NCBI RefSeq assembly: GCF_017744135.1
Contig: NZ_JAGHQU010000009.1
Span: 62,001-126,000 of the forward strand
Source: Endozoicomonas sp. G2_2
GTDB lineage: Bacteria > Pseudomonadota > Gammaproteobacteria > Nevskiales > Salinisphaeraceae
Direction: 5' to 3'
Length of the DNA stretch: 64,000 nucleotides
Each line of letters opens with the position of its first letter. The first letter of the stretch is position 1. Shown piece after piece: positions 1 to 64,000 of this stretch. The position numbers were made by a program, and so were the translations under genes. The notes under the pieces were generated by a model. It was not told the DNA's origin. It made no database searches and was given only the letters and a program-made list of their open reading frames with translations.

Positions 1-535
1 CCGTGGCCTCTTCCTCGGACCAGCCATAGCGATAGCTGTTCGGGAACGGCGCCACGACCACGCCGCCCATGATCGGCTGCAGGCCGGCGGTGTAGGCCGT
101 GCCGGACGTTGTCATCGAGGCCGAGCCCATGGTGCGGCCATGAAAACCGCCGTGAAAAACGACGATGTTCGGGCGGCCCGTGGCGTGACGCATCAAGCGC
201 ATCGCCGACTCGGCCGCCTCGGTACCGGCACTGGCATAGAACACCGCGTCGATATCGCCGGGCATCTTCTCGCCCAGACGCGCGGACAGATCCTGGATTG
301 GCTGATGCATGATCGTGGTGTACTGACCGTGGATCAGCTTGCCGACCTGTTCCTGGGCGGCCGCCACGACCTTGGGATGGCAATGGCCGGTACTGGTCAC
401 GCCGATACCGGCGGTGAAGTCCAGATAGCGCTGGCCGTCCTTCGCGTACAGATAGCAGCCTTCACCGCGTTCGACTTCGACGCGGGTGGCCTGCTTGAGC
501 AGCGGGGACAGGTGGCCGGGGCGGTTTGCCGTCAT
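1..535 (-). CDS. Class III (PLP-dependent) aminotransferase, N-terminal part
   Basis: The gene runs off the left edge, so only about the first 178 residues are visible. They fit the class III aminotransferase family (4-aminobutyrate/ornithine type), which moves an amino group from an omega-amine to a 2-oxoacid using PLP. Visible family features are GIGVTSTGHCHPKVV near residue 50, YASAGTEAAESAMRL (PLP phosphate region) and FHGGFHGRTMGSASMT. The catalytic lysine would lie outside the window. The start at 535 is supported by a GGAG seven bases upstream. It follows the dehydrogenase gene by 180 bp in the same direction. The exact substrate cannot be told from this fragment. Confidence 0.88.
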   Translation of the reverse strand, partial: MTANRPGHLSPLLKQATRVEVERGEGCYLYAKDGQRYLDFTAGIGVTSTGHCHPKVVAAAQEQVGKLIHGQYTTIMHQPIQDLSARLGEKMPGDIDAVFYASAGTEAAESAMRLMRHATGRPNIVVFHGGFHGRTMGSASMTTSGTAYTAGLQPIMGGVVVAPFPNSYRYGWSEEEAT

Positions 536-715
536 GGCGGTTCTCCAGATGGTGTTCGTGATGGCGCTTCGCGCGAGACTAGACCTGATGAACGGGGGAT
601 TCAATCACTGCGTGAACACCCTGCCGATTGCCCGTCAGGCCTTGCGTACTAAAGCACCGCACGCAGACGGGCCGATCGCGCTGCGACACGCTGGGCGACC
701 GCCCCGCCCGCGGCT

Positions 716-1864
716 TCAGAAGCCTTCGATGATCGCCGTGCCGATGGCGTCGGTCGCCCGGCGCTCCTGGCCGTGGGCGAGCAGATCCGCCGATGCGGCG
801 TCGCGCAGTCGGTTGGCCGCCCGCGCGGCGCTCGGATCCTCCACGCCCATCCAGTCCAGCATCATGGCCGTGGTCAGCAGCATGGCGGTGGGACCGGCCA
901 TGTTCTTGCCGGCGATATCCGGCGCGCTGCCGTGGGTCGGCTCGAACATCGGCGGGCGCGAGCGATCCGCCGGATTGACGTTGCACGACGGCGATACGCC
1001 CATGCCGCCGTTGAGCACGGCCGCAAGGTCGGTGAGGATGTCGCCGTGCAGGTTCGAAGCCACTACCACGTCGAACATCCACGGGTGGCTGACGAACTTC
1101 ATGCAGGCCGCGTCTACCAGCTCATGATGGGTGGCAACGTCCGGATACTCCGTGGCGATGCGCGCGAAGATCTCGGTATACATGTCGCCCCAATGCGCCT
1201 GGGCGTTGCGCTTGGTGATCACGCAGACCTGACTTTCGCGTTCGTCGCGGCCGAAGCGGCGCGTCCGGCCCTCGGCCTTGCGCTCCGCTGCGCGCATCCG
1301 CGCCTGCTCGAAGGCATGCCGAATGATGCGATCGGTCGCACGATGCGTGAACAGCGCCAGCTGGGTGGCGATCTCGTTGGGCGTGCCTACTGCCTGTCGC
1401 CCGCCCTGGTTCACGTACTCGCCCTCGCTGTTCTCGCGAATGACGAGCATGTCGATATCCTTCGCCCGCGGGTCCGCCAGGAACTGCGGCGCGCCCGGCA
1501 ACGGCCGACAGGGGCGCTCACAGGCCCACTGGTCGAAGTGCTTGCGAATCTGCAGCAGCGGCCCGAGCGACACGGCATCCGAAAGCAGATAACGGTTGGG
1601 GTCGTCGATCGGGCCGGGGTCGCCGAGCGCACCCAGCAGAATCGCATCAAAAGCGGCCAGCTGGTCGAGATAATCCGCCGGCGCACTTTCGCCGTGCTTT
1701 TCGTGCCAGGCATGCGACGGCCATTCGAAGGTCTCGCATTCGATCGAAAGATCCGGCTCCTTCTCACAGAGCGCCTCGAGCGCACGCGTGGCCTGAGCCA
1801 TGACCTCGGGGCCGATACCGTCGCCGGGCAGAACCGCGACGCGCCATGTCTTTTGCTTGTTCAT
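716..1864 (-). CDS. Isocitrate/isopropylmalate dehydrogenase family (tartrate/malate type)
   Basis: A 382-residue NAD-dependent beta-decarboxylating dehydrogenase. The N-terminus reads VAVLPGDGIGPEVM, the family nucleotide/substrate start. LLGALGDPG, LVIRENSEGEY, the Asp-rich NLHGDILTDLAA (metal site) and FEPTHGSAPDIAGKN (NAD-binding loop) follow in the usual order. VIRENSEGEY and the absence of a leucine-biosynthesis neighbourhood resemble D-malate/tartrate dehydrogenases (DmlA/TtuC) more than LeuB, but the substrate is inferred. An in-frame extension upstream to 1996 exists; the start at 1864 was chosen because the family sequence begins there. It lies 55 bp behind tadA on the same strand. 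Confidence 0.9.
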   Translation of the reverse strand: MNKQKTWRVAVLPGDGIGPEVMAQATRALEALCEKEPDLSIECETFEWPSHAWHEKHGESAPADYLDQLAAFDAILLGALGDPGPIDDPNRYLLSDAVSLGPLLQIRKHFDQWACERPCRPLPGAPQFLADPRAKDIDMLVIRENSEGEYVNQGGRQAVGTPNEIATQLALFTHRATDRIIRHAFEQARMRAAERKAEGRTRRFGRDERESQVCVITKRNAQAHWGDMYTEIFARIATEYPDVATHHELVDAACMKFVSHPWMFDVVVASNLHGDILTDLAAVLNGGMGVSPSCNVNPADRSRPPMFEPTHGSAPDIAGKNMAGPTAMLLTTAMMLDWMGVEDPSAARAANRLRDAASADLLAHGQERRATDAIGTAIIEGF

Positions 1865-1919
1865 GGGCGGCAGGCTATCACTGTCGTCGCGCCCTGCGCA
1901 GGCCTTTTTTACGACCGTC

Positions 1920-2414
1920 TCAGCGCGCTTCGCGGCGGGCGCGGAAAAAGGCTCGCAGAAGCGCCGCACTCTCCTCGGCCAACACGCCGCCGACATGGGC
2001 CACGCGGTGGTTCAGGCGTGCTTCGTCGAACACCGAAAAGATGGAATGGACCGCCCCCGCGCGAAAATCATCCGCACCGTAGACGACCCGCTCGATACGG
2101 GCATGGCCGATCGCGCCCGCACACATCGCACAGGGCTCCAGCGTGGCGTAAAGCGTGGCGCCGGGCAGCCGGTAGTTGCCGACCGCGGCACAGGCGGCCC
2201 GCAACGCACGAATCTCGGCATGGGCGGTGGCGTCGTGTTCGGCAATCGGGCAATTCCAGCCCTCGCCGAGCAGTTGATCGTCGCGTACCACCACCGCGCC
2301 CACGGGCACTTCGCCCGCGGCCTCGGCACGACGCGCCAGCGCCAGCGCGTGCTGCATCCAGCGCCGGTCGGTTTCGCTGGTGCTGGCGCTGATATTCGGC
2401 GTGACCGTGTTCAT
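1920..2414 (-). CDS. tadA: tRNA-specific adenosine deaminase TadA
   Basis: A 164-residue cytidine/deoxycytidylate deaminase-fold enzyme that converts A34 to inosine in tRNA-Arg(ACG). The zinc and catalytic signature is complete: HAE at residues 65-67 (His ligand, proton-shuttling Glu) and PCAMC at 94-98 (Cys95 and Cys98 ligands). VPVGAVVV and the C-terminal SIFSVFDEARLNHRV segment are typical of TadA. Translation could extend upstream to 2603 in frame, but the length and conserved core agree with the start at 2414. It sits 61 bp after the TRAP permease gene and is probably co-transcribed, with no functional link. Confidence 0.95.
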   Translation of the reverse strand: MNTVTPNISASTSETDRRWMQHALALARRAEAAGEVPVGAVVVRDDQLLGEGWNCPIAEHDATAHAEIRALRAACAAVGNYRLPGATLYATLEPCAMCAGAIGHARIERVVYGADDFRAGAVHSIFSVFDEARLNHRVAHVGGVLAEESAALLRAFFRARREAR

Positions 2415-2475
2415 GGCGACGAGAGGATACCGCGACGGGCCGCACGGCGCGGTGCGCTGGCCACTGCGCCGGTCA

Positions 2476-4488
2476 TCACCCCGTCGTGGGCACCAGCGGC
2501 GCCCCGGCGCGATGGCGGTGCCAGAACACCACCGCGGCCAATAAGCCGATGCCGACCAGATCCGTCCAGCTGCCCGGCTTGAGCAACAGCAGCGCACCGA
2601 CAAGCATGAGCAGGCGCTCGTACCAGTACATGCGGATCTTCAGATAACCCTGGGTCGCGGCCACGAAGCCGAGCATGCCGACCAGCGCGGTCACGATCAC
2701 CCAGCCCGCGTAGTACCAGCTGCCGACATTGATCAGCAGCAGTTCCGGATTGAAGAAGAACATGAACGGCAGGATCGCCGTGCGCAGGTCGTAGATGAAG
2801 CCCTGAACCCCGGTGGCGATGGGGTCAGCCCGCGAGATCGCCGAGGCGGCATAGGCGGCCAGACCGACCGGGGGCGTGTCGTCGGCGAGGATGCCGAAAT
2901 AGAACACGAACAGATGCACCGCCACCAGCGGCACGACCAGGCCCGCTTCGCCGGACAGATTCACGATCACCGGCGCGACCAGCGCGGCCATGACGATATA
3001 GTTCGCCGTGGTCGGCAGACCGATGCCAAGAATCAGCGAGGTGATGGCACTCAGCAGCAGCACGATCCAGATATTGCCGCCCGAGAGCACGTCAAGCACC
3101 TGGGTCAGGCCATAGCCGAGATTGGTCATGGTGACCATGCCGACGATGATACCGGCGGCACCCGTGGCGATCGCGATCGTGGTCATGTTGCGCGCGCCGG
3201 TTTCCAGCCCCGACACGATCAGGCGCAGGCCCTGCCACAACCCGGCAACAAGATTGCCGCTGCGCACGCCCTTGACCACTTCCTGCACCAGAATCAGCGC
3301 CGTGAGCACGACCGTGGCGTTCAGCGCACTGCGCTCGGGGGTGAGGTTGGCCCACATCAGCTCATAGAGCAGAAAGGCGACCGGGATCAGGTAGTGCACA
3401 CCGCGCACGAAGGTCGGCCAGAACGGCGGCAGGTCGGCACGCGGCAGCCCCTGCAGGCCGAGCTTGAGCGCTTCGAGATGCACGACATAGAGCAGCCCGA
3501 GATAAGTCAGCACCGCCGGCACCAGCGCGTGGATGATCAGCTGCGAGTACGGCATGTCGATGAAGGTGGCCATGATGAACGCCGCCGCGCCCATGATCGG
3601 CGGCATCAGCTGGCCGTTGACCGAGGCGGCTACCTCCGTCGCCCCCGCCTTGACCGGCGGATAGCCGATCTTTTTCATCAGCGGGATCGTGAAGGTGCCC
3701 GTGGTGACCGTATTCGCGGTCGACGAACCGGAGATCACGCCGGTGAGCAGACTCGCCACCACCGAAGCCTTGGCCGGCCCGCCGCGAAACGTCCCCAGCC
3801 CGCTATAGGCGAGATCGACGAAATACTGGCCCGCCCCGGCCTTGTCCAGCAGCGCGCCGAACAGCACGAACAGAAACACGAAGGTCGCCGACACCTGAAT
3901 GGGCGTGCCCCAAATGCCCTCGGTGGTGATATAGAGCTGCTGGATGATCTGCGGCCAGTCGTAGCCGTTGTGCAGATAGATCACGTCCGGCGGCGTGAGC
4001 GGGATGAGGCCGGCCGGCCCGGTAATGCCGTAGATGACCACCAGAGCGGCGATGATGGGCAGCGCAAGGCCGAGCAGCCGCGTCGCCGCAATGGCCAGAA
4101 ACGCCAGCAGCGCGGTACCGACCCAGATATCGCGCGGCTCGGGCAGCCCGCCCTGCACGACCACGATGTTGTAGTAGTTGAACAGGATATACAGCGCGCT
4201 GGCCACGCTGGCCGCCGCGAGCAGCCAGTCGTACCAGGGGATACGATCGACCGCGCCGCCTTTGCGCGGATAGGCCAGAAACGCGAGCGCGAAGCCGAAG
4301 GCCAGATGAATCGAGCCGATCTTCTGCGGGTTGAGGGTGCCGAAATAGCTGGCATAGAGCTGGAACAGGCTCCACCCCACGGCAATCGTGACCAGCAGCC
4401 AGCGCTGCCATGCGATCGCCGGTTCGCGGCCACCGTATTCGCTGGCCTTGACGATGTCCTCGGCTTCCGGCTTCACGTGTTCAATCAT
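2476..4488 (-). CDS. TRAP transporter permease, fused 4TM/12TM (DctQ-DctM) subunit
   Basis: A 670-residue inner-membrane protein of the TRAP-TAXI type in which the small (DctQ-like, 4TM) and large (DctM-like, 12TM) permease parts are fused. Hydrophobic segments fill the whole protein. Conserved large-subunit stretches include LTGVISGSSTANTVTTGTF, LGIGLPTTANYIV and FGILADDTPPVGLAAYA. It would move a substrate across the inner membrane with a sodium or proton gradient, fed by the periplasmic TAXI protein encoded just upstream. Starts at ATG 4488 behind an AGGGA-like site. Substrate unknown; the dehydrogenase and aminotransferase downstream hint at an organic or amino acid. Confidence 0.95.
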   Translation of the reverse strand: MIEHVKPEAEDIVKASEYGGREPAIAWQRWLLVTIAVGWSLFQLYASYFGTLNPQKIGSIHLAFGFALAFLAYPRKGGAVDRIPWYDWLLAAASVASALYILFNYYNIVVVQGGLPEPRDIWVGTALLAFLAIAATRLLGLALPIIAALVVIYGITGPAGLIPLTPPDVIYLHNGYDWPQIIQQLYITTEGIWGTPIQVSATFVFLFVLFGALLDKAGAGQYFVDLAYSGLGTFRGGPAKASVVASLLTGVISGSSTANTVTTGTFTIPLMKKIGYPPVKAGATEVAASVNGQLMPPIMGAAAFIMATFIDMPYSQLIIHALVPAVLTYLGLLYVVHLEALKLGLQGLPRADLPPFWPTFVRGVHYLIPVAFLLYELMWANLTPERSALNATVVLTALILVQEVVKGVRSGNLVAGLWQGLRLIVSGLETGARNMTTIAIATGAAGIIVGMVTMTNLGYGLTQVLDVLSGGNIWIVLLLSAITSLILGIGLPTTANYIVMAALVAPVIVNLSGEAGLVVPLVAVHLFVFYFGILADDTPPVGLAAYAASAISRADPIATGVQGFIYDLRTAILPFMFFFNPELLLINVGSWYYAGWVIVTALVGMLGFVAATQGYLKIRMYWYERLLMLVGALLLLKPGSWTDLVGIGLLAAVVFWHRHRAGAPLVPTTG

Positions 4489-4553
4489 CGATCATCCCTG
4501 CACTGATCCTGGTCGTCGCTCTCGCGTGGTTGCACCCACGCGCCGCAACGCAA

Positions 4554-4580
4554 GAACCCCGGCCGCAACGACCGGGGTTC
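4554..4580 (-). promoter_or_regulatory. Intercistronic stem-loop between TAXI binding protein and permease
   Basis: A 9-bp perfect inverted repeat, GAACCCCGG at 4554-4562 and CCGGGGTTC at 4572-4580, with a 9-base loop. No T-run follows in the direction of transcription, so it is more likely an RNA-stabilising or partial attenuation hairpin than a full terminator. Such a hairpin would let the binding protein be made in excess over the permease; that role is inferred. Confidence 0.6.
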
Positions 4581-4611
4581 GGGTTTCGTCCATCCGGTCT
4601 CTATGGACCGA

Positions 4612-5607
4612 TCAGGACGGCGGCATCTGGCTGTCCTTGATTTCGATGCCCTGTTCCTTGAAGAACTTCACCGCACCCTTGTGCAGCGGGATGGACATGC
4701 CCTCCAGCGCGCTGTCGAGAGTGAAGTACTTCTTCAGGTTCGGGTTCTGGATATCGTTGTAGAAGGCGTCCTTCTTCTCGTTGAAGACGGTGTTCATGAA
4801 TTGATAGATCGCCTCCTCGGGCAGCTCGGACGAGGTCACGAGCATGGCTTTGAGCGTGACGGCCGTGGCCGCGCCCATGTCGGGATAGGTACCTTCGGGA
4901 ATGTCGATCTGCGTGTAGAATGGATACTTGGCGTTGAGCGCCTCGATCTTTTCGGGCGCGATCGACACCAGTTCGATCGGCGCGGTCTGTGCGGCCTCGG
5001 TAATCGCCGAGGCGCCCAGACCGACGGTGTAGAACATGGCGTCGATCTGGCCGTCGCGCAGCAGGCCCACGGCGCTGCCGGCGCTGCCGCGCACCGGCGC
5101 CTTCAGGTCGTCGATGCTCATGTCGAAGGCGCCGAACAGGTTCTTGACGTCCTGTTCCGTGCCCGAACCGATATCGCCGACATAGACCCGCTTGCCCTTC
5201 ATGTCGTCGAGGCTGTCGATATCCGCATCCTTGCGCGCCAGCACCTGGATGGTTTCCGGATACAGCACCGCCACGCCGCGCAGGTTCTCGATCGGCTTGT
5301 CCTTGAACGCCTCGACGCCGGAACCGTTATAGGCGTAATAGGCGACGTTGTTCTGGCTCACGCCCATCTGCAGCTGGCCGGCGCCAACCGCGCGGTCGTT
5401 GAACACGGAGCCGCCGGTGGAACGCGCGTTGGCGCGGATATCGATGCCGGCCTCGTTCACGATCTTGGCCATGCCGACCGCGGTCGGGTAGTAGAGGCCG
5501 GTGGTGGAGCCGGAGCCAATGGTGATGAACGTACGCGCGCTGGCGAGCTGCGCACAGCCGAAGACCAGCGTGGCGACGACGAGCGTCTTGAGAATACGGG
5601 AAAACAT
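4612..5607 (-). CDS. TAXI-family TRAP transporter solute-binding protein
   Basis: A 331-residue periplasmic binding protein. It has an N-terminal signal peptide (basic start, hydrophobic 8-20, cleavage near LASA-RT) followed by FITIGSGSTTGLYYPTAVG, the TAXI family hallmark. LQMGVSQNNVAYYAYNG, YVGDIGSGTEQDVKN and DAMFYTVGLGASAI are further family blocks. It should deliver its ligand to the fused permease encoded 123 bp downstream, from which it is separated by a stem-loop. A G-rich AGGGGG lies about 12 bases before the ATG. Ligand unknown. Confidence 0.95.
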   Translation of the reverse strand: MFSRILKTLVVATLVFGCAQLASARTFITIGSGSTTGLYYPTAVGMAKIVNEAGIDIRANARSTGGSVFNDRAVGAGQLQMGVSQNNVAYYAYNGSGVEAFKDKPIENLRGVAVLYPETIQVLARKDADIDSLDDMKGKRVYVGDIGSGTEQDVKNLFGAFDMSIDDLKAPVRGSAGSAVGLLRDGQIDAMFYTVGLGASAITEAAQTAPIELVSIAPEKIEALNAKYPFYTQIDIPEGTYPDMGAATAVTLKAMLVTSSELPEEAIYQFMNTVFNEKKDAFYNDIQNPNLKKYFTLDSALEGMSIPLHKGAVKFFKEQGIEIKDSQMPPS

Positions 5608-5743
5608 GATGGTGGCGGCCCCCTGTGTTTATGTTGAATCGGCCGTCGCGAGCGCGAGGCGGCCATGAATCGAGTCTAGCCGAGGCCGGGATAAACGCAA
5701 GGAGCGCGCCAGAAGCCGCCGGCGCCCGCGCGACGCCGCCCGT

Positions 5744-6655
5744 TCAGGCCGGAATCGCTGTCATATCGGGCAACGCCGCCGCCTGCTCGGCCAGGCGCTC
5801 GCGCAGATAGTCCACACACAGACGCACCTTGGGTGCGACGAATCGACGATGCGGATACATGGCGTGGATGGCCGCACAGGGCAGCGGATGCGCATCGAGC
5901 ACCGTTTCCAGACGCCCGCTCGCGAGATCCGCCTGCACGTCCCAGATCGATTTGAGCACCAGCCCGGCCCCCTGCAGCGCCCAGAGATGGGCGATTTCGC
6001 CGTCGTTCGTGGTAAAGCGGCCGCCCACGCGCACGCTGGTGCCGTCCGCGAACTGCCACGTCGTCGGCGGCGGATCCCCCATCAGCACGCAGCGGTGGTG
6101 CACGAGTTCGTCCGGACTGGCCGGGCGCCCGCGCTGATTTAGATAGGACGGCGCGGCACAGATCACACGCCGGTTCGGCGCAACCTCGCGAGCAATCAGG
6201 CTGGAATCGGCAAGCGCGCCGAAACGCACGGCGAGGTCGAAGCCGCCATCGACGATGTTCACCACCGCGTCGCTGGCATGCAGGCGCACGCGCAGGCCGT
6301 CGTGGATACGCTGGAAATCCTGCAGCAGCGGCGCGAGGCGGCGAGCAAACGCAACCGAGGTGGTCACCCGCAACTCGCCGCTGGCCGCCCGTGCGCCGAT
6401 CGCGGCCTGGGCCTCGGCGTCCTCGATCTCGGCCAGGATACGCAGACACCGCGCCTGAAAATCCGCGCCCTCGTCGGTGAGCGAGAGGCTGCGCGTGGTG
6501 CGATTGATCAGGCGCACGCCAAGGCGTTTTTCCAGCGCAGCCAGACGCCGGCTCACCACCGCCGGCGATAGTTCGAGCTCACGGGCCGCGGCCGACAAGC
6601 TGCCGGCGTCGATCACCTGCACGAAGACACGCATCTGGATGAGTTGGTCCGCCAT
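5744..6655 (-). CDS. LysR-family transcriptional regulator
   Basis: A 303-residue LysR-type regulator. The N-terminal winged helix-turn-helix (residues 5-65) reads MRVFVQVIDAGSLSAAAREL and PAVVSRRLAALEKRLGVRLI, the canonical family pattern. The effector domain follows and includes GELRVTTSVAFARR and VLKSIWDVQADL. It diverges from the VOC-SDR-SDR cluster with 146 bp between starts, so by the usual LysR arrangement it is the likely regulator of that cluster. The ATG at 6655 matches the family start; an upstream in-frame Met at 6736 would add 27 atypical residues. Confidence 0.92.
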   Translation of the reverse strand: MADQLIQMRVFVQVIDAGSLSAAARELELSPAVVSRRLAALEKRLGVRLINRTTRSLSLTDEGADFQARCLRILAEIEDAEAQAAIGARAASGELRVTTSVAFARRLAPLLQDFQRIHDGLRVRLHASDAVVNIVDGGFDLAVRFGALADSSLIAREVAPNRRVICAAPSYLNQRGRPASPDELVHHRCVLMGDPPPTTWQFADGTSVRVGGRFTTNDGEIAHLWALQGAGLVLKSIWDVQADLASGRLETVLDAHPLPCAAIHAMYPHRRFVAPKVRLCVDYLRERLAEQAAALPDMTAIPA

Positions 6656-6801
6656 CGACTTGCTGCACTCCCGTTTGGCCCGCGTCTCGGCCTGCCGCGC
6701 GCGGCAGACATCGGCAAGGCCGCGATTATTGCACAAAGCACAACAAACCCTTGGCGCTTACGCCCGTTCTCGCCGCCGCTAACAAAGCCCAAACTACGCA
6801 C
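6656..6801. promoter_or_regulatory. Divergent promoter region, LysR gene / VOC-SDR-SDR cluster
   Basis: This 146-bp intergenic stretch must hold both promoters. It contains a 7-bp tandem repeat, GCACAAA at 6731-6737 and GCACAAC at 6738-6744, inside a relatively AT-rich patch (about 6725-6750). A repeat here could be part of a LysR-type site, but I see no convincing T-N11-A palindrome or -35/-10 pair. Confidence 0.35.
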
Positions 6802-7257
6802 ATGAGCGATAGCGCAAACCACGAGACGTCGCCGGCGGCAACTGCGGTCGCCGTCACGCTCGACCACGCGACGCTGCGCACCGGAGATCTCGCCGGCCAT
6901 CGGCAGTTCTTCCGGCGTCTGCTGGGCTTGCAGCCCGGCTATCGACCGGATTTCGGCTTCCCCGGCTACTGGCTCTATGCAGGCGAAACACCGCTGGTGC
7001 ATCTGATCCCGAATCAGGACCTCGAGCAGCGCGATGCGAAGGAGACGATCGATCACATCGCCTTCCGGGTTCACGATATCGACAGCGCCACGCAGCGCGC
7101 CGTCGCCGGCGGCTACGTGCACAGCCGTAGCGATCTCCCCGCGCTCGGCGAACGCCGCCTGTTCGTGCAGACACCGACCGGCCTGCGCATCGAACTGGTG
7201 GAACGCGTACCCGATAACAGGCTTCGCACAGACACACAGGTAGACCATGACGAATGA
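6802..7257 (+). CDS. VOC-family (glyoxalase/dioxygenase fold) protein
   Basis: A 151-residue vicinal-oxygen-chelate protein. Paired beta-alpha-beta-beta-beta modules begin at LDHATLRTGDLAGHRQFFRR and IDHIAFRVHDIDSATQRA. Likely metal ligands lie in LDHATL, PLVHLIPN and the C-terminal GLRIELVERVP. The family includes glyoxalases, extradiol dioxygenases and isomerases; the reaction cannot be assigned. It is first in a plus-strand cluster and overlaps the next gene by 11 bp, indicating translational coupling. The start at 6802 excludes 17 atypical residues encoded upstream. Confidence 0.85.
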   Translation: MSDSANHETSPAATAVAVTLDHATLRTGDLAGHRQFFRRLLGLQPGYRPDFGFPGYWLYAGETPLVHLIPNQDLEQRDAKETIDHIAFRVHDIDSATQRAVAGGYVHSRSDLPALGERRLFVQTPTGLRIELVERVPDNRLRTDTQVDHDE

Positions 7258-8302
7258 AAGCGAAACCGGCGTCGCCCTGGTGGCCGGCGCCGGCGGCATC
7301 ATCGGCCACGCGACCGCCCACGAACTGGCCGATCATGGCTGGACCGTACGTGCCCAGGGCCGCCGGGCCGTGCCAGGGTTCGAGACCGTACAGGCCGACC
7401 TCACCGATGCGAACGCCACGCGGCGCGCTGTCGAACAGGCCGGCGACACCACCCATCTGTTCTATGCGGCACTCAACCCCGATGCCGACCTGGCCACGGA
7501 AGCCACGCGCAACGCCGACATGCTCGGCAACCTGCTGGACGCGCTCGAGGCCGTGGGCGCGCCGTTGCAGCGCGTGGTCATCTATCAGGGCTTCAAGATT
7601 TACGGCATCCATCTGGGCGCGAACGTACGGACCCCGGCACGCGAGAGCGACCCGCCGCATATGCCCCCCAATCTCTACCAGGCCCAGGAAGCCCAGCTGA
7701 AGGCCCGCGCCGATAGCGCCGCCTGGGACTATGTCGCCCTGCGCCCCGATGTGGTCGTGGGCGATATCCACGGCAACCCGATGAACATCGCGCTGGTGAT
7801 CGGCGTCTATGCCGAAATATCTCGGGCGCTGGGCATACCGCTGCGTTTTCCCGGCAGCGACCAGGCCTTCGTACAGATGGTGCAGACCACCGATGCCGCC
7901 CTGCTCGGCCGCGCCAGCGCCTGGGCCGCGCGCGAGCCCAGCGCCGGCGGCGAGGCCTTCAACGTAACCAATGCCGACACCTTCCGTTGGGAGCGCATGT
8001 TCGAGAACGTCGCCGCGCATCTGGGCCTGGAAACGGCCCGCCCGGTACCGATCACGCTTACCGAACACATGGCCGACAAGGGCCCGCTCTGGCGCGAACT
8101 CGCCGAGAAACACGATCTCGTCGAGCCCGATCTCGACAAGCTGGTCGGCTGGGGCTTTGGCGATTTCATCTTCAATACCGAGACCGACGTGGTTTCGGAC
8201 GTGAACAAGATCTATCGCCACGGCTTCACCGAGCGCATGGATTCCTCGCGCTCGCTGCTTGCGGCCCTTGATCGGCTCAAGTCCAAACGCATCATTCCCT
8301 AG
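7247..8302 (+). CDS. PRISE-like short-chain dehydrogenase/reductase (NAD(P)-dependent)
   Basis: A 351-residue extended SDR. The N-terminal Rossmann motif is VALVAGAGGIIGHATAHEL (GxxGxxG, residues 9-27). VIYQGFKIYGIHLG and the PPNLYQAQEAQLKARA segment correspond to the region holding NFYY-type catalytic residues in progesterone 5-beta-reductase/iridoid synthase-like (PRISE) enzymes, and VALRPDVVVGDIHGNPMN also fits that group. Such enzymes reduce activated C=C bonds of enones; the substrate here is unknown. It overlaps the VOC gene by 11 bp and is followed after 25 bp by a second SDR. Confidence 0.85.
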   Translation: MTNESETGVALVAGAGGIIGHATAHELADHGWTVRAQGRRAVPGFETVQADLTDANATRRAVEQAGDTTHLFYAALNPDADLATEATRNADMLGNLLDALEAVGAPLQRVVIYQGFKIYGIHLGANVRTPARESDPPHMPPNLYQAQEAQLKARADSAAWDYVALRPDVVVGDIHGNPMNIALVIGVYAEISRALGIPLRFPGSDQAFVQMVQTTDAALLGRASAWAAREPSAGGEAFNVTNADTFRWERMFENVAAHLGLETARPVPITLTEHMADKGPLWRELAEKHDLVEPDLDKLVGWGFGDFIFNTETDVVSDVNKIYRHGFTERMDSSRSLLAALDRLKSKRIIP

Positions 8303-8327
8303 TACTTTTACCAACACAGGCTTCCCC

Positions 8328-9122
8328 ATGCAGATCGAACTCAACGGCAAAACAGCGCTGGTCACCGGCTCGACGCACGGCATCGGTTTTGCCATTGCCA
8401 CCGGGCTGGCGCGCGCGGGCGCCACGGTCATTCTCAACGGCCGCAAGCCGGATCGGGTCGATACGGCACTGGACAAGTTGCGCGAGGCGGTGCCGGACAC
8501 GGATGCACGCGGCATTGCGGCCGATCTCGGCACCGCCGAAGGCTGCAACACGGTGGTCGAGGCCGAGCCGCGGGTGGATATTCTCGTCAACAACCTGGGC
8601 ATCTTCGGCCCCAAGGATTTCTACGAGATCCCGGACGACGAATGGCAGCAGTTCTTCGACGTGAACGTCATGTCGGGCGTGCGCCTGTCGCGTGCCTACA
8701 CGCCGGCCATGGTCGAGGCCGGCTGGGGCCGCGTGATCTTCATGTCGTCGGAGTCCGGGCTCAACATCCCCGACGAAATGATCCAGTACGGCATGACCAA
8801 GACCGCCAATCTGTCGGTCTCGCGCGGCCTGGCCAAGCGTCTGGCCGGTACCGGCGTGACCGTCAACGCGGTGCTGCCCGGCCCGACGCTCTCCGAAGCC
8901 GTGCAGTCCATGCTCGCCGACAAGCAGGCGGAAAGCGGCAAACCCATGGAAGACGTCGCCGCCGAGTTCGTGCAGCAGGCCCGTCCGAGTTCCATCATCC
9001 AGCGCGCGGCAACGGTCGAGGAAGTCGCCAACATGGTGGTCTATGCGGCCTCCGAGCAGGCCTCGGCAACCACCGGCGCGGCCCTGCGCGTGGACGGCGG
9101 CGTGGTCGACAGCATCGCCTGA
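8328..9122 (+). CDS. Classical SDR-family oxidoreductase
   Basis: A 264-residue classical short-chain dehydrogenase. Cofactor motif TGSTHGIG at 13-20, NNLG at 88-91 (in place of NNAG), catalytic serine in FMSSESG (about 140-143) and YGMTK giving Tyr154 and Lys158. The C-terminal GAALRVDGGVV is typical. It is a likely NAD(P)-dependent alcohol/ketone oxidoreductase, third in the LysR-linked VOC-SDR-SDR cluster, so the three may act on one enone/alcohol pathway (inference). The start at 8328 is the first Met before the Rossmann fold. Confidence 0.9.
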   Translation: MQIELNGKTALVTGSTHGIGFAIATGLARAGATVILNGRKPDRVDTALDKLREAVPDTDARGIAADLGTAEGCNTVVEAEPRVDILVNNLGIFGPKDFYEIPDDEWQQFFDVNVMSGVRLSRAYTPAMVEAGWGRVIFMSSESGLNIPDEMIQYGMTKTANLSVSRGLAKRLAGTGVTVNAVLPGPTLSEAVQSMLADKQAESGKPMEDVAAEFVQQARPSSIIQRAATVEEVANMVVYAASEQASATTGAALRVDGGVVDSIA

Positions 9123-9145
9123 TCGGCTATCGATAACGGTCAGCC

Positions 9146-9181
9146 GAATGCGTAGTATCGTTTTTGCGGTACGGCGCATTC
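9146..9181 (+). terminator. Stem-loop after SDR gene
   Basis: Imperfect inverted repeat: GAATGCG at 9146-9152 pairs with CGCATTC at 9175-9181, with further partial pairing inward around a TTTTT loop. There is no T-tract after the stem. It may mark the end of the VOC-SDR-SDR transcript. Confidence 0.35.
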
Positions 9182-9262
9182 GTCATTTCGGGGTCGAGGC
9201 ATGGACGGTGCGCGTTTTGTCTCGCGCTATGCTCGATTCCAGTAACCCAGTCGCAGAACGCC

Positions 9263-10486
9263 ATGAGCCAGACAACGCTTTCGCCGAACCATAGCCTGCC
9301 GGCACCCCAGATCGGCGCTACCACGGTCGGCCTTGGCGCCAGCGCGCTGCTCGGCGCCTGGCTGTTCGCCATGCACGGCATCGAACAGGGCCTGTTCTTT
9401 CTGATTGGCATCGGCCTGGGCGTGTCGCTTTATCACGCGCGCTTCGGTTTCACTTCGGCGTTTCGCCAGCTCATGGCTGTCGGCCAGGGCACGACGCTGC
9501 GCGCGCATCTGCTCATGCTCACCGTCGCCTGCATTCTGTTCGCGCCGCTGCTGGCATACGGCAGCACCCTGTTCGGTGGCGATCTGCAGGGCTATGTGTT
9601 TCCGATCAGTCTCGGCGTGGCGGTTGGCGGCTTCATGTTCGGTGTCGGCATGCAGCTCGGCGGCTCCTGTGCCTCGGGCTCGCTGTATACGGTCGGCTCG
9701 GGCCAGAGTTCGATCGTGATTACCCTGGCCGGCTTCATCGTCGGCTCGGTATGGGCTGCCCATGATTTCGCGTTCTGGATGCAGCCATCCCTGCAGTGGC
9801 GCACGGTATCGCTGGCCGATACGAACTGGGGCTATCCGGGCGCGATCGTGATGCAGATGGGCGTTTTCGCGGTGATCGCCGCAGCCACTTACGCCATCGA
9901 AAAACGGCTGCGCCCGCCGCGTCGACAGGCGCCGCCACACGCCCACGGCTGGGCGCGGATACTACGCGGTGCGTGGCCGCTGTGGGCAGGTGCCATCGCA
10001 CTCGCCGTGCTCAATGCACTCACGCTATGGACCAGCGGCAAACCCTGGGGCATCACCAGCGCCTTCGCGCTCTGGGGCTCGAAGGCCGTTGCCGCGACCG
10101 GTGCCGATGTCGGCCAATGGTTCTACTGGTCCGAACTGCACGCCGGCGTGCTCGACAAGCCCGTGCTTGCCGACCGCACGAGCGTGATGGATTTCGGCAT
10201 CATCCTCGGCGCGATGACGGCCGCGAGTATCGGCGGGCGTTTTTCCATCGCCAGCCATATTCCCTGGCGCACCGTGATCGCCCGGCTTATCGGCGGCGTG
10301 CTGATGGGCTATGGCGCCCGTATCGCCTTCGGCTGCAATATCGGCGCCTATTTCGGCGGCATCGCATCTTTCAGCCTGCACGGCTGGCTCTGGGGCGTGG
10401 TCGCGCTCGGCGGCACCATGCTCGGCCTGAAATTGCGGCCGCTGTTCGGCCTCGGCGTGCCCAAACTAAGCGACGGTGTGTGCTGA
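9263..10486 (+). CDS. YeeE/YedE (TsuA-like) sulfur-compound transporter
   Basis: A 407-residue polytopic membrane protein with about ten hydrophobic segments. It carries the two family cysteine motifs, GGSCASGS (Cys136) and FGCNIGAYFGG (Cys358), which in the YeeE/TsuA family line the pathway for thiosulfate uptake. LGVSLYHARFGFTSAFR near the N-terminus is also characteristic. Thiosulfate is the best-supported substrate for the family; other sulfur species are possible. No TusA or rhodanese gene lies beside it here. An in-frame start exists upstream at 9164, but its first 33 residues do not look like the family. Confidence 0.9.
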   Translation: MSQTTLSPNHSLPAPQIGATTVGLGASALLGAWLFAMHGIEQGLFFLIGIGLGVSLYHARFGFTSAFRQLMAVGQGTTLRAHLLMLTVACILFAPLLAYGSTLFGGDLQGYVFPISLGVAVGGFMFGVGMQLGGSCASGSLYTVGSGQSSIVITLAGFIVGSVWAAHDFAFWMQPSLQWRTVSLADTNWGYPGAIVMQMGVFAVIAAATYAIEKRLRPPRRQAPPHAHGWARILRGAWPLWAGAIALAVLNALTLWTSGKPWGITSAFALWGSKAVAATGADVGQWFYWSELHAGVLDKPVLADRTSVMDFGIILGAMTAASIGGRFSIASHIPWRTVIARLIGGVLMGYGARIAFGCNIGAYFGGIASFSLHGWLWGVVALGGTMLGLKLRPLFGLGVPKLSDGVC

Positions 10487-10554
10487 AATAAGCGCCGCAC
10501 GGCCGACATCCGCTCTGCTAGGGTGAATTTAGTCATCCCAACGGTAGACGGTCG

Positions 10555-11442
10555 ATGAGCGACGAAGCCATGCCCTACAAAAAGCGCCATGTGACGATCG
10601 ACGGTCGCCGCATGGCTTGTGTGGAGACCGGCACCGGCGATCCGATCGTGTTTCTGCACGGCAACCCGACGTCGTCGTATCTCTGGCGCAACATCATCCC
10701 CTATGCCGAACCGTACGGCCGATGCATCGCACCCGATCTGATCGGCATGGGCGATTCGGATCCCAGCGGTTCCGCCGGCCCCGACGCCTACGCCTTCTTC
10801 GAGCACCGCGACTATCTGGACGGCTTGCTCGACGCGCTCGGCGTGACCGAAAACGTGATCCTCGTGCTACACGACTGGGGCTCGGGGCTGGGCTTCGACT
10901 GGGCCAACCGCCACCGCGAGCGCGTGCAGGGCATCGTCTACATGGAGGCGTTCGTACGCCCGCTGGCCTGGGCCGAATGGTCGGACGGCGCAAAGGACAT
11001 CTTCGCCGCCATGCGCAGCGATGCGGGCGAGCAGGTCTGCCTGGAAAAGAACGTGTTCGTGGAACGCATTCTGCCCAGTTCGATACTGCGCGAACTCAGC
11101 GAGGCCGAAATGGCGGAATATCGCCGGCCGTTCGCGCAGGCGGGCGAGCGCCGACGGCCGACCCTGTCCTGGCCGCGCCAGATTCCGTTCGACGGCGAAC
11201 CGGCCGCGGTACACGACGTGATGGCTGACTATGCCGAATGGCTGGCCAGCGACGACGCACTGCCCAAACTGTTCATCAACGCCGACCCCGGCATCGTGCT
11301 GGTCGGCGCGCAGCGCGAGTTCTGCCGCAGCTGGCCGAACCAGCAGGAAATCACCGTGCCGGGGCTGCACTTCATCCAGGAGGATTCGCCGGAGGCGATC
11401 GGCACGGCCGTGGCCGATTTCACGCGCGGGATTCGCGGCTGA
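10555..11442 (+). CDS. Haloalkane dehalogenase (HLD-II, LinB/DhaA-like)
   Basis: A 295-residue alpha/beta hydrolase that splits carbon-halogen bonds hydrolytically. All key residues of subfamily II are in place: HGNPTSSYLWRN (halide-binding Asn37), DLIGMGDSD, HDWGSGLGFDW (nucleophile Asp107, halide-stabilising Trp108), VYMEAF (Glu131, catalytic acid) and GLHFIQEDSPEAIG (catalytic His272). Numbering is within one residue of LinB, and long stretches such as RRPTLSWPRQIP match it as I recall that sequence. Soluble and cytoplasmic. It stands alone between the YeeE and DUF2252 genes with no other dehalogenation genes. A second Met at residue 6 is an alternative start. Confidence 0.95.
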   Translation: MSDEAMPYKKRHVTIDGRRMACVETGTGDPIVFLHGNPTSSYLWRNIIPYAEPYGRCIAPDLIGMGDSDPSGSAGPDAYAFFEHRDYLDGLLDALGVTENVILVLHDWGSGLGFDWANRHRERVQGIVYMEAFVRPLAWAEWSDGAKDIFAAMRSDAGEQVCLEKNVFVERILPSSILRELSEAEMAEYRRPFAQAGERRRPTLSWPRQIPFDGEPAAVHDVMADYAEWLASDDALPKLFINADPGIVLVGAQREFCRSWPNQQEITVPGLHFIQEDSPEAIGTAVADFTRGIRG

Positions 11443-11523
11443 TCACCACCTCGGGGCGCGAACCCGGCGCGATTCGTGCGGGTGGTTAACGCATGCTCCC
11501 GCTAACTGTGCAAGGAAGCGTCG

Positions 11524-12834
11524 ATGGCTTTTCATTTCATGCGGTCGAGCCGCGAGGAACTGGTGCTCGACGAGATCGACGCCCACAACCGCCGGCTGAG
11601 CCGCGCCGACCGGGCGCGCAAGTACGAGAAGATGTCGCGCTCGCCCTATCGCTTCTTTCGCGGCACCAACCACCTGTACTGGGGCGACGTCTGGCAGGAC
11701 TGGCGCTATTACCTGTTCGGCGGCCTCAAGGACACCCTGACCTGGCTGCAGGGCGACGCCCACGTGCACAATCACGGCGCCTATGGCGACCCGCGCCAGG
11801 GCGTGCACTACGGCATGGACGATTTCGACGATGCCGTGATCGGCGACTACCAGTACGACCTATGGCGCCATGCGGCAAGCATGGTGCTCGACGCCGAGGA
11901 GAACGCCGGCCTGGCACCCGACAAGACTGCCCGCGCGATACGACATCTGCTGAGCACCTATCTGGACACGCTCGCAGACCATGCCGACGGACGCAGCCCG
12001 GAAGACATCCACGTCAAGTACATCAAGAAGCCGCTCGGCCCCTTCATACGCAAAGTGATGCGCAAGAAAGGCCGCGCCAAACACCTGGCGAAGTGGACGA
12101 AGATCGACGATGAGGGCCGGCGTCACTTCAACCTGGACAAGAAGAAGATGGGTTCGGTGAGCGCCGCCGAGAAACGCCGCCTCGTGGCCGCGCTCGAAAA
12201 CGAATATCTGCAGACACTGCAAAGCCGCGCCGACCGGCCGCGTTCGCACTTCACGGTCAAGGACATTGCCCGACGTCTGAATGCCGGCACCGGCTCGCTC
12301 GGCCTGCTGCGCTACTACGCGCTCATCGAAGGCGATACCGACAGCGTCGACGACGACATCATCCTCGATATCAAGCAGCAGACCGCCCCGCCCGCCTACC
12401 GATTCATGAACGCGCGCGAGAAACGCGCCTGGCGCAAGACCTTCGACCACGAAGCCCAGCGCCATGCCCTGGCCTTCCAGGCCCTGGCCAATCACCCCGA
12501 CGACTATCTCGGCTGGATCACGGCGGGACGCAAGGTATTTTCTGTGCGCGAGCGCTCGCCCTTCAAAAAGGATTTCCCCACTCACAAGGTCGACGGCTTC
12601 AAACAGTACCGCCGCCTGACCCGGCAATGGGGCCGAATCCTCGCCCGCGAGCATATTCGCGGCGCGCACGCCCTGCGCCCGGAAGACCCGGCCAATTTCT
12701 GCCGCGCAGTGCTCTCGCGCTGCAACAACCAGCAGGAGGCCTTCAAGGCGATGGTCGTAGACGTGACTTTCACCTATGCACGATGCGCGAAGCACGACTA
12801 TCGCGTGTTCCTCGCCGAACGCGGCGTCGGCTGA
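11524..12834 (+). CDS. DUF2252 family protein (kinase-like fold)
   Basis: A 436-residue protein of the DUF2252 family. It shows the recognisable blocks SPYRFFRGTNHLYWGD, GDAHVHNHG (about residue 78) and MDDFDDAVIGDYQYDLWR, which resemble the catalytic His/Asp regions of aminoglycoside phosphotransferase-like folds. The molecular function of the family is not known. AAGGAAG eight bases before the ATG is a good ribosome site. It ends only 3 bp from the convergent DUF427 gene. Confidence 0.9.
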   Translation: MAFHFMRSSREELVLDEIDAHNRRLSRADRARKYEKMSRSPYRFFRGTNHLYWGDVWQDWRYYLFGGLKDTLTWLQGDAHVHNHGAYGDPRQGVHYGMDDFDDAVIGDYQYDLWRHAASMVLDAEENAGLAPDKTARAIRHLLSTYLDTLADHADGRSPEDIHVKYIKKPLGPFIRKVMRKKGRAKHLAKWTKIDDEGRRHFNLDKKKMGSVSAAEKRRLVAALENEYLQTLQSRADRPRSHFTVKDIARRLNAGTGSLGLLRYYALIEGDTDSVDDDIILDIKQQTAPPAYRFMNAREKRAWRKTFDHEAQRHALAFQALANHPDDYLGWITAGRKVFSVRERSPFKKDFPTHKVDGFKQYRRLTRQWGRILAREHIRGAHALRPEDPANFCRAVLSRCNNQQEAFKAMVVDVTFTYARCAKHDYRVFLAERGVG

Positions 12835-12837
12835 GCG

Positions 12838-13389
12838 CTACCAGCCTTCCGTGCCCGGCTCGCCCTTGAAAGGGCCGACCACGTCCGGCGTGACCCAGCC
12901 GCCATAGAACCCGCCCGGCTGGGCGAAGGCGCGACGCCCGTCGACACGACAATCGAGCCGATCGCAGTAGAAAGCGACACAGCCAGCGAGCGCGGCGAAG
13001 CGTCCGCCAGCCTCGGGATAGCCCCACGCCGCGCGCGCCACGCGCCGGCGTCCGTCGGTCACGTCCCAGTATTGCGCCACGCCCTTCCATTCACAGAAGC
13101 TGGCCGACTCCACCGCGACCAGCGCATCGAAATCGATCGCCTCCGGCGGCAGATACCAGGTCGGCGCGCCCGCGGTCTCGAGGACACGAAAGGCATTGCG
13201 CGTACTGGCAATGACGCGGCTGTCGAGCCGCACCTCGACGCGCCGCTCGCTGGACACGATTGCCGGCGGGCGCGGATAGTCCCACACCGACTCCTGACCG
13301 GGCCGCGGCGCGATCGCGAACGGCGGGCGCTCGCCGCCGCGATAGTGCCAGCCGAAGGTATCCTCATCGTGCGGGCCGGTGCGACTCAC
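12838..13389 (-). CDS. DUF427 domain protein
   Basis: A 183-residue protein of the DUF427 (NTP_transf_9-like) family. Typical blocks are ESVWDYPRPP, RVIASTRNAFRVLETAGAPT, WYLPPEAID, SFCEWKGVAQYWDV and the ending FYGGWVTPDVVGPFKG. Function unknown. The proposed start is GTG at 13389, which overlaps the mgtE stop as GTGA, so translation is probably coupled to mgtE; the frame is open further upstream only inside mgtE. This start keeps the N-terminal block GPHDEDTFGWHYRGG seen in longer family members. Confidence 0.85.
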   Translation of the reverse strand: MSRTGPHDEDTFGWHYRGGERPPFAIAPRPGQESVWDYPRPPAIVSSERRVEVRLDSRVIASTRNAFRVLETAGAPTWYLPPEAIDFDALVAVESASFCEWKGVAQYWDVTDGRRRVARAAWGYPEAGGRFAALAGCVAFYCDRLDCRVDGRRAFAQPGGFYGGWVTPDVVGPFKGEPGTEGW

Positions 13390-14570
13390 AACAGGATCGA
13401 ACTGGCCAGAAACAGCATCAGGCCCATGCCGAGGATATCGGTGAACGTGGTCAGGAAGATGCTGCTCGCCATCGCCGGATCGGCACCCAGACGTTTCAGC
13501 GTGAGGGGTACGACCACGCCGAAGATGCCGCTGCCCGTGCAGGCGCCCAGCATGGCGACCAGTATCACCACGCCGAGCATCATTGCGTTCGCCTCGCCCG
13601 ACATCGAGGCATACAGCCACATGGCGATGCCCGCGACGATGCCGACCACGAAGCCATTGAGCGCACCGAGCAGAATCTCTTTGCGCAGCAGCTTGCGCAC
13701 CGGGTATTCGTCGAGCTGACCGAGAGTCAGGCCACGCAGCGTGATCGCCAGCGCCTGGCAGCCGGTATTGCCACTCTGACCGGCGAGCACCGGCAGGAAC
13801 GCGGCCAGCGCCACGATCTGGGTGATCGTGTCTTCGAACAGGCCGACCACGAAAGCCGCCGCAAACGCCGTGAGCAGGTTCACCTGCAGCCAGGGGTGAC
13901 GCATGCGAAACGCGCCGAGAATGGGCGTGGTGACCTGCTCTTCGCGCGAGACACCGACCTGGGCGCCGGCCTGACCGGTGACTTCGACCACCACGCGCTG
14001 GAACAGCTGCCAGCCGCGCACGCTGCCGATCAGCCGGCCCTCGTCGTCGATCACGGGGTAGACCGGATAATGTCGGGCGAGCGCCGCGCGTACCGCCGCG
14101 TCGATGCCGGTACCGCTTTCGAAAGCGAACGGCTCCGCCACCATGATTTCGGCCAGCCGCTGTCCGGGCTTGGCCAGCACCAGATCACGCATGCCGACCA
14201 CGCCCACCAGCTTTTCATCGTCGACCACGAAGATATAGGTGATCTCGGCGACCGCCTCGCTGTGAACCAGAAACGCGACGGCCTCGGCCGCCGTCTGCGT
14301 CGACGCGAGGATTGCCGGCGCGGGCATGATCAGCTCGTCGATGCGGGCATCGATATCGGCGGCAGCCGCGGCGGCATTCGCATCGTGGGCCTGCGCCGTG
14401 GCGGCGCCCGACAGCTGCGCGGCCACGGCCAGGGCTTCGTCGTGGGGCATCTGGGCCAACAAAGCCTGGATCTCGTCCGGCGGCAGCGCGCTGAGCGTGC
14501 GCGCCGCATCGGCCGGCGCCTGGCCATCGATATCCTCGCGCGGCGGCTGCGCCGTTGATGCGTCGTTCAT
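13386..14570 (-). CDS. mgtE: Magnesium transporter MgtE
   Basis: A 394-residue Mg2+ channel/transporter. Order: a short N domain (residues 25-60, LPPDEIQALLAQMPHDEALA), a tandem CBS pair (about 80-200, including ITYIFVVDDEKLVGVVGMRD and YPVYPVIDDEGRLIGSV), a connecting helix and five transmembrane helices from about 235. FLPVLAGQSGNTGCQAL is the pore signature. It is shorter than the usual 440-460 residues because the superhelical N domain is reduced. The ATG at 14570 is preferred over an in-frame start at 14813, which would add 81 unrelated residues. It overlaps the DUF427 start by GTGA. Confidence 0.92.
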   Translation of the reverse strand: MNDASTAQPPREDIDGQAPADAARTLSALPPDEIQALLAQMPHDEALAVAAQLSGAATAQAHDANAAAAAADIDARIDELIMPAPAILASTQTAAEAVAFLVHSEAVAEITYIFVVDDEKLVGVVGMRDLVLAKPGQRLAEIMVAEPFAFESGTGIDAAVRAALARHYPVYPVIDDEGRLIGSVRGWQLFQRVVVEVTGQAGAQVGVSREEQVTTPILGAFRMRHPWLQVNLLTAFAAAFVVGLFEDTITQIVALAAFLPVLAGQSGNTGCQALAITLRGLTLGQLDEYPVRKLLRKEILLGALNGFVVGIVAGIAMWLYASMSGEANAMMLGVVILVAMLGACTGSGIFGVVVPLTLKRLGADPAMASSIFLTTFTDILGMGLMLFLASSILL

Positions 14571-14770
14571 GAATTCCTCGGGCGGCGGCCTGCCGGCATA
14601 TGGGCGATACCGCATTATTAGAGCGGCGACCGGCAGCAATTCAAGCGCCATGTGATCGCGCACCAACCAAGCCGTGGCCCGCCTGCGCGAGCGTTTTGCC
14701 GATCGCACCGTTTTTCCTTGTGTTCGAGCGCTCGGGCAGAATGCGGCCGGTGATCTCATCCGAGCCCGCC

Positions 14771-15718
14771 ATGTCGCTACCGACCTTCGACGACGTCTGC
14801 CGCGCGCAGGCACGTATCGCGCCCTGGATACATCGCACGCCGGTGCTCACCAGCGCCACGTTCGACCGCATGACCGGCGCGCAGCTGTTGTTCAAATGCG
14901 AGAACTTTCAGAAGGCTGGCGCCTTCAAGTCGCGCGGCGCGGTGAATGCCGTGTTCGGCCTGAGCGAGGCCGAGGCGCGACGCGGCGTGGCCACGCACTC
15001 CAGCGGCAACCACGGCATGGCGCTGGCACGCGCCGCGGCCTGTCGCGGCATTGTCTGCACGGTGGTCATGCCCGAAACCGCCCCGCAGGCCAAGATCGAT
15101 GCGGTACGCGGCTACGGCGGCCAGATCGTATTCTGCGAACCCCGCAACGCCGCGCGCCAGGAAACGCTGGACGCCGTCATCGCCGACAGCGGCGCGAACT
15201 TCGTGCCGCCCTACGACGACGCCCGTGTGATCGCCGGCCAGGGCAGCTGTGCCAAGGAACTGCTGGAGGACGTGCCCGATCTGGATATCGTCATCGCCCC
15301 GGTCGGCGGCGGTGGGCTGATCAGCGGCACCGCACTCAGCGCCCGCGCCCTGTCGCCGGCCACGCGCGTGATCGCTGCGGAACCGGCCAATGCAGACGAT
15401 GCCAAGCGTTCACGCGAGGCTGGCGCGCGCCTGGTCGAGGACGCACCGAACACGATCGCCGACGGCCTCAAGGCCTCGATCGGCGAGCTGACGTGGCAGT
15501 TCGTCGCTAGCAAAATCGACGACATCCTGCTCGCCGACGAACACGAGATCATCGAAGCCATGCGTCTGACCTGGCAGCGCATGAAGATCATCATCGAGCC
15601 CTCCTGCGCGGTGCCGCTGGCCGCGATCCTGCGCCATCGCGATGTATTCGCCGGCAAACGGGTCGGCGTGATCCTCACCGGCGGCAATGTCGATCTGCAA
15701 CGCCTGCCCTGGGCATGA
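14771..15718 (+). CDS. Threonine/serine dehydratase (PLP fold type II)
   Basis: A 315-residue fold-type II PLP enzyme like catabolic threonine dehydratases, serine racemases and EutB-type dehydratases. FQKAGAFKSRGAVNAV gives the Schiff-base Lys53, THSSGNHGMALA is the substrate/PLP loop, APVGGGGLISGTALSA the phosphate-binding Gly loop, and LTGGNVDL the C-terminal PLP-ring contact. There is no ACT regulatory domain, so it is a catabolic or racemase-like form rather than biosynthetic IlvA. Product assignment between these is not possible from sequence alone. Diverges from mgtE. Confidence 0.88.
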   Translation: MSLPTFDDVCRAQARIAPWIHRTPVLTSATFDRMTGAQLLFKCENFQKAGAFKSRGAVNAVFGLSEAEARRGVATHSSGNHGMALARAAACRGIVCTVVMPETAPQAKIDAVRGYGGQIVFCEPRNAARQETLDAVIADSGANFVPPYDDARVIAGQGSCAKELLEDVPDLDIVIAPVGGGGLISGTALSARALSPATRVIAAEPANADDAKRSREAGARLVEDAPNTIADGLKASIGELTWQFVASKIDDILLADEHEIIEAMRLTWQRMKIIIEPSCAVPLAAILRHRDVFAGKRVGVILTGGNVDLQRLPWA

Positions 15719-15816
15719 ACGATGGCGGCTATTCCGCGTGCCGTAGCGATCGATTTTCGTGAAACCCGAGCGACGCGCACAATCGTGACTGGCCCTCCAA
15801 CCGACACGTTTCGAAC

Positions 15817-17352
15817 ATGAGCCATACCGACAAGAAAACGCCCATGAGCTTCATCCCGGGCGTGCCGGTCTGGGCCCAGATTCTGGCGGGGCCAGGGCCT
15901 GTCGACGTTTCATACGAGCCCGCGCCAAGCGCTGTTTTGCGGCAAGACGAGGCGTAGCGCGCGCCGCGCAGTCATTCTGCGCAAGCGTGCTAGAACGCTG
16001 GATTGCCGGCGTATCTTTATTTTTTGGGCCCTTGTCCCTAAGGGTTGGGCCGCAAATCGCGCCCTGCGGCGTTGCGAGTCTTGATCGTGGCGCGCCACGA
16101 CCTGCGACTCGCGCCTTGCAGGACACGATTTGCGGTCTCCAACGCGGCGCTCGGATGAAACGTCGACAGGCCCTGGCTCGGCGCAATCGCCGGCGCGCTG
16201 CTGGGCGACAACGCAACGGTGCTCAAACCGCTCGGCGATATCTTCATCAGCGCGATCAAGATGCTGATCGTGCCGCTGGTGTTTTCCACGCTGGTCGTCG
16301 GCATCACCGGCATGGGCGATCCCCAGAAGATGGGCCGGATCGGCCTGCGCACGATCGCGCTGTACCTGTTCACCACGGCGTTCGCGATTGCGATCGGCCT
16401 GCTGGCCTCCACGATTTTCCAGTCGGGCGCGGGCCTGGATCTGGCCTATGAATCCTCGGTCGAAGCCAAGGAAGCGCCGTCGCTGGTCGAGATCCTGGTC
16501 GGCCTGGTCCCGCAGAACCCGATCGATGCGCTGGCGAACGGCAACATCCTGCAGATCATCATCTTCGCGATCGGCCTTGGCATATCGCTGCTGCTGATCG
16601 GCGAGCGCGGCGCGCCGATGAACCGCGTGTTCGAAAGCTTCGCGGAAGCGATGTACAAGCTGACCGAAATCGTCATGGCCTTCGCGCCGTTCGGCGTGTT
16701 CGGGCTGATCGCCAACGTCTCCGGCCAGTACGGTATCGACGTGCTGCTGCCGCTGGCCAAGGTGATCGGGGTGGCCTATCTCGCCTGCGTGGTGCACGTG
16801 CTGGTGGTCTATACCGGGCTGATCGCCCTGCTCGGCCGGCTCAACCCGGTGCGTTATTTTCGCGGCAGTATCGATGCGCTGGTGGTCCCCTATTCCTCGG
16901 CCTCGTCGTCGGGCACGCTGCCCGTGTCGCTGCGCTGTGCGCAGGACAATATGGGCGTATCGCGCAGCGTGGCCGGTTTCGTGCTGCCGGTGGGCGCGAC
17001 CATCAATATGGACGGCACCGCGCTCTATCAGGGCGTGGTGGCATTGTTCGTCGCCCAGTTCGTGGGCATCGATCTGTCCTGGGCCGACTACGGCATGATC
17101 ATTCTCACCGGCACGCTCGCCTCTATCGGTACTGCCGGCGTGCCCGGCGCGGGACTGGTGATGCTCTCGATCGTGCTCACCCAGGTCGGCCTGCCGCTGG
17201 AAGCCGAGGGCCTCGTGGCCGGGATCGACCGCATCCTCGACATGGCGCGCACCAGCGTCAACGTGGCCGGCGATCTCATGGTTACGGTGCTCGTGGGCAA
17301 GAGCGAGGGCGAACTGGACGAGGCGGTCTATAACCGGCGTCTGAAGAGCTGA
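15817..17352 (+). pseudogene. Sodium:dicarboxylate (DAACS) symporter, interrupted by inverted-repeat element
   Basis: The reading frame opens at ATG 15817, encodes 25 symporter-like residues ending PGVPVWAQILAG, then enters a 287-bp element and stops at a TAG near 15955. After the element the same frame resumes with LGAIAGALLGDNATVLKPLG and runs intact to 17352. Deleting 15892-16170 would rejoin both parts in frame with normal spacing. Downstream motifs are complete: SSSGTLPVSLRCAQDN (HP1), NMDGTALYQG (TM7) and RILDMARTSVNVAGD (TM8), as in glutamate/C4-dicarboxylate:Na+ symporters. A GTG at 16219 could restart translation but would lack most of TM1. A recent insertion is likely since the remainder has not decayed. 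Confidence 0.85.
15891..16177. mobile_element. MITE-like non-coding element with 23-bp perfect terminal inverted repeats
   Basis: A 287-bp segment bounded by a perfect 23-bp inverted repeat, starting GCCAGGGCCTGTCGACGTTT at the left (15891-15913) and mirrored at the right (16155-16177); similarity extends about 7 bases further in with mismatches. It has no coding potential. The interior is full of secondary structure: GCGCAG/CTGCGC at 15966-15982, AGCGT/ACGCT at 15984-15999, a 16-nt perfect palindrome at 16085-16100, and outer arms 16050-16059 with 16126-16135 forming a hairpin of about 86 nt. I see no clean target duplication; the exact ends are uncertain by a few bases. Confidence 0.8.
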
Positions 17353-17376
17353 TCCACTAAAGCATTGCGGCGCAGG

Positions 17377-17406
17377 CGCTGCAGGCGCCCTGGAATGCCT
17401 GCAGCG
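17377..17406. terminator. Bidirectional hairpin between convergent genes
   Basis: A 10-bp perfect inverted repeat, CGCTGCAGGC at 17377-17386 and GCCTGCAGCG at 17397-17406, with a 10-base loop. It sits between the symporter (plus) and the acyl-CoA synthetase (minus). No T-tract follows on either strand. Confidence 0.5.
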
Positions 17407-17448
17407 TCGCCACGATTACTTCTTCGCCCCGGCGGCGGGCAACCCCGT

Positions 17449-19083
17449 TCAGTCGTCCAGATGCTCGGCGCTGGAACGCAGTTCGTACTTCTGCACCTTG
17501 CCGGTCGAGGTCGTCGGCAGCGGGCCGAACACCACGGTTTTCGGGCATTTGAACTTCGCCAGCCGCTCGCGGCAGTAGGCGATGATCTCGTCCTCGGTGG
17601 TTTCTTCACCGGGGCGCAACTCAACGAAGGCACAGGGCGTTTCGCCCCATTTCTCGTCCGGCCTGGCAACCACAGCGGAGGCGGCGATCGCGGGGTGCCG
17701 CGAGAGCACGCTCTCGATTTCCAGCGAGGAGATATTCTCGCCGCCGGAGATGATCACGTCCTTCGCGCGGTCGGCGATCTTGATATAGCCGTCCGGCTCC
17801 ACGTACCCCAGATCGCCGGTGTGATACCAGCCGTCGGCGAACGCTTCGTCGGTGGCCGACGGGTTCTTGAGGTAGCCCTTCATCACGATATTGCCGGCGA
17901 ACACCAGTTCCCCCAGCGTCTCGCCGTCGTGGGGCACGAGTTCGCCGGTCTCTTGATCGACCACGGTAAGCGCGCTCTGAGTCGGGTAGCGCACGCCCTG
18001 GCGGCCGTTCAGGCGCACCCGCTCCTCCAGGCTCACGTCGTCCCAGGCTTCATGCTTGGCACAGAGCGCGGCCGGGCCGTAGGTTTCGGTCAGACCATAG
18101 ACATGGGTGAGCTTGAAGCCGATACGTTCCATGCCCTCGATCATCGCGGCCGGTGGTGCTGCGCCTGCGACCAGGCCATAGACCGTCTGCTGGATGCCGG
18201 CCAGCTTGTTCTCGTCGGCGTTGATGAGCATGGAATGCACGATCGGCGCGCCGCAGTAATGGGTGACGCTGTGCTCCGTCATGGCATCGATGATCGGGTC
18301 CGCGGCGACCTGGCGCAGGCAGACGTTGGTGCCGGCCTTGGCCGCCAGTGTCCACGCGAAACACCAGCCGTTGCAGTGGAACATCGGTAGCGTCCACAGA
18401 TAGACCGCATGGGTGGGCATATCCCAGGCCATGGCATTGGTCATAGCGTTCAGATAGGCGCCGCGGTGGTGGTAGACCACGCCTTTCGGATTACCCGTAG
18501 TGCCGGAGGTGAAGTTCAGCGAGATCGCGTTCCATTCGTCTTCCGGCAGGCGCCAGTCGAAATCGGCATCGCCTTCGGCGAGAAAGGCTTCGTACTCGAT
18601 CTCGCCGATCGGCGCCTCGTCGCCGTCGTAGACCGGGTCGTCGATATCGACCACGGTGGGCGGGCGGTCCATCTGGCCGATCGCCTCGGCCATCACCGGC
18701 GCAAAGGCGCGATCCACGAACACCATCTTCGCCTCGCCGAACTCCAGCATGAACGCCAGCGTGGCCGCATCCAGGCGGATATTGAGCGCGTTGAGCACCG
18801 CCCCGACCATCGCCGGCGCAAAATGCATCTCATAGGCGGCCGGAATGTTCGGCGCCATCACGGCCACGGTGTCGCCCGCGCCGATGCCCCGCTTGTCGAG
18901 CGCGCTGGCCAGCTGGCGGCAGCGACGGTAGGTCTCGCCCCAGCTCTGGCGCAGTTCGCCGTGGATCAGCGCGGTGCGCTCGGGATAGACCTCGCCGGAC
19001 CAGGCCAGAAAGCTGGTCGGCGACAGCGCGGCATAGTTCGCCGCGTTCTGCGGCAGGCTTTCGAACGGGTTGGCGTCGGCCAT
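17449..19083 (-). CDS. Acyl-CoA synthetase (AMP-forming)
   Basis: A 544-residue ANL-superfamily ligase that activates a carboxylic acid as acyl-AMP, then thioesterifies it to CoA. The P-loop FTSGTTGNPKGVVYHHRG lies at 191-208, YGLTETYG is motif A5, YHTGDLGYVEPDGY carries the ATP-ribose Asp, and STGKVQKYELR has the catalytic lysine near 529. The sequence resembles medium/short-chain and 3-methylmercaptopropionyl-CoA (DmdB-type) ligases; chain specificity is not decidable. It is monocistronic and convergent with the broken symporter. Confidence 0.93.
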   Translation of the reverse strand: MADANPFESLPQNAANYAALSPTSFLAWSGEVYPERTALIHGELRQSWGETYRRCRQLASALDKRGIGAGDTVAVMAPNIPAAYEMHFAPAMVGAVLNALNIRLDAATLAFMLEFGEAKMVFVDRAFAPVMAEAIGQMDRPPTVVDIDDPVYDGDEAPIGEIEYEAFLAEGDADFDWRLPEDEWNAISLNFTSGTTGNPKGVVYHHRGAYLNAMTNAMAWDMPTHAVYLWTLPMFHCNGWCFAWTLAAKAGTNVCLRQVAADPIIDAMTEHSVTHYCGAPIVHSMLINADENKLAGIQQTVYGLVAGAAPPAAMIEGMERIGFKLTHVYGLTETYGPAALCAKHEAWDDVSLEERVRLNGRQGVRYPTQSALTVVDQETGELVPHDGETLGELVFAGNIVMKGYLKNPSATDEAFADGWYHTGDLGYVEPDGYIKIADRAKDVIISGGENISSLEIESVLSRHPAIAASAVVARPDEKWGETPCAFVELRPGEETTEDEIIAYCRERLAKFKCPKTVVFGPLPTTSTGKVQKYELRSSAEHLDD

Positions 19084-19230
19084 GCGGGCTTCTCTTTCAT
19101 GTGATCAGGACTCCCGCGCATCCTGCCACAGGCAACATGCTTCGCCCGCATGATTGCGCGATCGCCCGCCGTGTTCCGGCGCATGCCGGGCGGTCGGGTC
19201 CACGGATCCGCTCGCGGCGGCGGTGCGGCT

Positions 19231-19470
19231 TCAAGCCGGCAGGGTGACGGTGTAGTCGTTGCCGGCGATGAGCGGGAAATCGGCCTCGTTCGCCTCCGCG
19301 ACATTGACCGTGAACGTGCCTTGTTCAATATCTCGTTCGGCGGCGTGGCGTTGTGCGGCTTGCTGCGCGGCGGCCTCGAACGTGTCGGCGTCGATCAGAT
19401 ATTCCTGCCCCCCGATCTCGCATACGAAGCGCGAGGGCGACGGACTCAAGGATTGGTTCGGGTCGAACAT
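19231..19470 (-). CDS. Small hypothetical protein
   Basis: A 79-residue acidic soluble protein of no recognised family. It reads like a compact domain: RFVCEIGGQEYLIDADTFEAA followed by an Ala-rich helix and a C-terminal beta stretch ending DYTVTLPA. There is no signal peptide or membrane segment. AGGAT lies nine bases before the ATG. It lies 30 bp behind the DksA/TraR-type zinc-finger gene on the same strand, so the two may be co-transcribed. Confidence 0.65.
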   Translation of the reverse strand: MFDPNQSLSPSPSRFVCEIGGQEYLIDADTFEAAAQQAAQRHAAERDIEQGTFTVNVAEANEADFPLIAGNDYTVTLPA

Positions 19471-19500
19471 GGCGCGATCCTGTCTGGGCCGGGCGGCCGG

Positions 19501-19770
19501 TCAGCGCAGCTGACTGTCCTTGCTGCCCCGGCGATTGAACGCGGCATTGTGCCGATGATCGCGATCGACTTCCTCCTGACACGCCACGCAGAGACGCACA
19601 CCCGGTATCGCCTCGCGGCGGCGCGGCGGGATGGGGTCGCCGCATTCCTCGCAATGTTCCAGGCTCTCGCCGGCCTGCCCCAGGCGGGCGCGGGCCAGCT
19701 CCACGCCTTCGGCCACCGTGCTGTCGATCTGTTCCTGTACCGCGCCCTCGCGCGCCCAACCGGTTGCCAT
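19501..19770 (-). CDS. DksA/TraR-type zinc-finger protein
   Basis: An 89-residue member of the TraR/DksA family. The C4 zinc finger is Cys40, Cys43, Cys61 and Cys64 (CEECGDPIP ... LCVACQE). The preceding helix is short, as in TraR/YbiI-like proteins, so it lacks the long coiled coil with which DksA enters the RNA polymerase secondary channel. A role in transcription is likely for the family but unproven for this short form. GGGAG precedes the ATG at a good distance. Confidence 0.88.
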   Translation of the reverse strand: MATGWAREGAVQEQIDSTVAEGVELARARLGQAGESLEHCEECGDPIPPRRREAIPGVRLCVACQEEVDRDHRHNAAFNRRGSKDSQLR

Positions 19771-19823
19771 GCTGTGCTCCCGTCAGGGTTGAACGATCAG
19801 CATTACCCATGGCGTGGCATGTT

Positions 19824-21263
19824 TCAACCGGCCGGTCCCTCGCCGTTTGGGCCCGTGCGGGTCGGCGCGAGCGCCGCGGCAATTGCCGCCGGTGGCTGCC
19901 AGCCATGCCCGTGCGTCGACCATTGCCGGGCGGCGCGCAACAGCGTGGCTTCGTCATCGGCACGCGCCAGCAGGTGCAGGCCCACGGGCAGGCCGTCGGC
20001 ATCTCGCCCCGCGGGCAGGTTCAACCCCGGCAGGCCCGCCACCGGGGCGATCAGGCCATTGCTGCCGGGTTGCAGGCCACCGCGCTCGACCGGCGGCTGC
20101 CGGACGGTGGGATAGGCGAGCAGGTCGAGCCCGTGGTCGTTCAAAACGGCGTCGATGCGACATCGCAGCGCGCCCTGGGTGGCCAGCGCCTGTCGATAGC
20201 CGGGGCTGTCCGTGCCCAGATGACCATCGCGTTTCGCCAGCACGGGCGCGAGCTGCGGATGAACGCATCCGCTCGCGCGAATCGCGGCCAGGCTGTCGCA
20301 GGGGCTCGTGGGCCGGGCAGCGAGAAAGCGGCGCAGTGCAGCGTCGAACTCGTAGGCGATTACATTCGCGCGCTCGAGCTGCGCATGCAGGCCGTCGAGC
20401 GCGATGTTGCGCCAGGAGGCACCAGCCGCCGCCAGGCGCGACAGGGCCTGGTCGCAGGCATCGGTGACGCCGACGCCGTCCGACTCGAAGGCGCTGACCA
20501 GACGGCCGATGGCCAGCGGCGCGCCGGCCATGCCGGGCGTCAGCGTGCGCGCGGTCAACGCGGCGAACGCGCGCTCGAGATCGGCGGCATGGCGCGTGAT
20601 CGGCCCGGGCATGTCCTGCGTGGGCGATAACGGCACAATGCCATCAAGCGGCAGCGCGCCGCGGGTGGCCCGCAGCCCGTACAAGCCGTTGAAGGCCGCG
20701 GGAATCTGCACCGAGCCGGCGGTATCCGTGCCGATCGCGAGCGCGACATAGCCGGCGGCCACCGCTACGCCGGCACCGCTGCTGGAACCACCGGGCGAAC
20801 GATCGAGCGCATGGGGGTTGCGGGCGAAGCCGGTGAGCGATGAAGCGCCGGTGATGCCGCACGCCAGTTCGTGCATGGCGGTCTTGCCCACCACGATCGC
20901 GCCGGCGGCGCGCAGCCGCGTCACGATCGCGGCATCGGTGGCTGCCACCAAACCGTCGAGCGCACGCGAGCCGGCACGGGTCGGCCAGCCGGCCACTTCG
21001 ATATTGTCCTTGACCAGCACCGGAATGCCTTCGAGCAGCCGTGGCCGCACGCCGCGCGCACGACGCGCGTCGCTGGCGGCGGCATCGCGATAGGCATCCG
21101 TCGCGCCGATATGCGTGATCGCCCGCAGCGCCGGGCCCGCGGTATCCAGGGCGGCGATGCGCGCGAGCGTGGCATCCACCAGGTCACGCGCGCTGAGTGT
21201 GCGCGCGGTCAACGCCTGCAGCAGCGTGTCGATATCGGCCGTGGCGATATCCGGGCCGGTCAT
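19824..21263 (-). CDS. Amidase-signature family amidohydrolase
   Basis: A 479-residue amidase-signature enzyme. The Ser-cisSer-Lys triad can be placed: Lys85 in PVLVKDNIEV, the cis-serine in RSPGGSSSGAG (about 160), and the nucleophile Ser184 in GTDTAGSVQIPAA. GLPGLNLPAG and GLPVGLHLLA near the end are typical. Members hydrolyse amides including aryl amides, nicotinamide, allophanate or Gln-tRNA; without GatB/C neighbours a small-molecule amidase is most likely. It is followed (upstream in coordinates) by the DksA-type gene and preceded by the aspartic protease gene with an 18-bp gap. Confidence 0.9.
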   Translation of the reverse strand: MTGPDIATADIDTLLQALTARTLSARDLVDATLARIAALDTAGPALRAITHIGATDAYRDAAASDARRARGVRPRLLEGIPVLVKDNIEVAGWPTRAGSRALDGLVAATDAAIVTRLRAAGAIVVGKTAMHELACGITGASSLTGFARNPHALDRSPGGSSSGAGVAVAAGYVALAIGTDTAGSVQIPAAFNGLYGLRATRGALPLDGIVPLSPTQDMPGPITRHAADLERAFAALTARTLTPGMAGAPLAIGRLVSAFESDGVGVTDACDQALSRLAAAGASWRNIALDGLHAQLERANVIAYEFDAALRRFLAARPTSPCDSLAAIRASGCVHPQLAPVLAKRDGHLGTDSPGYRQALATQGALRCRIDAVLNDHGLDLLAYPTVRQPPVERGGLQPGSNGLIAPVAGLPGLNLPAGRDADGLPVGLHLLARADDEATLLRAARQWSTHGHGWQPPAAIAAALAPTRTGPNGEGPAG

Positions 21264-21281
21264 GGCTGTACTGCCCGGCCC

Positions 21282-21791
21282 TCAGCCCGCATCGTCGTCG
21301 GCGCTCAGAATCAGCCGGCCGCCGCGCTGGCGCATGTCGACATGGCGCAGGAAGGTCATGCCCAGCAGCACGAAGTCGCTGTCCATGTTCGGATTGATCG
21401 AGCCCCGGATGTCGCGTGCGCGAAGCCCGCCCACGGCAATCTCGTCGATGGTGGTGTCCCAGGCCACGGCGCGTCCGGCGGCGGTGTTGACCTGCATGCG
21501 CCGCCCGCGCGTCAGCGCCAGCCGCTCGGCCATGTGCGCCGGCACCGCCACGTGGCTCGCGCCGGTATCGACGAGAAAATCCACGGTCGCGCCGTTGATC
21601 TCGCCGGGCACGAGATAGTGCCCGCCCGGCCCGGCTTCCAGGGTCAGGCGCCGGTCGCCCTCGGGCCCGGTGACGATGCCGGCGTTGGGGTGCGCGCGGC
21701 GCTCGAGCAGCGCATCGAAGCCCCACCAGAGCAGGCCGAGCACAGCGAAAGTGGCCATCACCGGGCGCAGCGGCTTCAGTGCCTCGCTCAT
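21282..21791 (-). CDS. Membrane-anchored retropepsin-like aspartic protease (clan AA)
   Basis: A 169-residue protein with one N-terminal membrane anchor (about residues 12-28, ATFAVLGLLWWGFDALL) and a periplasmic clan AA protease domain. The active site is FLVDTGASHVAVP with Asp75; the second family block is VLLGMTFLRHVDM. Single-domain forms act as homodimers, as in TIGR02281 proteins. Substrates are unknown. The start at 21791 matches the family; a longer in-frame reading from 21920 adds 43 residues without family features. It lies directly upstream of the amidase gene and is probably its operon partner. Confidence 0.87.
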   Translation of the reverse strand: MSEALKPLRPVMATFAVLGLLWWGFDALLERRAHPNAGIVTGPEGDRRLTLEAGPGGHYLVPGEINGATVDFLVDTGASHVAVPAHMAERLALTRGRRMQVNTAAGRAVAWDTTIDEIAVGGLRARDIRGSINPNMDSDFVLLGMTFLRHVDMRQRGGRLILSADDDAG

Positions 21792-22136
21792 GGCATGTTC
21801 GGCGCGATCCCCATACCGCCACGATACCCGACCTGCGCCCTGGCACGCTGCGTTGCAATGCCTGCCTGCGAGGCTTCGCCTCAACATTGTGCGGTTGCCA
21901 AACGCGCCCGGAAAAATCACCCGGTGGGTAACGCTGGCCCGCGGTCGCCGGTTGCATGGGTCGGAAAAACGAGACGGTACGCGGCATGCCGTTTAGCAGC
22001 CCCTGATCGCGACAGACCGTTGCGCGGCGACTCGCGCGGCGGAAGCGGAACACGCATGGCGGCCGATGACGCGGCGCTCGCACGAAACGGCAACAGCCTC
22101 TAGGCTCGACGGCCTTCGCCCCGCGTGCTCCACGCT
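21792..22136. other. 345-bp intergenic region between divergent protease and MFS genes
   Basis: No convincing gene. It contains a small hairpin, GAGGC-TTC-GCCTC at 21870-21882, and an A-rich patch near 21912. Promoters for both flanking genes should lie here, but I cannot pick out a clear -35/-10 pair. Confidence 0.5.
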
Positions 22137-23396
22137 ATGTTCAACACCTGGTCCCGGCTGCCCCGTGCCACACGCCTGCTGCTGGGCGCACGCGCTGCGC
22201 GCAGCGTGGGCCAGGGCGCGCTGATCGTGACCTTTGCGCTGTATCTGCGTGCGCTGGACTGGTCGGCACCGGCCATCGGCGCGCTGTTCACCACCGGGCT
22301 GCTGATCGACGCCACGCTGATCACCCTGCTCGGCCCGTTGAGCGATCGCGTGGGCCGCAAGCGTTTTCTGCTCGTCTACGAAGCCGCCCAGGCCACCGCA
22401 GCCATCGTGGCGCTGAGCACCAGCGCGCCGATCGCGCTCGCCGCGGCAGCCGTGGTGGGTGGTTTCGGGCGCGGTGCGAACGGCGGCAGCGGCCCGTTCG
22501 CGCCCGTGGAGCTGTCGTGGCTCACCCAGGCGCTGGCGGCGCCGTCGCGCGGTCCGGTGTTCAGCCTCAATATGGCCGTGGGGTTCGGCGGCATGGCCTG
22601 CGGCGCCCTGCTCGGCGGCCTGCCCGCCCTGTTCGACGACGTACTCGCCGGCGCACTGGCCTACCGGCCACTGTTCGCGCTCTCGCTGGGCGGCTCGCTG
22701 ACGTGTTTCGTGCTGCTGGCCTGCACCCCGGACGACATCACGCCCGCGCATGCACCGACGGCCGATGAACATGTCGATGCAGACGACGACGCCACCACGC
22801 GCCAACAGGAGAACGGCCTGCTGCTGCGCCTGTTCGGCATCAACGCGCTCAACGGCGTGGGTATCGGCCTGGTCGGGCCGCTCATGGCCTACTGGTTCGC
22901 GGTGCGCTTCGGCCAGGGGCCGGCCGATATCGGTCCGGTCATGGCGAGCGCCTATGCGGCCACCGCCCTGTCGTCGGTCGGCGCGGGCCGGCTGGTAGAA
23001 CGCATCGGCGTGATTCGCGCGGTGGTGTGGATGCGTGCCGTGGGCGTGCTCATTCTCGTGGCCATGCCGCTGGTGCCCACTTTCTGGATGGCCGCGACGC
23101 TGCACGTGGTGCGCTCGGCGTTCAATCGCGGCACCGCGGGCGCCCGCCAGGCGCTCACGGTGAGCCTGGTGCGTGCACACCGTCGGGGCACGGCGGTCAG
23201 CACCGGCAGCGTGGCGATCCAGCTGCCGCGCGCGGCCGGCCCCCTGTTCGCGGGCCTGATGTTCGGCAGCGGCATGCTCGCCGCGCCGTTCTATATCGCG
23301 GCCGGCTTCTTCAGCGCTTATATCGTGTGTTATCGCCGCGCATTTGCTGCTTACGACCCCGCGTGCGGCACGGGCGAACGTACCGGATCGCGCTAG
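22137..23396 (+). CDS. MFS transporter
   Basis: A 419-residue major facilitator protein with about 12 hydrophobic segments split by a charged central loop (TADEHVDADDDATTRQQ). The loop 2-3 motif is LGPLSDRVGRKRFLL, the MFS A-motif (GxxxDRxGRR). GGFGRGANGGSGPFAPVELS marks the TM4-5 region. Drug/metabolite exporters have this layout; the substrate is unknown. ATG 22137 was chosen; a GTG at 22125 would add four residues. There is no strong ribosome site before either. Confidence 0.88.
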   Translation: MFNTWSRLPRATRLLLGARAARSVGQGALIVTFALYLRALDWSAPAIGALFTTGLLIDATLITLLGPLSDRVGRKRFLLVYEAAQATAAIVALSTSAPIALAAAAVVGGFGRGANGGSGPFAPVELSWLTQALAAPSRGPVFSLNMAVGFGGMACGALLGGLPALFDDVLAGALAYRPLFALSLGGSLTCFVLLACTPDDITPAHAPTADEHVDADDDATTRQQENGLLLRLFGINALNGVGIGLVGPLMAYWFAVRFGQGPADIGPVMASAYAATALSSVGAGRLVERIGVIRAVVWMRAVGVLILVAMPLVPTFWMAATLHVVRSAFNRGTAGARQALTVSLVRAHRRGTAVSTGSVAIQLPRAAGPLFAGLMFGSGMLAAPFYIAAGFFSAYIVCYRRAFAAYDPACGTGERTGSR

Positions 23397-23455
23397 ACAA
23401 ACTCAGGTAAACACGATTACTACTAGGGCCTGCAATCGACCCACCTTCGAACCGA

Positions 23456-24739
23456 ATGATGATCAAGCCGAACCGAAATCGATCCCATGCCCTGCTCTTC
23501 GGCAGCCTGATTGCCGCCGCCGGGCTGGCCACGGCGGCCGACACGTCGCCTTCGAACGCGCGGGCCGGCATCGCTGAGGAAGACGGCCAGAACCCTTCGA
23601 ATGTCCCGGCTCAGCTCGACGATCCCACGACCGCAGACGTTACCGTGACCGGCCATGTCTTCAAGCCGCGGCCGGTGGCACCGAACGCGGCCAACCGTGC
23701 CTCATTGTCGGTGCCCGACGGGCTATCGGTCGATGTGTTCGCCAAGGATCTGGGTAATGCGCGCATGATGGCCACGGGCCCGGACGGCGCAATTTACGTC
23801 ACCCGTCGCAAAGAAGGGGACGTGCTCATGCTGGTCGACCGTGACGACGACGGTCGCGCTGACGATCGCAAGGTCGTGGCGAAGAAAGACGCGATGCACG
23901 GCATCGAAATCGACGGCAACACAGCCTGGCTCATGACCGTCAACGACGTGTATCGGACCACGATCCAAGACGACGGCAGTTTCGGCGAACTCGAAAAAAT
24001 CGCCACCGGTTTCCCCTCCGGCGGCCAGCATCCCAATCGCACACTGGCCCTCGGCCCGGACGACGCGCTTTATGTGTCGGTGGGCTCGACCTGTAACGCC
24101 TGCGATGAAACCGAAAAGCTCAGCGCCACGATGGTGCGCATGTCTCGTGACGGTAGCGAGCGCGAGATCTTCGCATCGGGCCTGCGCAACACCATCGGTT
24201 TCGACTTCGAACCGCAGACCGGCGAACTCTACGGTTTCGACCACGGCATCGACTGGCTCGGCGACGACGAACAGCCCGAGGAGTTCAACCATCTCCAGCA
24301 GGGCAAGCAGTACGGCTGGCCCTATGTCTATGCCGACAGCCAACTCAACCCGCAGGATGTGCCGCCCGAAGGTACGAACAAGCAATGGGCCGAGCAGAGC
24401 GTCGAGCCCATGCTGATGTGGACACCCCACGCCGCGCCCATGCAGATGCGTTTCTACGAAAGCGACGCCCTGGGCACTATGTATCGCGGCGACGCCTTCG
24501 TGGCCATGCGCGGTTCCTGGAACCGCAAGCCGCCGTCCGGCTACGAGATCGTGCGCGTCGATTTCGACGAGGGCGAACCGCAGTCCATCGAACCGTTCAT
24601 CACCGGCTTCGTGCAACAGACCGATGACGGCTGGCAGCAGATCGGCCGGCTGGCCGGCCTGACAGTGGCCGAAGACGGATCGCTGCTATTCAGCGACGAT
24701 GAGAACGGCGTGATCTATCGCGTGAGCCGAGACGACTGA
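23456..24739 (+). CDS. Secreted PQQ-type glucose/sorbosone dehydrogenase family protein
   Basis: A 427-residue exported protein. A signal peptide (HALLFGSLIAAAGLATAADT) is followed by a six-bladed propeller of the soluble sugar dehydrogenase / L-sorbosone dehydrogenase family. Typical stretches are MMATGPDGAIYVTRR, HGIEIDGNTAW, GQHPNRTLALGPDDALYVSVGS, SGLRNTIGFDFEPQTGELYGFDHG and AFVAMRGSWNRKPPSGYEIV. It would oxidise an aldose or similar compound in the periplasm with PQQ as cofactor. No PQQ biosynthesis genes are in the window. A second ATG at 23459 is equally possible. Confidence 0.9.
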   Translation: MMIKPNRNRSHALLFGSLIAAAGLATAADTSPSNARAGIAEEDGQNPSNVPAQLDDPTTADVTVTGHVFKPRPVAPNAANRASLSVPDGLSVDVFAKDLGNARMMATGPDGAIYVTRRKEGDVLMLVDRDDDGRADDRKVVAKKDAMHGIEIDGNTAWLMTVNDVYRTTIQDDGSFGELEKIATGFPSGGQHPNRTLALGPDDALYVSVGSTCNACDETEKLSATMVRMSRDGSEREIFASGLRNTIGFDFEPQTGELYGFDHGIDWLGDDEQPEEFNHLQQGKQYGWPYVYADSQLNPQDVPPEGTNKQWAEQSVEPMLMWTPHAAPMQMRFYESDALGTMYRGDAFVAMRGSWNRKPPSGYEIVRVDFDEGEPQSIEPFITGFVQQTDDGWQQIGRLAGLTVAEDGSLLFSDDENGVIYRVSRDD

Positions 24740-25100
24740 TGCAACCGCGCGGCCCGGCGACACGATGCGCCGGGCCGCCCTACCTGCCTCGCCGGCGGTC
24801 GTTCGTTTATCGATTTATCGGCGGGCGCCTCGCTTCAGCGCCAAGCGACTATCGCAGGGCAAACAAACCGCGTCGTCACACCAGCGGTAGTCGTGCCTTG
24901 GTCGCGGCCCGCTCTGGCATCTTCGCTACCGCCTATTCGCGCTGATCAAAAATTAAGCAGAACAGGCGAGGGCGTTGGCATATAAGCGATCAGCATCTGC
25001 GTACACGGTTTATCCACAGCACTGTTCAGCGCCGGTGTGCAAAAGTCCGCGCCGGTTTGTGCTTATCATGCACGTACCCATTCCCCGGCTGCCCACCGGC
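24740..25100. other. 361-bp region between PQQ dehydrogenase and hotdog-fold genes
   Basis: No supported gene. A 9-bp perfect stem, GGCCCGGCG at 24751-24759 and CGCCGGGCC at 24768-24776, lies 12 bp after the dehydrogenase stop and probably ends that transcript, though no T-tract follows. The rest is mildly AT-rich (around 24945-24990) and may carry the promoter of the next gene. Confidence 0.5.
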
Positions 25101-25583
25101 ATGACCCGCACTTCCAACCGTGTACTCGATCTCTGGCATCGCATGGCCGCCAAACCGGGCGGCAAATGGCTGTTCACTCGCCTGATCTGTCTGCGCGCGC
25201 CCTACTTCGCGACCATTCGCCCGACGTTCGACACGCTGGAACCGGGCCGCGCCAGCGTACGCATGGGCAAGCGCCGCGCGGTGCACAACCATATCGGCAC
25301 GGTGCATGCGATCGCGATGTGCAACATGGCCGAACTGGCCGGCGGCGTGATGACGGACGTGACCGTGCCTTCAACCCACCGGTGGATACCCAAGGGCATG
25401 ACCGTCGAGTATCTGGCCAAGGCCGAGACCGACTTGCTCGCGACCGCCTCGGCCGGCGATGTGCCGGACGCTCCCGAGGGCCAGGACTACCCCGTCCACG
25501 TCGATGTGACCGATACCCGGGGCACGACCGTATTCCGTGCCGTGATCACCATGTGGGTGACACCCAAGCGCGAACGCGCCTGA
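25101..25583 (+). CDS. DUF4442 hotdog-fold protein
   Basis: About 160 residues of the DUF4442/YiiD C-terminal-like hotdog family. Recognisable blocks are YFATIRPTFDTLEPGRASVR, NHIGTVHAIAMCNMAELAGG (central hotdog helix) and WIPKGMTVEYLAKAETDL. These are thioesterase-fold proteins; a acyl-CoA or acyl-ACP substrate is plausible but not shown. ATG at 25068 would add 11 residues (MHVPIPRLPTG) and cannot be excluded, since neither start has a strong ribosome site. Confidence 0.82.
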   Translation: MTRTSNRVLDLWHRMAAKPGGKWLFTRLICLRAPYFATIRPTFDTLEPGRASVRMGKRRAVHNHIGTVHAIAMCNMAELAGGVMTDVTVPSTHRWIPKGMTVEYLAKAETDLLATASAGDVPDAPEGQDYPVHVDVTDTRGTTVFRAVITMWVTPKRERA

Positions 25584-25619
25584 CCCGGCGACGCCGGGCG
25601 GCGCGTCGGCCCGTATCGG

Positions 25620-26672
25620 CTACTCGGCGCCGTCGAGGAACAGCGCCGTTTCCGCAAACAGCTGCGGCGCGTTCTTTTCCATGCACACGAAATGCGTGCC
25701 GTCGCCGATGACGACATAGCGCTTGGTCGCCGAGGACAACGCGGCGTAGAGCCCGCGGGCGTCCGCGTCGGTCGAGGTCGGATCGTCGTCGCCGCGGATA
25801 ACCAGCGTGGCCACGTCGATCTTCGCCGCATCGTAGACCGGGCGTTCGTGAAAGATCTCCCAGATATCCACCAGCACGCCGTTGGGCGCCTTGACCTGGG
25901 TCACGTCATCGCCGGGTTCCATGCGCAGCATGGCGCTGAACCAGTCGTCGAACACGGCGGGATCGCGCCATTCGGTGCTATCGTCGGCATCGATCTGGCT
26001 GGCCCAGCGCTCGTCGGCCTGCTCGCGCGTGACCGTGCGATAGGCGCCGACATCGGCCAGCTGCTCCGGGTTGTCGGGGTCGGCCAGCTTGGCGGTCCAG
26101 GCTTCGTTGCGGTCGCTGTAGACCGGCGCGTAGAGCACCAGCCGCTCGACCTTGTCGCCATGACGGGCGGTATACATGCCGGTGGTCACCGTGCCCCAGG
26201 ACCAGCCGACGAGATTGACCTTGTCGACGCCGGTGCGTTCGCGGATGAACTCGACCACGTCGTCGATATCGTGGATCACGGTCTCGGCGCGCGCGAACGG
26301 CGCGTTCTCCTCGGCGGGCGCGGCCATGGCTGCAGGGCGCGTGGAACGACCATAGCCGCGCACGTCCATGGCGAAGGCGTGATACCCGTCTTCGGCGGTG
26401 CGCTGCAGCCAGCTCGGACCATCGCTCAGCGGCGTGTCGAACGTCACCCCCGGATAGGTCGCACCGTGCACGAACAGCACCGCGGCATCGCGGTCGCTGG
26501 CGTCATCCGGCCTGCGCTCGACCACGTGAAGCGCGATGTTTTCGTCGGTCGTGCTCTGTACGCGGTGTGACTCGGCCGCGGCACCCGCCCAGGCGGGGAA
26601 CACCAGTAGCGCCATCATCACGGTCGCGGTGATCGTTGCCGTTCGCGCGCGGCATGTATCGAAACGCGCCAT
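25620..26672 (-). CDS. Secreted alpha/beta hydrolase
   Basis: A 350-residue alpha/beta hydrolase with an N-terminal signal peptide (TATVMMALLVFPAWAGAAAE). The oxyanion region is VLFVHGATYPG, the nucleophile elbow LVGWSWGTV, the acid is probably in VIRGDDDPTSTDAD and the His in VIGDGTHFVCMEKN. Exported hydrolases of this kind include esterases and lactonases; the substrate is not identifiable. The start at 26672 is favoured because GAGGAG lies six bases upstream; ATG 26678 overlaps that site. Confidence 0.88.
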   Translation of the reverse strand: MARFDTCRARTATITATVMMALLVFPAWAGAAAESHRVQSTTDENIALHVVERRPDDASDRDAAVLFVHGATYPGVTFDTPLSDGPSWLQRTAEDGYHAFAMDVRGYGRSTRPAAMAAPAEENAPFARAETVIHDIDDVVEFIRERTGVDKVNLVGWSWGTVTTGMYTARHGDKVERLVLYAPVYSDRNEAWTAKLADPDNPEQLADVGAYRTVTREQADERWASQIDADDSTEWRDPAVFDDWFSAMLRMEPGDDVTQVKAPNGVLVDIWEIFHERPVYDAAKIDVATLVIRGDDDPTSTDADARGLYAALSSATKRYVVIGDGTHFVCMEKNAPQLFAETALFLDGAE

Positions 26673-26799
26673 ACCCATCTCCTCGTGCTTTATCGTGGGC
26701 CTGACGCTAGCAGGCACGCGCGGCCGGCCTCACGCGACTTTCGTCCATGCCGGCGCCGAATGACGCCGCCCGAAGCCGAACGAACAGGACACACCCCGC

Positions 26800-27363
26800 A
26801 TGAACTGGCAATGGATTACCGCCACCGGCACCACGCTGGCGATGGTGCTCGTCTCCGGCATCGGCATTTATGTCGCCCTGCTCGCCCTGACCCGGCTGGC
26901 GGGACTGCGCAGCTTTTCCAAGATGTCGAGCTTCGATTTCGCCACCACGGTCGCGTTCGGCTCGATAATCGCGTCGACACTGCTGTCGAAAAACCCACCG
27001 CTGGCGAGCGCGGCCTTCGGGCTCGCGGTGCTCTATGGCCTGCAATATACGGTGTCGCGGGCGCGCCATGTCAGCCCGCGCATCCAGCGGCTGGTCGATA
27101 ACGAGCCGCTGCTGCTCATGGCCCGCGAACGGGTGCTGGAAGCCAATCTGCGCATTGCTCGGGTCACGGAAGACGACTTGCGCTCGAAACTGCGCATGGC
27201 TGGGGTGACCGACCGACGACAGGTGCTCGCCGTGGTTTTCGAGACCACCGGCGACTGCTCGGTGCTCTGCCGCGGCGACACCCTGGACCCGTGGTTGCTC
27301 GCCGAGGTACGCGGCGCCGAACAGCTGGAGCCCGAGTTCGCCGCCGCGCGCGCCCGGGACTAG
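26800..27363 (+). CDS. DUF421 (YetF-like) membrane protein
   Basis: A 187-residue inner-membrane protein. Two or three N-terminal hydrophobic helices (about 12-36 and 48-84) contain MSSFDFATTVAFGSIIAST, the family signature, followed by the cytoplasmic domain with VDNEPLLLMARERVLEANL, TEDDLRSKLRMAGV and AVVFETTGDCSVL. Function in the family is poorly defined. It diverges from the alpha/beta hydrolase gene with about 127 bp between starts. Confidence 0.88.
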   Translation: MNWQWITATGTTLAMVLVSGIGIYVALLALTRLAGLRSFSKMSSFDFATTVAFGSIIASTLLSKNPPLASAAFGLAVLYGLQYTVSRARHVSPRIQRLVDNEPLLLMARERVLEANLRIARVTEDDLRSKLRMAGVTDRRQVLAVVFETTGDCSVLCRGDTLDPWLLAEVRGAEQLEPEFAAARARD

Positions 27364-27487
27364 CCCTGTCCGGCAGGCCGGCCGCCAGCCTGGCGTGCCG
27401 GCGTCATCACGGCGTCATGCGAGCCACGCCACTCTCGCCCTCGCCGGCCTTTTGAACCGATTGCCGGCCTGGCCTTGAAATTGCTGC

Positions 27488-27517
27488 ATACAGAAACGAT
27501 CTATCCACGTTCTGTAT
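27488..27517. promoter_or_regulatory. Operator-like inverted repeat upstream of MFS gene
   Basis: Perfect 8-bp arms ATACAGAA (27488-27495) and TTCTGTAT (27510-27517) separated by 14 bases, ending 16 bp before the MFS start codon. The position suits a repressor site. A TTGAAA lies just upstream (about 27474-27479) and could be a -35 element. Confidence 0.5.
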
Positions 27518-27533
27518 CACCACCCGGAGCCCC

Positions 27534-28700
27534 ATGCCGAGCTCGACCCGTGCCCTGCCTGTTCTGATCGCGCTCGCCACCGGCGGTTTTGCGATCGGCA
27601 CCACCGAATTCGCCACCATGAGCCTGTTGCCGTTCATCCAGCGCGGTTTCGATCTCGATCCGTCCACGGCCGGTCATATCATCAGCGCCTACGCGCTGGG
27701 TGTGGTATTCGGCGCGCCGGTCATCACCGTGTTGGCCGCGCGCGTGGCACGCAAGCCGCTGCTGATCGTGCTCATGGCGGTATTCGCGCTCGGTAATACA
27801 TTGAGCGCGCTCGCGCCCAGCTATGGCTGGCTGATGGTGTTTCGCTTTCTCAGCGGTGTTCCGCACGGTGCCTATTTCGGCCTGGCCTCGCTGGTGGCCG
27901 CGTCGGTGGTCGATCCCGGCAAGCGCACCCAGGCCGTGGGCTACGTCATGCTCGGGTTGACCGTGGCCACGGTGGTCGGCGTACCGCTGGCGACCTGGCT
28001 GGGCAATCTCGCCGGCTGGCGTTCGGGCTACTGGGTCATCGCCGCGCTCGCCCTGCTGGCCGCCACGCTCATCGCGCTGTTCGCACCGCGCGACCGGGCC
28101 TCGTCAACGGCAAGCCCGCTGCGCGAGCTGGGCGCACTGGCGCGTGCCTCGGTATGGCTCACGCTGGCGATCGGCGCAATCGGTTTCGGCGGCCTGTTCG
28201 CGGTCTATACCTATCTCACATCCACGCTGGATGAAGTCACCGGCATGAACGCCTACTGGATGCCGCTGGTTTTGGCCGTGTTCGGCATCGGCATGACGCT
28301 CGGCAATATCGTGCTGCCCCGCCTTGCGGACCGGGCGCTCATGCCCACGGCCGGCGGCCTGCTGGTATGGAGCGCGCTATCACTGGCGGTGTTCCCGCTG
28401 GTCGCGCACAGCCCCGTGGGCATCACCATCGACGTGTTCTGTATCGGCATCGGCGGCGCGCTCGGCACGGTGCTGCAGACCCGGCTGATGGACGTGGCCG
28501 GCGATGCCCAGAACCTCGCCGCCGCGCTCAATCATGTCGCCTTCAATGCCGCGAACGCGCTCGGCCCATGGCTGGCCGGGCTGGCCCTCGCCGCGGGCTA
28601 CGGCCTGCCGTCGACCGGCATCGTAGGCAGTGCGCTGGCGCTGGGTGGCCTGGCGATCTGGGGCGTGGCGGTGACGCGAAAAACCGCGACAGAAACATGA
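27534..28700 (+). CDS. MFS transporter, DHA1-type (arabinose-efflux-like)
   Basis: A 388-residue 12-TM exporter of the DHA1 family. FAIGTTEFATMSLLPFIQ in TM1 is the hallmark of the sugar/drug efflux subgroup (AraJ, SotB, chloramphenicol-resistance-like). SGVPHGAYFGLASLVAA and GYVMLGLTVATVVGVPLATW correspond to TM4 and motif C in TM5. Substrate unknown. GGAG lies eight bases before the ATG, and an operator-like inverted repeat stands just upstream, so expression is probably induced. Confidence 0.9.
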   Translation: MPSSTRALPVLIALATGGFAIGTTEFATMSLLPFIQRGFDLDPSTAGHIISAYALGVVFGAPVITVLAARVARKPLLIVLMAVFALGNTLSALAPSYGWLMVFRFLSGVPHGAYFGLASLVAASVVDPGKRTQAVGYVMLGLTVATVVGVPLATWLGNLAGWRSGYWVIAALALLAATLIALFAPRDRASSTASPLRELGALARASVWLTLAIGAIGFGGLFAVYTYLTSTLDEVTGMNAYWMPLVLAVFGIGMTLGNIVLPRLADRALMPTAGGLLVWSALSLAVFPLVAHSPVGITIDVFCIGIGGALGTVLQTRLMDVAGDAQNLAAALNHVAFNAANALGPWLAGLALAAGYGLPSTGIVGSALALGGLAIWGVAVTRKTATET

Positions 28701-28807
28701 GCCACCCGGCCCCGGCTTTACATCCGAGCGGCGTGGGCGTCTGATAATCCCATGATCGTTCATGCGGAAGGCGCCTTTGACGCGCGCCGCGCAACACGGA
28801 GTTCACC

Positions 28808-29152
28808 ATGACCCTGCGGCCTGCCCTGATTGTCTGTATCGCCGGTCTTTTCGCGCTGCCCGTGACCACGTTCGCGGCCGACGCCATCGACGGCGCCACC
28901 TCGGGCCAACGCGCCATACAGCCGGAAACGTCGAACGGCGGGCGCGCGATCACCCCGCCGACCCAGCAACGCGAATCCGCACCCGCGCGGCTGCGCAGCG
29001 CGCCCGACACCGGCAGCAGCGGATCGACCCTCAACGGCTCGAGTGGCAGCAGCGGCGCCGTGATCGAGCGACGCGAACGGTTCAAGAGCGATTCCCGACC
29101 GCTCAGCGACACCATCGAACAGCGTCGCAAGGCGTTCGAAAGCGGTAACTGA
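28808..29152 (+). CDS. Small secreted hypothetical protein
   Basis: A 114-residue protein with a clear signal peptide (ALIVCIAGLFALPVTTFAAD). The mature part is polar and low in complexity, including a Ser/Gly-rich stretch (TGSSGSTLNGSSGSSG) and a charged C-terminal helix (DTIEQRRKAFESGN). It belongs to no family I recognise. GGAG before the ATG and a typical neighbourhood codon style support it as real. It precedes the lipoprotein gene by 127 bp. Confidence 0.65.
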   Translation: MTLRPALIVCIAGLFALPVTTFAADAIDGATSGQRAIQPETSNGGRAITPPTQQRESAPARLRSAPDTGSSGSTLNGSSGSSGAVIERRERFKSDSRPLSDTIEQRRKAFESGN

Positions 29153-29279
29153 CCGACAGCACGCGCCGCGTTTCCACCGCGGACATGCCTGATCGCCATG
29201 CGCGCGCATGGCGGCGGATAAAACTTTCGCCCGGACCGCCTGTCACAGCGACACATCTCGAGTCCGTCCGAAGGAGTCC

Positions 29280-29897
29280 ATGCGCCGGATTACGCTGATC
29301 ACGTTACTGACCGCGGGCGTTTTGCTCGGCGGCTGCGCGTCGATGCGCGAGACCCAGCCGCCGCGCACGGCGAACGAGGAACTGCTGCTGTCCAAGGCCG
29401 TCGACGAGGCGACGCAGCAGATCGACCCGACCGTGGCCAGGGACGCCAACGTCTTCGTCGACGAGGCTGATTTCAAGACCGAATCCGATCGCCACTACGC
29501 GATCAGCGCCATCAACGACCGGCTGCTGGAACGCGGCTACCGGCTGGTGCCGTCCCGCAGCGAGGCGGATACGATCGTCGCCATTCGCTCCGGCGCCCTG
29601 TCGATCAACAAGGAAAGCCAGCTCTGGCTCGGCATTCCGACCATCACCGTGCCGGTACCCCTGGCCGGGCCGCTGGAAACGCCCGGTCTGGATCTGTTCC
29701 GCACCATCGACCGCACGGGCGTGGCGAAATTCGGCCTGAGCTTCTACGACGCGCAGACCGGCGAACTGCAGGACACGGTCGGCCCCGTCTACGGTTTCTC
29801 GCATCTGAACCGTCGCAAGATCCTGATGCTCGGCTGGACCGAAACCGATCTGCTGCCGGAAGCGGCTGCAGAGCAGAAAGAGGTGGTCGAGCCTTAA
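29280..29897 (+). CDS. Lipoprotein, paralogue of the protein at 34107-34715 (DUF6655-like)
   Basis: A 205-residue lipoprotein. The signal peptide ends in LLGGC, so Cys18 should be lipidated. The mature part begins ASMRETQPPRTANEELLLSK and contains YAISAINDRLLERGY, SGALSI, GIPTITVPVPLAG and KFGLSFYDAQTGELQDTVGP. The same ordered blocks occur in the second lipoprotein 4.2 kb away, so they are paralogues. I believe both fit the DUF6655 lipoprotein family, of unknown function. AAGGAG six bases before the ATG fixes the start. Confidence 0.85.
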   Translation: MRRITLITLLTAGVLLGGCASMRETQPPRTANEELLLSKAVDEATQQIDPTVARDANVFVDEADFKTESDRHYAISAINDRLLERGYRLVPSRSEADTIVAIRSGALSINKESQLWLGIPTITVPVPLAGPLETPGLDLFRTIDRTGVAKFGLSFYDAQTGELQDTVGPVYGFSHLNRRKILMLGWTETDLLPEAAAEQKEVVEP

Positions 29898-29943
29898 AAG
29901 TCCCCCTTAATCGACTTCGCATCGACCTCGATTGGCGGCGGAC

Positions 29944-29974
29944 AAAAAAACGCGCCGGGAATGACCCCGGCGCG
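29944..29974 (-). terminator. Rho-independent terminator of csbD-like gene
   Basis: Stem CGCGCCGGG (29951-29959) / CCCGGCGCG (29966-29974) with a 6-base loop, followed on the minus strand by seven T (A-run 29944-29950). A textbook intrinsic terminator 30 bp after the csbD-like stop. Confidence 0.9.
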
Positions 29975-30003
29975 CCGTTCTGTAGTGCGTTCTCGGCCGC
30001 GAT

Positions 30004-30183
30004 CTACAGCTTGTCGCGCACCTTGTCCTTGGCCTCGCCGTATTTGTCCTGAAGCTTTCCTTTCTTGCGCTGGGCCTTGCCCTCGGCTTCCTTTTGCTCG
30101 TCGCCGGTAACCTTGCCGATACCTTCTTTCACGGCGCCCTTGACGCGCTCGGCAGTGCCTTTCTTGCGATGTTCATCAACCAT
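30004..30183 (-). CDS. CsbD-family stress protein
   Basis: A 59-residue, highly charged, probably disordered protein of the CsbD family (general stress proteins of unknown mechanism). RVKGAVKEGIGKVTGDEQ followed by EAEGKAQRKKGKLQDKYG is the family pattern. GGAG precedes ATG 30183 by nine bases, and a strong intrinsic terminator follows the stop, so it is a single-gene unit. Confidence 0.92.
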   Translation of the reverse strand: MVDEHRKKGTAERVKGAVKEGIGKVTGDEQKEAEGKAQRKKGKLQDKYGEAKDKVRDKL

Positions 30184-30385
30184 GGAATGACTCCGTGTGA
30201 TGTCGACGCGACTCCTGCAGCGTTCGACGCTGGGTTCACGGATACGCCGGCGGGACTTTCCGGGGCAGGAATGCACGGCGCATACGGCGGCGGGATGCCG
30301 CTTACATACCGACCTTCGCAGGCCGCATAGGTTCAATATGCAACGGTTGCAGGCAGCCGACTATCCGCATTAATACCGGCGAACG

Positions 30386-30913
30386 CTAGAGCATGCGTTC
30401 GAGCGTGTCGTCGCGCCGGATCACGCGGTGATAGAGCGCACCGGCGACATGCAGGACCACGAGCGTGATAATCGTCCAGCTCAGCCAGTAGTGCACCGCC
30501 GATATCACGGGCGCGATATCGGGCGACTTGCCGATCGGGCTCCAGACCGGAATCAGGCCGAACCACTGCAGAGGAAAACCGTGGGCGTTGGTGGCCAGAA
30601 AACCGCTGACCGGCATCGCGATCAGCGCGATATAAAGCGCCCACTGGACGGTATCCGCAAGACGCGCCTGGGCTGCCGGCATGGCCGGGCGTGGCGGTGG
30701 CGTCTTGAGAAACCGCACGCACAGCCGCGCCAGCATGAGCCAGAGCACCAGAAAACCCAGCGATTCGTGCCAGAGATAGAACGACGTCTTGGCGTCGTCC
30801 TTGATGAACCCGATCACCGCGCCCAGCGGCCAGACGGCGAATACCAGCACCGCGATGATCCAGTGAAAACCCTTGGCCAGCGGGTGAAAGGATGAGACGG
30901 ATTGCTTTGGCAT
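30386..30913 (-). CDS. Cytochrome b561 family protein
   Basis: A 175-residue four-helix membrane cytochrome b like E. coli CybB. Likely haem ligands are His17 (FHPLAKGFHW), His49 (FYLWHESLG), His141 (AVHYWLSW) and His155 (VVLHVAGALYH). Such proteins pass electrons between quinols and other carriers in the inner membrane and may act as superoxide:quinone oxidoreductases. ATG 30913 matches the family start. It lies 103 bp behind the VOC gene on the same strand. Confidence 0.92.
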   Translation of the reverse strand: MPKQSVSSFHPLAKGFHWIIAVLVFAVWPLGAVIGFIKDDAKTSFYLWHESLGFLVLWLMLARLCVRFLKTPPPRPAMPAAQARLADTVQWALYIALIAMPVSGFLATNAHGFPLQWFGLIPVWSPIGKSPDIAPVISAVHYWLSWTIITLVVLHVAGALYHRVIRRDDTLERML

Positions 30914-31016
30914 GCGTTTCCTCCCGGTCCGGCGATTCGCCGTTTCCTTCAGGCTACGCCATGCGCGTGGCACATGGTTGCAGGGCACGCGCCGCCGGGC
31001 CCGGCGGCGCGACCGA

Positions 31017-31388
31017 TCAGCCGAAGTGGAAGAAGGCGATCTTGTTGCCGTCGGGGTCGCGGATATAGGCGCCGTAGAACTGATCGGGTATGCGCTGGCC
31101 CGGCTCGCCGTCGCAGGTGGCACCGAGTTCGATGGCCTTGTGGTAGAACGTGTCGACTGCGGCCTTGGAACCGGGTTGCAGGGCCAGCATGTTGCCGTTG
31201 CCGGGATGGTTCGGCTGCTCGTCGTAGGGGATGCACACGGCCAGCATCGGTTGGCTCATCTTCTCGCCGATGAAACAGATACGGCCCATGTCCAGCAGCA
31301 CGCGCGCGTTCATGTCCGCAAGCAGGGATTCGTAGAAGCTTTTCGCGCGCGTCATGTCGCTCACGCCAATGGTTACATAGCCGATCAT
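31017..31388 (-). CDS. VOC-family (glyoxalase-like) protein
   Basis: A 123-residue single VOC domain. It begins MIGYVTIGVSDMTRAKSFYE and ends GAYIRDPDGNKIAFFHFG, the common pattern of small glyoxalase-like proteins. Metal ligands are incomplete compared with true glyoxalase I: the first module has TIGV instead of a His ligand. Function not assigned. AGGAGAGG five bases before ATG 31388 gives a strong start. Confidence 0.88.
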   Translation of the reverse strand: MIGYVTIGVSDMTRAKSFYESLLADMNARVLLDMGRICFIGEKMSQPMLAVCIPYDEQPNHPGNGNMLALQPGSKAAVDTFYHKAIELGATCDGEPGQRIPDQFYGAYIRDPDGNKIAFFHFG

Positions 31389-31607
31389 CGGCCTCTCCTC
31401 TTTGTTGTCGAGCGCTGAGCGTACACCAGCGCCGTGACGGGCACGCGAGCACGTATCGCCGAAGCCCATTCGCCCGCTGGACGCGCCGCGGCTGAATCCC
31501 GCGTTTCACTTCGACACGTACCGCCGTAACCTACGCCCTTTCGGCCAACCCGGCCGGACGCCCGTCGCTTGCCGGCGGGCCCGCCATTCAGTGACAAGGA
31601 CGACGCG

Positions 31608-32579
31608 GTGCAGCCGATTATCTCGATCCGGGGCCTCAACAAGCGTTACGACTCCGGCTTCCACGCATTGAAAAACGTGAATCTGGATATCGCCGACGGC
31701 GACATCTTCGCCCTGCTCGGCCCCAACGGCGCCGGCAAGACGACGCTGATCAGCGTGATCTGCGGCATCGTCAACCCCAGCGACGGCGAGGTGCGTGTCG
31801 ACGGCCACGAGATCATTGCCGACTATCGCGGCGCACGCGAACTGATCGGCCTGGTGCCCCAAGAGCTGACCACCGACGCCTTCGAGACGGTCTGGGCCAC
31901 GGTGAGCTTCTCGCGCGGGCTGTTCGGCAAGCCCAAGAACCCGGCCCATATCGAAAAGGTGCTCAAGGATCTGTCGCTGTGGGACAAACGCAACGACATG
32001 CTCATGACGCTCTCCGGCGGCATGAAGCGGCGCGTGATGATCGCCAAGGCGCTCTCGCACGAGCCCAGGATTCTTTTCCTCGACGAACCCACGGCCGGCG
32101 TCGACGTGGAACTGCGCCGCAGCATGTGGGAGGTGGTGCGCTCGCTGCGCGCGCACGGTGTGACCATCATCCTCACTACCCATTACCTCGAAGAAGCCGA
32201 GCAGATGGCCGACCGCATCGGCGTGATCAACGCCGGCGAGATCATCCTGGTCGAGGAAAAGAACGAACTCATGCAGAAGCTCGGCGAAAAACGCCTTACC
32301 CTTCATCTGCAGGACAGCATCGACACCGTGCCCGACACGCTGGCGCGCCACGAACTCGATCTGGTCGATAACGGCCACGCCCTGCTCTATACCTACAACG
32401 CGAACGACAAGCGTACCGGCGTCAACTCGCTGTTCCGCGACCTCGACAGCGCCGGCATTCGCCTGCGCGATGTCGATACCAAACAGAGTTCGCTGGAAGA
32501 GATCTTCGTGGATCTGGTCAAGACACCCACCCCCGAGCCGGCCGCCGACGCGCAGGCCACGGCCAAGGACAACGCATGA
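31608..32579 (+). CDS. ABC-2 exporter ATP-binding protein (YadG-like)
   Basis: A 323-residue ABC ATPase. Walker [15 protein letters not shown] (about 37-50), Q-loop [10 protein letters not shown], signature [15 protein letters not shown], Walker [14 protein letters not shown] and switch His in [14 protein letters not shown] are all present. The C-terminal extension after about 240 is typical of the YadG subgroup. GTG 31608 is the chosen start, with AAGGA seven to eight bases upstream; an in-frame TTG at 31569 is less likely. The stop overlaps the permease start by ATGA. Confidence 0.93.
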
Positions 32580-33337
32580 ATTTCCACGCCATCGCGGCCA
32601 TCTACAAGTTCGAAATGGCGCGCACCTGGCGCACGCTGTTCCAGAGCGTGGTGTCGCCGGTGATTTCCACCTCGCTGTATTTCGTGGTGTTCGGTTCCGC
32701 GATCGGTTCGCGGATCGACGAGGTGCAGGGGGTGAGCTATGGCGCCTTCATCGTACCCGGCCTGATCATGCTGTCGCTGATGACCCAGAGCATCTCCAAC
32801 GCGTCGTTCGCGATCTACTTCCCCAAGTTCATCGGCACCGTCTACGAGCTGCTCTCGGCGCCGATCTCCTACGTGGAGATCGTAATCAGCTATGTGGGGG
32901 CCGCGGCGACCAAGTCCGCCGCGCTCGGGCTGATCATCCTCGGTACGTCGTTCTTCTTCGTGGATATCAGCATCGCGCACCCGTTCATGATGCTGCTGTT
33001 TCTGGCGCTGACGGCGATCACGTTCAGTCTGTTCGGCTTCATCATCGGCATCTGGGCCGATAATTTCGAAAAGCTGCAGATCGTGCCGCTGTTGATCGTC
33101 ACGCCGCTGACCTTTCTCGGCGGCACGTTCTATTCAATCGACATGCTGCCGGCGATCTGGCAGAAGATCACCCTGCTCAACCCGGTGGTCTATCTGGTGT
33201 CGGGCTTTCGCTGGAGTTTCTACGACGTGGCCGACGTCAACGTCGGCATCAGCCTGTTGATGATCGGCGTGTTTCTGGCGGCCTGTCTCGTCATCGTGGC
33301 GTGGATATTCAAGACCGGCTACCGCCTCAAGTCATGA
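32576..33337 (+). CDS. ABC-2 type permease (YadH-like)
   Basis: A 253-residue inner-membrane permease with six hydrophobic segments. [38 protein letters not shown] and the late [19 protein letters not shown] are ABC2 transporter features of the YadH/DrrB group. With the ATPase encoded immediately upstream (4-bp ATGA overlap) it forms a homodimeric exporter. Substrate unknown. It ends with a 6-bp overlap onto the convergent 3D-domain lipoprotein gene. Confidence 0.93.
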
Positions 33338-33763
33338 GGCATCGGCAACCTGGTACTCGATCTCGATATTCTGACGGCCCCACTCGAGCGCCCGCGAACG
33401 CTTCTTGAACAGAATGTCGATCTTGTTCTTCCAGCGCTTGTTCATCTTGTCCTGCACCGTATAGGTACCCGGCAGACCCTCGACGCGCACCTTGGTGCCG
33501 TGCGTCAGGCCCATGCGGATGAGATCGCGCGACACGGCGATCGCCTTGTCGCCGGGTTCGAGCTGGTCGCCAAACGCCGTCAGGCCGACGTTGCCGCGCT
33601 TGGTTTCCTCTTCGGCGAGGGTGAAGGACGTCGCCGTGACCTCCATCGTCTCCCAGGCGACCGCGCTGTCCGCCTCTTCACTGGCGCACCCCATCACACC
33701 GAAAACCATGGCGAGCCCGGCGATCCAGGCACCGCGTGCGGGAAACGTCTGCGTGTTCGTCAT
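33332..33763 (-). CDS. 3D-domain lipoprotein
   Basis: A 143-residue lipoprotein: signal peptide ending in VFGVMGC, then a 3D domain named for three conserved aspartates, as in MltA and RpfB-like proteins. The pattern [56 protein letters not shown] and KIDILF shows the fold. A role in cell-wall turnover is plausible but not shown. ATG 33763 is favoured because GGAG lies eight bases upstream. Its 3' end overlaps that of the ABC permease by 6 bp. Confidence 0.85.
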
Positions 33764-34106
33764 CGATTTCTCCATGCCGGCGAATACCACGAAACGCCGA
33801 TGTGTTCGGTATCAATTATTATCATGTTGTCATCCGTATAGCCGCATCTGCTCATGTGGTGTCTGCGATGTCTGTCGCGGCGCAGCCATACGCCCACGGG
33901 CCCTGGCGCGGCATCGGCCGGTATCGGAACAAACGCCCGAAAACGCGAAAAACCGGACTTTCTGCGCAACCCACGCCGTGACAGACCACCGGTTTCACAG
34001 CCGCCAGGCCCACCGTAAAATCGGGATAAGACGTACGACGAAAGCCGGAGGCAGCCCGACGGCCGGTCTGTTAGCGTGATTACCCTCTTTCACTCCGAGC
34101 TTGTCG
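33764..34106. other. 343-bp intergenic region between divergent lipoprotein genes
   Basis: No supported gene. The stretch 33811-33845 is the most AT-rich of the neighbourhood (ATCAATTATTATCATG...) and holds a GATAAT-like -10 element on the minus strand at 33818-33823, without a matching -35. Promoters for both flanking genes should lie here. Confidence 0.45.
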
Positions 34107-34715
34107 ATGAACCGCGTTCTCCCGTTGCTCCTACCCCTGATGATCGTCGTGGCCGGCTGCACCACCATTCGCGAAACCGAACCCGGCCAGACGGCGCGGC
34201 ATCAACTGTTGCTGAGCAACGCCGCGGACGACGTCAGCGCGCGGGTCGCGCCGAACCTGCCGGCGGGCACCCGGATCTATGTCGACACCACGAACTTCGG
34301 CTCGGAAGGCGAATACCGCAGCCAGTATCTGATCAGCGCGATCAAGGCCGAGCTGCTGCGTCAGGGCTACGGGCTGACACGTGACATCGGCAACGCCGAC
34401 ACCATTCTCGATGTCAGCAATGGCGCGCTGTCGATCGACCGTACCGAGAAACTGTTCGGGATCCCCAGCGCCGACATTCCGATTCCGCTGGCCGGTGACG
34501 CGACCACGCCCGAGGTCGCGCTGTGGAAAAGCAAGCGCCGTACCGGCATCGCCAAGGTGCTGCTGAGCTTCTACGACGCCGAGACCGGCACGCTGCAGAG
34601 TGGCGGCATGCCCCTCTACGGCTACTCGCACTACGACCGGTCGTCGATCCTGTTCTACGGCCGTACCGACACCGATCTCGAGGACACGCCGCCGAAGGCA
34701 CGCAAGACGCGGTAA
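34107..34715 (+). CDS. Lipoprotein, paralogue of the protein at 29280-29897 (DUF6655-like)
   Basis: A 202-residue lipoprotein (lipobox IVVAGC). The mature part aligns throughout with the lipoprotein at 29280: TIRETEPGQTARHQLLLSNA, YLISAIKAELLRQGY, NADTILDVSNGALSI, GIPSADIPIPLAG, RRTGIAKVLLSFYDAETG and LYGYSHYDRSSI. Identity is roughly 40 percent by eye, so the duplication is not recent. Function unknown. ATG 34107 was chosen over a TTG two codons upstream. Confidence 0.85.
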   Translation: MNRVLPLLLPLMIVVAGCTTIRETEPGQTARHQLLLSNAADDVSARVAPNLPAGTRIYVDTTNFGSEGEYRSQYLISAIKAELLRQGYGLTRDIGNADTILDVSNGALSIDRTEKLFGIPSADIPIPLAGDATTPEVALWKSKRRTGIAKVLLSFYDAETGTLQSGGMPLYGYSHYDRSSILFYGRTDTDLEDTPPKARKTR

Positions 34716-34759
34716 TCGATTCGGCGCCCGCCGCGTCTGCCCCCGGCGGCGTCGGCCGG

Positions 34760-35158
34760 TCAGTCCGGCAGCAATCGCCAGCCGCTGTCCGCCTTGTCCG
34801 AGACCACGGTCCGGGTCTGTATGTCGCGCCGGTCGCCGGCGACGATGTCATAGCGCAGGCGGACTTCGTAGTCGCCGTTGTCGAGTTCGCGCGACTCGAA
34901 TATCTCGACGTTCTCGACGCGGATCTGTGCGGGATCGGGCGCGCCGAGCGCACGCATGAACGCCACCCCCTGATCGCCGCCCAGCGCCTGCATCGCCGAC
35001 TGCGCGCTCTGCAGATTCGCGCGCAACTGGGTCTGCAGCAGTGGCTGAAGATCGCCGGCGTCCGGCGCCCCCGAACAGCCGCCCAGCAGTAGCGCGAATG
35101 CCAGAGCAAGCGCGGCAACCGTGTGTCGTACCGGTCGCTGCCACGAATAACGGGCCAT
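34760..35158 (-). CDS. Hypothetical lipoprotein
   Basis: A 132-residue lipoprotein with signal peptide and lipobox LLLGGC. The mature domain has a helical start (QTQLRANLQSAQSAMQALGG) and a beta-rich end (ENVEIFESRELDNGDYEVRLRY in part, then a QTRTVVSDKADSGWRLLPD tail), resembling small envelope proteins with a DUF4878/NTF2-like layout; this likeness is weak. It is convergent with the DUF6655-like lipoprotein gene and diverges from the diguanylate cyclase gene. Confidence 0.7.
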   Translation of the reverse strand: MARYSWQRPVRHTVAALALAFALLLGGCSGAPDAGDLQPLLQTQLRANLQSAQSAMQALGGDQGVAFMRALGAPDPAQIRVENVEIFESRELDNGDYEVRLRYDIVAGDRRDIQTRTVVSDKADSGWRLLPD

Positions 35159-35351
35159 GGTGGTGTCTCGGTTGGTCGATGCGTTTCGCAGCACGGTATC
35201 GCCAGACGCCGCCGAACGCGACAAGCCGCCTGCTCTACCCAAGGCGTGATCGAACGATTACTCTCTGAGCGGGGGAATCTGTGGGGCGAAACGGCGACCG
35301 GCCATGCCGGTGGCCTGCGGCCATCCGACCGAATTCGGAAAAAACCAATCC

Positions 35352-36794
35352 ATGCTGGCTCAAAAGAAACTCTATTCGGCGATCGCGCTCGCCGGCGTGC
35401 TCGTGTTCGGCTTCATCGCGACCAGCGTGATCAGCTATTTCCTGGCGCAGGAATCAGTCAGCGACCATATCGCCGAAGAGACGCTGCCGCTGACCAGCGA
35501 CAACATCTATTCCGAGATCGAGCAGGATCTGCTGCGCTCGGTGCTGATTTCGTCCCTGATGGCACACGACACGCTCCTGCGCGACTGGACGCTGGACGGC
35601 GAAATCAACGCCGAGCAAATGGTGCGTTATCTTCGGGAGATACAGCAGAAGTACGACACCACCACCGCCTTCTACGTATCCGAAAAGACCCGCAACTACT
35701 ATCACGCCAGCGGCGTGCTCAAGCAGGTATCGAGCGAAGATCCGCAGGACGACTGGTACTTCCGGACGCGCGCCATGAATGCGCCCTACGAGATCAACGT
35801 CGATACCGATACCGCCGATCCGAGCCGGCTGACCATCTTCGTGAACTACCGTGTGACCGACTATCGGGACCGCTTCATCGGCGTGACCGGCATCGGCCTG
35901 TCGGTGCATTCGGTCGCCGCCCTGATCGCGAGTTATCAGAACCGTTATGGCCGCGAGATCTATCTCACCGATCGCGAAGGCAACGTCACCCTGCGCGGTC
36001 CCGGTTTCGAGGGCTCGGAACGACTGCGCGAGCGTCACGGCATGGGCCAGATCGCGACCACCATTCTGGCGACGCCCAGCGCCTCGGTAAGCTATGAGGG
36101 TCGTGATGGGCGCCGGGTGTACGTGAACAGCCGGCTGATTCCGGAGTTCGACTGGTACCTCATCGTCCAGCAGGCCCAGTCTTCGGCGGAGACCCGCGTA
36201 CTCGGCGCGCTGCTGATCAACATCGCCGTCGCGCTGGCGATCGCCGCCGTGGTGACCGCGATCGGCTGGTTTTCCGTGCGCAACTACCAGGCCGGACTGG
36301 AAGCCATGGCCGGTACCGACACCCTGACCGGATGCACCACGCGCCGAGTGTTCGAGGCGATTTTCACCCAGGCGCTCAAGAACGCGTTGCGCAACGACGT
36401 GCCGCTGTCGCTGCTGGCCATCGACGTCGACCGTTTCAAGCAGATCAACGATCAGTACGGCCATGCGGCCGGCGACCTGGTGCTGTTCACGCTCACGGAT
36501 ATCTTCCGCGCGCATCTGCGCGACAACGACACGGTCTGCCGCTGGGGCGGTGATGAATTCCTGATCCTGCTCGGCGACTGCACGCTCGAAAACGCCATGA
36601 AGGTGGCCGACGCCATCCGGCTGGACGTGGCCGGCCATACGATCCGCGCCGCGGATCAGACGATCGACTGCACCATCAGCGTCGGCGCGGCCCAGTATGT
36701 ACGCGGCGAGGAACTGCCGTCACTGATCGCACGCGCCGATCGCGCCATGTACACGGCCAAGCGGGAAGGTCGGGACCAGGTCGTCAACGCCTGA
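35352..36794 (+). CDS. Diguanylate cyclase with periplasmic Cache-like sensor domain
   Basis: A 480-residue membrane protein. TM1 (about 9-29), a periplasmic Cache-like sensor (about 30-275, with AFYVSEKTRNYYHASG and DDWYFRTRAMNAPYEINVD), TM2 (about 280-300), then a GGDEF domain. The active site is WGGDEF at about 398-403 and the product-inhibition I-site RDND sits five residues before it, so it should make c-di-GMP under feedback control. The usual LTxLxNRR block reads LTGCTTRRVF, a mild deviation. The sensor type suggests small organic ligands. Start at ATG 35352. Confidence 0.93.
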   Translation: MLAQKKLYSAIALAGVLVFGFIATSVISYFLAQESVSDHIAEETLPLTSDNIYSEIEQDLLRSVLISSLMAHDTLLRDWTLDGEINAEQMVRYLREIQQKYDTTTAFYVSEKTRNYYHASGVLKQVSSEDPQDDWYFRTRAMNAPYEINVDTDTADPSRLTIFVNYRVTDYRDRFIGVTGIGLSVHSVAALIASYQNRYGREIYLTDREGNVTLRGPGFEGSERLRERHGMGQIATTILATPSASVSYEGRDGRRVYVNSRLIPEFDWYLIVQQAQSSAETRVLGALLINIAVALAIAAVVTAIGWFSVRNYQAGLEAMAGTDTLTGCTTRRVFEAIFTQALKNALRNDVPLSLLAIDVDRFKQINDQYGHAAGDLVLFTLTDIFRAHLRDNDTVCRWGGDEFLILLGDCTLENAMKVADAIRLDVAGHTIRAADQTIDCTISVGAAQYVRGEELPSLIARADRAMYTAKREGRDQVVNA

Positions 36795-36803
36795 GGCAGC
36801 GCC

Positions 36804-37556
36804 CTACTCGCCGTACCAGTCGCGCAGACGCACTTCGGTCGGCGCGTCCTTCGCCGCCAGCAGATCGCGGAAGACTTCCGTGTCCTGGCCGCGATAGTGG
36901 TAGGGATAGACCACCGCCGGCGCGAATTCGGCGACCGCATCCGCCGCCTGCTCGACACCCATGGTGTAGGGCAGATTCATGCACACGAAGGCCACGTCGA
37001 TATCCTTGAGCGCGCGCATTTCCGGGGTACCTTCCGTATCCCCGGAGATATAGACACGCTTGTCGCCCAGGGTGAGCACATAGCCGTTACCCCAGCCTTT
37101 GGGATGGCGCGATTCGGGGCCTTCCGGCAGGTTGTACATGGGCACCGCCTCGATACCGAGGCCGGCATCAGTATGCACGGTCTCGCCGTTGGCCATCACG
37201 GTGCGGGTATGCCCGTAGGCCTCGCCGATCTCGTCGGCCACCGACTGCGGCATGACCACGATGGTCTCTCGGGTATCGAGCGCGGCCAGAGTGTCGCGAT
37301 CGAGATGATCGCCGTGGGAATGGGTGAGCAGGATCACGTCGGCGGTCGGCAATCCAGCATAGGTTTCGGCGCCACCCGTGGGGTCCACATAGATCGTGCG
37401 GTCTTTCCATTCGAGCACGAAGCTGGCGTGGGCGATCGGGTACAGCGTCGCCGGGCCGGCGTCGGTTTCGACGAGCGTTTCGCCCCGGGGCGCGGCATGG
37501 AGAACACCGCTGGCCAGCACCAGCAGACCGGTTATCAGAATGGCGAGTCGTCTCAT
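36804..37556 (-). CDS. Secreted MBL-fold metal-dependent hydrolase
   Basis: A 250-residue exported protein: signal peptide LAILITGLLVLASGVLHAAP, then a metallo-beta-lactamase-fold domain of the UPF0173/UlaG-like group. The metal motif is LLTHSHGDHLD (HxHxDH), with further ligands in YISGDTEGTPEMR and the C-terminal VVYPYHYRGQDTEVF. Activity on lactones, phosphodiesters or other esters is possible. Convergent with the diguanylate cyclase gene, 9 bp apart. Confidence 0.9.
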   Translation of the reverse strand: MRRLAILITGLLVLASGVLHAAPRGETLVETDAGPATLYPIAHASFVLEWKDRTIYVDPTGGAETYAGLPTADVILLTHSHGDHLDRDTLAALDTRETIVVMPQSVADEIGEAYGHTRTVMANGETVHTDAGLGIEAVPMYNLPEGPESRHPKGWGNGYVLTLGDKRVYISGDTEGTPEMRALKDIDVAFVCMNLPYTMGVEQAADAVAEFAPAVVYPYHYRGQDTEVFRDLLAAKDAPTEVRLRDWYGE

Positions 37557-37743
37557 GGCGAACCTGTGCGCAAAAGCGTGAATGACGAGCCTACGGCAAT
37601 CCACAAGGCGCCGAGGCGAAGCGTGTCCCCCAAATCTACGTGCGCGCCGCGATGGGCGGATGATGTCGCCACTGATAATGCCCGGCCAGGGCAGCCTTCG
37701 ATAGAATGGGGCAACACGATTGCAGCCCGCGCACGAGACCTCG

Positions 37744-38298
37744 ATGTCGAAAACGCTACAGGAACAACTGCTTCAGTCCGGCATTGCCAAGCCCAAGCAG
37801 GCCAAGAAGGCGCGCCGCGAGAAGACACGCCAGGCCCAGGCCGCACGCCGCGACGGCAAGACGCCTGACGAACAGGCGGCACTCGCGCGCGAAATCGCCG
37901 CCAAGGACGCAGGCAAGCGCGACTACGACCGGCGCCTCAACGAACAGCGCAAGGCCCAGCGCGAGGCGCAGGAAAAACAGCAGATGGCGGCTCAGATCAT
38001 CGATCAGAACCGCATCAAGGCGGAAGGCGACGGCGACAACGCGGTGGCCTACAACTACACCGTCAAGGGCAAGATCAAGCGCATCATGGTGAGCGATGCC
38101 CAGCGCCGCAGCCTCGCGGCGGGCAGGATGGCCATCGTGCGCCACCGGGGCAATGCGGCGCTGGTCACGGCCGCGATCGCCGAGCGCCTCCAGCCGCTGA
38201 TTCCTGAACGTGTCTGGCTGGCCACGCCCGAAGACGACACCCCGGATCCGGACGACCCCTATGCGGCCTATCAGGTGCCCGACGACCTGATGTGGTGA
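37744..38298 (+). CDS. DUF2058 (YaiL-like) nucleoprotein/polynucleotide-associated protein
   Basis: A 184-residue basic, largely helical cytoplasmic protein of the DUF2058/YaiL family. The N-terminal half is a charged helix rich in Lys, Arg, Gln and Ala (SKTLQEQLLQSGIAKPKQAK ...), the C-terminal half a small domain with YNYTVKGKIKRIMVSDAQRR and RVWLATPEDDTPDPDDPYA. Exact role unknown. The ATG at 37744 matches the family start (MSKTLQEQLL). It overlaps nothing and is convergent with the hydrolase pseudogene. Confidence 0.88.
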   Translation: MSKTLQEQLLQSGIAKPKQAKKARREKTRQAQAARRDGKTPDEQAALAREIAAKDAGKRDYDRRLNEQRKAQREAQEKQQMAAQIIDQNRIKAEGDGDNAVAYNYTVKGKIKRIMVSDAQRRSLAAGRMAIVRHRGNAALVTAAIAERLQPLIPERVWLATPEDDTPDPDDPYAAYQVPDDLMW

Positions 38299-38314
38299 GC
38301 GCGGGCGTGCCCGT

Positions 38315-39168
38315 TCAGACGAAGAAACCGATCCAGTCCCGCACCGCCTGTGTCACCGCGGCCGGTGTGTGCGCCCAGCGCATGTGATCGGCACGGTCGC
38401 CGATGGTCTCGGCGTCCAGCGTCTTTTCGGTCAGGCGCGCACTCACGAACTTGGCCGTGACGGCATCGATGGACGCCGGCGGCGCGAAGGCGTCGTCCGC
38501 GAGGCGGATCGCGAGCACCCCGCCGGAATAGCCTGCAACCCGCGCATCCAGGTTCTGGTCCAGACCTGAGGCGCGATATCAATTGCTGCGCGCAAGTACG
38601 CGCCAGTCGTCCATCACCGACCGCGCTTCGTTGCCGCCGAAGCCGATACGCGCGCCGGGGTAATAGCCGAGCAACAGATCGCAGACCGGAATCACGCCGA
38701 TGAGAAAACGCACCTTGTTGCGCATGGCCCCGGAAAACGCCTCCCGCCAGGGGCTGCCGGTGGCCACCAGGATCACGCCGTCGATACGTTGCGGATAGAG
38801 GCCCGCGGCCATGGCCGCATAGTGACCGCCGAGGCTGTGCCCCATCAGATAGACGGCCGCCCGGTCGCCCGGTCGCCCCGCGCCCAGGACATGACCGCCG
38901 GCAGGTCGTTGCACAGCACTTCCGCGAAACCCCAGTCGTCATGGCGCGACGGGCGCAGCGTGCTGTCGCCCTGGCCGCGCTGTTCGACCAGCGCCACGTT
39001 GAAGCCGGTTGCGGCCATCGCCTGGGCCAGCGGTGCATAGAAATGGCTGCCCATGCCCAATGCCGCCATAACAATGATCACCGGTGCGCCCTCGCGCCCG
39101 GCAAACCAGGTCACGGGCACCGAGTAACCCGAGGGCGTTACCACCCCGCGTGCCACGGCCTCCACCAT
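38315..39168 (-). pseudogene. Alpha/beta hydrolase, broken by 8-bp duplication and nonsense codon
   Basis: The gene starts at ATG 39168 and reads as an alpha/beta hydrolase (VIIVMAALGMGSHFYAPLAQ, VALVEQRGQGDS). At 38861-38876 the 8-mer CCGGTCGC is present twice in tandem; removing one copy restores WARGDRAAVYLMGHSLGGHY, which joins the nucleophile elbow GHSLGG. Further on, in the restored frame, a TGA at 38579-38581 follows VLARSN; the frame then continues YRASGLDQNLDARVAGYSGG to a normal end at 38315. CGA to TGA is the simplest cause. The repaired protein would be 281 residues. Two independent lesions make a true pseudogene likely. Confidence 0.88.
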
Positions 39169-39285
39169 CGTCGCGCCTCCCGCGCGGGCGATGATACGGC
39201 CCGCGCCTGTCTTTTCGGTCCTGTCCCGAAGACATGAAACGCGCTAAGCCAAACGCTTTGCAAGCCGCGGCGGGTTCGATTGCGC

Positions 39286-41097
39286 TCAGGGCGCCTCGGG
39301 CAGCACCCCGAGCAACGGCAGTTCGATTTCACCGGATACGCGCACGGTCGCATTTGCGAGATCGCGGCTGAACTCGAGCGGGTACTGCGGCAGAGACGTG
39401 CCCGACACGATGACCTGAATCTCGTCACCGGCATCCAGCCGTTCGGCGATACCGTGCAGCTCGATCTCGAACGTGCCGAGGCCGCGTACCGGGCGAACCT
39501 GATCGTCGATGATCTCGAGATTGCCGGGCTGGCCGTCGCGGCCGCGTGCCAGCGCCACGAATATGATCGCGTCACCGTCGGGATCGCCGACTGCCAGCGG
39601 CTCCACGGTAATATTCGCCGTCGGAATGCCGGCGACCACCTCGCCCTGTTCCTGCGCGGTGTAGATTGTCGTCGCCACACCCGTAGGCAGCGCCAGCGCG
39701 CTCTGCGGCACGAGCATGTCGAAGGCCGTGGTCGGCGTACCGCCGACGGCGATTTCGTCGACCACCACCCCGCGACCGGTGCCATCGGTTACCAGGCAGT
39801 GCTCGGGCAGGTTCTCGACGTACGCGATCGCCTGCGGATCCTGTTTGAGCTTGGCATCGAACCAGTTCATCGACAGCGTGAACTCGTCGAGCGAGCCACA
39901 CTGGAACAACCCCGCCTCGCGGATATCGGGCGGCGTGAGCAGGATCGATCCACCGCTGGGCAGCACATGCCCCACCGGATACGTATACAGACGCACGTCG
40001 CCGCCGGCGTCTTCCATGCACTGGTAGTTCGCCAGCCCCTCGTTCATGTTGAACAGCACGTCGAACGAGCCTTGCAGGAACAGTGCGTCCACCGGCGGTG
40101 GCGAATCCGGCGCCACTTCGCGGCCCGGCTGCTGCACGTTTTCACAGAAATAACGATTGCTGTGATAGGTGAATTCCTGCTGTGCGGCCTCACCAATCGT
40201 GCCGGTGGCCAGCCCTTCGAGCAGCGCGTTGACGAACTGTTCGTCGAGAAACGACCCACCCGTACCCGACAGGCCGGTCAGCGCGGTGGCATAACCGGAT
40301 TTGGGCACGTTGCCCACGTTGAGGCTGTAGTTGAGGTCATACCAGGTGATCTGCGGGATGATGGCGTCGAGGCGCTTGCGCGGATCGACATTGTTGAGCA
40401 GCAGCTGGTAACCGCCCCCGTAGGAGCCGCCACGCGCACCGAGCACGAGGTTGTCGTCGCGATAGGCCAGCCAGTCGAGATTGGCCTCGGCCCAGTCGAC
40501 GATCTGGACCAGATAACGCCCCTCGATCTCCGGATCGAGCACGCGCACGCTGCCGGTGGACTGGCCGAACCCGCGCTGGTCGATGGATATCTCGCCGTAG
40601 CCGGCCTGTAGATAAGCCTGCGGCGGCCCGACGATGCTCGCGCCGGGCTGATCGGACAGCAACGTGTCGCGCCCCAGCGCGGGGATGCGCTGCGCGCCAA
40701 AGCCGTGGCCGAACAACAGCAGCGGGTAGGTTTCGCCCCCGACCAGTGTTGCCGGTTCGTGCACGGTAAAGGCGATGGTTTCACCGTCGAAGCCGGTGAG
40801 CGTCACGTCGTAGCTCACCCCGGCGCGCTGCTCGCCCTCTGCCGGCCCCGGCTCACCCTGACCGTCCGGATCGGGCAACGGCGGCGGTTCGGCGTCATCG
40901 CCACCCGCATCGGGCGTCTCGGATTCGTCCGGGGTTTCCGGCGTTTCGCCGCCGGTTTCTTCATCGACCGTACTCGCCGGGGGTTCGTCGGCCCCGTTCG
41001 CCCCGCCCAGATTCACGCTGGCGTCGTCCTTGCACGCCGACAGCGCCAGCAGCGCGGCCATGAGCAACGCCCATGTCGTCCATCGAAACCGGTTCAT
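39286..41097 (-). CDS. S15/CocE-like hydrolase lipoprotein
   Basis: A 603-residue exported protein. Lipobox LLALSAC, then an acidic Pro/Glu/Asp-rich linker (about residues 25-90) and an alpha/beta hydrolase domain of the X-Pro dipeptidyl-peptidase (S15)/CocE type: FGHGFGAQRIP, IDQRGFGQSTGS, nucleophile elbow GARGGSYGGGYQLLL, LQGSFDVLFNMNEG and the His-bearing YTYPVGHVLP. A C-terminal beta-rich domain (from about 480) matches the jelly-roll of that family. Likely an outer-membrane-attached esterase or peptidase. A GGGGAGAGG site precedes ATG 41097. Confidence 0.88.
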   Translation of the reverse strand: MNRFRWTTWALLMAALLALSACKDDASVNLGGANGADEPPASTVDEETGGETPETPDESETPDAGGDDAEPPPLPDPDGQGEPGPAEGEQRAGVSYDVTLTGFDGETIAFTVHEPATLVGGETYPLLLFGHGFGAQRIPALGRDTLLSDQPGASIVGPPQAYLQAGYGEISIDQRGFGQSTGSVRVLDPEIEGRYLVQIVDWAEANLDWLAYRDDNLVLGARGGSYGGGYQLLLNNVDPRKRLDAIIPQITWYDLNYSLNVGNVPKSGYATALTGLSGTGGSFLDEQFVNALLEGLATGTIGEAAQQEFTYHSNRYFCENVQQPGREVAPDSPPPVDALFLQGSFDVLFNMNEGLANYQCMEDAGGDVRLYTYPVGHVLPSGGSILLTPPDIREAGLFQCGSLDEFTLSMNWFDAKLKQDPQAIAYVENLPEHCLVTDGTGRGVVVDEIAVGGTPTTAFDMLVPQSALALPTGVATTIYTAQEQGEVVAGIPTANITVEPLAVGDPDGDAIIFVALARGRDGQPGNLEIIDDQVRPVRGLGTFEIELHGIAERLDAGDEIQVIVSGTSLPQYPLEFSRDLANATVRVSGEIELPLLGVLPEAP

Positions 41098-41358
41098 GCG
41101 CCCTCTCCCCTCGTTGTTATCTCGCGGCGCGGCATACGGCTCGCGCCGACATGGCGTCATTAGAACCGTATTGCGACACTCCGACAAGTCATCTTTTCAG
41201 TTATGGGTGAACGCCATGCCGGCAGCCCGCGCGCCTTTAACCGGCGCGATTCACGACGAGATACCGGCTCGGGCCAACGCCTATCTGCCGCCAAGGCGTG
41301 GTGACAACCGACGAAACGGACGCAGGTCGCGCGTACGGCAACATGATTAGAAACCCGG

Positions 41359-42318
41359 TCATTCCGCGACTGCCATATCGAGCACGATCTTGCCGGTCGC
41401 ATGCTTGGATTCGATATGCCGATGGGCCGCGACGGCCCGGGTGATCGGATACGTCGTATCGATATGCGGGTATAGCCGGGCGTCCTCGATCCAGCCCGCC
41501 AGCTGGCCGAGATCCGCGGCATTCGAGTGCACCCGAACGAGCCGGCTGCGGCGGTCGATGCGCAGCGCGGCCATCAATTCGCCCCGCAAGGTCGGCGCCT
41601 TGGGCACAGTGCTCACATACACGCCCGTACGGCCCAGCGCACGACGGTAAGCGGTGCGCTCGTCGCGACCGAAAACGTCGAACACGACATCGAAGCTCGC
41701 ATCGATGGCGGCTGCCGGCGTGGCGTTGTAGTCGTACACGGCGTCGGCCCCGAGCATTGCGGCGAACCCGGCATTGCGGCCGCTGCATACCGCATGGACT
41801 TCCGCGTCCATCGCCTTGGCGATCTGGACCGCAAAATGGCCGACGCCGCCGGTCGCGCCGTTGATAAGCACCCGCTGCCCGGCGCGCAGCTGCGCACAGT
41901 CGCGCAGCGCCTGAAGTGCGGTTTGCGCGGCAAGCGGCACGGCCGCGGCCTGTACGAATGTCAGACCGTCCGGTCGGGGCGCGATCTCGTCGATCGCCAG
42001 GCACGCCTGTTGCGCATGAACGCCACCGACGAAGCGGTTCGTCATGCCGAATACCGCATCCCCGACCGCCACATCGGTTACACCGGGCCCGACCGCTCCT
42101 ACCGTACCCGCGATTTCCAGACCCGATACCCGCGGCAGCGGCGCGCGGGCCAGGGTTCGGCTGAAGTGTCCCTTGCGCAGCAGGGCATCCTTCGGATTGA
42201 TGCCCCCGGCATGCACATCGACCAGAACGGTCTTCGGCCGCAGCTCGGGCACCGGCCAACCCGCTTCCCAGCGCAGCACCTCGGGGGCGCCAAAGCGGCG
42301 GTACGCAAGCGCCTTCAT
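41359..42318 (-). CDS. Zinc-free MDR alcohol dehydrogenase/quinone oxidoreductase
   Basis: A 319-residue medium-chain reductase. The N-terminal GroES-like domain has VDVHAGGINPKDALLRKG and VSGLEIAGTVGAVGPGV; the Rossmann part carries VLINGATGGVGHFAVQIAKA (about 150-170). Zinc ligands of true ADHs are missing, as in quinone oxidoreductases. NADPH-dependent reduction of quinones or enones is expected. GAGG before ATG 42318 supports the start. Diverges from rsgA with 126 bp between starts. Confidence 0.92.
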   Translation of the reverse strand: MKALAYRRFGAPEVLRWEAGWPVPELRPKTVLVDVHAGGINPKDALLRKGHFSRTLARAPLPRVSGLEIAGTVGAVGPGVTDVAVGDAVFGMTNRFVGGVHAQQACLAIDEIAPRPDGLTFVQAAAVPLAAQTALQALRDCAQLRAGQRVLINGATGGVGHFAVQIAKAMDAEVHAVCSGRNAGFAAMLGADAVYDYNATPAAAIDASFDVVFDVFGRDERTAYRRALGRTGVYVSTVPKAPTLRGELMAALRIDRRSRLVRVHSNAADLGQLAGWIEDARLYPHIDTTYPITRAVAAHRHIESKHATGKIVLDMAVAE

Positions 42319-42444
42319 GTTCGGTCCTCGTTGCCTGTCGTGTTCGTGGCGTCACGATCATGCCTGCCGGGGCAACGCGACGCACCGGCACGGCATCGCC
42401 GGTGGCGGGTAAAATCACCGCATGCACGACGCAGCGCCTACAGC

Positions 42445-43536
42445 TTGATCCCCGATTTCGCCGCCCTGCGGGCCATCGGCTGGCCGCATGACGGGTGGCC
42501 ACCCGCGGACGCCCCCTGGGCGGCGTCGACGGCGACATATCCCGCGGGGCGCCCGGCCCGCGTGGTCGAACAGCATCGCAGCGGCTATGTCGTGGCCGAG
42601 GACATCGACACGAGCTACGCCATCGAGTCCCTGCCCGACTGGCAGCGGCCGCGGCTGCCCGCGGATCGGCGACCCGCCGTGGGCGACTGGTTGCTGGTCG
42701 CGGGCGAAGCCGGTGGCAACGCCCATGCGCTCGCGCTGCTGCCCCGGCGCACGACCATCAAGCGCAGTAGCGCAGGCAAGCACTACGGACAGCAGATCAT
42801 CGCGGCCAATATCGATGTGGTGTTCATCGTCTGCAGCCTCGACGGCGACTTCAATCCACGTCGCATCGAGCGCTATCTGCTGCTCGTGCGCGGCGGTGCC
42901 CACCCGGTGGTCGTACTGACCAAAACCGATCTCGCCGACGCCCGCTCAACCGTGGGCGAACTCGAAGCGCAACAGGTCGACGTCTGCGCGGTCGACGCGA
43001 GAAACCCCGAAAGCACGGCTGGCCTCGAACGCTGGCTCGGGCCGGGCACCACCGCGGTCTTCGTCGGCAGCTCCGGCGTCGGCAAGTCCACGCTTACCAA
43101 TACCCTGTCCGGCGTGCACCGCATGAAAACCGGCGCCGTGCGTGCGAGCGATGCGCGCGGGCGCCACACCACCACCCACCGCGCGCTGATCCCGCTCGCC
43201 TCCGGCGCCTGCCTGATCGACACGCCCGGCATGCGCGAGCTCAAGCCGACCGGCGAGGAGGATCTGGCCGAAGACGGGTTCGCCGACATCGAAGCACTCG
43301 CGACCGAGTGCCGCTTCCGCGACTGCCATCACGACAGCGAACCGGGCTGTGCGGTGCGCGCCGCCATCGACGCCGGCACGCTCGAGCCGGGGCGCTTTGA
43401 CAACTACAAGAAGCTGCGTGACGAAATCGCCGGCGCTGCCGACCAGCTCGCAACATATAACGCGCGACGTGGCGACGAGAAAAAAACCGCGGGCAGCGCG
43501 CGGAAGACATCCCGACCGCAGAGACGGCGCTCCTGA
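42445..43536 (+). CDS. rsgA: Ribosome small-subunit biogenesis GTPase RsgA
   Basis: A 363-residue circularly permuted GTPase that checks 30S maturation. An OB-fold (about 36-100) precedes the permuted G domain: TKTD (G4) at 159-162, then GSSGVGKST (G1) at 208-216 and DTPGMREL (G3) at 259-266. The C-terminal zinc finger is CRFRDCHHDSEPGC at 289-302. The first family residues (FAALRAIGW) leave only TTG 42445 as a nearby start in frame; no ATG or GTG fits, so a TTG start is proposed with moderate certainty. The basic C-terminal tail is typical. Confidence 0.93.
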   Translation: MIPDFAALRAIGWPHDGWPPADAPWAASTATYPAGRPARVVEQHRSGYVVAEDIDTSYAIESLPDWQRPRLPADRRPAVGDWLLVAGEAGGNAHALALLPRRTTIKRSSAGKHYGQQIIAANIDVVFIVCSLDGDFNPRRIERYLLLVRGGAHPVVVLTKTDLADARSTVGELEAQQVDVCAVDARNPESTAGLERWLGPGTTAVFVGSSGVGKSTLTNTLSGVHRMKTGAVRASDARGRHTTTHRALIPLASGACLIDTPGMRELKPTGEEDLAEDGFADIEALATECRFRDCHHDSEPGCAVRAAIDAGTLEPGRFDNYKKLRDEIAGAADQLATYNARRGDEKKTAGSARKTSRPQRRRS

Positions 43537-43580
43537 CGCCAAACCGCTGCACACCGACTACCGCTGGCTGGGCGGAAAAG

Positions 43581-43611
43581 CGTGTCGCCGGACACCGCGT
43601 CGGGCGACACG
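43581..43611 (-). terminator. Terminator-like hairpin after GST gene
   Basis: A 9-bp perfect stem, CGTGTCGCC (43581-43589) and GGCGACACG (43603-43611), followed on the minus strand by CTTTTCC. It lies 9 bp after the GST stop and also between convergent rsgA and GST. Confidence 0.6.
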
Positions 43612-43619
43612 GTATTGGT

Positions 43620-44306
43620 TTACGAAGCCTTGTTCTGCGGGAACATATGACGGCGTGCATCCTCGTCCATCTCGGTCTTGAACGCATGCCTCTGCTTGAG
43701 CTCGCCGGCGCGCTGCGCCGCCGGGCGGGCGCTGATTTCGTCGAACAGGCGCTTGGCGTTCGGGAATTCGTCCCAGGCGTTCTCGCCCATCACGAACGGC
43801 ACCGGCCCGGCCCAGCCCCAGACGGCCATGTCGACAATCGTGTAGGTGTCGCCACACATGTACTTGCGGTCGGCCAGATGCGCGTCGATCAGGCCCCAGT
43901 GGCGACGCGCCTCGAAGTCGTAGCGGTTGATCGCATAGTCGAGTTTCTCGGGCGCGAAGTGCTTGAAGTGAACGGCCTGGCCCGCATACGGGCCGATGCC
44001 GGTCGCCACGAGCATCAGCCAGGACAGCATCTCGCCGCGTACCGCCGGGCTATCCTCGGGCAGGAACTGGCCGGTCTTGTCGACCAGATAGAGCAGGATC
44101 GCGGTGCTGTCGAACACGGTCGCGCCGGTATCGGTATCCACGATCGCGGGGGTCTTCGCGTTGGGGTTGATCTCGAGATACGCGGGATCGAATTGTTCGC
44201 CCTTGCGCGTATCGACCGGCATCAGCTCGTAGTCGAGCCCGGACTCCTCCAGGAACAGCGCGATCTTCGCGGGATTGGGTGACGGGTGGTAATAGAACTT
44301 GATCAT
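43620..44306 (-). CDS. Glutathione S-transferase family protein
   Basis: A 228-residue GST. The thioredoxin-like N domain has FYYHPSPNPAKIALFLEESG, NPNAKTPAIVDTD (cis-Pro) and VFDSTAILLYLVDK (Glu/Asp-Ser glutathione contact). The all-alpha C domain includes YTIVDMAVWGWAG. It resembles YfcG/YghU-type disulfide-linked GSTs more than detoxifying classes, but this is judged by eye. ATG 44306 begins at the family start; upstream in-frame sequence is unlike GST. Diverges from the EF-hand gene. Confidence 0.92.
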   Translation of the reverse strand: MIKFYYHPSPNPAKIALFLEESGLDYELMPVDTRKGEQFDPAYLEINPNAKTPAIVDTDTGATVFDSTAILLYLVDKTGQFLPEDSPAVRGEMLSWLMLVATGIGPYAGQAVHFKHFAPEKLDYAINRYDFEARRHWGLIDAHLADRKYMCGDTYTIVDMAVWGWAGPVPFVMGENAWDEFPNAKRLFDEISARPAAQRAGELKQRHAFKTEMDEDARRHMFPQNKAS

Positions 44307-44517
44307 GTCGTACTCCGACTGGGCCCTTTCGACTGATCGGGCAGGAAAATGCCAATCGACAATACCTGAACGGTCACTCAAATAAAACGCCGCGACGTCG
44401 GCAGCGCATGGAGGCGCATTGCATGCCCGACGGGCGCGCTGTGCGGGGCGACTGGCGGTACCGGCCGTGCCGGCGTAGATTGAACCGACAACCCACAGGT
44501 TGGCGTGGAGTCCGATG

Positions 44518-45006
44518 ATGTCTTTATTCCGAATCATGCCCGTGCTTGGCGTCGCGCTGCTCACCGGCGTCGCAGGCGTCGCGTTGGCGCAGGACACCGC
44601 CGCGGGCGAGGCCGAAGCCGGGGCATCGACGCAGGCCAGCGGCCCGACGACCGCCGAGGCCGACGTGGTGACATCGCTGGCGGACAAGTTCGCCGAGCTC
44701 GATACCGATCGAAACGGCCTGCTCAGCGCGGCCGAAGCCGAGGCCGACCCCACCGTGGGTGCGGCCTACGAATCCTTCGATACGACCAACACGATCGAGG
44801 ACAGCGCGAGCAACGCGCGCGCCGGCGGCATCACGCTCGAGCAGTTCGAAGCCGGCATGCAGGACGCCGCGCGCAGCGGCGCGATCGGCCCGCCCGTGTC
44901 CGGCGGCGAAACCTATCTCGTCTATCCGGACGGCACGATGGAACGGGTCAAGGGCACCGGCGCCGATGCGAAAGGCAAGCTGCAGCCGAACCCGTCACGC
45001 AAGTAA
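44518..45006 (+). CDS. Secreted EF-hand-like protein
   Basis: A 162-residue exported protein: signal peptide PVLGVALLTGVAGVALAQ, then one well-formed EF-hand loop DTDRNGLLSAAEAE (about 66-79; D-x-D-x-N-G-x-L-x-x-x-E), which should bind Ca2+. The second half has GGITLEQFEAGMQDAAR, a possible degenerate partner, and a polar tail. No further family recognised. ATG 44518 has GGAG seven bases upstream; ATG 44515 is only four away. Confidence 0.75.
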   Translation: MSLFRIMPVLGVALLTGVAGVALAQDTAAGEAEAGASTQASGPTTAEADVVTSLADKFAELDTDRNGLLSAAEAEADPTVGAAYESFDTTNTIEDSASNARAGGITLEQFEAGMQDAARSGAIGPPVSGGETYLVYPDGTMERVKGTGADAKGKLQPNPSRK

Positions 45007-45037
45007 CCCGCGAACGCCCTGCCGTCGATCGGGCCGA

Positions 45038-45067
45038 ATCACGCGGGCCCTCTAAAGCCCGCGTGAT
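45038..45067. terminator. Bidirectional hairpin between convergent genes
   Basis: An 11-bp perfect stem, ATCACGCGGGC (45038-45048) and GCCCGCGTGAT (45057-45067), with an 8-base loop, between the EF-hand gene and the acyl-CoA dehydrogenase operon. No long T-tract. Confidence 0.6.
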
Positions 45068-45101
45068 CGTGGTCGCCCGCACGGTGTGAAACGACGCGCG
45101 G

Positions 45102-46199
45102 TCAGTACCCCCGCGCTCGGGCGAAACGCTCGGCACAGAAGTTCGCGTCACCGAGCAATTCGCTCGCCACGCGGGCGCGCTTCATGAAAAACCCGATATC
45201 GAACTCGTCGGTCATCCCCATGCCGCCGTGCATCTGCACGCCCTCAGCCGCCGCCAGTCGCGCGGTGTCGGCAGCGCGGGCCTTGGCCGCCAGGATCTGC
45301 TGCGAGGCATCGGCAACACCGGCATCGAAGGCTGCCAGCGCCTGAAAGGCCATCGCCTCGCTGATCTCGATCTCGACCGACAGATGCGCAGCGCGATGCT
45401 GTAACGCCTGGAAGGCACCAATGCGCATGCCGAACTGCTTGCGCTCGCTGAGATAGGCCAGCGTGCGTTCGAACACCGCGCGCGACAGCCCCACCAGTTC
45501 CATGGCCAGCATCGCGCGGCCCGCGTTCAGCACATCGTCCAGCGCGTCGTCCTCGGCGTCGAGCCGTTGTGCGCTGGCGTTGTCGAATCGCACATTGGCC
45601 ATGCTGCGGGTATCCACGGACGTGACGGCCTCGACCGTTACGCCAGCATCCGCGGCATCGACGGCGAAAAGCGCCGGCTTGCCGTCATGCAGGGCGCTGA
45701 CCACGAAAAGATCGGCATTCGGGCCATCCACGACAAGCGTCTTTTCGCCGCCAAGGACGAACGCATCGCCTTCGGCCGTTGCCCCGGCGGCGACCCGCTC
45801 GGGCCGGTGCTTGCCGCTCTCGTCGACCGCCAGGGCCACGATGAGCGCCCCCTCGGCGATCGGGCCGAGCCACTGCTTGTGCTGCTCGGCGTTGCCGGCG
45901 CGGCCAATGGCGATCGCGCCGAGCACGGCGGTCGACAGAAACGGGGTGAGGGCCAGACGCCGGCCCGTCTCGCGCGCGACCAGCCCGGCACTGACGAGCC
46001 CGAAGTCCATGCCGCCATGCGCCTCCGGCACGAGAATGCCGGTCAGGCCGGACTCGACCATCGCCTGCCAGAGATCGGTGTCGTAGTCCGCACCGAGACT
46101 GCCGCCGCGGATGGCGCGCAGGGTATCGACGCTGGCCTTGTCGGCGAATAGACGCTCGGAAAGATCCGCGAGCATCTGCTGTTCTTCGTTCAAAATCAT
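45102..46199 (-). CDS. Acyl-CoA dehydrogenase, FadE28-like partner subunit
   Basis: A 365-residue FAD-binding acyl-CoA dehydrogenase. N-terminal helices lead to GILVPEAHGGMDFGLVSAG, a central beta domain (FVLGGEKTLVVDG) and a C-terminal helical bundle with RKQFGMRIGAFQALQHRAAH and GVQMHGGMGMTDEFD. The usual C-terminal catalytic YEGT block is absent; it ends ELLGDANFCAERFARARGY. Short enzymes like this pair with a second ACAD in alpha2beta2 complexes, as in steroid side-chain degradation. It is encoded 12 bp after the other ACAD, supporting a joint enzyme. Confidence 0.9.
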   Translation of the reverse strand: MILNEEQQMLADLSERLFADKASVDTLRAIRGGSLGADYDTDLWQAMVESGLTGILVPEAHGGMDFGLVSAGLVARETGRRLALTPFLSTAVLGAIAIGRAGNAEQHKQWLGPIAEGALIVALAVDESGKHRPERVAAGATAEGDAFVLGGEKTLVVDGPNADLFVVSALHDGKPALFAVDAADAGVTVEAVTSVDTRSMANVRFDNASAQRLDAEDDALDDVLNAGRAMLAMELVGLSRAVFERTLAYLSERKQFGMRIGAFQALQHRAAHLSVEIEISEAMAFQALAAFDAGVADASQQILAAKARAADTARLAAAEGVQMHGGMGMTDEFDIGFFMKRARVASELLGDANFCAERFARARGY

Positions 46200-46211
46200 C
46201 GGGATGCCTCG

Positions 46212-47399
46212 CTAACCTTTAGGGAGTTCGAGCACGGCGGAGGAGATGATGCCGAGCATGATCTCCGAGGTGCCGCCTTCGATGGAGTTGCCTTTGGAAC
46301 GCAACCATTCGCGGGCATAGCGCCCGCCGCCGGTCTGTTCGCTCTCCCATTCCAGGCCGAGTCCGCCCATGGCATCCATCATCAGGTTGTAGCGGCGCTT
46401 GTTCAGCTCGGTGCCGTAGTACTTGAGCATCGCCGAACGCGCGCCCATGCCCTCGCCGGCTTCCGCCTTCGCCCGGGTCTGCTCGACCAGCGCGCGGAAT
46501 GCCATGGCATCGATCTCCAGACGCGCGATATCCGAGCGCAGCATCGGATCGTCGAGCCGGCCCTGGTCATCGGCACCGACTGCTTGCAGCGCCATCTGCG
46601 CCAGATCGCGCCCCTTGAGCAGACCCGGCGGCTCGCCGCCGATGTTGTCGCGCTCGTGGGTGAGCAGGTACTTCGCGATCGTCCAGCCCTGATTCATTTC
46701 CCCGACGAGATTGGCGCGCGGTACGCGTACGTCGTCGAAGAATGTCTCGCAGAACGGCGATTCGCCGGAAATGAGCTGAATCGGCCGGGTGGATACCCCG
46801 GGCGTATCCATGTCGAGCAGGATGAACGAAATGCCGGCCTGCTTCTTGGCATCCGGGTCGGTGCGCACGAGGCAGAACATCTTGTCGGCGCGATCCGCAT
46901 AGGACGTCCAGATCTTGCGGCCGTTGACCACGAAATGATCGCCGTCGATCTCGGCCGAGGTCTTGAGGCTGGCCAGATCGGAACCGGCGTTGGGCTCGGA
47001 ATAACCCTGGCACCAGCGGATTTCGCCGCGCGCTATTTCGGGCAGGTGTTTGCGTTTCTGTTCCTCGGAACCGAACTTGAGCAGCGCCGGCCCCAGCATC
47101 CAGAAACCGAAGTTGCTGACCGGGCTGCGCGCGTTGATACGCTTCATCTCGGCCTTGAACACATCATGCTCGTCGGCGCTCATGCCGCCACCGCCGTATT
47201 CCACCGGCCAGGCCGGCGCGGTCCAGCCCTTGGCGACCATGCGCTCGAACCAGACACGCTGGGCCTCGGACGAAAACTGCCAGCGGCGCCCGCCCCACAC
47301 GTGCTCGGCGTCCGAGGCCAGCGGCTGGCGCATCTCCTCCGGGCAGTTGTCTTCCAACCAGGCTCGGACTTCGGCCCGGAACTCCTCCAAATCGCTCAT
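46212..47399 (-). CDS. Acyl-CoA dehydrogenase, FadE29-like subunit
   Basis: A 395-residue acyl-CoA dehydrogenase. WCQGYSEPNAGSDLASLKT and KIWTSYADRADKMFCLVRT are the FAD/substrate region, GWTIAKYLLTHERDNIGGE the mid-domain helix, and SIEGGTSEIMLGIISSAVLE the C-terminal block holding the catalytic Glu. It heads a two-gene operon with the shorter ACAD and would oxidise an acyl-CoA to the enoyl-CoA, passing electrons to ETF. Branched, cyclic or steroid-derived acyl groups are typical for such pairs. AGGTG precedes ATG 47399. Confidence 0.93.
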   Translation of the reverse strand: MSDLEEFRAEVRAWLEDNCPEEMRQPLASDAEHVWGGRRWQFSSEAQRVWFERMVAKGWTAPAWPVEYGGGGMSADEHDVFKAEMKRINARSPVSNFGFWMLGPALLKFGSEEQKRKHLPEIARGEIRWCQGYSEPNAGSDLASLKTSAEIDGDHFVVNGRKIWTSYADRADKMFCLVRTDPDAKKQAGISFILLDMDTPGVSTRPIQLISGESPFCETFFDDVRVPRANLVGEMNQGWTIAKYLLTHERDNIGGEPPGLLKGRDLAQMALQAVGADDQGRLDDPMLRSDIARLEIDAMAFRALVEQTRAKAEAGEGMGARSAMLKYYGTELNKRRYNLMMDAMGGLGLEWESEQTGGGRYAREWLRSKGNSIEGGTSEIMLGIISSAVLELPKG

Positions 47400-47495
47400 G
47401 AAGCACCTGCGTATTTGTTATTGCGTGAAACAGCGTTTCGCCGGCGAGTATCTTTGGCGAGCGCAAGCGGCGTCAAGCACATGACGCGTAAAATC

Positions 47496-47507
47496 GAACG
47501 ATCGTTC
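47496..47507. promoter_or_regulatory. Operator-like palindrome GAACG-N2-CGTTC (site 1)
   Basis: A perfect 12-bp palindrome, GAACGATCGTTC, in the divergent promoter region of the ACAD operon (start 97 bp away) and the thioesterase (109 bp away). It has the form of a TetR-family site; a near copy lies at 48932-48943. Confidence 0.6.
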
Positions 47508-47615
47508 ATCGTCGCCAGTGCGGCATGAGCAGCGGCGGCGGCAACGCCCGGCCGCGTCGAACCGTGGCAGGATGCGCAGCAAATCACCCGGTACGCGAGC
47601 AACAGGAGCAGCCGC

Positions 47616-48404
47616 ATGACAACGACCACGGCACAGAGCGTATTCATTCGTGACAACGACACCTTTGTGGCGACCGGCCTGTCGCGCGGGCCGTGGGATG
47701 ACCGAGCCCAGCACGGGGGCGCGCCGGCGGCGCTGCTTGCCCACGTCGCCGCACAGGCGGCCGGCCCCGAGTTCTTCCTGGCCCGGCTCACCTTCGAACT
47801 GTCGCGGCCGATCCCGATCGCGGCACTGAACGTCGTGGCCGAACCGAGTCGTGGGCGCAGTGCGCGGCGGGTTCACCTCACGCTCGAGCACGACGGGGCG
47901 CCGGTCGGGCGCGCGATCGCGCTGCTGCTGCGCGAACAGACCGTGGCGGTACCCGACGCCCGAGAGATGCGGCTCGAACCCGGGCCGACCGCCTGCACCG
48001 AGCGCTTCGCCACGCCGGGCATGCCCAGCGGCGAATACTTCCACCACGAAACCATGGATATTCGCGTCGCGCACGGCAGCACCCATGCGCCGGGAAGCGC
48101 GGCGGCCTGGTTTCGGCTGCGTTATCCGCTGATCGACGGCGTCGAAACAACCCCGACCATGCGCGCCGCCGCGGCATCGGATTTCGGCAACGGCCTGAGC
48201 TGGATACTGCCGTTCGACGAGTACCTGTTCACCAACACCGACCTCACGATGTATCTGCACCGCGCGCCGGTCGGCGAATGGATCGGCCTCGATGCCGAAA
48301 CCATCGCCCAGCCGAACGGGGTCGGCCTGAGCACCTCGACGCTCTACGACAGTCAGGGCCGCATCGGCATGGCGCATCAGAATCTGCTGATCCGCGCGCG
48401 CTGA
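47616..48404 (+). CDS. Acyl-CoA thioesterase-like double-hotdog protein
   Basis: A 262-residue protein of the TesB-like thioesterase superfamily with two hotdog modules. The first includes DRAQHGGAPAALLAHVA and FFLARLTFELSRPIPI; the second, ASDFGNGLSWILPFDEYLFT and NTDLTMYLHRAPVGEWIGLD, ends with STLYDSQGRIGMAHQNLLI. It probably hydrolyses acyl-CoA. It diverges from the acyl-CoA dehydrogenase operon, sharing the GAACG-N2-CGTTC palindrome, so co-regulation is plausible. AGGAG precedes the ATG. Confidence 0.9.
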   Translation: MTTTTAQSVFIRDNDTFVATGLSRGPWDDRAQHGGAPAALLAHVAAQAAGPEFFLARLTFELSRPIPIAALNVVAEPSRGRSARRVHLTLEHDGAPVGRAIALLLREQTVAVPDAREMRLEPGPTACTERFATPGMPSGEYFHHETMDIRVAHGSTHAPGSAAAWFRLRYPLIDGVETTPTMRAAAASDFGNGLSWILPFDEYLFTNTDLTMYLHRAPVGEWIGLDAETIAQPNGVGLSTSTLYDSQGRIGMAHQNLLIRAR

Positions 48405-48416
48405 AACGACCGCGTG

Positions 48417-48796
48417 TCAGCGTCGCGGTGATCCGGCACGGCGACGCCGGGCGACCGCGAGGCCGTAGAGCACAATGTTGCAGCCGATCACCGCGATACC
48501 GATCGCGATCTGCACCTCACGTGTGAGCCCGGCGGGATAGATCACGGCCATGAGGTAATGATCGATGAACCCGCCGTCATATCCCCGCTGGCCGGCCGCG
48601 ATACGCCACTGTTGCTCGATCGGCGTAAGCGGACAGACCTGGCCGGCGAGCGACACGTAGCCCCCCAGCAGACGGCCGGCAGATGCACGAGCGTGAACCA
48701 CGGCCGAAAGAGCACGAGCACACCGCCACAGGCCACGAGCAGGATGAAGCCCAGATGCAATATCAGAACGGCATCGGCAAGCGCGGCGTAAAGCAT
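48417..48796 (-). pseudogene. DUF2784 membrane protein with one-base frameshift
   Basis: ATG 48796 begins a DUF2784-like protein (LYAALADAVLILHLGFILLV, LFRPWFTLVHLPAVCWG). Within the run of six C at 48661-48666 (six G on the coding strand) the frame shifts; one more G would continue as GYVSLAGQVCPLTPIEQQW and GGFIDHYLMAVIYPAGLTRE, which are strong family blocks, to the end at 48417. The repaired product would be 126 residues with three or four membrane helices. Either a real loss, a slippage-controlled gene, or a homopolymer sequencing error. AGGA precedes the start. Confidence 0.82.
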
Positions 48797-48931
48797 TGAT
48801 GGCATGTCCTGAAAACGCAGACGACGGGCGCGAGACCGGCGCCACACCAACCGCGGTGCCGTGCTGCCCCGTGCGCGCCAGCCTAGCCCGGTCGCGCTGT
48901 GCGTGCACCGCACGACCGCGCAGCATGCGGT

Positions 48932-48943
48932 GAACGTTCGTTC
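48932..48943. promoter_or_regulatory. Operator-like repeat GAACG-N2-CGTTC (site 2)
   Basis: GAACGTTCGTTC differs from the palindrome at 47496 by one central base and keeps both GAACG/CGTTC arms. It lies 76 bp before the CurA-like gene and about 136 bp before the DUF2784 gene, in their shared promoter region. Confidence 0.5.
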
Positions 48944-49018
48944 GATTTCGCTTGCCGCCACTGCGGGGAGCTTCTATGGTGCCTGCACGAAACAACGTCC
49001 CGATAAGCGAAAACCGCC

Positions 49019-50026
49019 ATGACCCAATCAGATCAGAACCGCCAGTTCCGGCTTGCCCAACGCCCGGAAGGCCTTCCGAAAAAGACCGACTGGGAGTTCG
49101 TCACCGAAGACATCCCGCAACCGGGTAGCGACGAAATCCTCGTGGGCATCGAATACATCTCGCTGGACCCGGCCATGCGCGGCTGGATGAACGCCGGGCG
49201 TTCGTATATCAAGCCGGTGGAAATCGGCGAAGTCATGCGCGCGGGCACCGCGGGCACGGTGCTCGCATCCAATCACCCGGACTTCGCCGAGGGCGACAAG
49301 GTGAGCGGCAACTTCGGCGTGCAGACCCACGCGGTGGTCGCCGGCAAGGACGCCAGAAAGGTGGACACGGGCATCGCCGAACTCCCGGCGTATCTCGGCG
49401 TACTCGGCATGCCGGGCATGACGGCCTACTTCGGCCTGCTCGATGTCGGCGGCGTGAGCGACGGCGATACGGTCGTCGTGTCTGCGGCCTCCGGCGCGGT
49501 CGGCGCGCTCGTCGGCCAGATCGCCAAGCTCAAGGGCTGCCACGTGGTGGGCATCGCCGGCGGCGCCGAAAAATGCGCCTATGTCACCGACGAGCTCGGC
49601 TTCGATGCCGCTATCGATTACAAGAACGAAAGCGTCTACAAGGGCATGAAGCAGCACTGCCCCAAGGGTATCGACGTGTTCTTCGACAACGTCGGCGGCG
49701 AGATCCTCGACTCGGCACTCGCCAATCTGGCGTTCAAGGGCCGGGTGGTGATCTGCGGGGCGATCTCGCAGTATAACGCCACCGACGGCATGTACGCGCC
49801 CAAGAACTACATGTCGCTGCTCGTGAACCGGGCGCGCATGGAGGGCTTCGTGGTCTTCGACTACGCCAAGCGATACGGCGAGGGCGCCCAGGCAATGGCC
49901 GGCTGGCTTTCCGAGGGCAAGATCAAGCACCGCGAAGACATCGTCGAGGGCTTCGAGACCTTCCCCGACACGCTGCTGAAACTGTTCGAGGGCAGCAACT
50001 TCGGCAAGCTCGTGCTCAAGGTCTAG
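49019..50026 (+). CDS. NADP-dependent MDR enone reductase (CurA/PTGR-like)
   Basis: A 335-residue leukotriene B4 dehydrogenase-like reductase of the CurA group. YISLDPAMRGWMNAGRSYI near residue 46 is the family hallmark, VVVSAASGAVGALVGQIAKL (about 155-174) the NADPH-binding fold and DVFFDNVGGEILDSALANL the following block. NYMSLLVNRARMEGFVVFDY is also conserved. It reduces the double bond of alpha,beta-unsaturated carbonyls, a detoxification role. Close codon style to its neighbours; monocistronic, with an operator-like site upstream. Confidence 0.94.
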   Translation: MTQSDQNRQFRLAQRPEGLPKKTDWEFVTEDIPQPGSDEILVGIEYISLDPAMRGWMNAGRSYIKPVEIGEVMRAGTAGTVLASNHPDFAEGDKVSGNFGVQTHAVVAGKDARKVDTGIAELPAYLGVLGMPGMTAYFGLLDVGGVSDGDTVVVSAASGAVGALVGQIAKLKGCHVVGIAGGAEKCAYVTDELGFDAAIDYKNESVYKGMKQHCPKGIDVFFDNVGGEILDSALANLAFKGRVVICGAISQYNATDGMYAPKNYMSLLVNRARMEGFVVFDYAKRYGEGAQAMAGWLSEGKIKHREDIVEGFETFPDTLLKLFEGSNFGKLVLKV

Positions 50027-50037
50027 CCCGCCCGCGG

Positions 50038-50067
50038 CGGGCACGGCCTTGTTGCGGGCCGTGCCCG
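50038..50067. terminator. Bidirectional hairpin between convergent genes
   Basis: An 11-bp perfect stem, CGGGCACGGCC (50038-50048) and GGCCGTGCCCG (50057-50067), with an 8-base loop, between the CurA-like gene and the di-haem gene. No T-tract. Confidence 0.6.
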
Positions 50068-50097
50068 TTCGCTATCGCCACGCCACTGAAAGCGCGA

Positions 50098-51396
50098 TCA
50101 CAGCGACTCGAGAAAACGCACGAGGGCACGCCTGTCGGCCGCCGGCAAGCGGTCGAACCGGGAACGCGTACCGGCTGCCTCGCCGCCGTGCAGTTCGATC
50201 GCGCGGACGAAGTCCCGGCCGGCGCGGCCATCGTGCATCAACGGCTTGGCGATGCCGCCGATCCCCCAGAGCGGCGTGGTTCGCCACTCGCGATTCGTAC
50301 CCAGCCCTTCGGGCGCGCCGTCGGCGAGCGCCTCGCCCATGTCGTGCAGCAGCAGGTCCGAATAGAGCGGCACATCACGATAGGACAGCGCAGCAACGGT
50401 GTTGCCGTCGGTCTCCAGCGTAGGCGTGTGGCAGCCGTCGCAGCCGATGTCCGAAAACACCGTCTCGCCGCGTTTTACCGCAGACGTGATCGGACCCCGT
50501 GGCGGCGGCGCGAGAAAACGCATGTAGTCGACGACCCGGCGCACCTCGGCCAGCGAGACCGCCGTGCCGCTGAACGGCGTGCATTCGCTGGGCGCGAACG
50601 TACCCTGCGGGCGTACCGGCAGGAAAAACAGCGGGTGCGGTGTGGCGATACCCATTTCGGTGCGGTAGGCGCCCTGCGTGAAGCTCGGGATATCGGCAAC
50701 GAAACCGCGCGCACCGAACCGCCCCACCAGACGGCCGAGGCTGCCGAGATCGTTGATGCCGCCGGGGAAAAGCAGGCCCGCGCGACCGGTCACACTCGGG
50801 TCCGCGCCGCGACCGTTCACGTCGGGATGCCGATCGGCCGACGCATGGCCGTTCTCGATCAGGGTCGAGTCCGGGATCGCCTCGATCAGGCCGAGCCCGA
50901 ACAACGGCGGCGTGGCGCGCACGGTTTTGGCCAATGTGTTTTCCGGCACGGTCTCCGGCGCGACATCGCAGCCGGGCACCTGCGCGGGAAATTCGTCGGC
51001 CACCGAGCGGCGTTGGATATGCGGGCTGCCGCTGGCCTGGGTCACCAGACCGGCCGCGAAGTTGAGCGACAGCGGTGTGCGAAATCGGGTGATCGTGATG
51101 GTTTCGTGCGCACCGCCAGTGGCCGGCTGCGCATGACACTCGGCACAGCTCTGGGCATTGAATACGGCACCCAGGCCCGTACGCGGCGTGAACACACGCT
51201 CGAACGCCTGCTTGCCTGCCTCGAAACGCGCCCGCTGTTCGTCGGTGAGATCCGGAAGCGGCTCGCCAAAACCTTCGCGATCCTGCGGCGGGCTGGTTCG
51301 CGGCACCGACGCCGCGTCGGGCCGGGCGACCTCGCTCACCAGCATCAGGCAAAAGACGAGCGCGAACGACGCCGCGAACCATCGAGAAAGTGGCAT
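50098..51396 (-). CDS. Di-haem c-type oxidoreductase (DUF1111, MauG/CcpA-like)
   Basis: A 432-residue exported protein with an N-terminal signal segment (FAASFALVFCLMLVSEVA). Two CxxCH motifs bind haem c covalently: CAECH at 84-88 and CDGCH at 319-323. The spacing and blocks RTGLGAVFNAQSCAECH, LFGLGLIEAIPDSTL and RTTPLWGIGG identify the DUF1111 family, relatives of bacterial cytochrome c peroxidase sometimes called thiol oxidoreductases. Location is periplasmic; the partner and substrate are unknown. Diverges from the second GGDEF gene. Confidence 0.92.
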   Translation of the reverse strand: MPLSRWFAASFALVFCLMLVSEVARPDAASVPRTSPPQDREGFGEPLPDLTDEQRARFEAGKQAFERVFTPRTGLGAVFNAQSCAECHAQPATGGAHETITITRFRTPLSLNFAAGLVTQASGSPHIQRRSVADEFPAQVPGCDVAPETVPENTLAKTVRATPPLFGLGLIEAIPDSTLIENGHASADRHPDVNGRGADPSVTGRAGLLFPGGINDLGSLGRLVGRFGARGFVADIPSFTQGAYRTEMGIATPHPLFFLPVRPQGTFAPSECTPFSGTAVSLAEVRRVVDYMRFLAPPPRGPITSAVKRGETVFSDIGCDGCHTPTLETDGNTVAALSYRDVPLYSDLLLHDMGEALADGAPEGLGTNREWRTTPLWGIGGIAKPLMHDGRAGRDFVRAIELHGGEAAGTRSRFDRLPAADRRALVRFLESL

Positions 51397-51456
51397 GACA
51401 GTTAACTGACCGGTTGGTTTGTAACAGACTTAGCACGACCGCAGTGCAGCAATCAA

Positions 51457-51472
51457 AATGGCCGCGGCCATT
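51457..51472. promoter_or_regulatory. 16-bp perfect palindrome AATGGCCGCGGCCATT
   Basis: A perfect palindrome in the divergent cytochrome/GGDEF promoter region, 61 bp upstream of the di-haem gene start. With no loop it is better placed as a protein site than a hairpin; the binder is unknown. Confidence 0.4.
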
Positions 51473-51579
51473 CAAAAGCCCGATTTGCCTGCCCCGGCGA
51501 CGCGTTCGGTATCCCCTCCCTGCACGGTCTGAATGCCGGCAGATCGATGAAAACACCACGACATCTCCGTTTCATTTTC

Positions 51580-51592
51580 GAAACGTCGTTTC
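51580..51592. promoter_or_regulatory. PsrA-like operator GAAAC-GTC-GTTTC
   Basis: Fits the published PsrA consensus as I recall it, (G/C)AAAC-N2-4-GTTT(G/C), for a TetR-family fatty-acid-responsive regulator of pseudomonads. It lies 82 bp before the GGDEF gene in an AT-rich patch (51565-51615). Confidence 0.45.
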
Positions 51593-51674
51593 AATAAGAA
51601 TATTTTAAGGTTCGCGACCGGAAAGCCGATAACACCTTGAAATACAAATCGGGTTTCCGGCTCGATAACCGCCA

Positions 51675-52568
51675 ATGGCTTCTACGGCGCCCGGCGCAAC
51701 CCACCCTTCACCCACCGAAACCGCCGAGCAGGTGCGATCCGCCACCGTCGAAGCGCCGGCCGACAACCGCACCCGCGATCCGACAATCGACATGCCCAAC
51801 AAGCGCCCTGATCGAGCCTGCGTATGCCGCGCCAGCCCCGGCCGTCTGCGCCATTTCGTGCGCCGCATGGGTGTCTGGCGCGGCGTGCTGCTGTTCACCG
51901 CGGCCAGCACGCTCATCGCGTTCGCGATCACCGGCGTGGCGATGGAGGTTGCCGGGCTCGAACATCGACCGCTGGGCTACATGATCGCCTTCACCTGCTC
52001 GGTGACGATCATGCCCGCCATCGTGGCCGGGCTGCTGTCGCTGATTCGCCGCCTGGACGAGACCGAAGACGAACTCTACCGTCTGGCCCGTACCGACGAA
52101 CTCACCGATCTGCCGAACCGGCGCGCCCTCATGGAAGCAGCAGCCGAACCCGTTGCGCACGCACGCCCGGTCGCCCTGCTGTTTATCGATATCGACCACT
52201 TCAAGCGGGTCAACGACACCTACGGCCATCAGACCGGCGACGAGATCCTGCGCCAGGTCACGCAGGCACTGGCAAGCCAGCTTCAGGATACGGACACGCT
52301 CTGTCGCTACGGCGGTGAGGAATTCGCGGCCCTGATACGCGGCCGCGACGCCGCCGACCCGCGCACGCTCGCGGAACAGATTCGCCGCCACGTCGAGCGC
52401 ACCCCGATCGATGCGGGGGCGGCCACGGCCCTGCACGTGACCGTGAGCATCGGCGTGTCTCACGCCCCCGATGCCCGGGATGCCGGCATCTATCAGCTCA
52501 TTGACCAGGCGGACCGGGCGCTGTATCTCGCCAAGCGCGAGGGCCGGAACCGCATTCGCGCCGCCTGA
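51675..52568 (+). CDS. Diguanylate cyclase, two membrane helices and GGEEF domain
   Basis: A 297-residue inner-membrane protein. A polar N-terminus (about 60 residues) leads to two helices (GVLLFTAASTLIAFAITGVA, then MIAFTCSVTIMPAIVAGLLS) with almost no periplasmic loop, then a GGDEF domain from about 138: ARTDELTDLPNRRALMEA and the active site YGGEEF at 212-217. The I-site position reads QDTD instead of RxxD, so product inhibition is probably lost. It should make c-di-GMP. The true start may be one of several later Met codons (for instance residue 40 or 65). Confidence 0.9.
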   Translation: MASTAPGATHPSPTETAEQVRSATVEAPADNRTRDPTIDMPNKRPDRACVCRASPGRLRHFVRRMGVWRGVLLFTAASTLIAFAITGVAMEVAGLEHRPLGYMIAFTCSVTIMPAIVAGLLSLIRRLDETEDELYRLARTDELTDLPNRRALMEAAAEPVAHARPVALLFIDIDHFKRVNDTYGHQTGDEILRQVTQALASQLQDTDTLCRYGGEEFAALIRGRDAADPRTLAEQIRRHVERTPIDAGAATALHVTVSIGVSHAPDARDAGIYQLIDQADRALYLAKREGRNRIRAA

Positions 52569-52820
52569 TCGCCACGCCGTCCGCGAGGCCGGCGATATGG
52601 CCGGCGCGGCGCATCGAGCGCAGTCAGGCGCTGCCGGGCCGCGCCTGGAGAAACGACGGATGGCACACACAGCATTTGTACCGCGGCCGGTATAGGGCGA
52701 TAGTTTCGTTCTGACGCGGGGCACCCATCCATGCTTTGAGGCGATGCGAACCACGTTCGTATCGCAATCGTGGCGTTGTCCCTTGCGTTACGCAGCTTAT
52801 CCAGGGAGACGCTCGAAAAA

Positions 52821-54817
52821 ATGCCGCAAGCCAAGGAAGTCCAGCCGGGCATCAACCCGCCCGTTTTCTACCCCGCCGTAGTGCTGATCGGCTTGCTGGT
52901 TGTATTCGGCGCCCTCTTCCCGGACGCTGCCGGCACCCTTTTCTCGGCGATGCAATCCTGGCTGGTCGAGACGTTCGGCTGGTTCTACCTGTTCTGTGTC
53001 ACGGCCTTTCTGGTATTCGCGATCGCGCTGGCGCTGTCTCGTCATGGCCAGGTGAAGCTGGGCCCGGATCACAGCGAGCCGGATTTCTCCTATCCCTCGT
53101 GGTTCGCGATGCTGTTTTCGGCCGGCATGGGCATCGGCCTGATGTTCTACGGCGTGGCCGAGCCGGTGCTGCATTACGCCACGCCGTCGACGGTGGAGCC
53201 CGAAACCGCCGCGGCCGCGCGCGACGCCATGCGCGACACCATGTTCATGTGGGGCTGCACGGCTGGGGCGTCTATGCCGTGGTGGGGCTGTGCCTGGCCT
53301 ACTTCGGGTTTCGACAGAATCTGCCGCTGCGTATCAGCTCGGCGCTGTATCCGCTGCTCGGTCGACGCGCGAGCGGGCCAATCGGCAACACCGTGGACGT
53401 GGTGGCCGTGTTCGGCACGCTGTTCGGTGTGGCGGTCTCGCTCGGCTACGGCTCCCAGCAGGTCAACTCCGGGCTCAATCTGCTGTTCGGCGTGCCCGAC
53501 AGCACCATCGTGCAGCTCGGGCTGATCGCCATCATCACCGCCATGGCCACGCTGTCCGTCGTGCTCGGTCTGGATGCCGGCATCCGGCGCCTGTCCGAAT
53601 TCAATATCGGCCTGGCCGTGATCCTTCTGCTGTTCGTGGCGGTTGCCGGGCCGACACTTTATCTATGCAACATGCTGGTGGAAAACATCAGCTATTACCT
53701 GGTCACGCTGCCCGAAATCTCGATGACGGGGTATCGCTATGTCGAAGGCAGCCAGGAAAACGACTTCCTGGTCGACTGGAAGCTGTTCTACTGGGCCTGG
53801 TGGGTCTCCTGGTCGCCGTTCGTGGGCATGTTCGTGGCCCGCGTCTCGCGCGGCCGCACGGTGCGGGAATTCGTGCTGGGCGTGCTGCTGGTGCCCACGT
53901 TCGCGACCTTTGTCTGGTTCACCGTGTTCGGCGACACGGCCCTGCACCTGATCATGGCCCAGGGCGCGAGCGAGCTGCTCGACCAGGTCAGCGACAACGC
54001 CTCCACCGCGCTGTTCCACTTTCTTGACTACTTCCCAATCAGTGGCGTTACGTCGCTGCTGGCGACGGTCCTGGTGATCACCTTCTTCGTGACCTCGTCG
54101 GACTCCGGCTCGCTGGTCATCGATATTCTCACCGCCAAGAGCGGCGCCGAGCCGCCAGTCTGGCAGCGCGTATTCTGGGCCGTGCTCGAGGGCGTGGTTG
54201 CCTCCGTGCTGCTGCTGGCCGGCGGCATGGGTGCGCTGCGCTCGGCCACGCTCGCGTCCGCGCTGCCGTTCTCGCTGATCATCCTGGTGATGATGTACTG
54301 CCTGTACCGCTCGCTGCGCGTGGAAGCCATCAAGCAGGACACGCTGCGCTACCCCGTGGGTGTGCCGCCGACCGTCGGCGAAGGCCGCACGTGGAAGACG
54401 CGCCTGGATGCGCTGGTCAGCTCGCCCAAGTCCGATCACGTCCAGGAATTCCTGAACGGCGTCGCCGAACCCGCGCTGCGCGAAGTGGCCAAACATTTCG
54501 AGGCCCGCTCGATGTCGTCACAGATTCGAGTCGAGGAAGGCCGCTGCCGGCTGGAAGTGGACCACGGCGCCGAGATCGACTTCGTCTACGGCATTCGCGC
54601 CCGGCGTTTCGTGCCGCCCGCGTTCGCGCTATCCGGCATGAGCAGCCGCGCCCACAAGGGCGACGACAACCACTATCGCGCCGAGGTCTATCTGCGCGAG
54701 GGCGGCCAGCGCTACAACGTGATCAGCTATAACCAGCAACAGCTGATCGCCGACGTGCTCGACCAGTACGAAAACCACCTGCACTTCCTGTACATCCTGC
54801 GTTCACGGGAAGCCTAA
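52821..54817 (+). pseudogene. BCCT-family betaine/choline transporter (BetT-like) with one-base frameshift
   Basis: ATG 52821 opens a BCCT transporter (VFYPAVVLIGLLVVFGALFP; FSAGMGIGLMFYGVAEPVLH). At about 53251-53256 (TGGGGCTGCAC) one base appears missing: adding a C after TGGGGC gives the normal WGLHGWGVYAVVGLCLAYFG, and that second frame is open to 54817 with WAWWVSWSPFVGMFVARVSR and TSSDSGSLVIDILTAK. The repaired protein is 665 residues with a long cytoplasmic C-terminal domain as in BetT. Both halves are well conserved, so the lesion is recent or a sequencing error. Confidence 0.87.
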
Positions 54818-54848
54818 AGAGCTGCCAGCCTGGCCCGATGGCGGCCCG

Positions 54849-54869
54849 GCCCGGCTGCCGCGGCCGGGC
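54849..54869 (+). terminator. Hairpin after frameshifted BCCT gene
   Basis: A 7-bp stem, GCCCGGC (54849-54855) and GCCGGGC (54863-54869), 31 bp after the stop and between convergent genes. No T-tract. Confidence 0.45.
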
Positions 54870-54927
54870 TCGCATACTCTAGGCGTCACAAGTGGTCTGT
54901 GCCGCAGCGCGCGGACAGCGTGGCCGA

Positions 54928-55245
54928 CTAGTTACCGGCCCGCGTATCGGCATGCGTCGATCGGGTTTCCTCGAAGCGCGCTGTCTGCTCGGGACTGGCT
55001 TCGGCCTGGTAGCGCTGCTTCCATTCGGCGTAGGGCATGCCATACACATGCGCGCGCGCCTGTTCGTAGTCCATCGATTCACCGCGATGTTCGGCCTCGG
55101 CGCGATACCACTTGGCGAGACAGTTCCGGCAGAAACCCGCCAGATTCATCAGATCGATGTTCTGTACGTCGGTGCGCTGCTGCAGGTGTTTGATCAGGCC
55201 GCGAAAGGCAGCGGCCTCGGATTCGATACGCGTCTGTTCGTCCAC
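54928..55245 (-). CDS. DUF1244 family protein
   Basis: A 105-residue cytoplasmic protein of the DUF1244 family, widespread in proteobacteria and without an assigned function. The core is AAFRGLIKHLQQRTDVQNID, MNLAGFCRNCLAKWYRAEAE and DYEQARAHVYGMPYAEWKQR; the CRNC cysteine pair may bind metal. Translation starts at GTG 55245, five bases after GGAGG, a strong site. It diverges from the acetylpolyamine amidohydrolase gene. Confidence 0.92.
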   Translation of the reverse strand: MDEQTRIESEAAAFRGLIKHLQQRTDVQNIDLMNLAGFCRNCLAKWYRAEAEHRGESMDYEQARAHVYGMPYAEWKQRYQAEASPEQTARFEETRSTHADTRAGN

Positions 55246-55463
55246 GATGACCTCCAGATGAGCCGATATCGGCTTGAATCACGCCGCAAGTCTGACACCT
55301 CGTGCAACCGCAAAGCGCTCGGCAGCGCCGCCGTCTTGTCGGCGATCGGTTGATAAGACCTCAGCGCGCGTTCGCCGGCGCCCAAAAACCCGCAGGCGGC
55401 CCATACGCCGAAAATAGGCAACGGCGTGCGAGACTCCATGCCTGGCTTGCCGACGATACACCG

Positions 55464-56495
55464 ATGCAGACCTTTCATTCGGAGCACACCAAGCAACGCC
55501 GGGCGCTGACCGAGCTGGACGGCGGCCGGCTGGTCACACCCTATGAATGCCCCGAACGCGTGGACATGATCATCGAATGTGTGCGCGAAAGTGGCCTCGG
55601 CGCGGTGTCGACACCCGCGGCATACGGCCTCGATCCCGTGCTGGCGGTTCACGACGCTGCCTATGTGCGTTTTCTCGAACGCGCCTGGGACGACTGGGTA
55701 GCCGCCGGGCTGGCAGGCGAACCCATACCGTCCATCTGGCCGGCGCGCCGCATGCGCGGCGATAGGGTCCCCGACCATATCGGCGGCGAAGTGGGCTACT
55801 ACGCTCTGGCCGCCGAAACATCGCTGTGCGCCGGCACGTTTGCCGCGGCCCAGGCGAGCAAGGATATTGCGCTATCCGCGCTCGATCATCTCGTCGATAC
55901 CGGCGAACCGGCGTTCGGGCTCTGCCGGCCGCCGGGCCATCACGCGGCCGTGGATCAGTACGGCGGCTACTGCTTCTTCAACAATGCCGCCATCGCCGCC
56001 CAGCGCGCGCTCGATCGCGGCGCGAGCCGGGTGGCGATCCTCGATATCGACTTCCACCACGGCAACGGCACCCAGGACATCTTCTATGCCCGCGACGATG
56101 TGCTTTTCGTGTCCATCCACGGCGACCCGCGCCAGGAATTCCCCTATTTTCTCGGCTACGCGGACGAAACGGGCCAAGGCGCGGGCGACGGGTTCAACGT
56201 CAATTACCCCCTGCCGAGCGGCACCGGGTACCCCAAATGGGCCGCCACGCTGGACCACGCCCTGGAACGCATCGCCCGCTACCGCGCCGACATGCTCATC
56301 GTCTCGCTCGGCGTCGATACCTTCGAGCACGACCCGATCAGTTCCTTCCTGCTCAAGCGCGACGATTTCACCGACTGCGGCCAACGCTTGCGGCAAGCCG
56401 ATCTGCCCACCGTGTTTCTCATGGAAGGCGGCTACGCCGTGGCCGATATCGGCACGAACACGGTCAACGTGCTGCGAGGTTTCAGTCGCGACTGA
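55464..56495 (+). CDS. Acetylpolyamine amidohydrolase (class II histone deacetylase family)
   Basis: A 343-residue zinc deacetylase closely resembling Mycoplana ApaH, which removes acetyl groups from acetylputrescine, acetylspermidine and similar amines. LCRPPGHHAAVDQYGGYCFF gives the catalytic pair His159/His160; zinc ligands are Asp196 and His198 (LDIDFHHGNG) and Asp285 (GVDTFEHDP); Tyr324 in MEGGY stabilises the intermediate. Each is one residue off the ApaH numbering. The N-terminal HSEHTKQRRALTELDGG also matches. Cytoplasmic. The start at 55464 is the family start; upstream in-frame sequence is unrelated. Confidence 0.95.
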   Translation: MQTFHSEHTKQRRALTELDGGRLVTPYECPERVDMIIECVRESGLGAVSTPAAYGLDPVLAVHDAAYVRFLERAWDDWVAAGLAGEPIPSIWPARRMRGDRVPDHIGGEVGYYALAAETSLCAGTFAAAQASKDIALSALDHLVDTGEPAFGLCRPPGHHAAVDQYGGYCFFNNAAIAAQRALDRGASRVAILDIDFHHGNGTQDIFYARDDVLFVSIHGDPRQEFPYFLGYADETGQGAGDGFNVNYPLPSGTGYPKWAATLDHALERIARYRADMLIVSLGVDTFEHDPISSFLLKRDDFTDCGQRLRQADLPTVFLMEGGYAVADIGTNTVNVLRGFSRD

Positions 56496-56888
56496 ATGGT
56501 AATTTTCAACACCCTGACCCGTGGCGCCACGGCACCGACCGCATGCGCCCGTGAAAACGACACCCGATCGGGATGCGCGGTGTTAGCGGCGCGCCTCGCA
56601 ATTACGTTCTGTTCCGCAATTAACTGATTTGACGCCAAAACTCCCGTTAACGCGTTTTCTTCCAGTACAGCGTCCGATCGCCAATGCACAACATACCCGG
56701 GCATACGACCGACCCGATTTCGAGCACTCACGGCGCCTAGAACCCGCTTTTTGATTCCCTGCGGTTTTGACAGCGCACCGGCAGAGCCATAACCTCTGCG
56801 GGTCAATATCCGCGATTACCGCATCTTGAGCCCACGCGCGCGGCGTGAGGATCGATGCCCACGCGGCCATCCGCCTACAGGGGACGCA
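56496..56888. other. 393-bp upstream region of intact BCCT gene
   Basis: No gene. It holds a 14-bp perfect palindrome CCGTGGCGCCACGG (56519-56532), a pair of direct repeats CGCAATTA (56597-56604 and 56615-56622) and a TTGACG at 56629-56634 that could be a -35 element, although no good -10 follows at 16-18 bp. The region is long and comparatively AT-rich, as expected for a regulated osmolyte transporter promoter. Confidence 0.5.
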
Positions 56889-58505
56889 ATGAATACGAGC
56901 GAACGGGTCGATGAACTCGAGGAACGCTACGAGTTCGATTACGAGATCGGGGAAGACAACATCCACCCACTGGGGCTGGATCTGCACAACCCGGTGTTCA
57001 TCTGGAGCGCACTGCTCATCCTGGTGTTCGTCGTCGGGTCGATGCTGTTTCCGGAAGTCTCGAAAAGCGGGCTCTCCGGTGCGCGCGACTGGGTGATCAA
57101 CAGCTTCGACTGGCTGTTCCTGAGTGCGGGCAACGTGTTCGTGCTGTTCTGCCTCGCGCTGATCTTTCTGCCCTACGGGCGCGTTCGTCTGGGTGGCGAA
57201 GACGCCCGACCCGACTTCTCGCGCATGTCGTGGTTCGCCATGCTGTTCGCGGCCGGCATGGGCATCGGCCTGATGTTCTGGAGTGTGGCCGAACCGGTGG
57301 GCTACTTCACCGAATGGGCCGGTACGCCGCTGAACGTTCCGGGCGGCGACGAAGCCTCGAAGACGGCCGCCATGGGCGCGGTGATGTATCACTGGGCGCT
57401 GCATCCGTGGGCGATCTACGGCGTGGTCGCGCTCTCGCTCGCGTTCTTTGCCTATAACAAGGGCATGCCGCTGTCGATTCGTTCGACCTTCTACCCGCTG
57501 TTTGGCGACCGCGTCTGGGGCACGCTCGGCAACGTGATCGACACCATGGCCGTGCTCGCCACGATCTTCGGTCTGGCGACGTCGCTCGGCTTCGGCGCCC
57601 AGCAGGCCGCCGGTGGTCTCGAGTTCCTGTTCGGGATTCCGGCCAATCTGCCGCTGGAAATCGGCATCATCGCCGGCGTCACGGCCGTGGCGCTCGTCTC
57701 CGTGCTGCGCGGTATCGACGGCGGCGTGAAGCTGCTCAGCAACATCAACATGGGCCTGGCGGGTCTGCTGCTGCTGTTCGTGATCATCGCTGGCTCGATC
57801 TTCGCGTTCGCCGGCAACCTGTTCACGACGTTCAGCGGCTATGCGGAATACCTGCTGCCGCTGAGCAACCCCGTCGGCCGTGAAGACCAGAGCTTCTACC
57901 ACTCCTGGACCATCTTCTACTGGGCCTGGTGGATTTCCTGGTCGCCGTTCGTGGGCATGTTCATCGCGCGCGTTTCGCGTGGTCGCACCGTGCGTGAATT
58001 TCTCACCGCCGTGCTCATCGTGCCGATGGTCGTGACCGGGATCTGGATGGCCGCGTTTGGCGGCGTAGGCGTCGATCAGGCGCTCAACGGTGTCGGCTCG
58101 CTGGCCGGCGGAATTCAGGACTCCTCGCTCACGTTGTTCCGCATGCTTGAAAACATGCCGCTTACCAGCATCACCTCGTTCCTGGCGATCGTGCTCGTGC
58201 TGGTGTTCTTCATCACCTCATCGGACTCTGGTTCGCTGGTGATCGACACCATCACCGCCGGCGGCAAGACCGAAGCACCGGCCGCACAGCGCGTGTTCTG
58301 GTGTGCCGCGGAAGGCTTCATCGCGGCGGCCCTGCTGGTGGTCGGCGGCGCGGATGCGCTGTCTGCCCTGCAGGCGGCATCGGTCACCACCGGCCTGCCG
58401 TTCACCTTCGTTCTGCTGCTCATGTGCTATTCGCTGCTCAAGGGCATCCAGCACGAACACAAGCTGCTGACCCTGCTGGACAAGCAGGAAGCCGGCGCAA
58501 GCTAG
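56889..58505 (+). CDS. BCCT-family glycine betaine/choline transporter
   Basis: A 538-residue secondary transporter with 12 TM helices, importing betaine-type osmolytes with Na+ or H+. Family motifs: AAGMGIGLMFWSVAEP (121-136), WALHPWAIYGVVALSLAFFA, WAWWISWSPFVGMFIARVSR (the substrate-pathway Trp motif) and TSSDSGSLVIDTITAG. It has a charged N-terminal tail of about 33 residues and only a short C-terminal tail, unlike the frameshifted BetT-like paralogue nearby. AGGGG precedes ATG 56889, and a strong intrinsic terminator follows. Substrate choice not decidable by eye. Confidence 0.95.
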   Translation: MNTSERVDELEERYEFDYEIGEDNIHPLGLDLHNPVFIWSALLILVFVVGSMLFPEVSKSGLSGARDWVINSFDWLFLSAGNVFVLFCLALIFLPYGRVRLGGEDARPDFSRMSWFAMLFAAGMGIGLMFWSVAEPVGYFTEWAGTPLNVPGGDEASKTAAMGAVMYHWALHPWAIYGVVALSLAFFAYNKGMPLSIRSTFYPLFGDRVWGTLGNVIDTMAVLATIFGLATSLGFGAQQAAGGLEFLFGIPANLPLEIGIIAGVTAVALVSVLRGIDGGVKLLSNINMGLAGLLLLFVIIAGSIFAFAGNLFTTFSGYAEYLLPLSNPVGREDQSFYHSWTIFYWAWWISWSPFVGMFIARVSRGRTVREFLTAVLIVPMVVTGIWMAAFGGVGVDQALNGVGSLAGGIQDSSLTLFRMLENMPLTSITSFLAIVLVLVFFITSSDSGSLVIDTITAGGKTEAPAAQRVFWCAAEGFIAAALLVVGGADALSALQAASVTTGLPFTFVLLLMCYSLLKGIQHEHKLLTLLDKQEAGAS

Positions 58506-58531
58506 ACGCACGACAACGCGTCGCGCAAACG

Positions 58532-58564
58532 AAGGGCAGATGCTTCAGGCATCTGCCCTTTTTC
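58532..58564 (+). terminator. Rho-independent terminator of BCCT gene
   Basis: Stem GGGCAGATGC (58534-58543) / GCATCTGCCC (58549-58558) with a 5-base loop, followed by TTTTT; flanking AA/TT pairs extend the stem. Located 26 bp after the stop. Confidence 0.92.
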
Positions 58565-58640
58565 ATGGGTGGCGTATGGATTGAAGATGGCGCCAAGCAA
58601 GCGGCTCGGCCATCCGTACCCTCGGAAGCAGCGCGCTTGC

Positions 58641-58670
58641 GACTGCGGGCGACTGCGGGCGGCTGCGTGC
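58641..58670. repeat. Three tandem 10-bp units
   Basis: GACTGCGGGC at 58641-58650 and 58651-58660, then a diverged GGCTGCGTGC at 58661-58670. It lies in the 288-bp gap between the BCCT and DUF72 genes, which otherwise holds only the terminator. Confidence 0.7.
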
Positions 58671-58793
58671 GGCCATGGCGCCCTGCGGCTCGAGCCACGT
58701 GCCGCGCGACATCCGCCATCCGACGCGCGTTCACGTCGGCGCGTCTGCCCTGCGATCGAGCGTCACGCCGCCGAGCGCTTGGCGTTATACCCT

Positions 58794-59855
58794 TTACGAC
58801 TGCGCGGCGCGCACCGCCTCGGCCAGTGCGGCGACCGACAGCGGCGAGCTGCCCTCGGCCTTGTTGTTGATGGTCACGTACGCCGGCTGGCCGGCGCCGA
58901 CCGTGCCCGCGATGACCCGCGCCAGCGTCGCGCGCGTGTCCAGATCCGGGTCGACGAGCTTGTCGAACGGCGCATAGAGATCACGCGCTCGTTCGTAGCC
59001 GAACGCGCCGTGGCGCACGTTCAGGTTCCAGCGACACACGAACGGCCCGGGCCACAGGCGTCGCAGCACGGGCAGCTGCCGCTCGATCGGCGGCATTTTC
59101 GGGTGCAGGCCCAGGCAATACGTCGCGCCCGTATCCTGCAGCGCTTCGACGAACGCCGGACACAGCCATTCGCCGTTGCGCACCTCGACCGCGATCACGG
59201 CCTGCGGGGCCCGATCGCGTACGCCAGCAATCGCCCGCAACATGGCGTGCAGCCTTGCGATCAGTTCGTCCATGTTCGCCGTCCACGACGGCGGCAGCGG
59301 GCTGATCTGGAAAACCAGCGCGCCGACCTTCGCACCCAGCCCTTCACAGGCGGGCGCCACGAACTGCGCCCAGGCCTGCTCGCCGTCCAGAAAACCCGGG
59401 TTCGGGCGTCGACCCTGGCCGCCGGCGTCCCGCACCAGCGCGTCCGTAACCTGGCTGGGTCCTTTGACGACGAAGCGGAAATCGTCCGGTACGGCGGCCG
59501 CGTAGTCGGCGTACTGGGCCGCGGTCAACGGGCGGTAGAAACCGCGATCCAGCCCGACCGCGCCAAACAACGGGTGTGCGGCGTATGCCGACAGGCCCTC
59601 GCGCGAGAGCTGCTTGTCGCTGTAGGCGCGATCCCACACCAGACCGGCCCAGCCCGGAAAATGCCAGGACGACGTACCCAGGTGCAGCCCGCCGGGCAGA
59701 TCGCGAGCCAAGGCCACGGTCTGCGCGTCGGGCTCGGCCGCCGTGACGCCGGCGGGTTTGTCCGCGGCAATTTCGGGAAACAGGCTGCCGCTAAGCGGCG
59801 GCGTGTCGTCGCGTGACGCAGGCATGGGCGAGTAGAAACGAAACGTCGCGCGCAT
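58794..59855 (-). CDS. DUF72 family protein
   Basis: A 353-residue cytoplasmic protein of the DUF72 (YecE) family, a TIM-barrel-like fold without proven activity. Landmarks are HLGTSSWHFPGWAGLVWD, FRFVVKGPSQVTDALVR, VAVEVRNGEWL and the YVTINNKAEGSSPLS ending. The first 45 residues are not conserved; Met11 (59825) is a possible alternative start. It is followed by the zinc metallopeptidase gene on the same strand only after that gene's own end (59949), so they are tandem. Confidence 0.9.
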   Translation of the reverse strand: MRATFRFYSPMPASRDDTPPLSGSLFPEIAADKPAGVTAAEPDAQTVALARDLPGGLHLGTSSWHFPGWAGLVWDRAYSDKQLSREGLSAYAAHPLFGAVGLDRGFYRPLTAAQYADYAAAVPDDFRFVVKGPSQVTDALVRDAGGQGRRPNPGFLDGEQAWAQFVAPACEGLGAKVGALVFQISPLPPSWTANMDELIARLHAMLRAIAGVRDRAPQAVIAVEVRNGEWLCPAFVEALQDTGATYCLGLHPKMPPIERQLPVLRRLWPGPFVCRWNLNVRHGAFGYERARDLYAPFDKLVDPDLDTRATLARVIAGTVGAGQPAYVTINNKAEGSSPLSVAALAEAVRAAQS

Positions 59856-59948
59856 TCTAGAACACGCGCCGGCCGGGTTCGCGGGCGATGGCGCAGGCCG
59901 ACGCGACGCCGGCCTATCAAGCCCATCAGGCCAATCAGCGCCGCGCGA

Positions 59949-60917
59949 TCACAGCCCCTGCGCGCCCCGCCGCAGCCAGCGGTGCACGAACGCCAGCTTG
60001 CGATGCGTGGATTCGGCCAGCAGGAACGGGTAGAGATCCGCCAGCCCCATCGACCGGTTCAGGTGATTGGTGCCGACCGCGATGGACGCGCCGATATAGA
60101 TGAGCCGCTCGGAATCGGTTTCGGCGTACGGGTCCCAGCTGCCGCCCGGCAGATTGGGCGACGAAAAACCGGCGGCCACGAAGCTGTCGGTAATGTCGGT
60201 CAGGTTCAACAGATGCGCCGTGGTCTCGGCCCAGTCCTCGTGCGGGTGCGCCGATGCATAGCTGCTCAGATAGCGTTGCGGCCAGTCGGCCGGCGGGCCG
60301 TTCTGGTAATGGCGTTGCAGCGCCTGGCCATAATCCGCGCGCTCGTCGCCGAACATCTCGCGAAAGGCGTCGAGAAAATCCTCCCGCAGACTCAGCCGCC
60401 ACCAGAGCATATGGGCGATTTCGTGGCGCATATGGCCGATCATCGTGCGGTACGGCTCGCCGAGCGCCTGGCGCCGCTTGGTGCGGATCACCGGGTCCGC
60501 CTCGGCCACGCTGATGGTGACCACGCCCTGGGCATGGCCCATGGGCGCCGGGTTTTCGCCGTACTCGCCCAGCATGTGAAACATCGGCCGCGTGCCCGGG
60601 TCTTCCGGGCGAAACCAGTGCCAGCGCCCGAGGTTGTCCAGCACCCAGCGCTTGGCCGCTTCCGTCTCCGCCCAGTCCGGGATGACGTTGTCGATCGACG
60701 GGTCCGGCGCCAGCTTCGTCATGTCGCAGGAACGACAGAACGCGCCCGGCTCCGGGGCGATCCAGTTGCAGCCGATGCGTTCGCGGTTGGCGCAGAACGG
60801 CGGCATCGGCAGAAACGCCCGCGCTTGCGGGTCGTAGGCCACCGGCGTGCCGTCTGCGGTGGTGAGATTATCGAACCAGAGCGAACCGGGACCGACCGGA
60901 TTGCTGAATACGCGCAT
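59949..60917 (-). CDS. Putative zinc-binding metallopeptidase (Peptidase_Mx family)
   Basis: A 322-residue protein of the putative zinc-binding metallopeptidase family (PF15887-like). The N-terminal zinc ribbon has CANRERIGCNW and FCRSCDMTKL, and the catalytic HExxH is MRHEIAHMLWW with a downstream SAHPHEDWAETTAHLLN glutamate. The family is common beside stress genes but lacks an assigned substrate. ATG 60917 is preferred; an in-frame start at 61055 would add 46 residues without conserved features. Tandem with the DUF72 gene, 93 bp apart. Confidence 0.87.
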   Translation of the reverse strand: MRVFSNPVGPGSLWFDNLTTADGTPVAYDPQARAFLPMPPFCANRERIGCNWIAPEPGAFCRSCDMTKLAPDPSIDNVIPDWAETEAAKRWVLDNLGRWHWFRPEDPGTRPMFHMLGEYGENPAPMGHAQGVVTISVAEADPVIRTKRRQALGEPYRTMIGHMRHEIAHMLWWRLSLREDFLDAFREMFGDERADYGQALQRHYQNGPPADWPQRYLSSYASAHPHEDWAETTAHLLNLTDITDSFVAAGFSSPNLPGGSWDPYAETDSERLIYIGASIAVGTNHLNRSMGLADLYPFLLAESTHRKLAFVHRWLRRGAQGL

Positions 60918-61270
60918 GCAGAAAAATCCAAAAAATGACACAGCGTGATGATTCGCACTGTACGCCGTTTGGACAGCGCTATCTGCGGATGCGTCGGCAG
61001 CGAGCGTCGACATCACGCGCGACGATTGACCGGATCGCGGCCTCGGCAAAATCACGCGCGCCCGAGCGAAGGAGCGCGGCGGCGCGCATATAACGCGGCT
61101 GGAGCCTCATCCCTGGTCACTAGTCGCCCGTGACACGTCACAGCGCGAACGATCAGTCACGTACCGCGCGAGATCGGCGCCATAACGACAAGGGGTTGCG
61201 ACCGCTACCTTGCCTGTCCGGCGGCGCGAAGTGAACGTGGTCTTGTCGTGGACTCAACGCAGCCGGGCCA
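60918..61270. other. 353-bp intergenic region between metallopeptidase and MOSC genes
   Basis: No gene recognised. A short inverted repeat GTGAC-AC-GTCAC is visible near 61130. Promoter of the metallopeptidase gene is expected in the A-rich part near 60930, but no clear boxes are seen. Confidence 0.4.
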
Positions 61271-62074
61271 TCATTCGAGGACTTCTATTGCCTGCCCCAC
61301 GGTCACCTCGCCGCAATTCTCGGCAACGAGGTTCTGCCCGAAGTACACGTTGTTACCCGCACCCTTGCGATAGCGCATCAACGCGCGCATGGGTTCGCCG
61401 TCTGCCCGACGTACGCCGCGTTCCGGGTCGACGGTAATCATCACGCAGCGCGAACACGGCGCATCGACCCGAAACACCACGTCGCCAATGCGAACCCGTC
61501 GCCACTCGTCTTCGGCAAACGCCGGCGTACCGCTGGCCACGAGGTTGGGCCGGAACTGGGCCATCACGTGCGAGCCGTCGGTGCGGGTATTTACGTCCGC
61601 AAGCGATGCCTCGGACGTAAGCAGCAGCGGGTAACCGTCGGCAAAGCTCACGCGGGTTTCGATGAGGTCGCGGTAGCGGCTCGATCGCTCGCCCAGCCAC
61701 AGCAGACTCATCGGCTCGCCCACCACGCGGCTCATCCAGGCGTCGAGCCGAATCGTGGTGGTCAGCGCACAGAAATCGTCCGCCCACACCCGGGTGTCGA
61801 ATTTTTCCCGCGCGAACGCCTGGCGCGATTCGGTAAGCGCCACCTGATCATCATGAATCAGCGACAGCCGTTCGCCGTCGAACCGCGCGACGACCCGCTG
61901 CAACGCCGGATACTTGCGCGCGGTCACGAACGAACCGTCCGGTTTCACCACCATGAAACGGCGATCCTGTTCGAGCCCTTCTTCGAAAACCCGCGCGCTC
62001 GGCAACGACTCGCCGGCCGTCGATTTGATCGGGTAGCGATAGATCGCAGACAGCGTCGGCACGATGGTCTCCAT
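61271..62074 (-). CDS. MOSC domain protein (YcbX/mARC-like)
   Basis: A 267-residue protein: MOSC N-terminal beta-barrel (YRYPIKSTAGESLPSARV; GLEQDRRFMVVKPDG) followed by the MOSC domain. The conserved cysteine region is VDAPCSRCVMITVDPERG, where a Cys coordinates molybdenum in mARC/YcbX proteins. FRPNLVASG and YFGQNLVAENCG also fit. Unlike E. coli YcbX there is no C-terminal 2Fe-2S ferredoxin domain. It probably reduces N-hydroxylated compounds with an external reductase. ATG 62074 is favoured; a longer start at 62101 adds nine residues. Confidence 0.9.
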   Translation of the reverse strand: METIVPTLSAIYRYPIKSTAGESLPSARVFEEGLEQDRRFMVVKPDGSFVTARKYPALQRVVARFDGERLSLIHDDQVALTESRQAFAREKFDTRVWADDFCALTTTIRLDAWMSRVVGEPMSLLWLGERSSRYRDLIETRVSFADGYPLLLTSEASLADVNTRTDGSHVMAQFRPNLVASGTPAFAEDEWRRVRIGDVVFRVDAPCSRCVMITVDPERGVRRADGEPMRALMRYRKGAGNNVYFGQNLVAENCGEVTVGQAIEVLE

Positions 62075-62269
62075 TGAATTGAATAAGGGCTTGTACGGCA
62101 AAAGCGGCCAAGGTCACGCCGCACGAACGCCGGGGTGAAAACCGTGGCCGGCCATCCCATTCTTCGTCGGCGAGCGAGCGCGCCGCCCCCGTATTCCGGG
62201 CCGCAGTTGCAAAAGGCCAGCCGATCGCGGTTTGATGCGGTTTAAGTAAAGACCCGGCAAAGGAATTTC

Positions 62270-63532
62270 ATGGTTCGCGTGTCCGCTCTGATCCTCGCGG
62301 TTGTTCTGGCGGTCACGGCGCTGTGGTGGCTAAGCCGCGATATTCTCCCGCCCTCGACGATCCGCTTCGCCGCCGGCACCGAGAACGGCGGCTACTGGCG
62401 GATCGCCGAGCGCTACCGCGACATACTCGCAAGAGACAATATCGACCTGAAGCTGATCCCGACCGCCGGCTCTGTCGAGAACGCCCGGCTCATGGCCAGC
62501 GGCGAGGCCGACGCTGCGCTGCTGCAGGGCGGCATTGCCGCGGGCGAGCGCATCGAAACCCTGGGTGCCGTCTTTACCGAACCGTTCCTCATCTTCGCCC
62601 GACCGACCGCCGACGTGGACGTGCCCCGCAACCCCGCGCAATGGTCCGGGCTGCGCATTGCCGCGGGCGAAGACGGCTCCGGCACACGGGCCGCCGCGCA
62701 AGCGTTTCTAAACGCTGCGGGCCTTTCAGACAACGCCAATACGCTGCTGCCGCGCGGCGGCGCCGAAGCCGCCAGCGCACTGACCTCGGGCGACGCCGAC
62801 GTCGCGCTGTTCGTAGCCCCCCTCTCGGCGCCCTATCTCGCGCCACTATTGGCGGACGGCGACACCACGCTTTTGCAACTCGACCATATCGTTGCCCTGT
62901 CCAGGCGCATGCCGCAATCGATTCTGGTGGACGTGCCTTCCGGCGCCTTCGCCCTCGATCCGCCGTTGCCTGCGCGGGAGCGCCAGCTGCTGGGGCTGGT
63001 GGCGCGTATTGTCGCACAGCCGGAACTGCACCCGGCTATCGTCGACCGGCTTGTCGAAGCCGCGCGGGAAGTCCACGAACCCGGCGACGTGATCACGCCC
63101 GAAGGCCAGTTTCCGACCATGGACAACACGTCCCTGCCGCAGGACCCCTACGCCCGCGATCTGATCGCCGACGGCGCCAGCCCGCTGAACGCGTTCCTGC
63201 CGTATTGGGTGGTAGCGCAGATCAGCCGCTTCGCAATCCTGCTGCTGCCGATCGTGTTTCTGTTGCTGCCGCTGCTGCGCACGCTGCCCGGGCTCTACAA
63301 ATGGAGCGTGCGCAACCGCGTGTTTCGCCACTACGCGCGTATTCGCGAAATCGACGAAGCCGCATCGGAAACCGAAGACCCACAACAACTGCGCGAACTC
63401 CAATCCGAACTCGCCGAGCTGGATCGCCAGATCGCGAACCTGCACCTACCGCTCACGTATCGCGGCTACGCCTACGACGCTCGGCTGCATATCGATCTGT
63501 TGCGGAAACGGATTGCTAATCGGGTGGCGTGA
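62270..63532 (+). CDS. TAXI-family TRAP binding protein with C-terminal membrane anchor
   Basis: A 420-residue protein. An N-terminal hydrophobic segment (5-21) is followed by a TAXI binding domain (IRFAAGTENGGYWRIAERY; LMASGEADAALLQGG; NPAQWSGLRIAAGEDGSGT). Unlike normal TAXI proteins it has a second transmembrane helix at about 318-337 (ISRFAILLLPIVFLLLPLL) and a charged, probably coiled-coil tail of about 80 residues that would lie in the cytoplasm. No TRAP permease gene is adjacent. It may be a sensor or tethered receptor, or use a permease elsewhere. Confidence 0.88.
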   Translation: MVRVSALILAVVLAVTALWWLSRDILPPSTIRFAAGTENGGYWRIAERYRDILARDNIDLKLIPTAGSVENARLMASGEADAALLQGGIAAGERIETLGAVFTEPFLIFARPTADVDVPRNPAQWSGLRIAAGEDGSGTRAAAQAFLNAAGLSDNANTLLPRGGAEAASALTSGDADVALFVAPLSAPYLAPLLADGDTTLLQLDHIVALSRRMPQSILVDVPSGAFALDPPLPARERQLLGLVARIVAQPELHPAIVDRLVEAAREVHEPGDVITPEGQFPTMDNTSLPQDPYARDLIADGASPLNAFLPYWVVAQISRFAILLLPIVFLLLPLLRTLPGLYKWSVRNRVFRHYARIREIDEAASETEDPQQLRELQSELAELDRQIANLHLPLTYRGYAYDARLHIDLLRKRIANRVA

Positions 63533-63604
63533 ATAGAACAACCCGTATGCGCCACACGACAGCTGGTCAGTACTTGATAGCTAGCAGCCCATGCCCTGGA
63601 AAAC

Positions 63605-63763
63605 GTGGTCTGTCCCCTATTATTCCCGGAACAGATCTCGGTCGCCATCGAAGACGTCGCCCCCAGCAACTGGGCGCGCGAGGTCTACGACCGCGAGATC
63701 GCCCCCAAGGCCGACGCGTTATACCGCAAGCCCGGCTACGACCCCGACGCGCTGCCGCGATAA
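63605..63763 (+). pseudogene. Tautomerase (PptA-like), C-terminal fragment
   Basis: Only about the last 45 residues of a tautomerase remain: EQISVAIEDVAPSNWAREVY and REIAPKADALYRKPGY. The EIAP and KKPGY-type ending are those of E. coli PptA (YdcE). The catalytic N-terminal proline half is missing; upstream in this frame a TAG appears around 63578 and no family sequence precedes. Either truncated by deletion or a degraded remnant. No start codon other than GTG 63605. Confidence 0.7.
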
Positions 63764-63805
63764 ACCGCGCCGACCCCGCCCCGGCGCGCACCCCCGGAAC
63801 GCCGG

Positions 63806-64000
63806 CTACGCCCGGCTTGCGCCGCCGGCCGGCGCATCAGGCTTGCCGGGCCGGCGAATCAGGCCGGTCTGGTTATCGCGCAACGCGTCGAACGCCCCTT
63901 CCAGATAATCGAGCATGCTGCGCAGCTTGGCCGGCATCAGCGTGCGCTCGGGATACACCGCGTACAGCGGCAGTCGCGGTGGCGGGTAATCCGGCAACAA
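63806..64000 (-). CDS. LysR-family regulator, C-terminal end
   Basis: Sixty-four residues at the right edge, running off the window (the gene's start is beyond 64000). LPLYAVYPERTLMPAKLRSM and LDYLEGAF are typical of the final part of LysR effector domains (Val-Tyr-Pro ... lysine-rich helix). The remaining tail is polar with GKPDAPAGGASRA. Domain architecture and target cannot be judged. Confidence 0.72.
   Translation of the reverse strand: MLPDYPPPRLPLYAVYPERTLMPAKLRSMLDYLEGAFDALRDNQTGLIRRPGKPDAPAGGASRA

Follow-up and report, generated by a model that had tools for sequence, protein, structure and literature searches.

MITEs are usually regarded as empty shells between two ends. The Correia elements of Neisseria and the RUP elements of the pneumococcus are short, gene-less MITEs with a TA target, terminal inverted repeats, a strong fold, and many copies, and in the REPINs of Pseudomonas two inverted hairpin units make up one mobile unit, which is tied to RAYT transposases and is not known to have DDE-type ends. 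The element described here shares with the Correia elements and RUP its short length, the lack of a gene, terminal inverted repeats, TA duplication, a strong fold, and many copies, but differs from both in that its ends match those of the IS5 family and its interior is a convergent hairpin pair with invariant loop residues. It resembles the REPINs in having two inverted hairpin units in one mobile unit, whereas its ends match IS5. With the IS5-family insertion sequences (NF033580) it has in common similar 19-bp ends and the CTAG/TA target; in contrast to these it carries no transposase gene, and its interior is unrelated by eye. MITE-like intergenic repeats of P. fluorescens have been described as R0, R2, R6, R178, and R200, with the inverted repeats of R0 and R2 being those of two insertion sequences of that genome (PMC2718517). 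R6 is 177 bp long with 34-bp inverted repeats, and the sizes given in the accessible part of that paper differ from 266–270 bp, in a comparison made by description, not by sequence (PMC2718517). We found a 181-bp Pseudomonas form at locus L289 that may overlap these repeats. QMITE2 of Coxiella is likewise a MITE for which a strong RNA fold is predicted; it has direct repeats of 7–9 bp, and the accessible part of its description mentions no such hairpin module (PMC10969869). Neither the element nor its module was found described in the open literature searched.

In the window, the whole 64-kb stretch of DNA that was analysed, a dicarboxylate symporter gene of a Salinisphaera bacterium is broken by a small gene-less DNA element. 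The upstream part of the gene (15817–15891, plus strand), aligned with loci L080 and L081, and the downstream part (16177–17352, plus strand) lie in one frame, so that the symporter frame is intact on both sides, as an earlier sequence-only reading had stated. In Pfam the downstream part matches the sodium:dicarboxylate symporter family (PF00375, E 3.5e-131), and the 25-residue upstream part searched alone matched no family. Within the element an in-frame TAG at 15955–15957 stops the symporter frame. Five other same-genus genomes match the downstream part, with 84% (G005), 83% (G007), 78% (G004), and 72% (G009 and G013) identity, the last two matches possibly being paralogues, and the site is without the insert in all five, which answers the proposed check for an empty site. 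The uninterrupted symporter of G005 reads, at the protein level, ILAGLVLGAIAG. Compared with the orthologues the net gain in length is 279 bp, which agrees with the earlier statement that deleting 15892–16170 (279 bp) restores the frame, although the mobile unit itself spans 15895–16173.

The 279-bp element (15895–16173, plus strand) was delimited from empty sites and from 131 extracted copies. Its left terminal inverted repeat, GGGCCTGTCGACGTTTCAT (15895–15913, plus strand), has similar counterparts at the ends of IS5-family elements and pairs with the right terminal inverted repeat (16155–16173, minus strand). The flanking dinucleotides are CA on the left (15893–15894) and TG on the right (16174–16175), where TA is the rule. 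The perfect 23-bp inverted repeat noticed earlier is present at 15891–15913 and 16155–16177 and forms the core of longer 34-nt arms (15886–15919 and 16149–16182) that are 91% complementary; the segment first delimited, 15891–16177, thus holds the repeat but exceeds the mobile unit proper, which is flanked by CA and TG. The 19-nt end has exactly two occurrences in the 64 kb, both at the element, and at up to 3 mismatches shuffled sequences average 0.02 matches. Elsewhere in the window there was neither an end match nor a hairpin match scoring above 13 bits, in keeping with the earlier failure to see a second copy there. Folded as DNA, the element reaches −102.1 kcal/mol (z = −11.25), a value that none of 200 shuffles equalled. 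The four mechanically called ORFs that overlap it matched no family in Pfam, and an IS5-family insertion sequence proper was rejected as an identity of the element since these ORFs are without a Pfam match and it has no transposase of its own.

The interior of the element is made up of one hairpin present in two convergent copies, H1 (15935–16012, sense on the plus strand) and H2 (16055–16131, an inverted copy of the H1 type with its sense on the minus strand), separated by a short CCC..GGG spacer hairpin whose approximate limits, 16034–16053, come from folds and conserved columns. Each hairpin is built of a long stem, an internal loop AAGGC/AACGC, an inner stem, and a loop, and H1 on the plus strand and H2 on the minus strand have the same internal loop, with AAGGC facing AACGC. 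The 16-nt perfect palindrome reported previously is visible at 16085–16100 and the 86-nt hairpin was recovered at 16050–16135. The description of the interior as nested hairpins was correct in that the hairpins are real, but the fact that a single conserved, widespread hairpin is present there twice, in opposite orientations, had gone unrecognised. An extra T-rich stretch of ~12 nt or more lies between H1 and the spacer (16008–16027), where it replaces part of the outer H1 stem; such a stretch is also seen in a few other copies, such as L002.

In its own genome the element has 12 near-full-length matches including the window copy, the 11 others being 67–91% identical. All 13 other same-genus genomes match it, G007 in partial stretches only, and copy counts in these genomes are of the kind "at least", with the first 12 candidates scored in each. 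The exact end pattern occurs in 13 of the 14 genus genomes, up to 132 times per genome, compared with zero occurrences of the reversed pattern in all 14. Among viral contigs the end pattern has 12 matches, which include one pair of IS size; phages searched with the Halomonas form gave no match, and plasmids gave one partial match for the window element and three records for the Pseudomonas form. The element is a MITE: it is short and non-coding and has terminal inverted repeats, dispersed copies, and a target duplication. The original MITE reading is accordingly supported by the dispersed copies, by transposase elements with shared ends in relatives, and by empty sites. Two shortened elements occur in the complete genome G008, one of 58 bp with little beyond the two ends (L103:500–557) and one of 83 bp comprising the ends and one stem (L099:500–582).

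The target site was determined from empty counterparts. A first attempt with diverged relatives, covering 8 of the 11 own copies, gave mostly ambiguous alignments, and the closer pair G011/G012 was then used, 9 of the 24 fetched copies of either genome being queried in the other. Five of the nine have a contiguous empty counterpart with 94–98% identity; four of these sites are exactly CT/AG, the slash marking the insertion point, and the fifth (L146) differs at the site itself. In 104 of the 131 extracted copies a T precedes the A of the element, and in 96 an A follows its T; CT/AG is the commonest context (47), and TT/AG (12) and CT/AA (8) also occur. Since TT/AG and CT/AA copies exist, the duplication appears to be TA alone, and a 4-bp CTAG duplication was rejected. 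The window copy has two target bases fewer than the orthologues, and the CA and TG at its borders appear to be the altered remains of the TA duplication. Given the shortened site and the changes in both flanking TA copies, the insertion is probably not fresh, and the suggestion that it was recent is poorly supported, the nearest copy in the genome being just 91% identical. Of 117 sides, 41 have a frame of at least 100 codons ending at the element in the phase that allows a stop codon to form with the AG of the element, compared with 21 and 30 sides for the other two phases, a modest signal of insertion at stop codons in a count that includes a few orthologous pairs. Another repeat, starting TGTGTCTTGC, adjoins MITE ends at four loci (L176, L179, L148, and L155), and an IS481-type transposase gene (PF13011) adjoins a further MITE end (L140:886–1918); both may target the CTAG bordering the MITE. 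The IS481-type transposase was rejected as a partner, as no such ends with up to 5 mismatches lie nearby and the four single matches at 6 mismatches are chance-like.

End pairs ~860 bp apart, searched with a pattern that included TA, were found in Salinisphaera sp. Q1T1-3, Modicisalibacter, Halomonas, and one viral contig. Each of these elements has one open frame of 266–271 codons from stop to stop, and the protein of the Q1T1-3 element is an IS5-family transposase (NF033580, 249 bits with a cut-off of 110). Some IS5 match was obtained in eight of the 14 genus genomes and none in the remaining six. Six ~860-bp IS5 elements that have both ends, each end differing from the MITE consensus at no more than 4 of 19 positions, are located in four of the 14 (G001, G006 with three, G007, and G003), and their transposase frame is uninterrupted in three, contains a stop in two, and is split in two frames in one. 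These partner elements presumably belong to the IS427-like subgroup. The anticipated transposase genes with the same ends are thus present in the genus, but the genome of the window itself gave no match to an IS5 partner. The element is almost certainly a MITE with an IS5-family partner whose transposase would move it. An autonomous element was also considered in G008, where an end pair 2.2 kb apart (870678–872901) encloses other genes and no transposon. The same genome contains five equally scoring copies of an IS630-type transposase with 355-codon frames and without these ends (L211, L216, L219, L221, and L223).

In Halomonas, Vreelandella, and Pseudomonas, elements whose ends are of this kind measure 266–268 bp from A to T and have a similar fold with much of the sequence different, the common order being terminal stem, H1, small CCC..GGG hairpin, H2, terminal stem. 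For a model of the hairpin (R1), 33 of 35 extracted hairpins were aligned, with the wrongly folded plus-strand hairpin of L038 and one of L042 dropped and four others trimmed by 5 nt. The 33 include H1 and H2 of the window and had been picked by motif and by fold energy on the given strand, a choice that favours pairing and G.U in the set from which the following values derive. The alignment has 11 invariant columns, with invariant residues around the AAGGC/AACGC loop. Changes on both sides occur in 21 of 24 base pairs, compared with an average of 18.1 in shuffles, 12 of 500 of which reach 21; 91.7% of the alignment cells are paired versus 29.7–43.4% in slid versions, the cells with double changes number 230 versus 73.6 in shuffles, and the covariation score was reached by none of 500 shuffles. 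In the window R1 matches H1 (64.5 bits, E 2.6e-14) and H2 (80.8 bits, E 1.7e-18) only, the next best match scoring 13 bits. Among 398 sampled Pseudomonadota genomes, with up to 11 candidates scored per genome, 129 have R1 matches at E ≤ 0.001, representing 61 of 213 genera. Thirty loci were fetched, one of them the window's own, and 21 hold two R1 matches, always plus on the left and minus on the right. All 21 paired loci lie between inverted repeats, spanning 265–298 bp, and GGGNNTG is found at the left end in 21 and at the right end in 19. The nine single-match loci comprise three elements of 177–188 bp with such ends, one with another 24-nt inverted repeat, and five without a clear one. A Legionella MAG contains an element of 144 bp (L273:4390–4533) whose ends are similar and which has one long hairpin with AACGCAGC and no R1 match. 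In Rfam the window stretch had a single match, which at 19.5 bits lies below the gathering score of 90, and nine related loci yielded only two tRNAs. The hairpin pair is a conserved, widespread module not found in any library searched, and the original remark that the element is not recognisable as a named family holds for these libraries, of which ISfinder was not one.

The same module is also present behind unrelated ends. Elements of a second type, 272–287 bp long with ends of the kind GGAACCTCTGAT, were found at seven of 20 loci scanned (L470, L471, L476, L484, L486, L487, and L488), and all seven contain the convergent hairpin pair, 16 of the 20 loci having been scanned with R1. These loci were fetched by similarity to the module-bearing L013 and are not an independent sample, so the seven establish the existence of such elements but give no measure of how often these ends accompany the module. 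Three of the seven have a 4-bp direct repeat (TTAG, TAAG, and CTAA), and MITEs with unrelated ends that share the module apparently differ in their target duplications. One of them, L470 (G000:C6:75332–75605), represents a second MITE family in the genome of the window itself, in which the same hairpin pair lies between unrelated ends. In another genus of the family, L039 has the hairpin pair (65.6 and 27.8 bits) between ends beginning GGGGAACCTCG.

The strand on which each hairpin is constrained was examined on a minimum spanning tree of the 131 Salinisphaera copies, using only pairs present in the consensus folds of both strands, which makes this analysis independent of the motif and energy picking behind R1. 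The rows were uncleaned, with L021, L099, L106, and L277 entering more than once and some of these having doubtful end pairings. Counted over cells that derive from related copies, changes between Watson-Crick and G.T pairs outnumber those between Watson-Crick and A.C pairs by 159 to 53 in H1, whereas the ratio is reversed, 43 to 119, in H2. The bias persists in G-C and A-T pairs taken separately and on short edges, and at unpaired positions the C/T and A/G transitions are similar (67:56 in H1 and 50:43 in H2). Counted by columns the polarity is weaker, 21:8 in H1 (p 0.024) and 9:18 in H2 (p 0.12). H1 is more stable on the plus strand in 120 of the 131 copies and H2 on the minus strand in 106. 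Outside the genus the polarity is followed by only 9 of 14 hairpins, from seven TIR-defined elements. In the terminal stem the corresponding changes number 72 and 96 (p 0.08), with a slight opposite bias in G-C pairs (41:64, p 0.03) that is no longer seen on short edges. Constraint probably acts on each hairpin in its folded single-stranded form, oppositely in H1 and H2. RNA would be the simplest reading of such a constraint, and single-stranded DNA would look alike; that the hairpins act as RNA has, in our estimate, somewhat less than an even chance of being correct.

Constraint of the hairpins as single-stranded DNA, extruded or on the lagging strand, where they would serve as a binding site for a host protein or assist the transposase, with the polarity marking the bound strand, is the rival to be taken most seriously, and we consider it rather unlikely. 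The element does fold strongly with DNA parameters too, G.T is better than A.C in DNA as well, and the paired module lies inside mobile-looking elements at all 21 and all seven loci examined; yet IS5-family DDE transposases act on double-stranded ends, and the terminal stem lacks a comparable polarity (72:96). Pairing could also be kept by mutation alone, through template switching between the arms of imperfect palindromes with no selection involved. The terminal repeats have features of this kind: between copies that differ by at most 8% inside, matched double changes are common there (106 versus 160 single), and the arms of the 22-nt ends within a copy mismatch at 1.24 positions compared with 2.12 for the ends of the most similar copy (in 58 copies, 33 lower, 11 higher, and 14 equal). 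Perhaps each end pair follows the specificity of one transposase variant. Template switching should correct close arms most, yet on the same edges double changes are few in the hairpins (16 versus 198 single in H1 and 14 versus 171 in H2), and it accounts for neither the GT/AC polarity nor the residues that stay invariant around the AAGGC/AACGC loop, which makes it improbable as the source of the pairing.

Two further alternatives concern the origin and the mover of the element. That TA is duplicated and that IS630-type transposases exist in five of the 14 genus genomes would be compatible with movement by an IS630/Tc1-mariner transposase, but none of 14 IS630-type loci (PF13358 test) has these end pairs in the fetched stretch, whereas the six IS5 copies do, and we regard this mover as very improbable. 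The least probable alternative is that the element arose from one IS5 element by internal deletion and that its hairpins are accidental. Its ends and target are indeed of the same kind as those of the IS; however, IS and MITE share by eye only the terminal ~19 bp, none of three IS loci scanned with R1 has a match inside the IS (the single match, at L357, lies outside it), and the interior is found again in many genera, also where the ends are unrelated.

The explanation we favour as a whole, and consider probable, is that of an IS5-linked MITE built on a conserved convergent hairpin module. An IS5-family transposase would move the MITE in trans, acting on the ends GGGCCTGTTG..., with insertion into CTAG-like (YTAR) sites and duplication of TA, and the interior is a conserved module of two convergent hairpins rather than a remnant of a transposase gene. 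Because the hairpins are convergent, a transcript entering from either side would meet a correctly oriented hairpin first, and the hairpins might, as a guess, shield read-through RNA or terminate it, so that insertions at the ends of genes would be tolerated. More tentatively, the module may be a transposon-borne RNA module under strand-fixed selection that is distributed as convergent pairs across Pseudomonadota and behind at least two unrelated kinds of ends.

The conserved part of this MITE is its shell, a folded pair shared by many genera and also present between ends of unrelated kinds, and the question of why some non-autonomous elements spread so well thereby becomes testable. The element also provides an internal control, in that its low-polarity ends and opposite-polarity hairpins can serve to distinguish single-strand selection from palindrome correction. 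If the module does act as RNA, a gene reading in from either side would carry a working hairpin first, and insertions might be tolerable or even useful to the host.
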